Made by a program: the position numbers and the translations under genes. Positions 1 to 34,863 of a stretch of 34,863 nt of DNA are shown here, piece after piece (within the stretch, counting starts at the first letter, position 1; the number at the start of each line of letters is the position of its first letter). The notes under the pieces were generated by a model. The model was not told where the DNA came from. It saw only the letters and a program-made list of their open reading frames with translations, and made no database searches. Origin of the DNA: a virus. Location of the stretch: the IMG/VR virus record IMGVR_UViG_3300025101_000081, positions 1 to 34,863 of that record; one strand, 5' to 3'.

Positions 1-74
1 ATCATAGGCTTGCGCCTCACTTTGTCAAGTATTTTCTAAAATGTGTTGGTTTACTGACTTTTCCAGGTAACACG

Positions 75-102
75 TTGAAAAGCCTAAAAACTATGATAAT
101 AT
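75..102 (+). promoter_or_regulatory. Candidate host sigma-70 promoter for early genes
   Basis: TTGAAA at 75-80 is followed after a 16-nt spacer by TAATAT at 97-102, within an A/T-rich run that contains TATG just before the -10. It lies upstream of all early genes on the + strand, where T7-like phages use host RNA polymerase before their own enzyme is made. It was identified by consensus match only; A/T-rich DNA gives such matches by chance. Confidence 0.33.
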
Positions 103-427
103 ATATACATGAAACAAATTTCTTATTCTATGACTTTCATTTATTCCTTATTATAAAAAGAGACCACAACAAATACAACAAGTTACGGGGGCTTATCCTT
201 AGAAGATAAGTACAGCATCACTAAACTATATGCGTTACCTGTTAATGTGAACCGAACCATAGCACCGAATCAAGTAGGATAAGACTAGAGGCGAGACAGC
301 ATCAATACGGGGACTGTAATGAAGTAAGCGGTAGGGCTTACGTGAACGGTGGGGAGTGCAAACCGACAGCTCCGAGCTAGATAGCAACAAGGCTAGCAAT
401 TAACAGTTAACACAAGGACTTGTAGTG

Positions 428-446
428 CCTACCCACAATCATCACG
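428..446 (+). repeat. Direct repeat, copy 1 (partner at 1516-1535)
   Basis: The sequence CCTAC followed by CCACAATCATCACG recurs at 1516-1535, where a single extra G separates the two blocks. The second copy encodes the last residues of the small gene just before the methyltransferase. The first copy is in the non-coding leader. A match of this length is unlikely by chance in so short a region and suggests a partial duplication or recombination scar. Confidence 0.6.
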
Positions 447-623
447 TCCGCAAATGTTAACAATCACACGCAAATCATTAATTATCGCTGTAGGCTGTAC
501 TATGTCAGCCAACTGACCTTACAAGTGGGAACACTTCGTAATGTGTAATACTTGCCCACAGCTTTCATGCGGTGCTATAGTTAGATATAGCTGGTGCAAC
601 TCCAGCTCACCGCTCACAAAACT

Positions 624-1247
624 ATGACTTATTCTCAACTATCACACAATGCACGTGAGATCGTAGCCAAGTTCACGCTTGCTACATCCCAAGAAGTGCA
701 GCTCGGTTGTGACTGGTATCCGTCAGCTCTCAAGATCTCCGCTCGCATTGGCGAGAAGTACGGAGTATCCGCTGAGGTTGTAGCGGGTGTCATCGCAGCT
801 CTATCACCTAACAACCGCTGGGAGCGTAACATCATTGACGCTGAAGCCATCATCAAATGCTGGCGATCTGGCGGTACTCGTACTGACATGACCAACGTCA
901 AAGTGTGTACTTATGGCAAGATGAAACAGAAAGCCATTGACATACTGCTCACACGTGTACCCATCGTTGACATACTCAAAGGCAAAAAGCTTGTTGAGTT
1001 CTTCAACTGCATCACCAACCCAGCTCTCAATGACGTATGTATTGACGGGCATGCGTACTCTGTATGGTTCGGTCAACGTCTTACCATGAAAGAGGTTCCA
1101 GCCATTGGCATCCGTTTGCGATCACAAATCAAGACTGATTATCGTGACGCTACATGCTTCATCAATGAGGAGCTAGGCGAGCACTACACGCCAGCATCAA
1201 TCCAAGCCATCACATGGGTTACTCACAAACGTATCTATGACGTATAA
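624..1247 (+). CDS. DUF7178-like early phage protein
   Basis: A 207-residue protein of unknown function. The segment around LSPNNRWERN, preceded by a WY..A motif, is what I associate with the DUF7178 family seen in marine phages; that assignment is from memory. A GTG at 594 would add ten residues. I chose the ATG at 624 because its context (CTCACAAA, then CTATGAC and TAT) recurs at the starts of the genes at 1237 and 4351. No signal peptide or membrane segment is seen. The end overlaps the next start within ATGACGTATAA, so the two are translationally coupled. As the first gene after the leader it is likely expressed early. Confidence 0.75.
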   Translation: MTYSQLSHNAREIVAKFTLATSQEVQLGCDWYPSALKISARIGEKYGVSAEVVAGVIAALSPNNRWERNIIDAEAIIKCWRSGGTRTDMTNVKVCTYGKMKQKAIDILLTRVPIVDILKGKKLVEFFNCITNPALNDVCIDGHAYSVWFGQRLTMKEVPAIGIRLRSQIKTDYRDATCFINEELGEHYTPASIQAITWVTHKRIYDV

Positions 1248-1437
1248 CCAGCTCACACTCATGCCATACCTTGACGGTGCGGTTATGATGTACAGAGGAT
1301 GTACTAATGATCCAGCGGTTATGCTGGCACTCACATCCATACATGACAGACATTACCAATTTGATTCACATGACTCAACACGATTCTACTTCAACACCGA
1401 AACAGGATTATCCACAACGCAAACGCCCTACGCTTAA
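1237..1437 (+). CDS. Small hypothetical early protein
   Basis: A 66-residue protein that I do not recognise. It begins inside the stop of the preceding gene (ATGACGTATAA), an overlap style repeated in this region, and its N-terminus (MTYNQL) resembles that of its neighbour (MTYSQL). The sequence is rich in Tyr, Asp and Thr, with no evident membrane or zinc motif. Its 3' part overlaps the next reading frame, so either this gene or the next may be shorter than shown. Confidence 0.5.
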   Translation: MTYNQLTLMPYLDGAVMMYRGCTNDPAVMLALTSIHDRHYQFDSHDSTRFYFNTETGLSTTQTPYA

Positions 1438-1540
1438 ACAGACACAGGCTATGCAAAGCGAGCAGCGTATACCAGCAGATGTTTGGCGAGCTATTCAGTA
1501 CCTTGAGTATCGTAACCTACGCCACAATCATCACGCATGA
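1343..1540 (+). CDS. Small basic hypothetical protein
   Basis: A 65-residue polar protein rich in Gln and His, with a PADVWRAIQYLEYR helix-like segment near the C-terminus. I do not recognise the family. Candidate starts in this frame are ATG at 1307, 1343 and 1370. I list 1343, although 1370 would reduce overlap with the preceding gene. Its stop overlaps the methyltransferase start in an ATGA junction (1537-1540), which supports a real gene coupled to the next. The last codons coincide with copy 2 of the 19-nt direct repeat. Confidence 0.45.
   Translation: MTDITNLIHMTQHDSTSTPKQDYPQRKRPTLKQTQAMQSEQRIPADVWRAIQYLEYRNLRHNHHA
1516..1535 (+). repeat. Direct repeat, copy 2 (partner at 428-446)
   Basis: CCTAC-G-CCACAATCATCACG. 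It matches 428-446 except for the inserted G. Here it lies in coding sequence, directly before the ATG of the methyltransferase gene. Confidence 0.6.
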
Positions 1541-2427
1541 GAGTCCTTGACTTATTCTCTGGTATAGGTGGCTTTGCCTACGCAGGTCATCTCCTGGGAG
1601 GCTTTACTACGACTCAGTTTGTAGAGAACAATACCTATTGCCAACAGGTTCTACGTAAGAACTTTCCACTTGTACCTATTCACGATGACATCAACACCTT
1701 TGACACATCATTCAGATTCGGTGAGTACGACCTCATCACAGCTGGCTTCCCATGCCAAGACTTATCCTCAGCAGGCAAGCAGGCTGGACTTCGAGAAGGC
1801 ACACGCAGCAGCTTGTTCTACAGGGTCATGCAGATTGCTAGGCGTGTTCGACCTAAGTTCATCCTCTTTGAAAACGTTGCAAATACAATCAGTCACGCCA
1901 AAGGGCAAACTTTCCAAGCTATTCTCCATGAAATTGCCAAAAGCGGGTTCAATGCTGAGTGGGGCATTGTATCAGCTGCAGACGTGGGAGCATGTCACCT
2001 CCGCAAACGCATCTGGATTATTGCCTACGCCAACGACTCAAGATACTATCGCACATCCAAATGCCAAGCTGACTCCCAACGGACGGAGACTATCGTCCAA
2101 TGGTACGAGTCACAGCCTCAACATACAAGACAAGTTGACGCTATTACCAACACCCAGAGCCAGCGAGTGGAAGGGTATAGGAGTCAAAGGCAGCCCCAGC
2201 AGCTTACGTTGGGCAAAACAGGGTTACTTAACTGGAGTGATACAGGAATCAGACTCAGTCCCGACTGGCGTACCTACGCATCTCAACCCATGCTTCGTAG
2301 AGGAGATGATGGGCTATCCCGTAGGGTGGACAGACTTAAATGCCTAGGCAATACCATATGTCCGCAAACCGCAACAATTCCACTCAATCGTATCAAACAA
2401 CTTGACGCTCTCCTCCAGCATAGCTAA
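1537..2427 (+). CDS. C5-cytosine DNA methyltransferase (Dcm type)
   Basis: A 296-residue protein that transfers a methyl group from S-adenosylmethionine to C5 of cytosine in DNA, plausibly shielding phage DNA from host restriction. Motifs appear in the canonical order: motif I DLFSGIGGF (residues 5-13), motif IV FPCQDLS with nucleophile Cys73, motif VI FENV (111-114), motif VIII HLRKRIW (154-160) and motif X LGNTICPQ (270-277). The usual Gln of motif VIII is Leu here. Residues 165-250 form a poorly ordered target-recognition region rich in Gln, Ser and Thr. No partner restriction enzyme is adjacent, so it looks like an orphan enzyme. A second reading frame stays open across most of the gene (next entry). 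Confidence 0.9.
   Translation: MRVLDLFSGIGGFAYAGHLLGGFTTTQFVENNTYCQQVLRKNFPLVPIHDDINTFDTSFRFGEYDLITAGFPCQDLSSAGKQAGLREGTRSSLFYRVMQIARRVRPKFILFENVANTISHAKGQTFQAILHEIAKSGFNAEWGIVSAADVGACHLRKRIWIIAYANDSRYYRTSKCQADSQRTETIVQWYESQPQHTRQVDAITNTQSQRVEGYRSQRQPQQLTLGKTGLLNWSDTGIRLSPDWRTYASQPMLRRGDDGLSRRVDRLKCLGNTICPQTATIPLNRIKQLDALLQHS
1685..2347 (+). CDS. Overlapping +1-frame protein inside methyltransferase gene
   Basis: An uninterrupted 220-residue frame, embedded in the methyltransferase gene, that reads like a protein rather than a shadow. It contains SGLLPTPTTQD, a second LLPTPRASEWKG block, and near the C-terminus LNPCFVEEMMGYPVGWTDL. I know these motifs (LPTPTA.D and LNP.FVE.MMGFP.GW) from many phage proteins annotated near or over cytosine methyltransferases. 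The upstream ATG is at 1685 (TTG at 1670). The methyltransferase frame is also motif-complete over the same DNA, so both frames seem constrained. Function is unknown. Whether it is expressed cannot be told from sequence. Confidence 0.35.
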   Translation: MTSTPLTHHSDSVSTTSSQLASHAKTYPQQASRLDFEKAHAAACSTGSCRLLGVFDLSSSSLKTLQIQSVTPKGKLSKLFSMKLPKAGSMLSGALYQLQTWEHVTSANASGLLPTPTTQDTIAHPNAKLTPNGRRLSSNGTSHSLNIQDKLTLLPTPRASEWKGIGVKGSPSSLRWAKQGYLTGVIQESDSVPTGVPTHLNPCFVEEMMGYPVGWTDLNA

Positions 2428-2437
2428 TATGTTGGAT

Positions 2438-2452
2438 GAGGGTCTCACCCTC
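2438..2452 (+). terminator. Short hairpin after methyltransferase gene
   Basis: GAGGGT (2438-2443), loop CTC, ACCCTC (2447-2452): a 6-bp perfect stem followed by TTGTT rather than a full T tract. It lies in the 39-nt gap between the methyltransferase stop and the KTSC gene. It could attenuate transcription or act as an mRNA processing/stability element. Confidence 0.4.
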
Positions 2453-2466
2453 TTGTTCACTTACTT

Positions 2467-2748
2467 ATGATCGTAATGCAACCACAAACACGCACCTCCA
2501 CTGTTGTTGACAAGATTGATGTCAACCCATTGACAGGTTACGCCAAGGTAGAGCTATTATCTGGTGCAGTCTATGAGTACCACAATGTATCTCGCAGAGC
2601 ATGTGCCAACTTACTAGCACAACCTAACATGTCACTAGGTTTCTGGTTCAACAAGAACTGCAAAGCCAATGGTGTTACATGCAAACAACTCAAAGATGTT
2701 AACCTATCTACCAAATGGTCAGAGTTCAAAAAGACATACGCTAAATAA
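2467..2748 (+). CDS. KTSC-domain protein
   Basis: A 93-residue protein with the KTSC-domain pattern: a strand leading into TGYAKVELLSGAVYEYHNVS (residues about 23-42), then a helix and LGFWFNKN near residue 60. KTSC domains are short, occur widely in phages and in proteins linked to nucleic acid metabolism, and have no settled biochemical role. An in-frame ATG at 2476 would remove three residues. It ends in a TAATG overlap with the next gene. Confidence 0.75.
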   Translation: MIVMQPQTRTSTVVDKIDVNPLTGYAKVELLSGAVYEYHNVSRRACANLLAQPNMSLGFWFNKNCKANGVTCKQLKDVNLSTKWSEFKKTYAK

Positions 2749-2939
2749 TGAGAGTAGTTTTCGACAAGTCTGTAGCCCCCTCCATTTTGGAGGCAGGCTA
2801 TAGCTACAACCCAGTATCAAATACAAACACTGTTGAGGTAGAACTCACAGATAACTTTGATATTGATGAATCACTTACAGGTGCAGGTTTATCACATTTA
2901 CTTGATGAATATATCTACACCATATATGATGTCCACTAA
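2748..2939 (+). CDS. Small acidic hypothetical protein
   Basis: A 63-residue acidic protein (many Asp and Glu, ending in IYDVH) that I do not recognise. The start is set by a TAATG overlap with the KTSC gene, and its 3' end overlaps the start of the endonuclease VII gene. A strong hairpin (2773-2800) lies inside its first codons. Acidic early phage proteins are often host-factor binders, but nothing here shows that directly. Confidence 0.6.
   Translation: MRVVFDKSVAPSILEAGYSYNPVSNTNTVEVELTDNFDIDESLTGAGLSHLLDEYIYTIYDVH
2773..2800 (+). other. Strong intragenic hairpin
   Basis: TAGCC (2773-2777) pairs with GGCTA (2796-2800) and encloses a perfect 6-bp stem CCTCCA/TGGAGG with a TTT loop. It sits near the start of a small coding gene, with no T tract, so it is more likely an mRNA structure affecting translation or processing than a terminator. 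Confidence 0.5.
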
Positions 2940-3315
2940 ACGTTGTAAAGAATGTGGAGAGTTCAGACATTACACTGACTTTCCATTGTTCTCAACTGCT
3001 GGAGCTGGACGTAAGAACACATGCAAAGTATGTTCTAAACAACAGGCTACAGTTAGACGCAGGTTACGCAGGCAAAACCCGCCACCATCATCGCCTGGAA
3101 ATTGCCCATCATGCGGTAGGCATACCACTAAATGGGTTCTAGATCACTGCCACGACACCGACAAGTTCAGAGGTTACATTTGTGACTCATGTAATGTAGC
3201 CTTTGGTAAATTTGCAGATGATCCAATAATTATGCACCGTTCACTTACATGGTTACAAACACATGGCACCAAACAAAACTGGTTTAAAGGTAGTAGAGAC
3301 AGAGGACTCCGCTAA
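2929..3315 (+). CDS. Endonuclease VII-type recombination nuclease
   Basis: A 128-residue zinc-binding nuclease of the T4 endonuclease VII / His-Me finger kind, expected to cleave branched DNA such as Holliday junctions. An N-terminal pair CKECG and CKVC suggests one zinc knuckle. The C-terminal core has CPSCG, then LDHCHDT, FRGYICDSCN and FADDP, matching the family pattern of D-H-x-H followed by C-x2-C-N and G-x-F-x-D-D-P. ATG occurs at both 2926 and 2929; the protein opening MSTKRCKECG fits 2929. The gene overlaps the preceding one by 11 nt. The replication cluster also carries endonuclease I (7348-7692), so the phage has two likely junction nucleases. Confidence 0.85.
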   Translation: MSTKRCKECGEFRHYTDFPLFSTAGAGRKNTCKVCSKQQATVRRRLRRQNPPPSSPGNCPSCGRHTTKWVLDHCHDTDKFRGYICDSCNVAFGKFADDPIIMHRSLTWLQTHGTKQNWFKGSRDRGLR

Positions 3316-3535
3316 CCAAGACTTCATCAAGACATTTGACTGTTGCGATGACCCACTTGTATACACAATACAAAGGTACTCATACTATGATATGGATGGT
3401 ACAATATGTGGAGTCTTTGACAGTCCAGAGACAGTTCAGGCAAGACTGACTAAACTTATGGATAGCCCTAGAGATGGGGAGAAGTTCATTATTGAAACAC
3501 ATCAACTACGTTCACAAACAATGGAAACCGAATGA
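3263..3535 (+). CDS. Hypothetical early protein
   Basis: A 90-residue acidic protein, not recognised. It overlaps the end of the nuclease gene by 53 nt; no later in-frame ATG before residue 43 would keep most of the sequence, so I keep this start. It contains a YYDMDGTICGVFDSPE segment; the resemblance of DMDGT to a haloacid dehalogenase motif is probably accidental because the protein lacks the rest of that fold. It ends in an ATGA junction with the next gene. Confidence 0.55.
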   Translation: MAPNKTGLKVVETEDSANQDFIKTFDCCDDPLVYTIQRYSYYDMDGTICGVFDSPETVQARLTKLMDSPRDGEKFIIETHQLRSQTMETE

Positions 3536-3660
3536 GCACACCACACGCACAAGAACGCCTCGAAGCTATCCTCGAAGAGGTCAAGGAGGCATTTCCCTTT
3601 TATTCTGAAGAGAAACAATGTGCTATTGCTAGAGCACGTTTTGAGGGGGAACTAATTTGA
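3532..3660 (+). CDS. 42-residue hypothetical protein
   Basis: A small helix-forming protein (MSTPHAQERLEAILEEVKEA then FPFYSEEKQCA) of unknown function. It is linked to neighbours on both sides: an ATGA overlap at its start and a TTGA overlap at its end. The tight coupling and regular amphipathic pattern favour a real gene. Confidence 0.55.
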   Translation: MSTPHAQERLEAILEEVKEAFPFYSEEKQCAIARARFEGELI

Positions 3661-3803
3661 AACCACGATACCCAGAATGGACATATCCAGTAGGTGGTGT
3701 ACTGATTACAGTTATGTTTCTCAGTATCTTTACTGGTTTAGTTATTGAAGGCAGGCATAAGCCAGCTAACCCCGTTATTAGAGAACTTATTGACAGGACA
3801 TGA
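3657..3803 (+). CDS. 48-residue single-pass membrane protein (TTG start)
   Basis: A small protein with one clear hydrophobic segment, GGVLITVMFLSIFTGLVI (about residues 13-30), flanked by polar ends, so probably a single-pass inner-membrane protein. The start is TTG at 3657, overlapping the previous stop as TTGA, because no ATG precedes the membrane segment. The stop overlaps the next ATG as ATGA. Roles such as superinfection exclusion or lysis are possible, but nothing in the sequence decides between them. Confidence 0.55.
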   Translation: MKPRYPEWTYPVGGVLITVMFLSIFTGLVIEGRHKPANPVIRELIDRT

Positions 3804-4093
3804 AGAAAGTTTATCCAAACCGTATACGTGAGCTAAACAAATGGAAAGCCACCGACAAGCTGACTCCAGTTGGTATTGACGATGGCTTGTACGCAGCAGA
3901 TAACTGGCGTTTACCGCTAGGTTACATGTGTGTAATACGAGCCGAGCTCCCCAATGGTAAAGTAAAAGAGCGTTCGTATCGTTTACAAAAGGCTGCTAAT
4001 AAATTTATGTTAGACCTCATTGCAAATGGTGCGGACTTTCACCTCATGACTCACGAATTTGTAAAATCAACCGCTTGGCATTATGACGATTAA
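3800..4093 (+). CDS. Hypothetical early protein
   Basis: A 97-residue basic N-terminal, mixed C-terminal protein, not recognised. It reads as a compact globular domain (WRLPLGYMCVIRAELPNG, then a helix KAANKFMLDLIANGADF). The start is fixed by an ATGA overlap with the membrane protein gene, and the end overlaps the next gene by 11 nt within ATGACGATTAA. Confidence 0.65.
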   Translation: MKKVYPNRIRELNKWKATDKLTPVGIDDGLYAADNWRLPLGYMCVIRAELPNGKVKERSYRLQKAANKFMLDLIANGADFHLMTHEFVKSTAWHYDD

Positions 4094-4361
4094 CCCACAT
4101 GATCTATCAGAACTATTGTACAACCTAGGTTATTATGTTGATGATGAGACAGGAGAAGTCATGGTTGAAATACGACCAGACGGAACCACTACTTATGACA
4201 AATACCTTGTTGCAATGGTAACTACTGGTAGGTTAATTACAAAACGAGATGAAAATTGGCAGTTAAAAATATACTTGCCAAATTGGAAATGTTTTGACAG
4301 TATGGAGGAGTACTGTAAAGTATTTCCAAATGAACAACAGTGTAAAGACTATGACGTATAG
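4083..4361 (+). CDS. Hypothetical early protein
   Basis: A 92-residue acidic protein beginning MTINPHDLSELL, with an ETGEVMVEIRPDGTTTYDKY segment and a Cys/Glu-rich C-terminus. It is not recognised. Its first codons (ATGAC, then GATTAACCCA) closely resemble those of the gene at 4351, suggesting a shared or duplicated start cassette. Confidence 0.6.
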   Translation: MTINPHDLSELLYNLGYYVDDETGEVMVEIRPDGTTTYDKYLVAMVTTGRLITKRDENWQLKIYLPNWKCFDSMEEYCKVFPNEQQCKDYDV

Positions 4362-4638
4362 ATTAACCCAACATCAAATTGACCACCTCGATGACTACGA
4401 ATACTCCCTCTTCCTCGCCTATGGTGACTCATTCAAACCTACACCGACAGTTCCTCCTGGAACAAGAAGCCATCAGTTGCGGGAGGCAGAGGCTACACGA
4501 CTCCTTGAACAAGCTGGAGGAAAAATCCTATGCCTCGGCAAGCGTGTACGGAGTCGCATCAATAAGAGAGGCGTTGCCCTATTTAATGGAGCATATCGAA
4601 ATCACCTTCGGCAAACTAAAAAACGGACAAGCAGGTAA
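4351..4638 (+). CDS. Hypothetical protein overlapping RNA polymerase 5' end
   Basis: A 95-residue frame starting MTYRLTQHQIDHLDDYEY, with a natural-looking acidic N-terminal half and a very basic C-terminal half. It starts inside the preceding stop in the repeated junction CTATGACGTATA, which favours a real start. About 250 nt overlap the RNA polymerase gene in another frame, so the C-terminal half is double-coding if both starts are right. It is not recognised. Confidence 0.4.
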   Translation: MTYRLTQHQIDHLDDYEYSLFLAYGDSFKPTPTVPPGTRSHQLREAEATRLLEQAGGKILCLGKRVRSRINKRGVALFNGAYRNHLRQTKKRTSR

Positions 4639-6769
4639 GTTTTATAAACCTATTGCTGAACACATCAATGAGTTAGAACCTCTGGCTATTGCAACAATAC
4701 TACTGAAAATAGTATTTGATAAAGTCTTTACGTTTGATCGTAACGCAGACCTTATCGTACCAATGATGACAGCTATAGGTGGTGCATTAGAATCTGAGTG
4801 TAAGTTTCGTTGGTACAAACGTGAACATCCAAACATCATGAGTTACATAGAGCGTGTCTATTTTCATGAAGTTACAGGAACACAACAGAAACTAAAGATC
4901 ACAAGTGAAAAGTTTGGTGAGCGTGGTATACGTTGGTCAGCATGGTCAACCAAAACCAAGGTAGCACTAGGTAGATGGGGATTGACAGCTGTCATGGAAT
5001 CTACTGGTTGGTTTACAGTAGACAAACGTAAGTCAAGGCGTAAGAAGTATGAGTACCGTGTCGTTGCCACTGATGATTTTAACAACAAACGGAATCAACT
5101 AATTAAAACTGCTGAGTTATTTAGTGGTATACCTTGGCCTATGTTAGTAGAACCAGATGACTGGGGTTATGATGAAGAAGACAACATAATCTACGGTGGT
5201 TATCTAACTAATAGTTTGATGCGAGGTCATGAACTAACCAGAAGGGGCAACCCCACCATTAAACACGGGACTATCCCTATAACTTTTATTAACAAGTTAC
5301 AGAAGGTAAAATACCGTGTGAACACTCATGTTCTAAAGACTGCCGAGTGTCTAAGAGAGAAGGAAAGGGTAGTAGGGAAGTTTATTCCAATTTCCCCAGC
5401 GTTCAAACCTCCTCGTCCTCCAGATGCAGAGGAAGATGCGAAAAAGAATTTGTTATGGCGTAGAGCTATGGCAGAATCACACACAGCTGACCGAATAAAC
5501 TTTAAGAAGTCAGTGAGAACAAGAACACAATTAGAGGCAGCAGAAAAGTTTAAGGAAGACGATTTCTATTTATGTTGGTCATTTGACTATCGAGGTAGAA
5601 CCTACCCCATTCAAGCTTTTCTTACACCACAAGATACAGATTTTGGTAAATCATTATTACGGTTTGCTGATGAATCTCCTGTTACAGACACAGCTGACAC
5701 ATGGTTAGCTTTCCAAGTAGCCACGACCTTTGGGCTTGATAAAGCCACAATCATCGAGCGTTTACAATGGGTGAGGAATAACAGAGATTTAATCACAAGG
5801 GTCGCTACAGATCCGATAACTCATCTTTCAGAATGGGAAGATGTTGAAGAACCTTGGCAGTTTATGGCTGCCTGTCATGAATATTACCACTGCTGTATTG
5901 CAAATGATAAGGATACTACTGGTCTTATGGTAGCTGTAGATGCTACATGTAGTGGTCTACAAATACTAGCTGGTCTTGCTAAAGATCAGAGCACAGCTGA
6001 ATTAGTAAATGTCGTTCCGTCTAAACAACCAAGCGATGCTTACAAAGCTGTAGCGGAGAAAGCCAAAGAGTTCCTACCGAGTTACATGCACCCTTGGATG
6101 ACTCGTTCCGTGTGTAAACGCACAGTGATGACGATTCCATACAATGCTACTAAGGATAGTAGTCGTAAGTACATACGTGAAGCATTGAAAGAAGCTAGCA
6201 TTGAGGTACAAAATGAGGAACTAACACAGATAGTAAATGCTGTCTACGACAGTATGGACTGTATAGTTCCAGGGCCCATGCAAGTTATGCGTTGGATTAA
6301 GAAAAGTGTAGGAGAGTACATAAGAAACGGTGGTAAATATATAGAGTGGGAAACTCCATCTGGGTTTATTGTTAACCAGAAACGGGATGTCATTGAGACA
6401 GAACGTATGGAGCTACAGCTGTTAGGTCGTACATCAGTACGCATACCTAATGGTAAACAGACACCCTGCCCTAAACGCCACAAGTCTAGTACTGCCCCTA
6501 ACTTTATTCATTCGATAGATGCAGCGATTCTTCACAGATCATTTACTCAATTCGATGAACCATTCACAGTTATCCATGATTCTGTTTTATGCAGAGCAGG
6601 GGACATGGCAACACTCAATCAACTTGTGCGAGAAACCTACGCCAGTATCTTTACCGAAGATTGTTGGCTCACCAAATTTGCACAAGCCGTCAACGCCTCT
6701 GATCCACCACCCATTGTTGGAACATTAAACCCAGAGGTAGTATCCAATTCCACCTATTTTTTCTGTTAA
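4391..6769 (+). CDS. T7-like single-subunit RNA polymerase
   Basis: Phage RNA polymerase (about 792 residues; T7 enzyme 883) that transcribes the middle and late genes from phage promoters. Landmarks by comparison with T7: VAVDATCSG with catalytic Asp517 (T7 Asp537), RSVCKRTVMTIPYNA with Lys576 and Tyr584 (T7 Lys631 and Tyr639), VIHDS with Asp730 (T7 Asp812), and DYRGRTYP upstream. The region between LLGRTSVRIP and STAPNFIHS corresponds to the T7 specificity loop. The C-terminus ends YFFC, close to the aromatic foot FAFA of T7 but with one extra Cys. ATG occurs at 4391 and 4421; T7 similarity begins right after the second, so the start is uncertain. Confidence 0.96.
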   Translation: MTTNTPSSSPMVTHSNLHRQFLLEQEAISCGRQRLHDSLNKLEEKSYASASVYGVASIREALPYLMEHIEITFGKLKNGQAGKFYKPIAEHINELEPLAIATILLKIVFDKVFTFDRNADLIVPMMTAIGGALESECKFRWYKREHPNIMSYIERVYFHEVTGTQQKLKITSEKFGERGIRWSAWSTKTKVALGRWGLTAVMESTGWFTVDKRKSRRKKYEYRVVATDDFNNKRNQLIKTAELFSGIPWPMLVEPDDWGYDEEDNIIYGGYLTNSLMRGHELTRRGNPTIKHGTIPITFINKLQKVKYRVNTHVLKTAECLREKERVVGKFIPISPAFKPPRPPDAEEDAKKNLLWRRAMAESHTADRINFKKSVRTRTQLEAAEKFKEDDFYLCWSFDYRGRTYPIQAFLTPQDTDFGKSLLRFADESPVTDTADTWLAFQVATTFGLDKATIIERLQWVRNNRDLITRVATDPITHLSEWEDVEEPWQFMAACHEYYHCCIANDKDTTGLMVAVDATCSGLQILAGLAKDQSTAELVNVVPSKQPSDAYKAVAEKAKEFLPSYMHPWMTRSVCKRTVMTIPYNATKDSSRKYIREALKEASIEVQNEELTQIVNAVYDSMDCIVPGPMQVMRWIKKSVGEYIRNGGKYIEWETPSGFIVNQKRDVIETERMELQLLGRTSVRIPNGKQTPCPKRHKSSTAPNFIHSIDAAILHRSFTQFDEPFTVIHDSVLCRAGDMATLNQLVRETYASIFTEDCWLTKFAQAVNASDPPPIVGTLNPEVVSNSTYFFC

Positions 6770-7348
6770 ATGCAAACACACGTTACTAAAAACCCAGTTC
6801 TACTAGAAGGTTTCCAAGCTATACTTAAGCCTGGGGAGTGGGGGTATAAACTCTCAGTCCTTATGAAAGATGATATAGTAAAGGAATTAGAAGAAGAACG
6901 AGAAGGTGCATTAGAATGGGCTAAGTCAAAAGCTAAGAATCCTAAGAGAGTATCTATTAAACCAGAACCTTGGGAAGAAGTTGAGTCACAGCCTGGGATG
7001 TACCAAGTTAAGTTTAGTTGGAGGGACGGAGACAAGTTCATTCCAGTTGTTGTAGATACTGAGGGTACTCAGATTACAGACAAAGAAACACCAATCTATA
7101 ATGGAAGCAAAGTTAAGATAGCTTTCTTTCAAAAACCATATGTATTACCTACGGGTGATATAGGAACATCACTTAAACTAAAAGCTATACAAGTTGTTAG
7201 TCTTAACAGCGGAGCTGGTGTTGTCGATGACGGTGATCTCAGTGCCGAAGATGCTGCCAAGTTATTTGGATCTACTACAGGATTTAAAGTAGAAGAACCA
7301 AATGTAGATGCAGCCCCCTCGTCATTAGAGGAGGACGATGACTTCTAA
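6770..7348 (+). CDS. Single-stranded DNA-binding protein (T7 gp2.5-like)
   Basis: A 192-residue protein in the T7 gene 2.5 position, directly after the polymerase stop. It ends in a strongly acidic tail with a terminal Phe (EEDDDF), the hallmark of gp2.5, which uses that tail to contact DNA polymerase and primase/helicase. The body has the beta-rich pattern expected of an OB fold, including a basic stretch KSKAKNPKRVSIK near residue 55. It binds ssDNA during replication and recombination. A TAATG overlap couples it to endonuclease I. Confidence 0.9.
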   Translation: MQTHVTKNPVLLEGFQAILKPGEWGYKLSVLMKDDIVKELEEEREGALEWAKSKAKNPKRVSIKPEPWEEVESQPGMYQVKFSWRDGDKFIPVVVDTEGTQITDKETPIYNGSKVKIAFFQKPYVLPTGDIGTSLKLKAIQVVSLNSGAGVVDDGDLSAEDAAKLFGSTTGFKVEEPNVDAAPSSLEEDDDF

Positions 7349-7692
7349 TGAGAAGTAGACTAGAAGAACAAGTTGCTGGCTTGTTAGATAAACTAGGTAT
7401 TAAATACACATACGAAGCTGACAAGTTACACTATGTTCTCGAAGCTAACTATATACCAGACTTTAAGGTAGGTAACATATATCTAGAGACCAAGGGTTAC
7501 TTTCCACCAGACCAACGAAAGAAAATGCTAGCTGTGAAGAAAGCAAACCCAGATGCAGATATACGATTGGTATTTCAATCACCTACAAATAAAATATCTA
7601 AAAAATCTAAAACATCTTATGCAAAATGGGCTGAGAAACACGGGTTCCCTTGGTGTCCAGCTTACGCAATCCCCACAAGTTGGCTTAAATGA
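7348..7692 (+). CDS. Endonuclease I, Holliday-junction resolvase (T7 gp3-like)
   Basis: A 114-residue homologue of T7 endonuclease I (149 residues), which cuts branched DNA and, in T7, helps degrade host DNA. It keeps the PD-(D/E)XK-type catalytic set: Glu6/Glu7 in RSRLEEQ, Asp in YIPDF and ETK in the next strand, followed by TSYAKWAEKHG and a C-terminal PTSWLK as in T7 PAEWIK. The T7 basic C-terminal extension is missing. It overlaps the 5' part of the primase frame. Confidence 0.92.
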   Translation: MRSRLEEQVAGLLDKLGIKYTYEADKLHYVLEANYIPDFKVGNIYLETKGYFPPDQRKKMLAVKKANPDADIRLVFQSPTNKISKKSKTSYAKWAEKHGFPWCPAYAIPTSWLK

Positions 7693-9262
7693 ATCTGAAT
7701 TTTTATACCACGCAGCTTGCGATAGGTGTGGTTCGTCCGATGGTAACAGCTACTACGATGACGGACATGCTTATTGTTTTGTATGTGGGCATTATGAGTC
7801 TGGAGGAGAACCAGACCACCATCATCAAGCACCCAGAGTTATGCTAAAAGGATCGCCTGTTGGCTTACGTAAACGAAAGTTATCTGAAGAACATTGTCGT
7901 AAATACAGAGTGCACAAAGATGGGGATGTATTACGTTTCCATTACTTTACAAAAAGTGGTCAAATTTGTGCAGCAAAAGTAAAGACAAAAGATAAAGATT
8001 TCTACTGGGACGGTAAAAACTCCGACAACCAGTTGTTTGGTCAACACTTGTTTCCAGACAAGGGCACCCGCCTTACTATATATGAAGGCGAACTAGATGC
8101 AGTATCTGGATATGCTGCATTACCTACATGGCCTCATGTTTCCGTACCCAACGGAGCAGCTGGAGCCAAAAAAGACTTACAGAAAGTACTTGATTTAATT
8201 CAAGGTTACGATGAGATAGTGTTATTTTTTGATAATGATGACGCTGGAATCAAAGCTACCGATGAATGTGCTCAACTATTTCCCGCTGGTAAGGTAAAGA
8301 TTGCTAGACTAGAAAAGTACAAAGATGCTTCAGATGCCTGTCAGGACGGTGATCTTGAAGCTATCAGACGTGCTATCTGGGATGCCAAGACTTATAGACC
8401 AGATGGTATTGTTGATGCTAAATCACTGCTTGAAACAATTACCACACCTTCACCCCCCGCAGATCATGAGTATCCATTTCGAGGACTTAACGATAAACTA
8501 CACGGCATACGATATGGAGAGCTTGTCACGATTACTGCTGGAAGTGGTATCGGCAAATCATCGTTTTGTCGAGAGCTTGCAGTACACCTCCTCGATAGAG
8601 GGGAGAGAGTCGGTTACCTTGCACTTGAAGAATCCAACCAAAGAACAGCCCTCGGCTTGATGTCCGCATCAGTTGGTAAAGCTTTACATTTGGGAGAACA
8701 AAAGAAAGAGGAACTAGAATATGCCTACAATAATACGATTGCTAATTGGAATCTTTTTCTTTTTGATGGTTTCGGTAGCTATGATCCAGACACAATTTAC
8801 AGTAGGATCGAATACCTTGCCTGTGGATTGGAATGTCGTATTGTATTCTTAGATCACTTGTCCATATTATTGAGTGGACTTGACGGTGATGAGAGGCGTA
8901 TGATAGACGTAACCATGACTAAGTTAAGATCGTTAGTAGAAAGAACAGGTATTGCTCTGTTTTTAGTTTCACACCTTAGACGCACACAAAATGACAAGAA
9001 CCACGAAGAAGGAGCCCGTATTACATTGGGACAGCTTAGAGGATCTGCAGCAATTGCACAACTCTCTGACGGAGTTATCGGTCTTGAAAGAGATCAACAA
9101 GACTCAAGTAAACAAGCTACTACTACAGTTAGAGTACTCAAGAATAGGTATTCTGGCGAGTGTGGTATCGCAGCACAACTCTCGTACTCATTAGAAACTT
9201 GTAGTTTTGAAGAAAATGAAGTTACGCCCGAAGAGTTCGACCCCGCAACGGACTTCGATTAA
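7619..9262 (+). CDS. Primase/helicase (T7 gp4-like)
   Basis: Bifunctional replicative primase and 5'-3' helicase. The N-terminal zinc ribbon has CDRCGSSDGN (Cys34, Cys37) and CFVCG, as in T7 gp4A. The Toprim region has YEGELDAVSG and FDNDDAG. The helicase has a Walker A GSGIGKSS (308-315), a Walker B-like IVFLDHLS and LVSHLRR. The acidic C-terminus ends FDPATDFD. The start is doubtful. T7-type homology begins at FLYH, only a few codons before Cys34, and the nearest in-frame ATG is 7619, deep inside the endonuclease gene. The well-placed ATG at 7689 (ATGA junction) is one base out of frame across a T5 run at 7700-7704. Confidence 0.93.
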   Translation: MQNGLRNTGSLGVQLTQSPQVGLNESEFLYHAACDRCGSSDGNSYYDDGHAYCFVCGHYESGGEPDHHHQAPRVMLKGSPVGLRKRKLSEEHCRKYRVHKDGDVLRFHYFTKSGQICAAKVKTKDKDFYWDGKNSDNQLFGQHLFPDKGTRLTIYEGELDAVSGYAALPTWPHVSVPNGAAGAKKDLQKVLDLIQGYDEIVLFFDNDDAGIKATDECAQLFPAGKVKIARLEKYKDASDACQDGDLEAIRRAIWDAKTYRPDGIVDAKSLLETITTPSPPADHEYPFRGLNDKLHGIRYGELVTITAGSGIGKSSFCRELAVHLLDRGERVGYLALEESNQRTALGLMSASVGKALHLGEQKKEELEYAYNNTIANWNLFLFDGFGSYDPDTIYSRIEYLACGLECRIVFLDHLSILLSGLDGDERRMIDVTMTKLRSLVERTGIALFLVSHLRRTQNDKNHEEGARITLGQLRGSAAIAQLSDGVIGLERDQQDSSKQATTTVRVLKNRYSGECGIAAQLSYSLETCSFEENEVTPEEFDPATDFD

Positions 9263-9767
9263 CCTAGCGTATGACATAGAAACCGATGGTTTAGATTGTG
9301 AGAACATACATTGTATTGTTACACAAGATCTAGATACAGGTCAAGTCAACGAGTACAACGATCACGCTACACCTAATTACAGTATAGCTAACGCTGTTTG
9401 TGAATTAGAAATTGCCGATAATATCGTTTCTCATAACGGTATTATGTTTGACATACCACAGATCAAAAAACATTTCCCTTTTTTTACAGGCAAGGCAAAA
9501 CATTGGGACACGCTAATCCTTAGTAGATTTTACCACCCAAACATACTTGACACAGACCTCAGACGTAAGTGGGCAATGATGCCAGCTCGTTTGTATGGTT
9601 CACATAGTTTAGAAGCCTACGGGTATAGATTAAAATGTCATAAAGATGAGTTCGGAAAAACTACTGATTGGAAAGAGTGGTCTCCCGAAATGCAAGAGTA
9701 TTGCAAAAAAGACGTTGCCATTTTAGTTAAATTATGGACACATTTCCAAAAATTAATGAAGCAGTAA
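9216..9767 (+). CDS. DNA polymerase, 3'-5' exonuclease part (frame 1 of split gene)
   Basis: The N-terminal proofreading half of a T7-like family A DNA polymerase (183 residues). Exo I is YDIETDGL, exo II is VSHNGIMFDIP, then WDTLILSRFYHPN, and exo III is EYCKKDVAIL. The frame stops after LWTHFQKLMKQ, exactly where T7-like polymerases continue into the thumb. The continuation is in the -1 frame (next entry), with an A5 run at 9748-9752 in the overlap. So this is half of one protein made by frameshifting, a true split gene, or a one-base sequence error. The start at ATG 9216 lies inside the end of the primase/helicase gene. Confidence 0.9.
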   Translation: MKLRPKSSTPQRTSINLAYDIETDGLDCENIHCIVTQDLDTGQVNEYNDHATPNYSIANAVCELEIADNIVSHNGIMFDIPQIKKHFPFFTGKAKHWDTLILSRFYHPNILDTDLRRKWAMMPARLYGSHSLEAYGYRLKCHKDEFGKTTDWKEWSPEMQEYCKKDVAILVKLWTHFQKLMKQ

Positions 9768-11002
9768 CTCTCGAACACGAGATAGCACTAATGATGTCAC
9801 AACAGAAAGTGACAGGTTGGCCTTTTGATGTAAAGAAAGCACAGATACTAGAAAACACATTACTAAACCGACTGCAAGAACTAAGAGATCAGTCTATAAA
9901 GTTGTGTTGGTGTGTACCTGGAAATCTATTTACACCAAGAAGAGACAACAAGAAACAAGGCTACATAGCTGGAGCAGAGATGCAAAGGTTAAAGGAATTT
10001 AATCCCAGTAGCAGAGAACATATAGCTTGGTGGTTTAAAACATTCCAAAAATGGAAACCAAACAAGTTCACGCCTACAGGTAAAGCGGTAATTGATGAAA
10101 CCGTGTTGAAAGAGATAGGCACAAAAGAGGCATTAGTATTCCTTGAGATTCTGATTACACAAAAGAAACTCGGAATGTTGTCGCAAGGCACTAATGCGTG
10201 GTTGAAACTGGTCAAGGATGGCAGGGTTCACCACTCTTGCTTTATCGGTGCAGTAACACACCGTATGGCACATTCACATCCGAATCTGGCACAAGTCAGT
10301 TCTGATAAGGATTGTCGTGAATTATTTGTTACTAAACCAACTTGGAAACTTATCGACAGTGACCTTGCTGGTATCGAATTAAGATTATTTGCACATTACC
10401 TAGCCCGTTACGATGGTGGACGGTATGCAAAGATCTTATTAGAACAAGATATTCACCAAGTTAATGCAGATAAAATTGGAATCTCTCGCAGACAAGTTAA
10501 GACAATTACGTATTGCTTCTTGTATGGAGGGGGCAACCAGAAACTTGGATTATCTTACGACAACATGTTACCCCTCGAAAAAGCGAAGAAGAAAGGGGCA
10601 GAGATTAGGAGAGCTTACATGGATGCTATTCCAGGTCTCGAAAAGCTTGTTGAAGATACTAAAAGAGTTGCTGGTAGAGGTAGCATACGTGCTATCGACA
10701 AACGCCAAATCATTGTTGACAAAGAACACAAAGCGTTGAACTGTTTATTACAGGGATCCGCTGCAGTCATTGCCAAACGATGGTTACTTCTAACTGACCA
10801 TAACATACGCATGAGTAACATGAAGTATGAACGGTATGCTTTTGTACATGATGAGCAGGTACTAGGTTCAGACCCTAAGTATGCACATGACATAGCTGAA
10901 ATTTGTAAATTATCTGCATTACAAGCTGGAGAATATTATAATTTAAGACTACCCATAGAAGCTGATGCACAAATCGGTGACAACTGGGCTGAAGTACACT
11001 AA
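9734..11002 (+). CDS. DNA polymerase, polymerase part (frame 2 of split gene)
   Basis: The 5'-3' polymerase domain of a T7-like family A DNA polymerase (422 residues). It includes EHEIALMMSQQKVTGWPFD as in T7 IEHRAAWLLAKQERNGFPFD, the template-grip HRMAHSHPNLAQV, motif A SDLAGIELR, motif B RRQVKTITYCFLYGG and motif C FVHDEQV, ending NWAEVH like T7 NWAICH. The ATG at 9734 yields a start (MDTFPKI) with no family resemblance; homology begins at INEAV, just after the A5 run that joins it to the exonuclease frame. Together the two halves make about 590 residues, the expected size. Confidence 0.92.
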   Translation: MDTFPKINEAVTLEHEIALMMSQQKVTGWPFDVKKAQILENTLLNRLQELRDQSIKLCWCVPGNLFTPRRDNKKQGYIAGAEMQRLKEFNPSSREHIAWWFKTFQKWKPNKFTPTGKAVIDETVLKEIGTKEALVFLEILITQKKLGMLSQGTNAWLKLVKDGRVHHSCFIGAVTHRMAHSHPNLAQVSSDKDCRELFVTKPTWKLIDSDLAGIELRLFAHYLARYDGGRYAKILLEQDIHQVNADKIGISRRQVKTITYCFLYGGGNQKLGLSYDNMLPLEKAKKKGAEIRRAYMDAIPGLEKLVEDTKRVAGRGSIRAIDKRQIIVDKEHKALNCLLQGSAAVIAKRWLLLTDHNIRMSNMKYERYAFVHDEQVLGSDPKYAHDIAEICKLSALQAGEYYNLRLPIEADAQIGDNWAEVH

Positions 11003-11718
11003 TGTTATTAATTGATTGTGACTTTATTGCTTATAAATCAGCACAAGTATGCGAAGAGGGTATAGATTTTGGTGACGATGTTATCGTTGCACAATCTAAC
11101 TTTAGTCAAGTATTAAAAGTGTTTGATAATGAGTTAAGTAAAGTCAAGACCGCTATGATGGAAGATGAAGTGATCCTTTATTTTTCTAGTTCTGAGAATT
11201 TTAGGAAGAAAATTTCTGCCGATTACAAGGGACATAGAAACAAAAGGAAACCCCTAGGTTACAAACGCTTGGTCAACCATTGCAAAGAAAATTACAACTT
11301 TGTTTTACGTGAGGGTTTAGAAGCTGATGATTCTATTGGAATTGATGCAACTAGATACCCTAGTACAGACAATATAATCGTTAGTCCAGACAAAGATTTA
11401 CGTCAAATCCCAGGTATACTGTGGAATCTGGACGGTGATGTTGAAGAAATTACAAAAGAGCAAGGCGATGATTGGCACTTAATCCAAACAATGGCTGGAG
11501 ACCCAACAGATGGTTACTCTGGTTGCCCTGGAATAGGAGTCAAGAAAGCTAGTGCAATAATAGAAAAGAAAGACTTTAAATGGGAAGCCGTTTGTCAAAC
11601 TTTTAGAGAGAGAGGGTTATCAGACGATGACGCTTTACTCAATGCTCGATTAGCTAAGATCTTACAGCACAAAGATTACGATTATGAAAACGAAAAACCT
11701 ATTCTTTGGAATCCTTAA
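11002..11718 (+). CDS. 5'-3' exonuclease (T7 gp6-like, FEN family)
   Basis: A 238-residue flap/5' exonuclease, which removes RNA primers and, in T7, degrades host DNA. The acidic metal-site motifs are present in order: LLIDCDFIAYKSA at the N-terminus, YKGHRNKRKP, EADDSIG, VSPDKDLRQI, then GDPTDGYSGCPGIGVKKA forming the helix-3-turn-helix. The start overlaps the polymerase stop (TAATG). Confidence 0.93.
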   Translation: MLLIDCDFIAYKSAQVCEEGIDFGDDVIVAQSNFSQVLKVFDNELSKVKTAMMEDEVILYFSSSENFRKKISADYKGHRNKRKPLGYKRLVNHCKENYNFVLREGLEADDSIGIDATRYPSTDNIIVSPDKDLRQIPGILWNLDGDVEEITKEQGDDWHLIQTMAGDPTDGYSGCPGIGVKKASAIIEKKDFKWEAVCQTFRERGLSDDDALLNARLAKILQHKDYDYENEKPILWNP

Positions 11719-13110
11719 ATGTTAAATGATTTGTTTCCACACCCTTTAATAGCTAGGACTGGTAGAATTGATAGCTGGATAAAAAATCCAGAAGGACGTT
11801 TACCTGTTAGCTGCACAGTATTTGTTGTAGAAGATAGTATCGAGGGTGATAATGGAATAGAGGCATCGTGGCGTTTCGTGTCACATGCCTTGAGATTTGG
11901 AGCAGGTGTTGCAGTACACCTCTCGAAGATAAGACCCAACGGGCACACTAATGAGAAAGGGTTAGTCGCTAGTGGCCCTGTATCATTTGGTAAAGTATAC
12001 TCAGCTCTTAATGAAACAATTAGAAGAGGTGGAGTATATAAAAATGGAGCGTGTGTCTTACACCTAGACTTAGATCACGCAGACATACTAGAATTTATAA
12101 CCACACCAAGACATGAGTTACCTTGGGTAAAAAGATGTGTAGACCTTACACCTCAAATGTGGAAAGATACACCACACAAACAAGCCTTGTTAGAAGGCAT
12201 AAAGTCTGGTGACATCTGGCTTAATAAAATTAAACATGACCGTCATGGAGAAAGAATCTACAGCAACGTCTGTCTTGAAGTTTACTTGCCCTCACGTGGA
12301 ACGTGCTTGCTACAACATGTCAATCTCGCTGCCTGTACTGTCGGCAACATACAAGAGGGTTTCTCTGCAGCTATGTCCGAGTTGTGTGATCTCCATGCAC
12401 GGACAGGTGTTGGAAAATCTGGAGAATACCTTGCCTCATCGGTTGACAAACAAGTGGGACTTGGGATGCTCGGTCTTGCCAACCTCCTTAGACGTGAAGG
12501 CATCACATACGAACAGTTCGGACACGCCCTTGACGCAGTCAACTACGGACTAGAACCAGAAGGAACTGCTGGTATCATAGCTAGAGAAATAGATCTAGGT
12601 ATACAAAAAGCAAAACAGATAGCATTGGCTCACCAAATGGAAAGGGCATTTGCTATTGCACCGACTGCATCCTGTAGTTACAGTTCAAAAGATCTCGATG
12701 GTTACACATGTTGCCCTGAGATTGCACCACCTATAGCTCGAAGTGTTGACCGTGATAGCGGTACATTTGGAGTTACATCATATGATTATGGCGATGTGGA
12801 GATCGCCTCTGAAGTTGGCTGGGACGCATACAAGCGTGTAGCAGACGGCATCATGACAATGCTCCACAAGACGGGACTTCTTCACGGATACTCATTTAAC
12901 TCTTGGAGTGATGTGGTAACCTACGACAATACGTTCGTTGAAGAGTGGCTGGACAGCCCCCAAACATCTTTATATTATTCCCTTCAAGTTATGGGTGATA
13001 CACAAGATAAGTCCAGTGCCTATGCTGCATTAGATGAAGGTGATGTAGACGATTACTTGAGTGGGATTCTTAAACCCGAACCCATTAAGTGCATAGGTTG
13101 TGAAGAATGA
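11719..13110 (+). CDS. nrdA: Ribonucleotide reductase class I alpha (large) subunit, minimal form
   Basis: Catalytic subunit that reduces ribonucleotides to deoxyribonucleotides for phage DNA synthesis. At 463 residues it is much shorter than E. coli NrdA and has no N-terminal ATP cone. Active-site residues are recognisable: Cys32 (PVSC), the finger-loop NVCLE with Asn183, Cys185 and Glu187, and Cys206 in NLAACTVG. Also present are the phosphate-binding APTASCS loop (314-320), the radical-transfer pair Tyr419-Tyr420 (SLYYS), and the C-terminal reductant pair Cys458/Cys461 (CIGC). The Tyr pair and the adjacent beta gene point to class I rather than class II. I recall that related cyanopodovirus enzymes were once labelled class II. 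Confidence 0.9.
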   Translation: MLNDLFPHPLIARTGRIDSWIKNPEGRLPVSCTVFVVEDSIEGDNGIEASWRFVSHALRFGAGVAVHLSKIRPNGHTNEKGLVASGPVSFGKVYSALNETIRRGGVYKNGACVLHLDLDHADILEFITTPRHELPWVKRCVDLTPQMWKDTPHKQALLEGIKSGDIWLNKIKHDRHGERIYSNVCLEVYLPSRGTCLLQHVNLAACTVGNIQEGFSAAMSELCDLHARTGVGKSGEYLASSVDKQVGLGMLGLANLLRREGITYEQFGHALDAVNYGLEPEGTAGIIAREIDLGIQKAKQIALAHQMERAFAIAPTASCSYSSKDLDGYTCCPEIAPPIARSVDRDSGTFGVTSYDYGDVEIASEVGWDAYKRVADGIMTMLHKTGLLHGYSFNSWSDVVTYDNTFVEEWLDSPQTSLYYSLQVMGDTQDKSSAYAALDEGDVDDYLSGILKPEPIKCIGCEE

Positions 13111-13823
13111 ACCCTTATGAAAAACTATTTCAACGGAAGCGAAAGTGGACTCCCGTTAAACCTACAAAAGGAAAACTACTTGAAGGTAGTGAAGAAGCCA
13201 TCTACCGTGCTCTGGCAATACGCCATATGGAGCTACCTGTCGGTGCCTTCATCACGGAAACTCTTAGTAAAGAAGTTCCCGAAATTGCTAGACTACTTCT
13301 CGAAGACAATGTAAAAGATGAGGAGCGACATGACGTTGCTCTCAACTACATTGCTGATGTCCACGGACTAGATGAGAAGGCAGAAAGAGAAGCAAAACTT
13401 TTACGTGATGCTTGGATAGCTCACCCAGACCACACCATATTAAAAGCATTAGTAGCAGAACGTGCAATCTTCTTTGTTATACTCCCTTTTAATCGTTTTT
13501 GTGGTGATGCAGCTCTTAGAACCGTATCGGCTGATATATCCAGAGATGAGCAGATCCACGTGGCTTGCAATAGCCTCGTATGTGCTGATATGGGTTTACG
13601 CCCTAGTCCTTCTTTGGATAAACTTAGAAAAGCTACAATTAATTGGATCTTTGAACCGCTAAAACACAAAGCAGACAACAAACATTTAAGCAGAAAATTT
13701 TGGACAGATTGTAGTGATCGTCTAATGTATGAGGGTAAAGCCCCAGAACTTTCTGACACTAAGCGAGCACGTATGCCCGCATTTTTTGAACATGCAAACA
13801 CCAACTTACCACAGTACTCTTGA
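13107..13823 (+). CDS. nrdB: Ribonucleotide reductase class I beta (radical) subunit, divergent
   Basis: Ferritin-fold subunit that generates the oxidant used by alpha. It is only 238 residues, against about 340-375 for typical NrdB. Metal ligands are visible: ExxH in DEERH (Glu72, His75), Glu118 in AERAIFF, and ExxH in RDEQIH (Glu148, His151); the first ligand is probably Glu42. The position matching E. coli Tyr122 is Leu79, so a classical tyrosyl radical at that site is unlikely and a metal-based oxidant (as in subclasses Ic or Id) is more plausible. Tyr near the C-terminus (LPQYS) could serve radical transfer. It is coupled to alpha by an ATGA overlap. Confidence 0.82.
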   Translation: MNPYEKLFQRKRKWTPVKPTKGKLLEGSEEAIYRALAIRHMELPVGAFITETLSKEVPEIARLLLEDNVKDEERHDVALNYIADVHGLDEKAEREAKLLRDAWIAHPDHTILKALVAERAIFFVILPFNRFCGDAALRTVSADISRDEQIHVACNSLVCADMGLRPSPSLDKLRKATINWIFEPLKHKADNKHLSRKFWTDCSDRLMYEGKAPELSDTKRARMPAFFEHANTNLPQYS

Positions 13824-13974
13824 CTGGGGACGCATCGAGAAGATCGTTGATGAACTCGAACAGCAGTTTCCAGATAAGTTTCCAGACCACAACCTATCAG
13901 AGAAAGCAATATCTTATAGGGCTGGTCAATTATCAATCATAAGATTATTAAAAAATAAAATTAAAGGAGAATAA
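13792..13974 (+). CDS. Small hypothetical protein before portal module
   Basis: A 60-residue protein: MQTPTYHSTLDWGRIEKIVDELEQQFPDKF, then a helical C-terminus rich in Ile and Lys. It is not recognised, though similar short DELEQQFPDK proteins are familiar from T7-like cyanophages. An upstream ATG at 13729 would add 21 residues wholly inside the beta-subunit gene; I prefer 13792. An AAAGGAGA ribosome-binding sequence near its 3' end serves the next gene. Confidence 0.6.
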   Translation: MQTPTYHSTLDWGRIEKIVDELEQQFPDKFPDHNLSEKAISYRAGQLSIIRLLKNKIKGE

Positions 13975-13976
13975 TT

Positions 13977-14318
13977 ATGTGTGTCGGCCCTATAGCTAAC
14001 CTCTTCGGAGGAGGTAGATCAACCCCAGCTGCCCCACCAACACCAGCCCCACCAACTACACCGCCACCCCCAATGCCAATACAACAGGCACCTACACCAT
14101 TACCAGACGCTCCAACACCAGTGCCCATCTCTGAAGATGAGACAAAAAGAAAAGCAAAAGTAACAGCTAAGAAAGTTGCTAAGAAAGGTAGAGGACAAGC
14201 AGGTACTTCTCGTTTAGCAACTAAGAAACCAACCACTGGTGGACTTAGAGGTATACAAACTGGACAAGGTACCAACACAGGAAGCGGTGGTAGCGGTAGT
14301 AGTGGAGGAAGTTATTAA
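13977..14318 (+). CDS. Proline-rich, Lys-rich virion-associated protein
   Basis: A 113-residue low-complexity protein with three zones: MCVGPIANLFGGG, a Pro/Ala/Thr-rich stretch (residues about 15-50), a Lys-rich stretch (KRKAKVTAKKVAKKGRG), and a Gly/Ser-rich tail ending GGSY. It sits just upstream of the portal gene, where many podoviruses encode a similar short Pro-rich protein of unknown, probably structural, function. A good ribosome-binding site (AAAGGAGA) precedes the ATG. The stop overlaps the portal start (TAATG). Confidence 0.75.
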   Translation: MCVGPIANLFGGGRSTPAAPPTPAPPTTPPPPMPIQQAPTPLPDAPTPVPISEDETKRKAKVTAKKVAKKGRGQAGTSRLATKKPTTGGLRGIQTGQGTNTGSGGSGSSGGSY

Positions 14319-15901
14319 TGAAGAAGGCACGGCAAAGATACAATGAGTTATCTAGTCACCGTGAACAATTCCTTGAAGTAGCATATGAGTGTGCGGAACT
14401 AACTATTCCCACACTTATCATGCGTAATGAAACTAATAATTACCAGTCATTCGTAACACCTTGGCAATCAGTTGGAGCCAAAGGAGTCACCACATTAAGT
14501 TCAAAACTTATGCTAGGTCTTCTACCTCCGTCTACAAGTTTCTTTAAGTTACAGCTTGATGATTCTAAGTTAGGTGTAGAGATACCTCCAGAAGCAAAGA
14601 GTGAATTAGATTTATCTTTTGCTAAGATAGAACGTATGATAATGGAAAGCATTGCTGCCTCTACAGATAGAGTACAGATCTTTGCAGCATTAAAACATTT
14701 AGTTGTTACAGGAAACGCTTTAGTATATATGAATAAAGAGGGTATGAAAGTATATCCTTTAAATAGATATTGTGTAGAGCGTGATGGGAACGGTGAGGTA
14801 ATAGAAATAATTACCAAAGAAAAAGTAAATAAAAAGATATTAGGGTTACCAGAAGTTGACGATGACAACAGCGTTAATGATGAGAGCTCTGACGACTACA
14901 GCGGTAGTAAGGATGTAGACGTGTACACTTGTGTTAAGAGAACTGACAAAGGTTGGCACTGGCATCAAGAAGCTAAGGACATGATACTACCAGACAGTGT
15001 AGGTAAAGCTCCTTTAGATAAATCCCCTTGGCTCCCCCTCCGTTTTGTTACGGTGGACGGAGAGGACTACGGACGTTCTAGAGTAGAGGAGTTCCTTGGG
15101 GACTTAAAATCTTTAGAGGCATTGATGCAAGCTCTTGTTGAGGGCAGTGCAGCAGCAGCTAAAGTTGTCTTTACGGTATCACCTTCAGCTACAACAAAAC
15201 CATCATCCCTTGCTAACGCAGGTAATGGAGCTATCATACAGGGTAGACCAGATGATGTTGGAGTAGTGCAGGTAGGTAAGACAGCTGATTTTCAGACAGC
15301 GTTTCAACTTGTTAACGTATTAGAAAGAAGATTAGCAGAAGCCTTCTTAGTATTAACTGTACGACAATCAGAAAGAACTACAGCAGAAGAAGTAAGGATG
15401 ACTCAGATGGAGTTAGAACGTCAGCTTGGCGGTCTCTTCAGTTTGTTAACGACTGAGTTTTTAATACCTTACCTTAAACGTAAGATGCACACGCTAACTA
15501 AATCTAAACAGATTCCTAGCGTACCCTCTAATCTAGTTAAACCTACCATAGTTGCAGGTATAAACGCACTAGGTAGAGGACAGGATAGAGAAGCACTTGT
15601 TCAATTCATTACAACCATAGCACAGACTATGGGGCCAGAGGCTCTTGCTCAGTATCTAAATGCTGACGAAGCAATCAAACGTCTTGCAGCTGCACAAGGT
15701 ATAGATATACTTAACCTTGTCAAGAGCATGGAAGAACGTAATGCTGAACAACAACAAGCTATGCAGGCACAGCAGATGCAGTCCCTGACTGACCAAGCTG
15801 GTCAATTAGCTGGCACTCCTTTAATGGATCCATCTAAAAATCCAGAAATCACTGATGCAATTAACACAATGACAACTGGTAATGTACCACAACCACAGTA
15901 A
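14318..15901 (+). CDS. Portal (head-tail connector) protein, T7 gp8-like
   Basis: A 527-residue portal protein (T7 gp8 is 536). It forms the dodecameric ring at one capsid vertex through which DNA is packaged and ejected and to which the tail attaches. Family traits include the N-terminal REQFLEVAYECAELTIP, the segment TPWQSVGAKGVTTLSSKLM, SRVEEFLGDLKSLEALMQALVEGSAAAAKV, and ERTTAEEVRMTQMELERQLGG, followed by a Gln-rich C-terminus. Confidence 0.96.
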   Translation: MKKARQRYNELSSHREQFLEVAYECAELTIPTLIMRNETNNYQSFVTPWQSVGAKGVTTLSSKLMLGLLPPSTSFFKLQLDDSKLGVEIPPEAKSELDLSFAKIERMIMESIAASTDRVQIFAALKHLVVTGNALVYMNKEGMKVYPLNRYCVERDGNGEVIEIITKEKVNKKILGLPEVDDDNSVNDESSDDYSGSKDVDVYTCVKRTDKGWHWHQEAKDMILPDSVGKAPLDKSPWLPLRFVTVDGEDYGRSRVEEFLGDLKSLEALMQALVEGSAAAAKVVFTVSPSATTKPSSLANAGNGAIIQGRPDDVGVVQVGKTADFQTAFQLVNVLERRLAEAFLVLTVRQSERTTAEEVRMTQMELERQLGGLFSLLTTEFLIPYLKRKMHTLTKSKQIPSVPSNLVKPTIVAGINALGRGQDREALVQFITTIAQTMGPEALAQYLNADEAIKRLAAAQGIDILNLVKSMEERNAEQQQAMQAQQMQSLTDQAGQLAGTPLMDPSKNPEITDAINTMTTGNVPQPQ

Positions 15902-15903
15902 TT

Positions 15904-16752
15904 ATGGCAGAAACAATACGCTACGACACATCTGAAGATCCTGTAGTAGCACAAGAAGTAGCAGAGAAAGAGGCTGAGTCTTTAAAGATTGGCGAAGAAC
16001 TTATGCAGAAGCAAGATAAAATGCTTGCTGGAAAGTATAAGAGTGCCGAAGAATTAGAGTCAGCATACATAGAACTGCAAAAGAAACTAGGAGAAACTCC
16101 TACAAGTAAGGCTGAAGATACTGCAGAACCAGAAACAGAGTATCAAATGTATTCTGATGATGGCTCTGTTAACTATGAAACAGCTAACGAATTGTATGGT
16201 GAACAACTAGGTAATACATTTAAAGATAATGGCATAGATCCATTTGCAATGAACAAACATTTTGCAGAGAACAATGGTACTTTGTCTGACGAAATGTATG
16301 ACCAACTAGGTAATGCTGGTTTAAACAAACAGTTGGTAGACTCATATCTGAATGGTTTACGTGGTGAGCTAGGTTATGAAAATGCACAACCAACCTTAAG
16401 TGATGTAGAAATCAACGAGGTAAAGGCAATAGCCAATGGAGAGGAGGGATATAATTTACTTATGGAATGGGCTAGCAATAACTTAGAGAAAGAAGACATA
16501 CAAAATTATGATAGTGTGTTAGCCACAGGAAATAAGACAGCTATAAAATTTGCAGTGAAAGCACTTATGGGACAGTATGAAGATGCCAACGGACGTGATT
16601 CTAAAATAGTTACTGGTAAACAATCACCTCAAGAGACTTACAGAAGTATGGCAGAGGTTGTAAGAGATATGAATAAACCAGAGTACACATCTGATGAAGC
16701 GTTCAGAGATGATGTCATTAGAAAACTATCCGCATCAAACTTAAAAGTATAG
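15904..16752 (+). CDS. Scaffolding protein, T7 gp9-like
   Basis: A 282-residue acidic protein between portal and capsid, the T7 gene 9 position. The N-terminus is a long Glu-rich coiled-coil-like region (EVAEKEAESLKIGEELMQKQDK), followed by KYKSAEELESAYIELQKKLG, a motif common to podovirus scaffolds. The C-terminal part holds basic residues that in this family contact capsid protein. It guides capsid assembly and leaves the mature head. Followed by AGGAG, the ribosome-binding site of the next small gene. Confidence 0.92.
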   Translation: MAETIRYDTSEDPVVAQEVAEKEAESLKIGEELMQKQDKMLAGKYKSAEELESAYIELQKKLGETPTSKAEDTAEPETEYQMYSDDGSVNYETANELYGEQLGNTFKDNGIDPFAMNKHFAENNGTLSDEMYDQLGNAGLNKQLVDSYLNGLRGELGYENAQPTLSDVEINEVKAIANGEEGYNLLMEWASNNLEKEDIQNYDSVLATGNKTAIKFAVKALMGQYEDANGRDSKIVTGKQSPQETYRSMAEVVRDMNKPEYTSDEAFRDDVIRKLSASNLKV

Positions 16753-16762
16753 GAGATTAATC

Positions 16763-16909
16763 ATGCCAATGGGTAAGGGGACTTACGGAAGTAAGAAAGG
16801 TAGACCAGCAAAAAAAGGCAACGGTGCTAAAAAGTTAATGGCTAAAAACCCAAAGATACCACCAAAAGTAGCTAAAGCCATTGCTAAAAACATGAAGAAA
16901 AAAAAGTGA
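16763..16909 (+). CDS. 48-residue lysine-rich miniprotein 1
   Basis: MPMGKGTYGSKKGRP followed by a Lys/Ala-rich tail ending KKKK. Strongly basic with almost no acidic residues. Proteins opening MPMGKGTYGSK are frequent in marine phages, always small and unannotated. An AGGAG ribosome-binding site (16751-16755) precedes the ATG. It is the first of five such genes between scaffold and hli. A DNA- or RNA-binding, condensation-like role would fit the charge but is inference. Confidence 0.75.
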   Translation: MPMGKGTYGSKKGRPAKKGNGAKKLMAKNPKIPPKVAKAIAKNMKKKK

Positions 16910-16934
16910 TGAAGCCCTGTACGTGTAAACATAA

Positions 16935-17084
16935 ATGAAACTAACTACTCGCCAACAGAATACTTTAAAAAAACATTCTGAACATCACTCTGCAAAGCAC
17001 ATGGCTTTTATGAAAAGATTGATGAGGCAAGGTGTCTCATTCTCACAGGCACATAAGAGGGCACAAGCCAAGGTAGGTAAGTAA
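16935..17084 (+). CDS. 49-residue basic miniprotein 2
   Basis: Begins MKLTTRQQNTLKKHSEHHSA and contains HMAFMKRLMRQGVSFSQAHK with a basic C-terminus. The pattern TxRQxNTLKKHS..H...HM..M..LM..G.SF..AH is one I know from many marine phages, with no assigned function. It is rich in His, Lys and Arg. Its stop overlaps the next start (TAATG). Confidence 0.75.
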   Translation: MKLTTRQQNTLKKHSEHHSAKHMAFMKRLMRQGVSFSQAHKRAQAKVGK

Positions 17085-17332
17085 TGCCTAAGAAAAAAAG
17101 TGTTAGCTTGTCTCTAGGTAGAGGTGAGAAATCCCGTAAGGGTGGTCTTACTGCTAAAGGTAGGGCTAAATATAATCGTGCAACTGGTTCTAAACTTAAG
17201 GCTCCACAACCTCAAGGAGGTGCACGTAAGCGTTCTTTCTGTGCCCGTATGAAGGGTAACAAAGGGCCAATGAAAGACAGCAAGGGTAGACCTACAAGGA
17301 AAGCTCTTGCATTACGAAGATGGAAATGTTAA
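17084..17332 (+). CDS. 82-residue basic protein (DUF6321-like)
   Basis: Contains GGLTAKGRAKYNRATGS, LKAPQPQG, KRSFCARM and GPMKDSKGRPTRKALALRRW, ending KC. This block order is the DUF6321 pattern that I recall from phage proteins. Very basic, with two Cys. The function is unknown; proximity to head genes suggests a virion or packaging role. Confidence 0.8.
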   Translation: MPKKKSVSLSLGRGEKSRKGGLTAKGRAKYNRATGSKLKAPQPQGGARKRSFCARMKGNKGPMKDSKGRPTRKALALRRWKC

Positions 17333-17334
17333 TC

Positions 17335-17385
17335 ATGCCAAAGAAAAAGAAAAAGTCTAAACCAACAAAGAAAAAGGGGTACTAA
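17335..17385 (+). CDS. 16-residue lysine-rich micro-ORF
   Basis: MPKKKKKSKPTKKKGY: ten Lys in 16 residues. It fills the gap between two other basic miniproteins and shares their start style (ATGCC). It may be a real micropeptide or a chance ORF in a Lys-rich region. Confidence 0.35.
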   Translation: MPKKKKKSKPTKKKGY

Positions 17386-17386
17386 C

Positions 17387-17548
17387 ATGGCTGCCAAGAG
17401 AGGACTTTATGCAAACATCCACGCCAAACGTAAGCGTATCAAAGCTGGCTCTGGTGAGAAGATGAGAAAACCAGGGAGCAAAGGAGCTCCCACCGCTGCC
17501 AATTTTAGAAGGTCAGCAAAAACCGCAAAAAAACGTAAAAAGAAATGA
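17387..17548 (+). CDS. 53-residue basic miniprotein 5
   Basis: MAAKRGLYANIHAKRKRIKA, then GEKMRKPGSKGAPTAANF and a terminal run of Lys/Arg. The motif RGLYANIHAKRKRI..GSGE.MR.PG..GAPTA is familiar from phage proteins; function unknown. The stop overlaps the hli start (ATGA), linking this cassette to the photosynthesis genes. Confidence 0.78.
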   Translation: MAAKRGLYANIHAKRKRIKAGSGEKMRKPGSKGAPTAANFRRSAKTAKKRKKK

Positions 17549-17676
17549 CACACAACCACAACAATGACAAGTGGCACGTAGCTGAAGAGCTCAATGGTCG
17601 CCTTGCAATGATAGGAGTAGTAGCTGCTATAGGTACATACTTCTTTACAGGTCAGATTATACCTGGAATTTTATAA
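17545..17676 (+). CDS. hli: High-light-inducible protein (Hli/HLIP)
   Basis: A 43-residue thylakoid membrane protein with one chlorophyll-binding helix. The signature AEELNGRLAMIGVVAAIG gives the ELNGR-AM-G motif, where Glu and Asn or Arg of the helix ligate and orient chlorophyll, followed by a hydrophobic helix and GQIIPGIL. Hli proteins protect photosystem II from excess light and assist D1 repair. It lies directly upstream of psbA, so the pair is probably co-expressed to keep host photosynthesis running during infection. It is coupled to the preceding basic gene by ATGA. Confidence 0.95.
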   Translation: MTHNHNNDKWHVAEELNGRLAMIGVVAAIGTYFFTGQIIPGIL

Positions 17677-17681
17677 TCAAC

Positions 17682-17720
17682 ATGCTCCCATAAGAGGTCG
17701 GCTCTAGCTGGTGGGAGCAT
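17682..17720 (+). other. Hairpin between hli and psbA
   Basis: A perfect 9-bp stem ATGCTCCCA (17682-17690) / TGGGAGCAT (17712-17720) around a 21-nt loop that can form an inner AGAG/CTCT stem. No T tract follows, so an mRNA processing or stability hairpin that separates the hli and psbA messages is more likely than an intrinsic terminator. The next 32 nt to the psbA ATG are A/T-rich. Confidence 0.6.
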
Positions 17721-17752
17721 TATAACCTCGTACATTTTACATATTTATACAC

Positions 17753-18787
17753 ATGGCTGCAATCTCATTACAAAGAGAAACAACCAATAAGTGGCAAGAG
17801 TTATGTAAGTGGGTTACAAGCACAGACAACAGACTATACGTTGGTTGGTTCGGTGTACTTATGATCCCTGCATTACTTACAGCTGCAACCTGTTTTATTA
17901 TCGCCTTCATAGCTGCTCCACCTGTTGACATAGACGGGATACGTGAACCAGTTTCTGGCTCTCTACTCTATGGAAACAACATCATCTCTGGGGCAATCGT
18001 CCCGTCATCAAACGCAATCGGTCTGCACTTCTACCCAATCTGGGAGGCTGCAACCATTGACGAATGGCTCTACAATGGTGGGCCATACCAACTTATCGTA
18101 TTCCATTTCCTCATCGGTGTCTCTGCTTATATGGGACGACAATGGGAACTTAGTTACAGATTAGGTATGAGACCTTGGATAGCAGTAGCATACTCAGCTC
18201 CAGTCTCAGCAGCCTTTGCTGTATTTCTTGTCTACCCTTTCGGGCAGGGGAGTTTCAGTGATGGTATGCCTCTTGGTATTTCTGGTACTTTTAATTTCAT
18301 GTTTGTATTCCAAGCCGAACACAATATCCTTATGCACCCGTTCCATATGCTCGGTGTTCTTGGGGTATTCGGTGGTTCTCTTGCCTCTGCTATGCACGGA
18401 AGTCTTGTTACTTCTTCTCTTATCAAGGAGACAACTGCATTGGAAGCTCAGAACTATGGTTACAAATTTGGACAGGAAGAGGAGACATATAACATCGTTG
18501 CAGCTCACGGCTACTTCGGACGTTTACTTTTCCAATATGCAAGTTTTAACAATTCTCGCTCTCTACACTTCTTTCTGGCTGTTCTCCCCGTGGTTGGCAT
18601 ATGGTTTACCTCTATGGGTATAGCTACTATGGCATTTAACTTAAACGGTTTCAACTTCAACCAATCAGTTGTTGATGCAAACGGGAAGGTTATTCCCACA
18701 TGGGCTGACATAGTTAACAGACAGAACCTTGGATTCGAGGTAATGCACGAGCGTAACGCACATAATTTTCCACTAGACCTTGCATAG
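17753..18787 (+). CDS. psbA: Photosystem II reaction-centre protein D1
   Basis: Full D1 core in standard residue register: Tyr161 (redox Tyr), Asp170, Glu189, His190, His198, His215, Ser264, His272, His332, Glu333, His337, Asp342 and Ala344. All manganese-cluster, P680 and QB ligands are therefore present, and five membrane helices are evident. Residue 130 is Gln, the low-light D1 form. The protein stops at Ala344 (PLDLA), so it lacks the C-terminal extension that host CtpA normally removes. Differences from usual sequence include ASAMHGS where FSAMHGS is typical and [10 protein letters not shown] in the D-E loop. It replaces rapidly turned-over host D1 during infection. Confidence 0.98.
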
Positions 18788-18821
18788 ATTTACATTAATT
18801 TTAACTTTAATTACAAATCTA
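18785..18821 (+). other. Hairpin at psbA stop
   Basis: TAGATTT (18785-18791, including the stop codon) pairs with AAATCTA (18815-18821); inside, ATTAA can pair with TTAAT. It is A/T-rich and thus weak, without a T tract. It may mark a 3' processing end of the psbA message. Confidence 0.35.
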
Positions 18822-18830
18822 TTTATCATA

Positions 18831-18855
18831 GCTGGTGTCACTAGACACTGGCAGC
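18831..18855 (+). other. Hairpin upstream of candidate riboswitch
   Basis: GCTG (18831-18834) pairs with CAGC (18852-18855), and GTGTC (18835-18839) with GACAC (18844-18848) around an ACTA loop, leaving a TGG bulge. The nine base pairs lie immediately 5' of the candidate aptamer and may be part of the same folded leader. Confidence 0.45.
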
Positions 18856-18856
18856 C

Positions 18857-18924
18857 ACGTCCGTTCATCCTTCGGGACGCATGCAATCAGATCATGGAAC
18901 GGGGGTCTGATACTGAGGTATATT
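18857..18924 (+). promoter_or_regulatory. Candidate glutamine-II (Downstream-peptide) riboswitch
   Basis: The core CGTTCATCCTTCGGGACG, continuing CATGCAA (18862-18885), matches my memory of the glnA / Downstream-peptide aptamer family, which binds L-glutamine in marine cyanobacteria and cyanophages. A C(TTCG)G tetraloop closes a TCC/GGA stem. GTTC (18863-18866) can pair with GAAC (18897-18900), and ATCAGA (18886-18891) pairs with TCTGAT (18906-18911), giving a pseudoknot-capable fold. A short ORF starts at 18925, as the motif name implies. If right, translation of that peptide would respond to nitrogen status. The assignment rests on recalled consensus, not a search. Confidence 0.6.
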
Positions 18925-19026
18925 ATGACTCAAGTAGAACTACAAGCTCGTCTTAAAGAGCAGAAGGATCATGCTAGAGCTATGAAACTTAAGTATCGTG
19001 GCATCGCATATACACCAAACAGGTAA
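18925..19026 (+). CDS. 33-residue DUF4278-like downstream peptide
   Basis: MTQVELQARLKEQKDHARAM followed by KLKYRGIAYTPNR. The KLKYRG.AY motif is typical of DUF4278, a small cyanobacterial domain of unknown function. It begins directly after the candidate glutamine riboswitch. I use the ATG at 18925, not the in-frame GTG at 18835, because the upstream part would run through the structured RNA and looks random. The stop codon lies in the 5' arm of the tRNA-like hairpin. Confidence 0.7.
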   Translation: MTQVELQARLKEQKDHARAMKLKYRGIAYTPNR

Positions 19027-19061
19027 ATGGCATACAGGGAGGTTCGAGTCCTCCCTTACCT
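19021..19061 (+). other. tRNA-like hairpin (acceptor plus T-arm mimic)
   Basis: AGGTAA (19021-19026) pairs with TTACCT (19056-19061), and GGGAGG (19037-19042) with CCTCCC (19050-19055) around the loop TTCGAGT, a standard tRNA T-loop. The 10 nt between the 5' arms replace the D and anticodon arms. The result resembles a tRNA minihelix followed by A. Possible readings are an RNA processing signal, an end protector, or a relic of a host tRNA attachment site. Confidence 0.55.
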
Positions 19062-19199
19062 ATTGGCATCAGCCTCTACGGAGATACCTAATGCCGTCAT
19101 GACGGTGGGATAGACCACAACATCAGTATGAGTCTTAACTGAAACAAATAAGATTCCAACAAAACTAGATCTAGAAACGATAATTAATACCTTATAAAA
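19062..19199 (+). promoter_or_regulatory. Leader of the major capsid gene
   Basis: No gene is seen. It contains ATGCC (19091-19095), able to pair with either of two GGCAT copies (19029-19033 and 19065-19069), the 12-bp palindrome CCGTCATGACGG (19094-19105), AGACCACAACA (19112-19122, also at 161-171 and similar to the transcribed start of the T7 phi10 promoter), and the palindrome CTAGATCTAG (19165-19174). A phage promoter for the capsid gene is expected here by analogy with T7, but I cannot define one. Confidence 0.4.
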
Positions 19200-20369
19200 A
19201 TGGCACAACAGTCAACAAATAACCCAGCTTCACAAACCTTTCTGGGTAGAATAAATACAGCGACAAACGCTACAAACAACAGAGACCTTTATTTAAAGCT
19301 GTTCTCAGGTGAGATGTTTACTGGATTCCAAAGGGAGACAATCGCACGTGACCTAGTCATGAAGCGTACGTTAACCAACGGAAAGAGTTTACAGTTCATC
19401 TATACTGGTCGCACAAGTGCGGAATACCACACACCTGGAAACAGTATATTAGGAAACTCTGACAAAACTCCTCCAGTAGCAGAAAAAACAATTACAGTCG
19501 ATGACCTATTAATCAGCTCGGCTTTTGTTTATGAGCTAGATGAGACACTAGCACACTATGAATTGAGAGGAGAGATCTCTAAGAAGATCGGCTACGCACT
19601 TGCACAAAAGTATGATAGACTAATCTTCAGAGCTATTGCTAAAGGTGCTAGACAGGCATCTCCAGTATCACTAACCAACTTCGTTGAGCCAGGTGGTACA
19701 CAAATCAGAGTTGGTGCGGGTTCTAACGCAGACGATGCTCTTGATTCAGCTAAATTAGTTACAGCTTTCTATGATGCTGCAGCTGCTTTAGATGAAAAAG
19801 GGGTGAGTGATGACGGAAGAGTAGCCGTATTAAACCCTAGGCAATATTATTCCCTCATACAAGAGGCAGGCTCTAACGGTTTAATTAACAGAGATGTACA
19901 AGGTACAGCTTTACAGAGTGGAAACGGTGTAATTGAAATTGCAGGTATCAGAATCTTCAAGTCAATGAACGCTCCATTCTTCTCTAAGTATGGTACAAAG
20001 TATGCACCTGCTAGTGGTGCTTCAGCTGCTACTGACCTTGATACAGTAGATCCTGGAAATACAGGTTCATTTGTATCTGAGGCAATTGAAACAGCTACAA
20101 CAGTTACAGGCAACAACTACGGAGCTCGTCAGAACTACGGTGCTGCTTCTAACTTTGCAAACACATGCGGATTAATATTCCAGCGTGAGGCTGCAGGTGT
20201 AGTTGAAACTATTGGCCCACAGGTTCAAGTAACTTCTGGGGACGTTTCTGTAGTTTACCAAGGCGATGTCATCCTAGGAAGACTAGCTATGGGAGCAGAC
20301 TATGTAAACCCAGCAGCTTGTGTAGAATTGTTCGCTGGAACAACTACAAAGCCAGCTGCTTTCTCATAA
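19200..20369 (+). CDS. Major capsid protein (T7 gp10-like)
   Basis: A 389-residue HK97-fold capsid protein (T7 gp10A is 345). Family features include an N-terminal arm with DLYLKLFSGEMFTGFQRETI, then SLQFIYTGRTSAEYHTPG, the ALDEKGVSDDGRVAVLNPRQYY stretch, and the C-terminal GDVILGRLAMGADYVNPAACVEL. It forms the icosahedral head. A structured 412-nt leader precedes it and a strong terminator follows it, as expected for the most abundant late message. Confidence 0.97.
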   Translation: MAQQSTNNPASQTFLGRINTATNATNNRDLYLKLFSGEMFTGFQRETIARDLVMKRTLTNGKSLQFIYTGRTSAEYHTPGNSILGNSDKTPPVAEKTITVDDLLISSAFVYELDETLAHYELRGEISKKIGYALAQKYDRLIFRAIAKGARQASPVSLTNFVEPGGTQIRVGAGSNADDALDSAKLVTAFYDAAAALDEKGVSDDGRVAVLNPRQYYSLIQEAGSNGLINRDVQGTALQSGNGVIEIAGIRIFKSMNAPFFSKYGTKYAPASGASAATDLDTVDPGNTGSFVSEAIETATTVTGNNYGARQNYGAASNFANTCGLIFQREAAGVVETIGPQVQVTSGDVSVVYQGDVILGRLAMGADYVNPAACVELFAGTTTKPAAFS

Positions 20370-20383
20370 CTATTTATTTATAT

Positions 20384-20405
20384 GGGGGCTTAGTCCCCCT
20401 TTTTT
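20384..20405 (+). terminator. Rho-independent-type terminator after capsid gene
   Basis: GGGGG (20384-20388), a 6-nt loop, CCCCC (20395-20399), then six T. It lies between the capsid and tail tube A genes, the same place as the T7 T-phi terminator, and ends four bases before the next ATG. Partial termination here would keep capsid mRNA above tail mRNA. Confidence 0.88.
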
Positions 20406-20408
20406 ATT

Positions 20409-21050
20409 ATGTCAGTAATATCTTACGGAGTGTCTACCGAACTAGATGCTGTAAACTCAATCTTGATGAGCGTTGGAGAATCCCCAGTTAATACTATAAC
20501 TAATGTGCAAAGCCCCGAAGTGGTTATGGCACAGACTACTCTAAGGCAAGTCTGCCGTGAGATACAATCTGAGGGATGGTCATACAACACAGAGAATGAG
20601 TATCCTATTGACACCGATACCAACAACCAAGTGGTAGTTCCTAATAATATACTACAGATGGATCTTAATATATTCCAGCATGGAAAAGATTATGATGTAG
20701 TAAGACGTAGTGATAACGGTGTAGCCAAAGTGTATGATAAAAAAGGTCATACATTTACATTTACAAATGTTAGTAAATTATTTTTTGATGTAATATGGAT
20801 GATAGATTTTGAAGATCTACCACAACCATTTAAAGATTACATCACCGCTAGAGCCTGTAGAATCGCCTCTAACCGTATGGTAAACAACCCGCAGTCTGCT
20901 AAGTTACTTGAAGCTGATGAAGCCTATGCAAGAGCCACTGCACTTGAGTACGATGCAAAGCAAGGCGACTATAATATCTTTAATGATTTCCAATATCAAC
21001 AAGATGCAAATACCGTGTATCGTCCATTTAAAGTATTGAGAAGAATGTAA
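20409..21050 (+). CDS. Tail tubular protein A (T7 gp11-like)
   Basis: A 213-residue adaptor/gatekeeper that joins portal to the tail. The N-terminal ELDAVNSILMSVGESPVNT matches T7 ELSAVNDILASIGEPPVST, and the later QSEGWSYNTE, LPQPFKDYITARACRIASNRM and EYDAKQGDYNIFND match the family. Stop and next start overlap (TAATG). Confidence 0.96.
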   Translation: MSVISYGVSTELDAVNSILMSVGESPVNTITNVQSPEVVMAQTTLRQVCREIQSEGWSYNTENEYPIDTDTNNQVVVPNNILQMDLNIFQHGKDYDVVRRSDNGVAKVYDKKGHTFTFTNVSKLFFDVIWMIDFEDLPQPFKDYITARACRIASNRMVNNPQSAKLLEADEAYARATALEYDAKQGDYNIFNDFQYQQDANTVYRPFKVLRRM

Positions 21051-24040
21051 TGCCAACAGTAAATCAACGTATCCCAAACTTTCTAGGGGGTGTATCTCAA
21101 CAGCCAGATAAAATTAAATTTCCAGGACAGGTAAGGGTATGTGATAATGCTGTCCCAGACATAACATTTGGTTTAAAAAAACGTCCAGCTGGAGAGTTTG
21201 TTAAGACCCTAACTAACGCAAACGGCACAGGATTTTGGTACGAAATTTTGAGAGATGGTGACGAAAAATATATTGTACAAATGACACCTGCTGCCAGTTA
21301 TTCTGGTACCAAACCTATACGTATATGGGATCTATCAACTGGTGTAGAACAAAGTCTCACTAATAGTAATGGGGATTCTTTATTTCAATACATGCAGCAG
21401 ACAGGTACACATAAAGAATATTCAATACAAACTATACAAGATTATACGATTATATGTAATCCACAAAAAACAGTAGGCACTACTGGAAATACCTTTTCAC
21501 CTATCCATAGCGGGGACTATTCTTATGCTAGGCTTGATACTGTGGCTTATAATACTGAGTATATATTATATTCTGGTACAGCACCTGCACCTAATACTTA
21601 TTTCAGAGTGACCTCTGTTAAAGTAGACAGGATGGTTGGAGGCAGTGCACAAGGCCCAACCTTTGATGACACAAACGAAGACCAAAGTAAATCTGGTACA
21701 TTGACGTGGTCATTCTCTGGAGGTAGTGCAGTTAATACCAGTGGTGCACAAGTAGGTGGTACAAATATTACAGAAAATATTGAGGGCAGTTTACAAGTTA
21801 ACGGTAATAGTTTTATTGCTAATAATACTGCTACTTATCAAGGTAATCAGACAAGTGATGAAACTAAATTCTTAGGATATATACAAGATTATGATGTTAG
21901 ATACACTGCTACAGTAACCCTACAAGACGGTGGTTTAATTAGGACTACTAATAAATCTACTGCAGAAGGACTATTTATAGACATTAGTTTAGAGGGAGAA
22001 ACTTATAGAATATCAGTTGAAGCTGTAGAACCAGTAACTACTTACAGAGATGTATCTGGCATAGCTTATTTTAAATCTCCAAAAAATCCAGACAATGGTG
22101 TGTTAAGTATGGCAACCATTCTAAGAGGTTTAAAAGATAAAGTTAATAGTGATCTATCTAACGTAACTGCTGAAGTTATAGGTAGTGGTTTGTTTATGCA
22201 CGGTTCCGCTGCAGATGGTGTCAACTTTCTTGGTGGTGCTGTCAATGAAAACATGAGTGTTATTGGTCAAAAGGCACAGGATATTAGTAGATTACCTGCT
22301 ATGTGTAAACACGGGTATGTTGCTCAAATAGCTAACACTGCTGACTTAGACGTTGATGATTACTATGTAGAGTTTATAGCTGATAATGGCGTGTCTGGAG
22401 CTGGTAGCTGGGAAGAATGTGTAAGACCTCATAACTTTTCATCTAATAGTGACCCCATGATTAAGGGTTTAGACCCCGCAACAATGCCACATGCACTTAT
22501 AAACAACCGTAATGGTACGTTTACATTTGTTAAATTAGATGAAGCTACAGCAAATTCACAAAATAATGAAAATTATTGGAAAGATAGAGTAGTAGGAGAC
22601 AACGCATCTAACCCTTTTCCTACATTTAACGGGTCAGAAATACAGGAAATATTTTTTCACAGAAATAGATTAGGGTTTATTGCGGGTGAAAACATAGTAA
22701 TGAGTAGACCTGGGGGTTACTTTAACTTCTTTATTGTGTCTGCTATATCCACCAGTGATGATAACCCCATAGATATAACAGTATCTGATGTAAAACCTGC
22801 GTTTATTAATCATACATTACCTATACAGAAAGGTTTATTGATGTTTAGTGATAACGGTCAATTCTTATTATTTACTGAGTCAGATATATTTAGTCCTAAA
22901 ACAGCTAGATTAAAAAAGGTAGCAAGTTACGAATGTGACTCTACCATACAACCTGTAGACCTTGGTACATCCGTACTATTTACATCTAATGTATCAGCCT
23001 ATGCTAGAGCATTTGAAGCTACAATATTAGATGATGATACACCGCCTAATATAACAGAACAGACTAGAGTAGTTCCAGAATTTTTACCAAAAGATATAAC
23101 TAAATCTGCTAACTCAGTACCTATTGGTCTTGTTACGTATGGTAAAAGAGGTGATACTGCAGTATATCATTACAAGTATTACAACGCTGGTCAAAGACGT
23201 GAACAGTCTGCGTGGTATAGTTGGACATTGACAGGTACAATGCAACATATACTATATACAGGTGGTAGCTTTTTTACTGTTACACTACAAGGTAGTGATT
23301 ATATCTTAAGTAGGTATGAATATGTAGCAGATGCTGATTCCACGAGAGCTTATGTGTTAGGTGGTACAGTGTCTGATGTAGGTTCACCTCTTAAAACAGC
23401 TCGTTGGTTTGAACCATGCCTTGATAACCTAGCTATAGCAAGTGTTGTTACAGGTACTGCACAAACTACAACATCTCCTGAGAAGACAGTATTAACAATA
23501 CCTTATACACCTACGGGTGCTACAAACTTTTTTATGGTAGGTATTTCTGGTAATGATAGCGATGGTAATTCTATCGTTGGGATTGTTAGAAAGGCAGATT
23601 CTGTTACTACAAATAGTGCAACATTTAATAATATAAATATTAGTAGCTCTGCTAAAGTAGCAGTAGGATATAGTTACACAAGTATTATAGAATTACCAAC
23701 CTACTATCTTAACAGAGGAGAAGCTAGATATGATACTGACGGTGAGTTACGTATATCTGGACTTAACTTTGAGTTAGGTGTTAGTGGCCCTATGCAGTTT
23801 AAAATTATTCCAACATTATCTAGTCGTAGTACCTACACTCAGTTTGAGTCTGGTATGTTGACAAACAATAGTAATTTTAACTCAGCTCCAGCTACACTAT
23901 CTAAATCAGTAAGAGTGCCTATACAAGCAAAGAACGAAAAGTATACTTTACAAATACAAATACCAGACCCATTTTCCACCGCCTTACTCTCAGCAAGCTG
24001 GGATGGCAACTACAACGAAAAAAGACATGTACGAAGGTAA
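21050..24040 (+). CDS. Tail tubular protein B / nozzle (T7 gp12-like)
   Basis: A 996-residue nozzle protein, larger than T7 gp12 (794). The N-terminus NQRIPNFLGGVSQQPDKIKFPGQ with DNAVPDITFGLKKRPAGEFV is the family signature. Later blocks include HRNRLGFIAGENIVMSRPG, FFIVSAISTSDDNPIDI, LPIQKGLLMFSDNGQFLL and YYLNRGEARYDTDGELRI. Extra length lies in a Thr/Ser/Gly-rich insertion at about residues 175-300. It forms the distal tail through which DNA leaves. It overlaps the next gene by 38 nt. Confidence 0.95.
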   Translation: MPTVNQRIPNFLGGVSQQPDKIKFPGQVRVCDNAVPDITFGLKKRPAGEFVKTLTNANGTGFWYEILRDGDEKYIVQMTPAASYSGTKPIRIWDLSTGVEQSLTNSNGDSLFQYMQQTGTHKEYSIQTIQDYTIICNPQKTVGTTGNTFSPIHSGDYSYARLDTVAYNTEYILYSGTAPAPNTYFRVTSVKVDRMVGGSAQGPTFDDTNEDQSKSGTLTWSFSGGSAVNTSGAQVGGTNITENIEGSLQVNGNSFIANNTATYQGNQTSDETKFLGYIQDYDVRYTATVTLQDGGLIRTTNKSTAEGLFIDISLEGETYRISVEAVEPVTTYRDVSGIAYFKSPKNPDNGVLSMATILRGLKDKVNSDLSNVTAEVIGSGLFMHGSAADGVNFLGGAVNENMSVIGQKAQDISRLPAMCKHGYVAQIANTADLDVDDYYVEFIADNGVSGAGSWEECVRPHNFSSNSDPMIKGLDPATMPHALINNRNGTFTFVKLDEATANSQNNENYWKDRVVGDNASNPFPTFNGSEIQEIFFHRNRLGFIAGENIVMSRPGGYFNFFIVSAISTSDDNPIDITVSDVKPAFINHTLPIQKGLLMFSDNGQFLLFTESDIFSPKTARLKKVASYECDSTIQPVDLGTSVLFTSNVSAYARAFEATILDDDTPPNITEQTRVVPEFLPKDITKSANSVPIGLVTYGKRGDTAVYHYKYYNAGQRREQSAWYSWTLTGTMQHILYTGGSFFTVTLQGSDYILSRYEYVADADSTRAYVLGGTVSDVGSPLKTARWFEPCLDNLAIASVVTGTAQTTTSPEKTVLTIPYTPTGATNFFMVGISGNDSDGNSIVGIVRKADSVTTNSATFNNINISSSAKVAVGYSYTSIIELPTYYLNRGEARYDTDGELRISGLNFELGVSGPMQFKIIPTLSSRSTYTQFESGMLTNNSNFNSAPATLSKSVRVPIQAKNEKYTLQIQIPDPFSTALLSASWDGNYNEKRHVRR

Positions 24041-24473
24041 GTATATTAAGCCTTGCACACCAGAGTTAGCTTTGAGTGTAGGGCTTAACCTACGTTACGA
24101 AGATAGACGAGAAGCCGAAGAAACCACAGGATTATGTGCGGAGGCTTCTATTCTTCAATCATTTTATGAATCAACTTATTCCGTGTATTTCACGGTTCCC
24201 AACGGCAAGGCTGCTGGAGTGGCGGGAGTGACACCGCACAATCTAATATGGATGTTATGTACTGATGCCAGCACAGAATATCCTCATACATTTGTTAAAG
24301 AAGCAAAACGCTGGGTAAACAGTTTACTTAATCCTTATTTGTGTAACCAAGCTGATATGCGTAATGAGTCACACATAAAATTATTGAAACTTTTAGGATT
24401 TACTTTACTTAATTATCATGTCTATAATGGAGTACCCTTAATACAATTTATTAAACCATGTGTACAGCAATAA
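24003..24473 (+). CDS. Internal/virion protein, T7 gp13-like, GNAT-like fold
   Basis: A 156-residue protein in the T7 gene 13 position. The C-terminal part (HIKLLKLLGFTLLNYHVYNGVPLIQF) resembles T7 gp13 (HIRFLKTIGAVF) and acetyltransferase-like folds, but the acetyl-CoA loop is not clear, so catalysis is doubtful. T7 gp13 is needed for virion assembly. ATG at 24003 lies within the nozzle gene; ATG at 24027 is an alternative. The 3' end overlaps the gp14 start. Confidence 0.75.
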   Translation: MATTTKKDMYEGKYIKPCTPELALSVGLNLRYEDRREAEETTGLCAEASILQSFYESTYSVYFTVPNGKAAGVAGVTPHNLIWMLCTDASTEYPHTFVKEAKRWVNSLLNPYLCNQADMRNESHIKLLKLLGFTLLNYHVYNGVPLIQFIKPCVQQ

Positions 24474-25198
24474 CAGCAATATCTGCTATAATGGGTGGTG
24501 CTTCAGCTATAGCGGGCATATCAGAACAAAATCGAGCCCATGCAAATCAAGTTGATGCTGTTAACCGTAGCAATGCTATGGCAAGGCAGAACTATCTAAA
24601 TCAAATACAAATATCTGCGTTTAACGATCAACGAAAAGGTGAGGTTTTTTCAGCTCAACTAAAAGCTGATGCTGCCTCAAGAACTGCATACTTTAGACAA
24701 AAAGAACTAAACCAAGCTGAAGCTACAAGAGCTGTTACAGCTCAAGATCAACAACTTAAAGAAAAAATAACAGAGCAAATGTTTGCTAGTCAAGCTAATT
24801 TATCTAAAGCTATAAAAGCACAGGGTACATTATTAGCTAGTGGCATGCCAGCTGGACAATCTATGTTGTTAGAATTTAATCAAATAGAAAGAGATCTAGG
24901 ATTTGCACAAGCACAGATTGATGCTACAGTGTTTGATGCTACTAGAGCTTACGGTATAGAACGTTATGGAATTGACCTCGATCAATACTCATCTAATGTT
25001 AAGGCAAATAATGCTATAACCACATCCGCTGCCGTAGCACCTACCGCATCATTTGAAACTGTACGTCCTATAGAACAAGCTGCTCCTCGAAAACCATCCC
25101 CACTTGGCCCTATACTTGGTGGTATTGGAACTGGATTTGCTACTGGAACAACTCTTGGTGGTAAAGAGTTCTGGTCTGGTGGAGATTGGAGAGGATAA
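24458..25198 (+). CDS. Internal virion protein B (T7 gp14-like)
   Basis: A 246-residue ejection protein expected to form the outer-membrane pore of the DNA-ejection channel. It begins MCTAITAISAIMGGASAIAG, as T7 gp14 begins MCWMAAIPIAISGAQAI, followed by a long Ala/Gln-rich helical region and a Gly-rich C-terminus (LGPILGGIGTGFATGTTLGG). Overlaps the preceding gene by 16 nt. Confidence 0.88.
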   Translation: MCTAITAISAIMGGASAIAGISEQNRAHANQVDAVNRSNAMARQNYLNQIQISAFNDQRKGEVFSAQLKADAASRTAYFRQKELNQAEATRAVTAQDQQLKEKITEQMFASQANLSKAIKAQGTLLASGMPAGQSMLLEFNQIERDLGFAQAQIDATVFDATRAYGIERYGIDLDQYSSNVKANNAITTSAAVAPTASFETVRPIEQAAPRKPSPLGPILGGIGTGFATGTTLGGKEFWSGGDWRG

Positions 25199-25204
25199 AT
25201 AATT

Positions 25205-28200
25205 ATGGCATATCAAAGAAGCACACAAGCTAGAGGTTTTAGAAACCGTGTAGCTCCAGATGAAACAAAAAGGTTATCATCTATCGCAACTGGTCTTGAA
25301 AAAAATAGAGTCAAAGACCTAAAAGCTATGACCCAACAAGCAAATGGGATTATAGCAGAACAAAAACGTGTTAACAATTTAGAAGCTCAAGCTGACGTTT
25401 ACGAGCTTAACAATCTACGTAAATTTAGTAAAGAACTAAGTGGATTTTTAGATAGCACTTTAAAAAATGTAGTGCAACCTGTAGTTGAAGGTCAAATTAA
25501 CGAAGGTATAAACGAAGGTATTAAAGCTAGTCAAGGTGACGAAGAAGCTCTTAACGCTGTTAAATTATCAGATCAACAAGAACTTGAATTAAAAGAAAAA
25601 ATATCAGAACAAAGATTAGCTACTGATACAGCAGTTACAAATCAAGAAAATACATGGGATGAAGCTGGTTATGAAGCTAGCCTTAGACAAAAATATAGGT
25701 TACTTAATCTTAAGAAACAAAACTCTAACTTTGCTATAGGTTTTAGAAAAGGACTTCTCATGGAGTCTGCTACTGGATGGGATGCTTTTAGAGATAGTGT
25801 ATTACTTGGATCATCAGACCATTCTCTTGCAAACGCTGAAGTACAATTAGAAAATGGAGATACAGTTAAATTTTCTGATTATTATTCTATTAAAGATTCT
25901 GATGTAAGAACAGAAATTTTAATGAAATTACAGAGAGCTTATATAGAAGAAAAGGGTTCTGGTTTAAGTAAAGTTCTTGTAAATAAATATCTAACAAAAC
26001 CAGTTTTAGAAAGAACAAATTTATTTGAACAAAAAGAATATCAAAAAGAAAGAGTTGAGTTTGCTACAAATCAATTAGATGATTATATAGAAAGTTTAAA
26101 GATAGAAGATTTTGCTCCGTTTGGCTCAGATAATTTAACAAACGATCAGACAGAAGAAGATTTAAAAAAAGCTGATTTAGCAATTCAAGAAATGTTTTCT
26201 ATATTTCCTGGAATTATGAAGGTATTGCATCCTAACGGAAGTTACAATGCTAAAGCTAAAGAAACTATGATGGCAGCTTTCATAGATCTTATGAAATCAG
26301 ATAAATATAATAATATGGATAGTCAAAATGATATACTAGACTATCTTTCAAGTGACAGATTTTATCTTCCAGGTGTATCTAAAGTTACTGGTAGAACCGA
26401 AGATGGTAAACCAATCTATGAGTTGTCTTCTATGGAAAAGTTGTTTGGTTCTAATTTTAGTAGAGATAACATACAAGCCAACTTATTAGCAGCTTTAGAA
26501 GATGAAGCAACAAAACAAGATAAAATAGATAAAAAGGTTTTTGACCAAAATTTATCTTCTATATTTACAGACCGTACATTAAGTGGGGCTGAACGTAAAG
26601 CAAAATTAGCAGCTCTTATGCAAGACGAAAGGTTTGCTGGTAAGGCTTGGGCTAATACTAAATTGAAACAATTTGATTCTAGTTTTGAGTACTTTACTCC
26701 TTTTAGTAAAGAAGAATCTGAATCTTATATGGATCAGTTAGCTTCTAAATATTTAGTAGATGAAGGTGGTGTAATACCTTTAAGTTTAATTAATGTAACA
26801 CAGGTAGATGCAAGTGTATTAGAAAGGTATGTAAAAGATGGTGCTGTAGGTAATTATTTTGAAGATGACCCTACTGCAAAGAACGCTCATGTAGCAGCTT
26901 TAGATAGTTTAAATTCTTTAACAGCAGTGATGTTTAAAGATTTAGAAATAGAAGAAACTATGGCAACAATGCAAAAAGATGCAGCGTCAGCATATTATAG
27001 TAATAAACTCATAGCTCTAGCTAAATCTTACCAGTCAACTAATAGTAATATGAGTAAGACGCAAGCTATGAAACTTGCGGGGGCTTTCTTAGAGCAACAA
27101 CTTAAAGCTCAAAATGCTTCTATTTTTGATAAAGCTGGACAACTTAATTTAGGTGAAGTTGACCCAAACATACAACTTAAAACTGGTGTAGAGGGATGGG
27201 AAGGTACTAGGTTTTGGACATTAGAATCTGAAGAAGGTATAGTTAGTCCTACAAATATGTTTAAACAAAGTAGAGCTATACTAGAAAGATTTACTCAATT
27301 ACAAAACGATAGTCAAGGTGTTGATATATTTACCACTGAATCAATTATTAAAAATCCTATATTTTTTAAATTAATTGGAGGTAGACCTCAAGGTATATTT
27401 AATGAATTATCTAAAGCTAGTGCTACAGGTCAACACCCTGCTGTGATATATAATAAACAACTTGTTTTAAATGGTGGGACAGCTGTAGAATGGCCAGAAA
27501 CTTTACAGAAAGAGATTGATACATGGGAAGACTTAACACCAGCTGTAAGAAAAACCTTATTAAGTGGAGATAAAACTCAGATTAACAATGCTGTCAGAGA
27601 TTCTGGTCGCATTGATACAAGTAGTTTATTAAATACTTTTATAACTCCAGACGGTTCTATACCTATAAGTGAAACAGAATTTGCAAGATATTTACCTCCA
27701 GAACATAAAGGAACTACATATGAAGATTTTATATCTAACCCTAAATTAGTAGAAAAAGCATTAAAAGTCAAATTATTTGAAGGAATAAAATTAGCTGATG
27801 CAAAAACAAATAATTTTGATATATTATTACGTATGGTTAGTGCACATATGTTAACAGGGGATATAGATAATTGGAACTCTGAAGAGTATGGAGATCATAC
27901 TATAGCCATATTAAACTCTTATCATACTGGTAGCACAACTCCTATTGATAAATTCTTTAAAAATAATAAATTAAATCGAAATATATTTAATTCTAATTTA
28001 CAGTTAGATCAATCCTTTATTGGTAAGGGTGAAGATATATTAACAGTAGATATAGCTACTAATCTTGATGATCTTAATTTACAAATAGAAGAATTTAATA
28101 AATTAGAAATACCTGAAAAAATGCAAATCATTAAGAGTTATGGTTTGTTAGAAAATAAAAATGATGCAGATGCTATATTTGGTCTTGGTTTAGCTAGTGG

Positions 28201-29122
28201 TACTTTAAGAAAATTACTTAATCAACATCACGATTTTGAACCAAATCCAGCTTATGTACAATGGTCTAACCGTAAAAAACAATTTGAAAACACTCGTAAA
28301 GTTTTAAATTATTTGTCTACTAATAATATAACTGATATGCTAAATAATGTAGCATTGGCTACACAGTTTTCAAGTAATAAAGATGTGTTAACATATGTTG
28401 TTTATCCAGCAGTTAAATCTATTATTGGTCAAGAACGTATAGATGATATTAAAGATAGAGCTCTTGAAACTTATAACAATGGTGAATCTGCAAGTTTTGA
28501 CGAAGCTTTCAAAGCTATACTAACTAGACAACCAGAGTTTGCTAATAGTCCAACTACGATAAAAGATACAAATTTAGTAGGTAAAATTAATAATTATGCT
28601 ATAGATGGTACTATGAACGGAAGAGTATTTCCAGAAGATTTAGTGCCGTTAACAGGTTATGAAAATAGTTTTAACAGTAAAATTCAGCGTAGCCCTAGTA
28701 CTTGGAGCAGAGCATTTAGCACTAATTTAGGTGGTCAGATACTTATTAGAAGAGATGCTTATGCAGAGGTAAAAGGTTTCTTAGATGCTGCTAATGATGC
28801 AGGTGTCTTTATAGGTTTAAACGAAGGGTATAGAAGTTACGAAGAACAAAAAAGATTATTTAATCTTAAAGAATCTGGTGTAAAATTTAATGATTCTGCT
28901 GTTCAAAAACCTGGAAAATCTAATCATGGAGCTGGTACAGCTATAGACATTAACTGGGCTGATAAAGAATCTTATGATTGGGTTTTAGCTAATCACAAAA
29001 AATTTAATTTATGTCCACATAAAAACATAACACCACCAAATCAAAACAGTAAAGATCCAGAATCTTGGCACTTTACATGGGATCCTACGGGAACTTGCCA
29101 AGTTGCTATTGATGAACGCTAA
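25205..29122 (+). CDS. Internal core protein (T7 gp15 position) with C-terminal M15 peptidase domain
   Basis: A 1305-residue ejection protein; T7 gp15 is 747. Residues 1 to about 1170 are helical, charged and A/T-rich in coding, typical of the internal core. Residues about 1176-1305 form an M15 (VanY / D-Ala-D-Ala carboxypeptidase-like) domain: GYRSYEEQ (Arg1210), SNHGAGTAIDI with zinc ligands His1241 and Asp1248, and ESWHFTW with Glu1286 and His1289. This domain would cut peptide cross-links in host peptidoglycan during DNA entry. In T7 the wall-degrading activity sits instead at the N-terminus of gp16 as a transglycosylase. No such domain is evident in the gp16-like neighbour, so this one may substitute for it. 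Confidence 0.9.
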   Translation: MAYQRSTQARGFRNRVAPDETKRLSSIATGLEKNRVKDLKAMTQQANGIIAEQKRVNNLEAQADVYELNNLRKFSKELSGFLDSTLKNVVQPVVEGQINEGINEGIKASQGDEEALNAVKLSDQQELELKEKISEQRLATDTAVTNQENTWDEAGYEASLRQKYRLLNLKKQNSNFAIGFRKGLLMESATGWDAFRDSVLLGSSDHSLANAEVQLENGDTVKFSDYYSIKDSDVRTEILMKLQRAYIEEKGSGLSKVLVNKYLTKPVLERTNLFEQKEYQKERVEFATNQLDDYIESLKIEDFAPFGSDNLTNDQTEEDLKKADLAIQEMFSIFPGIMKVLHPNGSYNAKAKETMMAAFIDLMKSDKYNNMDSQNDILDYLSSDRFYLPGVSKVTGRTEDGKPIYELSSMEKLFGSNFSRDNIQANLLAALEDEATKQDKIDKKVFDQNLSSIFTDRTLSGAERKAKLAALMQDERFAGKAWANTKLKQFDSSFEYFTPFSKEESESYMDQLASKYLVDEGGVIPLSLINVTQVDASVLERYVKDGAVGNYFEDDPTAKNAHVAALDSLNSLTAVMFKDLEIEETMATMQKDAASAYYSNKLIALAKSYQSTNSNMSKTQAMKLAGAFLEQQLKAQNASIFDKAGQLNLGEVDPNIQLKTGVEGWEGTRFWTLESEEGIVSPTNMFKQSRAILERFTQLQNDSQGVDIFTTESIIKNPIFFKLIGGRPQGIFNELSKASATGQHPAVIYNKQLVLNGGTAVEWPETLQKEIDTWEDLTPAVRKTLLSGDKTQINNAVRDSGRIDTSSLLNTFITPDGSIPISETEFARYLPPEHKGTTYEDFISNPKLVEKALKVKLFEGIKLADAKTNNFDILLRMVSAHMLTGDIDNWNSEEYGDHTIAILNSYHTGSTTPIDKFFKNNKLNRNIFNSNLQLDQSFIGKGEDILTVDIATNLDDLNLQIEEFNKLEIPEKMQIIKSYGLLENKNDADAIFGLGLASGTLRKLLNQHHDFEPNPAYVQWSNRKKQFENTRKVLNYLSTNNITDMLNNVALATQFSSNKDVLTYVVYPAVKSIIGQERIDDIKDRALETYNNGESASFDEAFKAILTRQPEFANSPTTIKDTNLVGKINNYAIDGTMNGRVFPEDLVPLTGYENSFNSKIQRSPSTWSRAFSTNLGGQILIRRDAYAEVKGFLDAANDAGVFIGLNEGYRSYEEQKRLFNLKESGVKFNDSAVQKPGKSNHGAGTAIDINWADKESYDWVLANHKKFNLCPHKNITPPNQNSKDPESWHFTWDPTGTCQVAIDER

Positions 29123-29124
29123 TT

Positions 29125-32100
29125 ATGAATGAAGATGATTTAATGAGTTTGGGTACTGTTGAGGATCAAGGAGAAACTACGGTTAATGATCCTAGACGGT
29201 ACATAGACCATTCAGATGAAACCCTCGATGCTGCTGCAAAAGAGGGTCAAATCTTGCTAGACAACGCTGCTAAGGCAGAGGAGCTAGCACAACCTAATGC
29301 AGAACAAGTAGCAGCTCAAGAGGCTGCTGACAAAGATCAAGGTTTAATAGCTGATAACCCCGCACAGGCTGTTACAGAAGTTGGTAAAGCTTTGTACGGT
29401 GGTGCGACTGATGCTGTAGAAAGTATTGGTAGTTTCCTTGATTTAACAGGTGATAGTATAACATCTATTGCTGCTAAGATACAGGGTACTCCTGTAGAAA
29501 AAGGGCAAGATCCTATATTTAACAATAAAGAGTATAGAGAACTAGGAGGTAATAAACCTGTTGGTTTTTTAGATATACCCGAAAGATTTGAAGTAGAAAA
29601 TCATTCTGGTGTAGGTAAACTTACACGTGGAATGGTTGAGTTTGGTTTGTTAGTAAAAGCAACCTCTGTAACAGGAGGTGCATTAGCACCAAGTTTGTTT
29701 GGAAAAACAGCTGCGTTTGCTAATAAAGTTAGAGGTGCAAAATTATTAAGAGGAGCATTGAAATCAAAAGCTCCTATAATTGGTGGTGCTGTACGAGGTG
29801 TAGCAAGAACAGGAAAAGGTGCAAAGTTAATTAAATTTATACCTAAAGGTGCATCTATAGCTGCAGAGGGTTCTGTTGCTGATCTTATATCATCGTCCTC
29901 TGATTATGCTAACATGGCTAATTTAGTAAACGAGTATATACCTTGGTTACCTTTTTCAGAATTTCTTGCTGTTGACCCAGATAAGGATAACCCTTGGGTT
30001 GCTAAAACAAAAACTATCCTAGCGGGGGGAGGAGCAAACTTAGCTTTTTATGGGCTTATGTCTTTTGCAAGAGGTGCTCATGCTGCCCGTAAAGCCCGTT
30101 TAGAAGGTAAGTCTATTGAAGAATCTAATGCTATTGGTAACAAAGCTGCAGAAAATAGTTTAAATAATGACCTTGCTAATGAGTATAAACAACGTGAAGA
30201 TTTAAAAGCAGAAGATGTTAGGAATAAAAAAGGTATACCAGAAGATCCTTTAGAAGAATATGTTGTAGCTAACTTAGACGAAGAGTTAGGTCAGTTATAT
30301 ATTAATTTAACTAGAGGTAACTTGTTTGAGGTTGTTGGTTTAGATACATACTATCATGGCAGTGCTAAAGGACTTCCAGGGGATTACCCTTATGTAACTA
30401 AAGGAGAAAGGATTTGGAGAGATGATAACTTATTTGGTAATGGTTTTTATACTGTTAACGATCTTACAGTGTCTACAGGAAACAGAGTAGACGGTGAAGG
30501 ATTAACAGTAAAGTTAGATCCTAAAGGATTTAAAAAAGTTGTTTATAGAGTTAAGCAGAAAAAACCAGTAAGATTTTTTGATGCTGAAAAACCTTTTTCT
30601 TTTGACGATCAATCTCCAGAGGCACAGATTATTAAAAAACTAGGGTATTTAGATGAGTCTGGTAATTTAGATAGTGTATGGCCTTCAACAGGTAGTATAA
30701 GTTATTCTGATTATTTAAGTGCATTAAAAGATCAACAACTATATCCTAGGTCAGAGCTTGTAAATATGTTAGATAATTTACACGCAGAGTTACAACAATT
30801 AGGTTATGGTGGTATTGAGTACAACGGTAAACAAGGGGTAAGAAATCACAAGGTAAGAGTTTATTGGGATCCAGATACACAGATTGATTTAGATAAATAT
30901 AATTTAGCTAATAGAAATCCAGATGTAGATGCAGAGTTACCTATATTTGAGTCTGGTAATTTTAAATACAGACCTCCTAGAAAACCTTGGAAAACTAACC
31001 TTGAAGCTGAAAGAGGGCTTGCAGGTAGTCGAGGTGCTCAATATATTATGGACAGGTTAGAACGTAGATTTTTAACTGAAGGTGTAGACGCATACGAAGC
31101 TAGAGAAATACAACAATTTATAGATACTATTGGAGATAGATTCTTTGGTGATGTATCTTTATCTATAACTAATAAATTAAATGTTCAAGGTCGTTTTAAT
31201 TTTGGTAATAAATTAATTGAAATCCAAAAAAAAGCGATGGAAGAAGAGGGTTTAACTCATACTATGATACATGAGTTATGGCATACTTTGTCAAGGTATT
31301 TACCTTCTACAGACGTTAAAAGATTAAATGTAGAGTTTCAAAATCGTAAAAGAACTTTCTTAGCTAGTGGTTCTGAAGATGCTAAATTATTTAACAAAAA
31401 GAAATATACACTTACAAATTACCGTTACAAAAATTTAGACGAGTGGTTTGCTGAAACTATGACGGACGAATTTTATAAGTATATGGATGAGACTAGCTCA
31501 CTAGCCCCTGCAGGTACTTTAAAACGTGTTGCTCAAGAATTTGGTATATTACTAAAAGACATGTATGCAGCTGTTGCATCTAGAGTAGGTGGTTCACAAG
31601 CTAGGCGTATTTTCAGTAATTATAAAAAACAACTTTACGAAAATATGCAACGTGACTTTACTTTAGAAATGGATTTAGTAGGTCAAGGTAAGTGGAATCC
31701 ATTTTACGATGATGATGATTTTATTACCAGTAAAGATATTGATGAAACAGATCCAGAAAGTTTTAAGCGACCTAAAGCTGAAGATCTTAGAAAACAAGCA
31801 TTTGAAGCAGGTGAAGAGATTGGAGATCCTTGGTTTGATGATATAGGTCAATCATATAAAAATGCTAACGCTGAAAAACGTGCAACCCCAGATAGAAACC
31901 CAGATAGATTTAATGATAGTCAGAAGTCTGTTATACCAGATGATGAAAACGTAGCATCAGCTACAGATAAATTAATTGGTGAAGTTGTAGCTACGGGAGA
32001 ACGCCCTAGCACTCAAGTTATCTCAGAAAAAATTTTAAGAAGATTAGCAGACGGTAGCGAAGATGTATACAAATATGTTAAAGAATTTTCTGAAGAATTG

Positions 32101-34716
32101 GCGACAAAAATCTTTAAAGGTTTAGATAACAGATTTGATTATACAAAAGTACAAGCTAGAATACTAGAAGCTACTGATGAATTGTATAGTAGAATCATAA
32201 AAGACGTTGATAGAGGTCGTCCTGTAGGGTCATATTTTAATGAAGATAGTCCTAATTATGTTAAATATGTGCATGATGGACAGAAGGTTATTGTAGGTAC
32301 TGCAGAAGAAAAAGTTGCTTTAGACTTTATAATACAAACATTATCTAAAAGGGCATCATTATTAGCTAAAGGTGCTATGGATTTACCCCCTGGAATTGAT
32401 GTAAAACGTCAACTAAACATGGCAAATGATGCTATGGTTATTGCTTTACGTGAATACAAAAAAATGGGTTATATGGCTGGTAGTCAACTAGAACGTATGA
32501 ATCCAAATTCTGTTAGATTAACTCCAGAGGTACGTGCAGATATAGAAGAAAATTTAAAACGAATAGATGAAGAGTTTGATTTATTTCAACAAGAATTAAG
32601 ACGTATAACTGAGGAAGGCACTGTCGAACAACGAGATACATTGTTAGAATTACATACTTTATCTGGAGGTAGCGTTATTACTTTTGATGACGCTAAAGAG
32701 TTTATTAGAGTGTCTACTAGAGGTGGTCGTTTTAAAGGTAAAGATTATAGATCTGGTATAAGAGAACAACTAAGAGGTGTATTTTATCATTCAGTTTTAA
32801 GTGGCCCTCGTACAGCTGTAAAAGCTATTTTTGGTACTAATTTAATTGCAGTATTAAGACCATACCAAGCATGGTTAGGTGCTACATTAGCAGGTAGTAA
32901 GAAAGAAGCTGTTATAGCATCTGCTCAAATAGCAGGTATAAACGAAATGTTCCAAGATAGTCTTAAATTATTTAAACATAATTGGGATTTAGGCGTTAAT
33001 AGACAAGCACAAACTTACGTTGGTAAATTTAATATTGAAACAAATACTGCTCAATTTAAAGCTATGGGCAAATATGTTGAACAATATGGCACACCAAACG
33101 AAATGGCATATTATAAGATTGCCGAGACTTTATTAGATTTTAACAACTCTCCTTGGGTTCGTTATTCTGTTAATGCTATGGGAGCTGGTGATGCTGTTGC
33201 TCGTCATCTTTTAGGTAGATTTGAAATGCGTATGCGAGCTGCTAGAAAAGCAATAGATGATGGTGTTGATTTAGATGACGTGGTAGAAGTAGCTGCTAGA
33301 ACTGAAGATAATTTTAAAGGTGAGATATTTAAAACAGATAAATATGGTATGGATGTAGTTAGTGATCGAGCTGCTACTCTTGCTGGGGACGAAACTGCTC
33401 TTACTAAAGCTTTAAGTTCTAGCAATAAAGGGTTAGAAGCTATAGGTCAAAAAACTGGTTTTAGATTTTTCTTTCCATTTGTAAGGACTGGTATTAATGC
33501 TATTGATTTAACATGGCAACACACTCCTTTATTGGCAAGATTTAATCAAAAATTTAAAGATTTAATAGAATTTGAACGTACAGGCGGTAACGCAAACGTT
33601 ATATTAAAAGAATATGGTATTAGAAAAGCTGATATACCACAAGCTATTGCTTTAGCTAGAGGTAGAGTGGCTGCAAGTACTATGTTAGTAAGCATCGCAG
33701 CTATGGCTGCAGCTACTGGTAATTTAACTGGTATGATGCCTAACGATAAAGAGACTAGAGATCTTTGGAGATTAAATAAAATACAACCTAACTCTATAAA
33801 AATTGGAGATACTTATTTTTCTTATGCAGATATAGAACCATATAACACTTTATTAACTTCAGTTGCTAACGTATTAAACTATCAATATGCTTTAGGTGAG
33901 GATGTACGTGATAATTTCTTTGAAAAAATAGTATTTATGGGTGCTGCTGTTATTGTTGACAAATCTATGTTAGCTGGTGTTGAAGATTTATCTCAATTAC
34001 TTAGTGGACAAACAAGTGATGTAGCGGTGCAACGTATATTTGCTAAACTAGCCCGTTCTTCTTTACCTTATGCTGGTCTTAGTGCTTCTTTAGGTAACCT
34101 TATGGATGAAAATGAACGAGTTAGTAGAGGTTTCTTAGAAACAATGATAAGAAGAGATGCAATATTTAAACAAGGTTTACCGCCAAAGTATGATATATTA
34201 ACAAAAGGTAACGAGGCTGTACCATTTACACCATATACAAGCAATCCATTATTAAAATTCTGGAACGCTATAACTCCCTTTGCTGTTACCTATGCTGGTA
34301 ATGACAAAGTCAAGACGGCTTTACGAGATATAAGCTTTAACTTACCAGAAACATTAAGAACCTGGCGAGGCGAAGAATTAAACTCTTTTGAACAATCAGA
34401 ACTTCAACGATATTTAGCTGAAAGTCCTTTGTATGATAGATTAGATAGATTAGTTTCGTCTAACAGATGGCAAAGTGACTTTAAGAAATTTAAAGAGTTA
34501 GGTTTGATGAAACGGGAAGGGTTTAGACCTATAGATCAAAAGTTTTATCTTGATGTTCAACGCATATTTTTAGATGAAAAGAAGAAAGCTTTACAATTAA
34601 TGCGTAGAGATCATCCAGATCTTTACAGACGTATACTTTCTAGGAAACAATCCACCTTCTATGGTAAAAAAGGTAATTTAAATATGTTAGGAGAACTACA
34701 AAAACACGGAATTTAA
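29125..34716 (+). CDS. Giant internal core protein (T7 gp16 position) with ART-like and zincin-like segments
   Basis: An 1863-residue ejection protein; T7 gp16 is 1318. The N-terminus is acidic and then Gly/Ala-rich (to about 320), without a recognisable transglycosylase. Residues about 406-592 resemble ADP-ribosyltransferase-like domains of polyvalent phage proteins: YYHGSAKG (His411), FGNGFYTVND (439-446), and a closing GYGGIEYNGKQG...VYWDP. Residues about 705-785 resemble a gluzincin: HELWH (716-720) and a downstream LDEWFAETMTDEF (Glu777 a likely third ligand). The C-terminal third has Ala/Gly-rich hydrophobic stretches near 1510-1560, as expected for the trans-envelope tube. Start ATG at 29125 follows the gp15 stop by two bases. 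Confidence 0.88.
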   Translation: MNEDDLMSLGTVEDQGETTVNDPRRYIDHSDETLDAAAKEGQILLDNAAKAEELAQPNAEQVAAQEAADKDQGLIADNPAQAVTEVGKALYGGATDAVESIGSFLDLTGDSITSIAAKIQGTPVEKGQDPIFNNKEYRELGGNKPVGFLDIPERFEVENHSGVGKLTRGMVEFGLLVKATSVTGGALAPSLFGKTAAFANKVRGAKLLRGALKSKAPIIGGAVRGVARTGKGAKLIKFIPKGASIAAEGSVADLISSSSDYANMANLVNEYIPWLPFSEFLAVDPDKDNPWVAKTKTILAGGGANLAFYGLMSFARGAHAARKARLEGKSIEESNAIGNKAAENSLNNDLANEYKQREDLKAEDVRNKKGIPEDPLEEYVVANLDEELGQLYINLTRGNLFEVVGLDTYYHGSAKGLPGDYPYVTKGERIWRDDNLFGNGFYTVNDLTVSTGNRVDGEGLTVKLDPKGFKKVVYRVKQKKPVRFFDAEKPFSFDDQSPEAQIIKKLGYLDESGNLDSVWPSTGSISYSDYLSALKDQQLYPRSELVNMLDNLHAELQQLGYGGIEYNGKQGVRNHKVRVYWDPDTQIDLDKYNLANRNPDVDAELPIFESGNFKYRPPRKPWKTNLEAERGLAGSRGAQYIMDRLERRFLTEGVDAYEAREIQQFIDTIGDRFFGDVSLSITNKLNVQGRFNFGNKLIEIQKKAMEEEGLTHTMIHELWHTLSRYLPSTDVKRLNVEFQNRKRTFLASGSEDAKLFNKKKYTLTNYRYKNLDEWFAETMTDEFYKYMDETSSLAPAGTLKRVAQEFGILLKDMYAAVASRVGGSQARRIFSNYKKQLYENMQRDFTLEMDLVGQGKWNPFYDDDDFITSKDIDETDPESFKRPKAEDLRKQAFEAGEEIGDPWFDDIGQSYKNANAEKRATPDRNPDRFNDSQKSVIPDDENVASATDKLIGEVVATGERPSTQVISEKILRRLADGSEDVYKYVKEFSEELATKIFKGLDNRFDYTKVQARILEATDELYSRIIKDVDRGRPVGSYFNEDSPNYVKYVHDGQKVIVGTAEEKVALDFIIQTLSKRASLLAKGAMDLPPGIDVKRQLNMANDAMVIALREYKKMGYMAGSQLERMNPNSVRLTPEVRADIEENLKRIDEEFDLFQQELRRITEEGTVEQRDTLLELHTLSGGSVITFDDAKEFIRVSTRGGRFKGKDYRSGIREQLRGVFYHSVLSGPRTAVKAIFGTNLIAVLRPYQAWLGATLAGSKKEAVIASAQIAGINEMFQDSLKLFKHNWDLGVNRQAQTYVGKFNIETNTAQFKAMGKYVEQYGTPNEMAYYKIAETLLDFNNSPWVRYSVNAMGAGDAVARHLLGRFEMRMRAARKAIDDGVDLDDVVEVAARTEDNFKGEIFKTDKYGMDVVSDRAATLAGDETALTKALSSSNKGLEAIGQKTGFRFFFPFVRTGINAIDLTWQHTPLLARFNQKFKDLIEFERTGGNANVILKEYGIRKADIPQAIALARGRVAASTMLVSIAAMAAATGNLTGMMPNDKETRDLWRLNKIQPNSIKIGDTYFSYADIEPYNTLLTSVANVLNYQYALGEDVRDNFFEKIVFMGAAVIVDKSMLAGVEDLSQLLSGQTSDVAVQRIFAKLARSSLPYAGLSASLGNLMDENERVSRGFLETMIRRDAIFKQGLPPKYDILTKGNEAVPFTPYTSNPLLKFWNAITPFAVTYAGNDKVKTALRDISFNLPETLRTWRGEELNSFEQSELQRYLAESPLYDRLDRLVSSNRWQSDFKKFKELGLMKREGFRPIDQKFYLDVQRIFLDEKKKALQLMRRDHPDLYRRILSRKQSTFYGKKGNLNMLGELQKHGI

Positions 34717-34728
34717 CATTGATTATCA

Positions 34729-34863
34729 ATGGCAGTTACAACTAAAAAAACTTTCCCTGCCACTTCTAATGCAACTACAACTGTATTTAGTCCTGTCGGG
34801 ATACAACTGAATAACCAAGATGATCTAGATGTTTATGTCACATTGTCGGGTGGTACTAGAGTG
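34729..34863 (+). CDS. Tail fibre protein, N-terminal part (runs off window)
   Basis: The first 45 codons of a gene in the T7 gene 17 position. TFPATSNATTTVFSP followed by DDLDVYVTLSGGTRV matches the N-terminal attachment domain of podovirus tail fibres (a TF...TTxFxxP strand and a DLxVYV strand). That domain docks the fibre on the tail; receptor specificity would lie in the missing C-terminal part. Confidence 0.85.
   Translation, partial: MAVTTKKTFPATSNATTTVFSPVGIQLNNQDDLDVYVTLSGGTRV

Follow-up and report, generated by a model that had tools for sequence, protein, structure and literature searches.

A T7-like cyanophage fragment of 34,863 nucleotides (hereafter the window, that is, the whole stretch of DNA that was analysed) carries a glutamine-II riboswitch aptamer between the photosynthesis gene psbA and the major capsid protein gene, directly followed by a DUF4278-type micropeptide. 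Our main reading, to which we assign a probability of roughly 0.78, is that this switch lies between cistrons and governs translation of the adjoining peptide, which acts in trans. Nitrogen control by cyanophages is usually discussed in terms of protein-coding auxiliary genes. If our reading is correct, abundant ocean viruses would sense the nitrogen status of their hosts directly and respond with a micropeptide, by means of a glutamine-sensing RNA that occupies one genome position across T7-like cyanophages and is mostly unannotated.

A glutamine-II riboswitch aptamer between psbA and the capsid gene

Pfam and PHROG assignments show the gene order connector, scaffold, psbA, capsid and tail in the window. 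An earlier note on this DNA had proposed a glutamine-II riboswitch in the psbA-capsid interval, and both the identity and the location were borne out. A cmscan search of the whole window returned a single match at the Rfam gathering threshold, a full-length alignment to Glutamine-II (RF01704, model positions 1-60 of 60; type 2, formerly the Downstream-peptide motif) with 54.7 bits against a threshold of 33 bits (E 9.6e-11). The glnA model, which the note had likewise proposed for an Infernal search, scored 14.5 bits against its cut-off of 35, and Glutamine-I (RF01739) was rejected as the identity of the RNA. The core quoted in the note is found at 18862-18886, within the interval it had given. 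The features of this region are:

17753-18787, plus strand: psbA (photosystem II D1), upstream of the switch (Pfam Photo_RC, 296 bits)
18859-18911, plus strand: Glutamine-II riboswitch aptamer (RF01704, 54.7 bits; covariation in 58 viral homologues)
18862-18866 with 18897-18901, plus strand: aptamer pseudoknot PK
18868-18870 with 18875-18877, plus strand: aptamer helix P1
18886-18892 with 18905-18911, plus strand: aptamer helix P2
19200-20369, plus strand: major capsid protein gene (Pfam Gp10A-like, 232.6 bits; PHROG major head protein)

The structure was assessed in an alignment of 58 distinct viral homologues of the aptamer. All five pairs of the H-type pseudoknot CGUUC/GAACG are invariant, and compensatory changes occur at all three pairs of P1 and all seven pairs of P2. 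Paired cells make up 96.2% of the alignment compared with 79.6% after shuffling and at most 57% in slid controls, and the covariation score of 0.464 compares with 0.143 for shuffled alignments, no slid register exceeding 0.10. The invariant columns (CGTTCA, the CGCA linking strand and CATGGAACGGGG) match the binding-core segments CGUUC, CGC linking strand and GGAACGG of the crystal structure (PMC6698751), and the segments of the glutamine site are therefore intact in the phage copies. The note had named the lack of a covariance-model match and of conservation of its quoted strands as grounds against the proposal; a match is present, and GTTCATCC and GGACGCATG are conserved in relatives. Judged by sequence and covariation, window 18859-18911 is a Glutamine-II riboswitch aptamer.

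Further observations concern the surroundings of the switch. The gap between psbA and the riboswitch contains a reading frame with a short hydrophobic stretch (TLITNLFIIAGVTRHW, window 18780-18850), similar to stretches in P-GSP1 and in the loci L041, L042, L057 and L073; it may encode a small membrane peptide that would overlap the aptamer. Just 5' of psbA, at 17084-17332, lies a gene for an 82-residue DUF6321 protein (PF19846, 87.9 bits) with similarity to the C-terminal region of a number of phage proteins without an assigned function. The early region carries a C-5 cytosine-specific DNA methylase gene (1537-2427; Pfam PF00145, 160 bits).

A single-repeat DUF4278-type micropeptide follows the switch

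Two features stand immediately 3' of the aptamer:

18915-18919, plus strand: Shine-Dalgarno-like GAGGT, 5 nt before the ATG (read from the sequence; spacing in relatives 4-9 nt)
18925-19026, plus strand: 33-residue micropeptide MTQVELQARLKEQKDHARAMKLKYRGIAYTPNR, single-repeat DUF4278-type (PF14105; YRG ORF after viral riboswitches)

The ORF runs from ATG to TAA and starts 14 nt past the aptamer, and the length of its product is within the range of 17-100 residues expected for ORFs directly 3' of Glutamine-II switches, as described for the Downstream-peptide motif (PMC2864571). The description of this product in the earlier note as a DUF4278-like peptide right after the aptamer agrees with a PF14105 match of 30.5 bits against a cut-off of 25.3 (E 4.9e-7). 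The match consists of the KLKYRG.AY motif and covers only positions 1-13 of the 57 in the profile, short of the full domain, and we therefore refer to a DUF4278-type single-repeat peptide rather than to a DUF4278 domain.

Scanning viral contigs and capsid loci with the RNA pattern only gave 141 distinct viral copies, and an ORF with a YRG motif directly follows the riboswitch in every one of them (141/141). All but one of these ORFs (140/141) contain a single YRG, positioned near the C-terminus, and most are 13-39 residues long; most sampled host ORFs have two YRG repeats. Many non-cyanobacterial matches to the pattern in the host scan were chance matches, without a YRG ORF. Across the viral copies the Tyr, Arg, Gly and second Tyr are invariant despite codon changes, with all six codons used for Arg and all four for Gly. 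Residues that stay fixed while their synonymous codons vary indicate selection on the peptide sequence.

Distribution among cyanopodoviruses

The comparison across cyanopodoviruses advocated in the note showed the switch to be widespread. At the Rfam cut-off the aptamer was detected in the capsid-upstream regions of 16 of 24 isolates (P-SSP7, P-SSP2, P-SSP3, P-SSP10, P-GSP1, NATL1A-7, NATL2A-133, 9515-10a, S-TIP37, S-TIP28, S-RIP1, S-RIP2, S-CBP1, S-CBP4, SS120-1 and P-SCSP-R27W). A model built from the phage copies added S-SBP1 (36.4 bits) and, weakly, S-CBP3 (21.2 bits), while neither model found the aptamer in the capsid-upstream regions of S-B28, S-CBP2, Syn5, P60, P-RSP2 and S-CBP42. Metagenomic loci were fetched by capsid similarity and had at least 1300 nt of upstream sequence; in this set, whose rate holds for relatives of the window capsid, 37 of 41 loci contain the aptamer at E 1.1e-5 or better, one (L079) contains it weakly, and in L024, L046 and L047 it was not found. 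Plausible matches in a BLAST search of phage records came from cyanopodoviruses and from related uncultured records, for the most part where no annotation exists. In S-B28 the psbA-capsid interval (308-976 of the locus) holds an ORF annotated as lytic murein transglycosylase, without riboswitch or micropeptide.

Phages without the aptamer also lack the YRG micropeptide, and S-SBP1, S-CBP3 and L079, with their weak aptamers, each have one. By this pattern of joint occurrence, switch and micropeptide are one unit. As almost all relatives keep the pair, the virus probably reads the nitrogen state of its host, an idea that is open to study in culture since P-SSP7 and S-TIP37 are among the phages that carry the switch. 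It is hardly credible that the RNA was recently acquired from a host and has no function: members of this family do occur in Prochlorococcus and Synechococcus, but near-universal retention in one phage group together with compensatory mutations, as well as a single-repeat peptide and Arg codon use unlike those of the hosts, argue otherwise, and the covariation and the 141/141 association with the peptide already contradict it.

The micropeptide as the probable direct target of the switch

The earlier note had gone on to link the switch to late phage expression, that is, to the capsid gene, and the comparison did not establish this part of its proposal. The gene adjoining the switch, and its probable direct target, is the micropeptide, and in P-SSP10, NATL2A-133, 9515-10a and NATL1A-7 other ORFs intervene between the peptide and the capsid gene. 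The partnership with psbA is likewise not constant. There is no psbA between the scaffold and capsid genes of S-TIP28 and SS120-1, yet the switch is present, and in a metagenomic group represented by L016 and L042 a Hli-like ORF precedes the switch, without an adjacent psbA. These neighbourhoods also led us to reject the RNA as a 3' element of psbA serving, for example, mRNA stability or retroregulation. Its close position 3' of psbA in most relatives would fit such a role, but its retention without adjacent psbA and the peptide that always comes next after it make this very improbable. Control of the capsid gene by the switch is possible and is taken up below with the RNA preceding that gene.

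A probable translational switch in a polycistronic mRNA

The upstream stop codon is close to the aptamer pattern in most loci (median 10 nt; 30 nt or less in 103 of 137), so that a promoter of its own would hardly fit in front of the switch in most relatives. In the window, the two weak sigma-70 matches were no more than are found in shuffled sequence, and a sigma-70 promoter belonging to the switch itself was rejected in view of this and of the scant space in relatives. A repeated phage RNA polymerase promoter in the 5' flank was discarded as well, there being no convincing repeats of 18790-18858 within the window. No intrinsic terminator was found between psbA and the capsid gene, which led us to reject a transcriptional switch of the terminator type. 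The nearness of the upstream stop codon, in combination with this lack of a terminator, favours control at the level of translation, most likely within an mRNA that carries several cistrons.

In the mechanism we propose, L-glutamine would bind and stabilise the pseudoknot and P2, as can be deduced by analogy with the known family members; the Shine-Dalgarno site would thereby be freed and the peptide made at high host glutamine (an ON switch). This direction is chosen because glutamine binding and activation of expression have been reported for type 2 switches, which in picocyanobacteria stand before DUF4278 genes (PMC6316151), and because the stabilised pseudoknot was suggested in the structure paper to free the ribosome site (PMC6698751). 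The micropeptide would then work in trans on host nitrogen metabolism, a role we infer on two grounds, namely that DUF4278 forms the N-terminal portion of IF17 and that picocyanobacteria have DUF4278 peptides under glutamine switches (PMC6316151); the phage product would thus be a viral version of those peptides of Prochlorococcus and Synechococcus. Simple modelling did not reproduce the switching step, as the computed Shine-Dalgarno accessibility did not change when the pseudoknot strands were held unpaired (0.312 versus 0.316); no computed ligand effect on this site was seen.

The 5' flank of the aptamer offers a candidate for an additional pairing:

18854-18859, plus strand: candidate long-range helix P0, whose 5' side GCCACG is complementary to CGTGGC, the Arg-Gly codons at 18997-19002

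In the viral copies this register is paired at 0.704 compared with 0.675 after shuffling (z 5.6, in the exact register only and uncorrected for relatedness), which makes a pairing of the 5' flank with the Arg-Gly codons suggestive. P0 is absent from host copies and was rejected as a general feature of the riboswitch family. Shine-Dalgarno access is slightly lower with the natural codons than with resampled synonymous ones (0.332 versus 0.386, p 3e-4). Both this difference and the phage-specific complementarity to the Arg-Gly codons would be expected if the peptide were a mere cis-acting leader ORF with a functionless product, its codons serving the platform through P0 and a hairpin sequestering the Shine-Dalgarno sequence. 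We consider this distinctly unlikely, since Tyr, Arg, Gly and Tyr stay fixed through the synonymous changes and since the same motif recurs in host peptides with other codons and in longer, repeated sequences. Translational control of a peptide acting in trans is the reading that we retain.

A second structured RNA precedes the capsid gene

Between the micropeptide and the capsid gene we identified a second RNA element, E2, with the following parts:

19021-19061, plus strand: tRNA-like hairpin formed by AGGTAA (19021-19026) and TTACCT (19056-19061), read from the sequence
19037-19055, plus strand: T-arm GGGAGG-TTCGAGT-CCTCCC inside the tRNA-like hairpin
19063-19118, plus strand: E2 core, conserved structured RNA upstream of the capsid gene (model R2; covariation, 85 distinct sequences)

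The core comprises four covarying helices. In an alignment of 85 distinct sequences that was fitted to the structure, 98.2% of the cells are paired (81.0% when shuffled) and the covariation score is 0.468 (0.135 when shuffled; 0.10 or less when slid). It occurs once in the window and stands 5' of the capsid gene across relatives, being weak or missing in the most distant ones; an Rfam scan of the window gave no match for the element at 19021-19118. Among 131 distinct cases, the 5' module of the element takes the form of a tRNA-like T-arm structure in 58 and of a different hairpin (of the GGAGCACCTCAGAGTCGGACTCC type) in 72. Complete tRNA-Gly(tcc) genes occupy the same site in NATL1A-7 (L330, 480-550) and in L084 (942-1014), their ends abutting the E2 core exactly, which suggests that processing of a tRNA or tRNA-like structure sets the 5' end of the capsid mRNA. 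Our guess is that E2 may be the corresponding processing signal.

Palindromes recur in this region: CCGTCATGACGG lies at window 19094-19105, with CCGTCTAGACGG in relatives, and a palindromic TCTAGATCTAGA-like sequence precedes the capsid ATG at about 19165-19180, and is replaced in relatives by different palindromes, for example GAACGTTC or AAGATCTT. A psbA-less group has a small membrane ORF (NDRAIWFGIIGLAL...HKVVR) between the micropeptide and the capsid gene (L016 3101-3328, L024 3206-3337, L047 2719-2850), the stop codon of which likewise lies within the tRNA-like module. This ORF is retained in L024 and L047, where riboswitch and micropeptide have both been lost.

In the window the tRNA-like hairpin takes in the stop codon of the micropeptide on its 5' strand, and an ORF stop is likewise enclosed in most of the tRNA-like cases for which a stem was identified. 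Ribosomes brought in by glutamine-dependent translation of the micropeptide could end within the tRNA-like structure and alter how the capsid mRNA is processed or translated, or how stable it is, so that the switch would gate capsid (late) expression in cis. The constant position of the switch 5' of the capsid gene would agree with this. We nevertheless hold it to be unlikely in view of the intervening ORFs in the four isolates named above and of the capsid-leader element that is kept in the switch-less L024 and L047. A more elaborate and quite improbable scheme would make the locus a conserved nitrogen checkpoint in T7-like cyanophages, with an expression platform that uses the codons of its own peptide, through the pairing of the 5' flank with the Arg-Gly codons, and with a stop codon whose place in the tRNA-like structure couples glutamine to capsid-mRNA maturation through the RNA at 19021-19118.

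Comparison with known systems

The switch belongs to a known riboswitch family, and glutamine riboswitches of phages are already known. One phage reportedly features in public accounts of the Downstream-peptide motif. Our literature search, which covered few subscription papers, found no paper describing a riboswitch at this cyanopodovirus locus, nor a description of the near-universal capsid-proximal copy in T7-like phages, of the strict association of this copy with a single-repeat peptide, or of the second element.

With Glutamine-II (RF01704) the window shares the full-length model match, the P1/PK/P2 architecture, the invariant binding-site segments and the short 3' ORF (PMC6698751, PMC2864571). 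The phage copies differ from the known family in their near-invariant ACGTC 5' flank and in their position between cistrons, about 10 nt past the upstream stop codon, whereas for host yfr6 a separate start site has been reported some 20 nt upstream (PMC2864571). Glutamine-I (glnA) has a related binding site (PMC6698751), but its model does not reach the cut-off in the window. The phage peptide has L-x-YRG-x-x-Y in common with the picocyanobacterial DUF4278 peptides and with the N-terminus of IF17, the glutamine synthetase inactivating factor, and like the picocyanobacterial peptides it lies downstream of a glutamine riboswitch (PMC6316151); it differs from the sampled host ORFs in its shorter format with one YRG near the C-terminus in place of mostly two.

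Host-type regulatory RNAs carried by phages include glutamine riboswitches in T4-like cyanophages and other marine phages as well as the wcaG, manA and PhotoRC-II motifs in T4-like cyanophages (PMC9004378, PMC9602691, PMC2864571). The switch of phage Melnitz is glnA-like and located near tmRNA, while the present one is of type 2. The earlier phage riboswitches come from T4-like or other myophages, whereas the type 2 switch described here occupies a single conserved place in the genomes of T7-like phages.

What the first reader, a model, noticed from the sequence alone, without database searches (positions are those of the whole stretch)
30340..31480. Ejection protein carries ADP-ribosyltransferase-like and zinc-protease-like segments
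Seen: in the gp16-position protein, YYHGSAKG, FGNGFYTVND and a terminal GGIEYNG..VYWDP follow the layout of ART-like domains in phage polyvalent proteins, and about 120 residues later HELWH plus LDEWFAE forms a gluzincin-type metal site. Known: T7-type gp16 is ejected into the host before the genome, and phage T4 injects the ART Alt. Inference: this phage may deliver two host-modifying enzymes with its DNA, for example to modify host RNA polymerase or to process ejection proteins. I know of no described T7-like core protein with this pair.
Basis: partly seen in the sequence, partly recalled or inferred. Interest (0 to 1): 0.82.

Follow-up and report, generated by a model that had tools for sequence, protein, structure and literature searches.

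The report
Cyanophage ejection protein carrying two enzyme-like domains
An uncultured T7-like cyanophage has an extra ADP-ribosyltransferase-like domain and a zinc-protease-like domain built into the large protein that such phages are expected to push into the host with their DNA, so it may deliver ready-made host-modifying enzymes in the first moments of infection.

Summary
Window 29125-34716 encodes an intact 1863-aa internal virion protein at the gp16 position of a psbA-bearing T7-like cyanophage. Residues ~404-590 are an ADP-ribosyltransferase (ART)-like domain. The AlphaFold model (pLDDT 77) matches mainly ART folds: the cyanophage A-4L ejection protein (9k3a), RES toxin, diphtheria toxin, tankyrase. 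Distant members weakly hit Pfam ART-PolyVal and DUF3990. Residues ~610-850 are zincin-like, resting on sequence: H716/E717/H720 and E777 are invariant in 18 diverse members and match N4-type vRNAP zincins by hhalign. The zincin fold model was uninformative. Both are inserted cassettes. Cultured relatives have neither, sister phages have ART only, and a single clade has both. dN/dS is 0.10-0.42, so they are maintained. His411, Tyr442, Tyr474 and His575 are invariant in 46 members, but the Asp of polyvalent-type ARTs is Gly here. The general idea is known: polyvalent proteins, including roseophage vRNAPs, carry the same ART-then-zincin order. New here is the pair on a T7-type gp16-position protein, in a family found in uncultured phages only, with a non-standard active site. 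Best reading: ejected ART effector plus a zincin that processes it or hits a host target.

The parts
29125..34716 (+). gp16-position internal virion (ejection) protein, 1863 aa, host polypeptide of both cassettes
   Evidence: single open frame; phrog_6651 'internal virion protein' E 4.4e-248; follows phrog_457 nozzle, phrog_308, gp14 (PF24072) and gp15
30334..30894 (+). ART-like cassette, residues ~404-590
   Evidence: alignment of 46 non-redundant relatives; AlphaFold2 pLDDT 77.5, pTM 0.75; Foldseek PDB hits mainly ART superfamily and polyvalent viral proteins
30355..30357 (+). His411, first ART active-site residue (YHG)
   Evidence: 46/46 conserved
30448..30450 (+). Tyr442, second ART active-site residue (GNGFY)
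   Evidence: 46/46 conserved
30544..30546 (+). Tyr474, invariant
   Evidence: 46/46 conserved
30808..30810 (+). Gly562, site of the Asp of Tox-ART-HYD2-type domains; acid missing
   Evidence: G in 41, D in 5 of 46; D in the GYDG motif of the RPP1 vRNAP ART
30847..30849 (+). His575, invariant; candidate replacement for the third catalytic residue
   Evidence: 46/46 conserved; at the start of the last long strand of the model
30952..31674 (+). zincin-like cassette, residues ~610-850
   Evidence: alignment of 18 non-redundant relatives; hhalign to N4-type vRNAP zincin E 1.6e-4; ATLF/SprT/M90 Pfam hits below cut-off
31270..31284 (+). HELWH, residues 716-720, zinc-binding and catalytic motif
   Evidence: H, E, H 18/18 conserved
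31438..31455 (+). DEWFAE, residues 772-777, presumed third zinc ligand (Glu777 or Glu773)
   Evidence: D, E, F, A, E 18/18 conserved
25205..29122 (+). gp15-position protein, 1305 aa, with C-terminal VanY-type peptidase domain
   Evidence: PF02557 E 1.4e-13
24458..25198 (+). gp14 homologue
   Evidence: PF24072 T7_gp14 E 2.8e-8; phrog_15746
21050..24040 (+). nozzle protein (gp12)
   Evidence: PF25675 E 1.3e-150; 65% identical to Cyanophage 9515-10a
17753..18787 (+). psbA (photosystem II D1), marks a cyanobacterial host
   Evidence: PF00124 E 2.7e-88

Best explanation
The gp16-position ejection protein of this T7-like cyanophage is a polyvalent effector. Two enzyme-type cassettes sit at one site between its N-terminal region and its conserved core: first a H-Y type ART-like domain, then a gluzincin-type metallopeptidase-like domain. 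Shown by computation: both domains are present, intact, conserved at active-site positions, under purifying selection, and distributed as expected for stepwise gain (none, then ART, then ART plus zincin). Inferred: the protein is packed in the internal core and passes into the cell before the DNA, as T7 gp16 does, and the cassettes end up on the cytoplasmic side. There the ART-like domain uses NAD+ to modify a host (or incoming-DNA-associated) target to favour early infection, and the zincin cuts either the ejection protein itself, to free or activate the ART part, or a host protein.
For: ART: AlphaFold model whose PDB hits are mainly ART folds: 9k3a_B E 3e-4 prob 1.00, RES toxin prob 0.96, diphtheria toxin, tankyrase, ParT, NatT. 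BFVD hits are polyvalent/ParB large phage proteins and 'PolyVal ADP-Ribosyltransferase'. Distant members hit ART-PolyVal 3.3e-4 and DUF3990 8.3e-4; the profile's best PDB sequence hit is PARP16 over the YHG..GxGxY region, though weak (0.21). Zincin: invariant HExxH plus DExFAE in 18 members; hhalign to N4-type vRNAP zincins E 1.6e-4 and 0.009, against controls 0.42-0.49. Modularity. Function kept: dN/dS 0.10-0.21 (ART) and 0.11-0.42 (zincin). Position: synteny in the window and in the distant ART family. The same ART-then-zincin order occurs in roseophage vRNAPs. T7 gp16 topology: N-terminal 228 residues periplasmic, 411-1118 modelled in the cytoplasm between two membrane regions (PMC8954989); in the window protein and its close relative L002 the weak hydrophobic stretches also flank cassettes plus core.
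Against: No enzymatic test. The third catalytic acid of the ART is missing, so it could be an NAD+ binder, a mono-ART of unusual chemistry, or a dead fold. TM-scores of the ART hits are low (about 0.3-0.5). No Pfam hit for either domain reaches the curated cut-off. The zincin model is poor and its fold search returned only noise. Profile homology to T7 gp16 itself was not detected, so ejection is inferred from gene order and family name.
Confidence: 0.6

Rival explanations
1. The zincin is a self-processing protease: it acts on the ejection protein during head maturation or after ejection, and only the ART is a host-directed effector.
For: Proposed for polyvalent proteins in general (P1 DdrB is processed before packaging; PMC5512222). 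In this clade the zincin lies directly behind an ART that its sister phages carry alone.
Against: Zincin-only ejection proteins without any ART are common (L058, L059, L115-L134, L143-L152), so the zincin does not depend on an ART to release; N4 vRNAP is packaged unprocessed although it has the domain (PMC5512222).
Confidence: 0.4
2. The cassettes are structural or scaffolding domains that kept the fold but not catalysis, helping core assembly or DNA handling.
For: The third ART acid is lost in 41 of 46 members. An ART-like fold is part of the pre-ejectosome model of A-4L. Phages lacking both cassettes have viable, cultured relatives.
Against: His411 and Tyr442, and the zinc-site residues, are invariant over divergent families (many at 24-33% identity to the window), which a dead scaffold does not need; presence or absence varies within the gp16 family, unlike a structural necessity.
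Confidence: 0.25
3. The ART is a counter-defence enzyme, acting on a host NAD+-dependent or nucleic-acid defence, rather than on host RNA polymerase.
For: A review links virion-packaged ARTs with NAD+-based conflicts (PMC9503650); the phage encodes its own RNA polymerase (PF00940), so reprogramming host RNAP is less obviously needed beyond the first genes.
Against: No target evidence of any kind; T4 Alt, the prototype of an ejected ART, hits host RNAP (PMC5512222).
Confidence: 0.35
4. Assembly or recombination artefact: the cassettes are a chimera in one metagenome contig.
For: The window is an uncultured-virus contig.
Against: The same architecture in eleven contigs (window's own record included) from different metagenomes; the carriers form one clade with 100/100 support.
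Confidence: 0.01

Closest known systems
N4-like roseophage virion RNA polymerases (Roseovarius Plymouth podovirus 1 CBX87992.1, DSS3phi2, EE36phi1, R7L, DS-1410Ws-06)
   Same: Ejected giant virion protein; ART-like domain followed 230-390 residues later by a HExxH zincin; relatives with zincin only exist (V13, vBDshPR2C)
   Different: Carrier is an RNA polymerase of Schitoviridae, not a T7-type core protein; the RPP1 ART keeps the GYDG Asp and passes the ART-PolyVal cut-off; similarity to the window ART is weak (hhalign E 0.01)
Anabaena phage A-4L gp27, PDB 9k3a chain B, pre-ejectosome
   Same: Best structural match of the ART model (E 3e-4, prob 1.00); ejection-complex protein of a short-tailed cyanophage; YHG..GSGTYF motif in its C-terminal part
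   Different: Different phage family (Saffermanviridae), ART-like part near the C-terminus, no HExxH zincin motif seen, 15% identity; I could not read its paper (Hou et al. 2025, PMC12002296) to see whether the authors name it an ART
Polyvalent proteins of phages and conjugative elements (Iyer et al. 2017, PMC5512222)
   Same: ART and zincin-like metallopeptidase fused to large early-delivered proteins
   Different: Carrier here is a T7-type gp16-position protein; a term search of that paper found no 'T7-like' or 'cyanophage'
Phage T4 Alt
   Same: ART delivered from the head with the DNA
   Different: R-S-E class ART (PMC5512222), a separate protein, no zincin
gp16-position proteins of Tangaroavirus (Cyanophage 9515-10a, P-SSP10, NATL2A-133)
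   Same: Same protein family; 35-37% identical outside the insert, same gene order in 9515-10a
   Different: Neither cassette

Membership tests
ADP-ribosyltransferase superfamily (H-Y class) | ART fold | tested here: met
   Model with PDB hits mainly ART structures, best TM about 0.3-0.5, so fold level only
ADP-ribosyltransferase superfamily (H-Y class) | His in strand 1 and Tyr in strand 2 | tested here: met
   His411 and Tyr442 invariant in 46, in model strands E38-42 and E70-73
Tox-ART-HYD2 / ART-PolyVal | Asp in strand 5 | tested here: not met
   Gly562 in window; Asp in 5 of 46 relatives only
Tox-ART-HYD2 / ART-PolyVal | Pfam PF18760 above gathering score | tested here: not met
   Window: no hit; best relative 21.9 against 31.2 bits
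ADP-ribosyltransferase superfamily (H-Y class) | NAD+ binding and ADP-ribosyl transfer | not testable with these tools
   needs enzyme assay
Zincin-like metallopeptidase (gluzincin type) | HExxH helix | tested here: met
   HELWH invariant H,E,H 18/18, in helix 115-130 of the model
Zincin-like metallopeptidase (gluzincin type) | Glu ligand in a following helix | tested here: met
   DExFAE invariant 18/18, in helix 176-196 of the model; which Glu binds zinc not shown
Zincin-like metallopeptidase (gluzincin type) | three-stranded sheet before the HExxH helix | tested here: inconclusive
   region 83-100 mostly below pLDDT 50, no strands modelled, fold search gave noise; hhalign aligns this stretch with vRNAP zincin
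Zincin-like metallopeptidase (gluzincin type) | above curated cut-off of a zincin Pfam family | tested here: not met
   ATLF 0.0023, SprT-like 0.023, M90 0.027 at best; window hits below cut-off
T7-type gp16 core/ejection protein | gene order nozzle, gp14, gp15, gp16 | tested here: met
T7-type gp16 core/ejection protein | sequence homology to T7 gp16 | tested here: inconclusive
   hhalign E 0.35 with a single T7 sequence; phrog_6651 named internal virion protein
T7-type gp16 core/ejection protein | present in virion and ejected | not testable with these tools
   needs proteomics or infection experiment
Polyvalent protein | two or more unrelated enzymatic domains in one early-delivered polypeptide | tested here: inconclusive
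   two domains in one frame; early delivery inferred only

The most novel reading that the evidence does not exclude
The domain is a phage-confined branch of the ART superfamily that has replaced the third catalytic acid by an invariant His (His411/Tyr442/Tyr474/His575) and does different NAD+ chemistry, carried into marine bacteria by ejection proteins of many uncultured T7-like phages and paired in one clade with a metallopeptidase.
Probability: 0.3. Interest if true: 0.75.

Novelty: new variant of a known kind. Interest (0 to 1): 0.6.

Why it matters
Ejected enzymes act before any phage gene is expressed. If this is right, a set of marine T7-like phages delivers ART-like and protease-like domains on its core protein, and the clean series none, ART, ART plus zincin gives matched natural comparisons. 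T7 gp16 is usually described as a peptidoglycan hydrolase plus a DNA-binding ejection protein; here the same position serves as a carrier for swappable effectors. None of the cultured phages searched has these domain families, so they would be missed by work on isolates.

Tried and rejected
Pfam, NCBIfam, PHROGs and PDB sequence searches with the window domains gave nothing above cut-off. tblastn for the domains in 50,697 phage records gave nothing credible. Fold search with the zincin model gave noise. hhalign to T7 gp16 not significant. RAP1 and designed-protein hits to the zincin profile are taken as chance. The ATLF Pfam hit was not taken as membership: below cut-off, and the metal-site motif is shared widely. 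Assembly chimera rejected (eleven contigs). A scan of 84,980 prokaryote species genomes found the ART family once, in a 45-kb Cyanobium MAG contig (L162), so a cellular origin is not supported. The paper on the A-4L structure was not held.

Full report
What is there. The window is the greater part of a T7-like cyanophage genome: phage RNA polymerase, primase-helicase, family A DNA polymerase, a ribonucleotide reductase barrel domain, psbA, portal, nozzle, gp14- and gp15-position proteins, and at its end an intact 1863-aa protein at the gp16 position (29125-34716). The nozzle is 65% identical to that of Cyanophage 9515-10a, Tangaroavirus. PHROGs names the family of the 1863-aa protein 'internal virion protein' (phrog_6651, E 4e-248).

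The finding region is an insert. tblastn against cultured phages aligns the protein on both sides but not over residues ~375-875. Aligning orthologues shows a graded series at one site: 9515-10a, P-SSP10, NATL2A-133 and contig L010 have neither domain; L007, L008, L009, L025, L026, L030 and L033 have the ART-like part; the window and ten other contigs have the ART-like part followed directly by the zincin-like part. (One record, L001, is identical in protein to the window and is counted as the window's own.) A maximum-likelihood tree of the shared core puts all both-carriers in one clade (100/100), sister to ART-only phages, within a grade of phages that lack both. That reads as stepwise gain, though losses cannot be excluded and the deepest ART-bearing join has only 81/91 support.

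The families are wide. Profile-guided scans of IMG/VR gave 46 non-redundant ART-like and 18 non-redundant zincin-like members. They lie mostly in long proteins; in the distant ART family (L064) the carrier again follows nozzle, phrog_308, gp14 and gp15-position genes, while a few members sit in other proteins (for example L100, next to a head protein). Some 30 contigs have the zincin without the ART; none outside the window clade had both by these profiles. In 84,980 prokaryote genomes the ART family appeared once, in a 45-kb Cyanobium MAG contig.

ART-like domain. The AlphaFold model (pLDDT 77.5, pTM 0.75) matches in the PDB first the ejection protein gp27 of cyanophage A-4L (9k3a, E 3e-4, prob 1.00), then RES toxin, diphtheria toxin, tankyrase, ParT and NatT, mixed with a few unrelated low-probability hits. 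Chain 9k3a_B is A-4L gp27, whose C-terminal part contains YHG and GSGTYF. Against viral models the best hits are large ParB or polyvalent phage proteins. Distant family members hit ART-PolyVal (3.3e-4) and DUF3990 (8.3e-4) over the first two motifs, all below the curated cut-off. His411, Tyr442, Tyr474 and His575 are invariant in 46. The defining Asp of the polyvalent ART clade (PMC5512222) is Gly562 here and Asp in only 5 of 46. By motif alignment the PARP catalytic Glu position is Val577; this last step is my own reading, not a structural superposition. So it is ART-like with an altered third position; activity is plausible, not shown.

Zincin-like domain. H716, E717, H720 and the downstream YR...DExFAE are invariant over 18 divergent members. 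hhalign against the second zincin of N4-like roseophage vRNAPs gives E 1.6e-4, and the first one 0.009, aligning the stretch before and in the HExxH helix; mismatched controls give 0.42-0.49. The structure model did not build the sheet and the fold search was empty, so this assignment rests on sequence.

Selection. Pairwise dN/dS is 0.10-0.21 for the ART part and 0.11-0.42 for the zincin part, compared with 0.10-0.21 for the core; the zincin evolves faster in some pairs but stays well below 1. Some pairs are near saturation at synonymous sites, so those values are rough.

How it most likely works. In T7, gp16 residues 1-228 stay in the periplasmic tunnel and 411-1118 are modelled in the host cytoplasm, between two membrane regions (PMC8954989). 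In the window protein weak hydrophobic stretches lie near 170-188 (286-307 in L002) and near 1507-1620, flanking cassettes plus core. By analogy the cassettes would be presented in the cytoplasm. The ART would then modify a host target at once; the zincin either frees it by cutting the long protein or cuts a host protein. Only the presence, conservation and distribution of the domains are shown; ejection, location, activity and targets are inferred.

What is known. Polyvalent proteins with ARTs and zincins are established (PMC5512222), including ART plus zincin on the N4-like vRNAP of Roseovarius Plymouth podovirus 1; I saw that order by motif in five roseophages and the zincin motif without the ART motif in two. 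Virion-packaged ARTs in phages are reviewed in PMC9503650. I found no paper on an ART or zincin in a T7-type gp16-position protein, but subscription papers, including the A-4L structure paper, were not readable. I rate this a new variant of a known kind.

Noticed in passing
25205-29122: The gp15-position protein carries a C-terminal VanY-type D-Ala-D-Ala peptidase domain (E 1.4e-13); in T7 the wall-cutting domain sits on gp16. A zincin-only relative (L122) has a transglycosylase-type match in its gp15-position protein.
   Followed up: partly
1537-2427: C-5 cytosine-specific DNA methylase (PF00145, E 1e-46) near the left end.
   Followed up: no
17753-18787: psbA (D1) between scaffold and capsid genes, as in 9515-10a; marks a cyanobacterial host.
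   Followed up: partly
L153:20116-25269 (Anabaena phage A-4L gp27): Solved pre-ejectosome protein with an ART-like C-terminal part that Pfam misses; annotated only as 'tail protein'.
   Followed up: partly
L035, L038 (2605-aa carriers): ART-like domain plus a different HExxH motif (HEAVH, residue ~1375) not matched by the zincin profile: possibly an independent ART plus metallopeptidase pairing.
   Followed up: no
L162:2469-3032: ART-family member in a 45-kb contig binned with a Cyanobium MAG, perhaps a co-binned cyanophage.
   Followed up: no
L105, L107 and a few other outlying members of A5: Outlying ART-like members, some in short (about 290 aa) proteins, that still have the Asp of the GYDG motif; may mark the ancestral active site.
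   Followed up: partly
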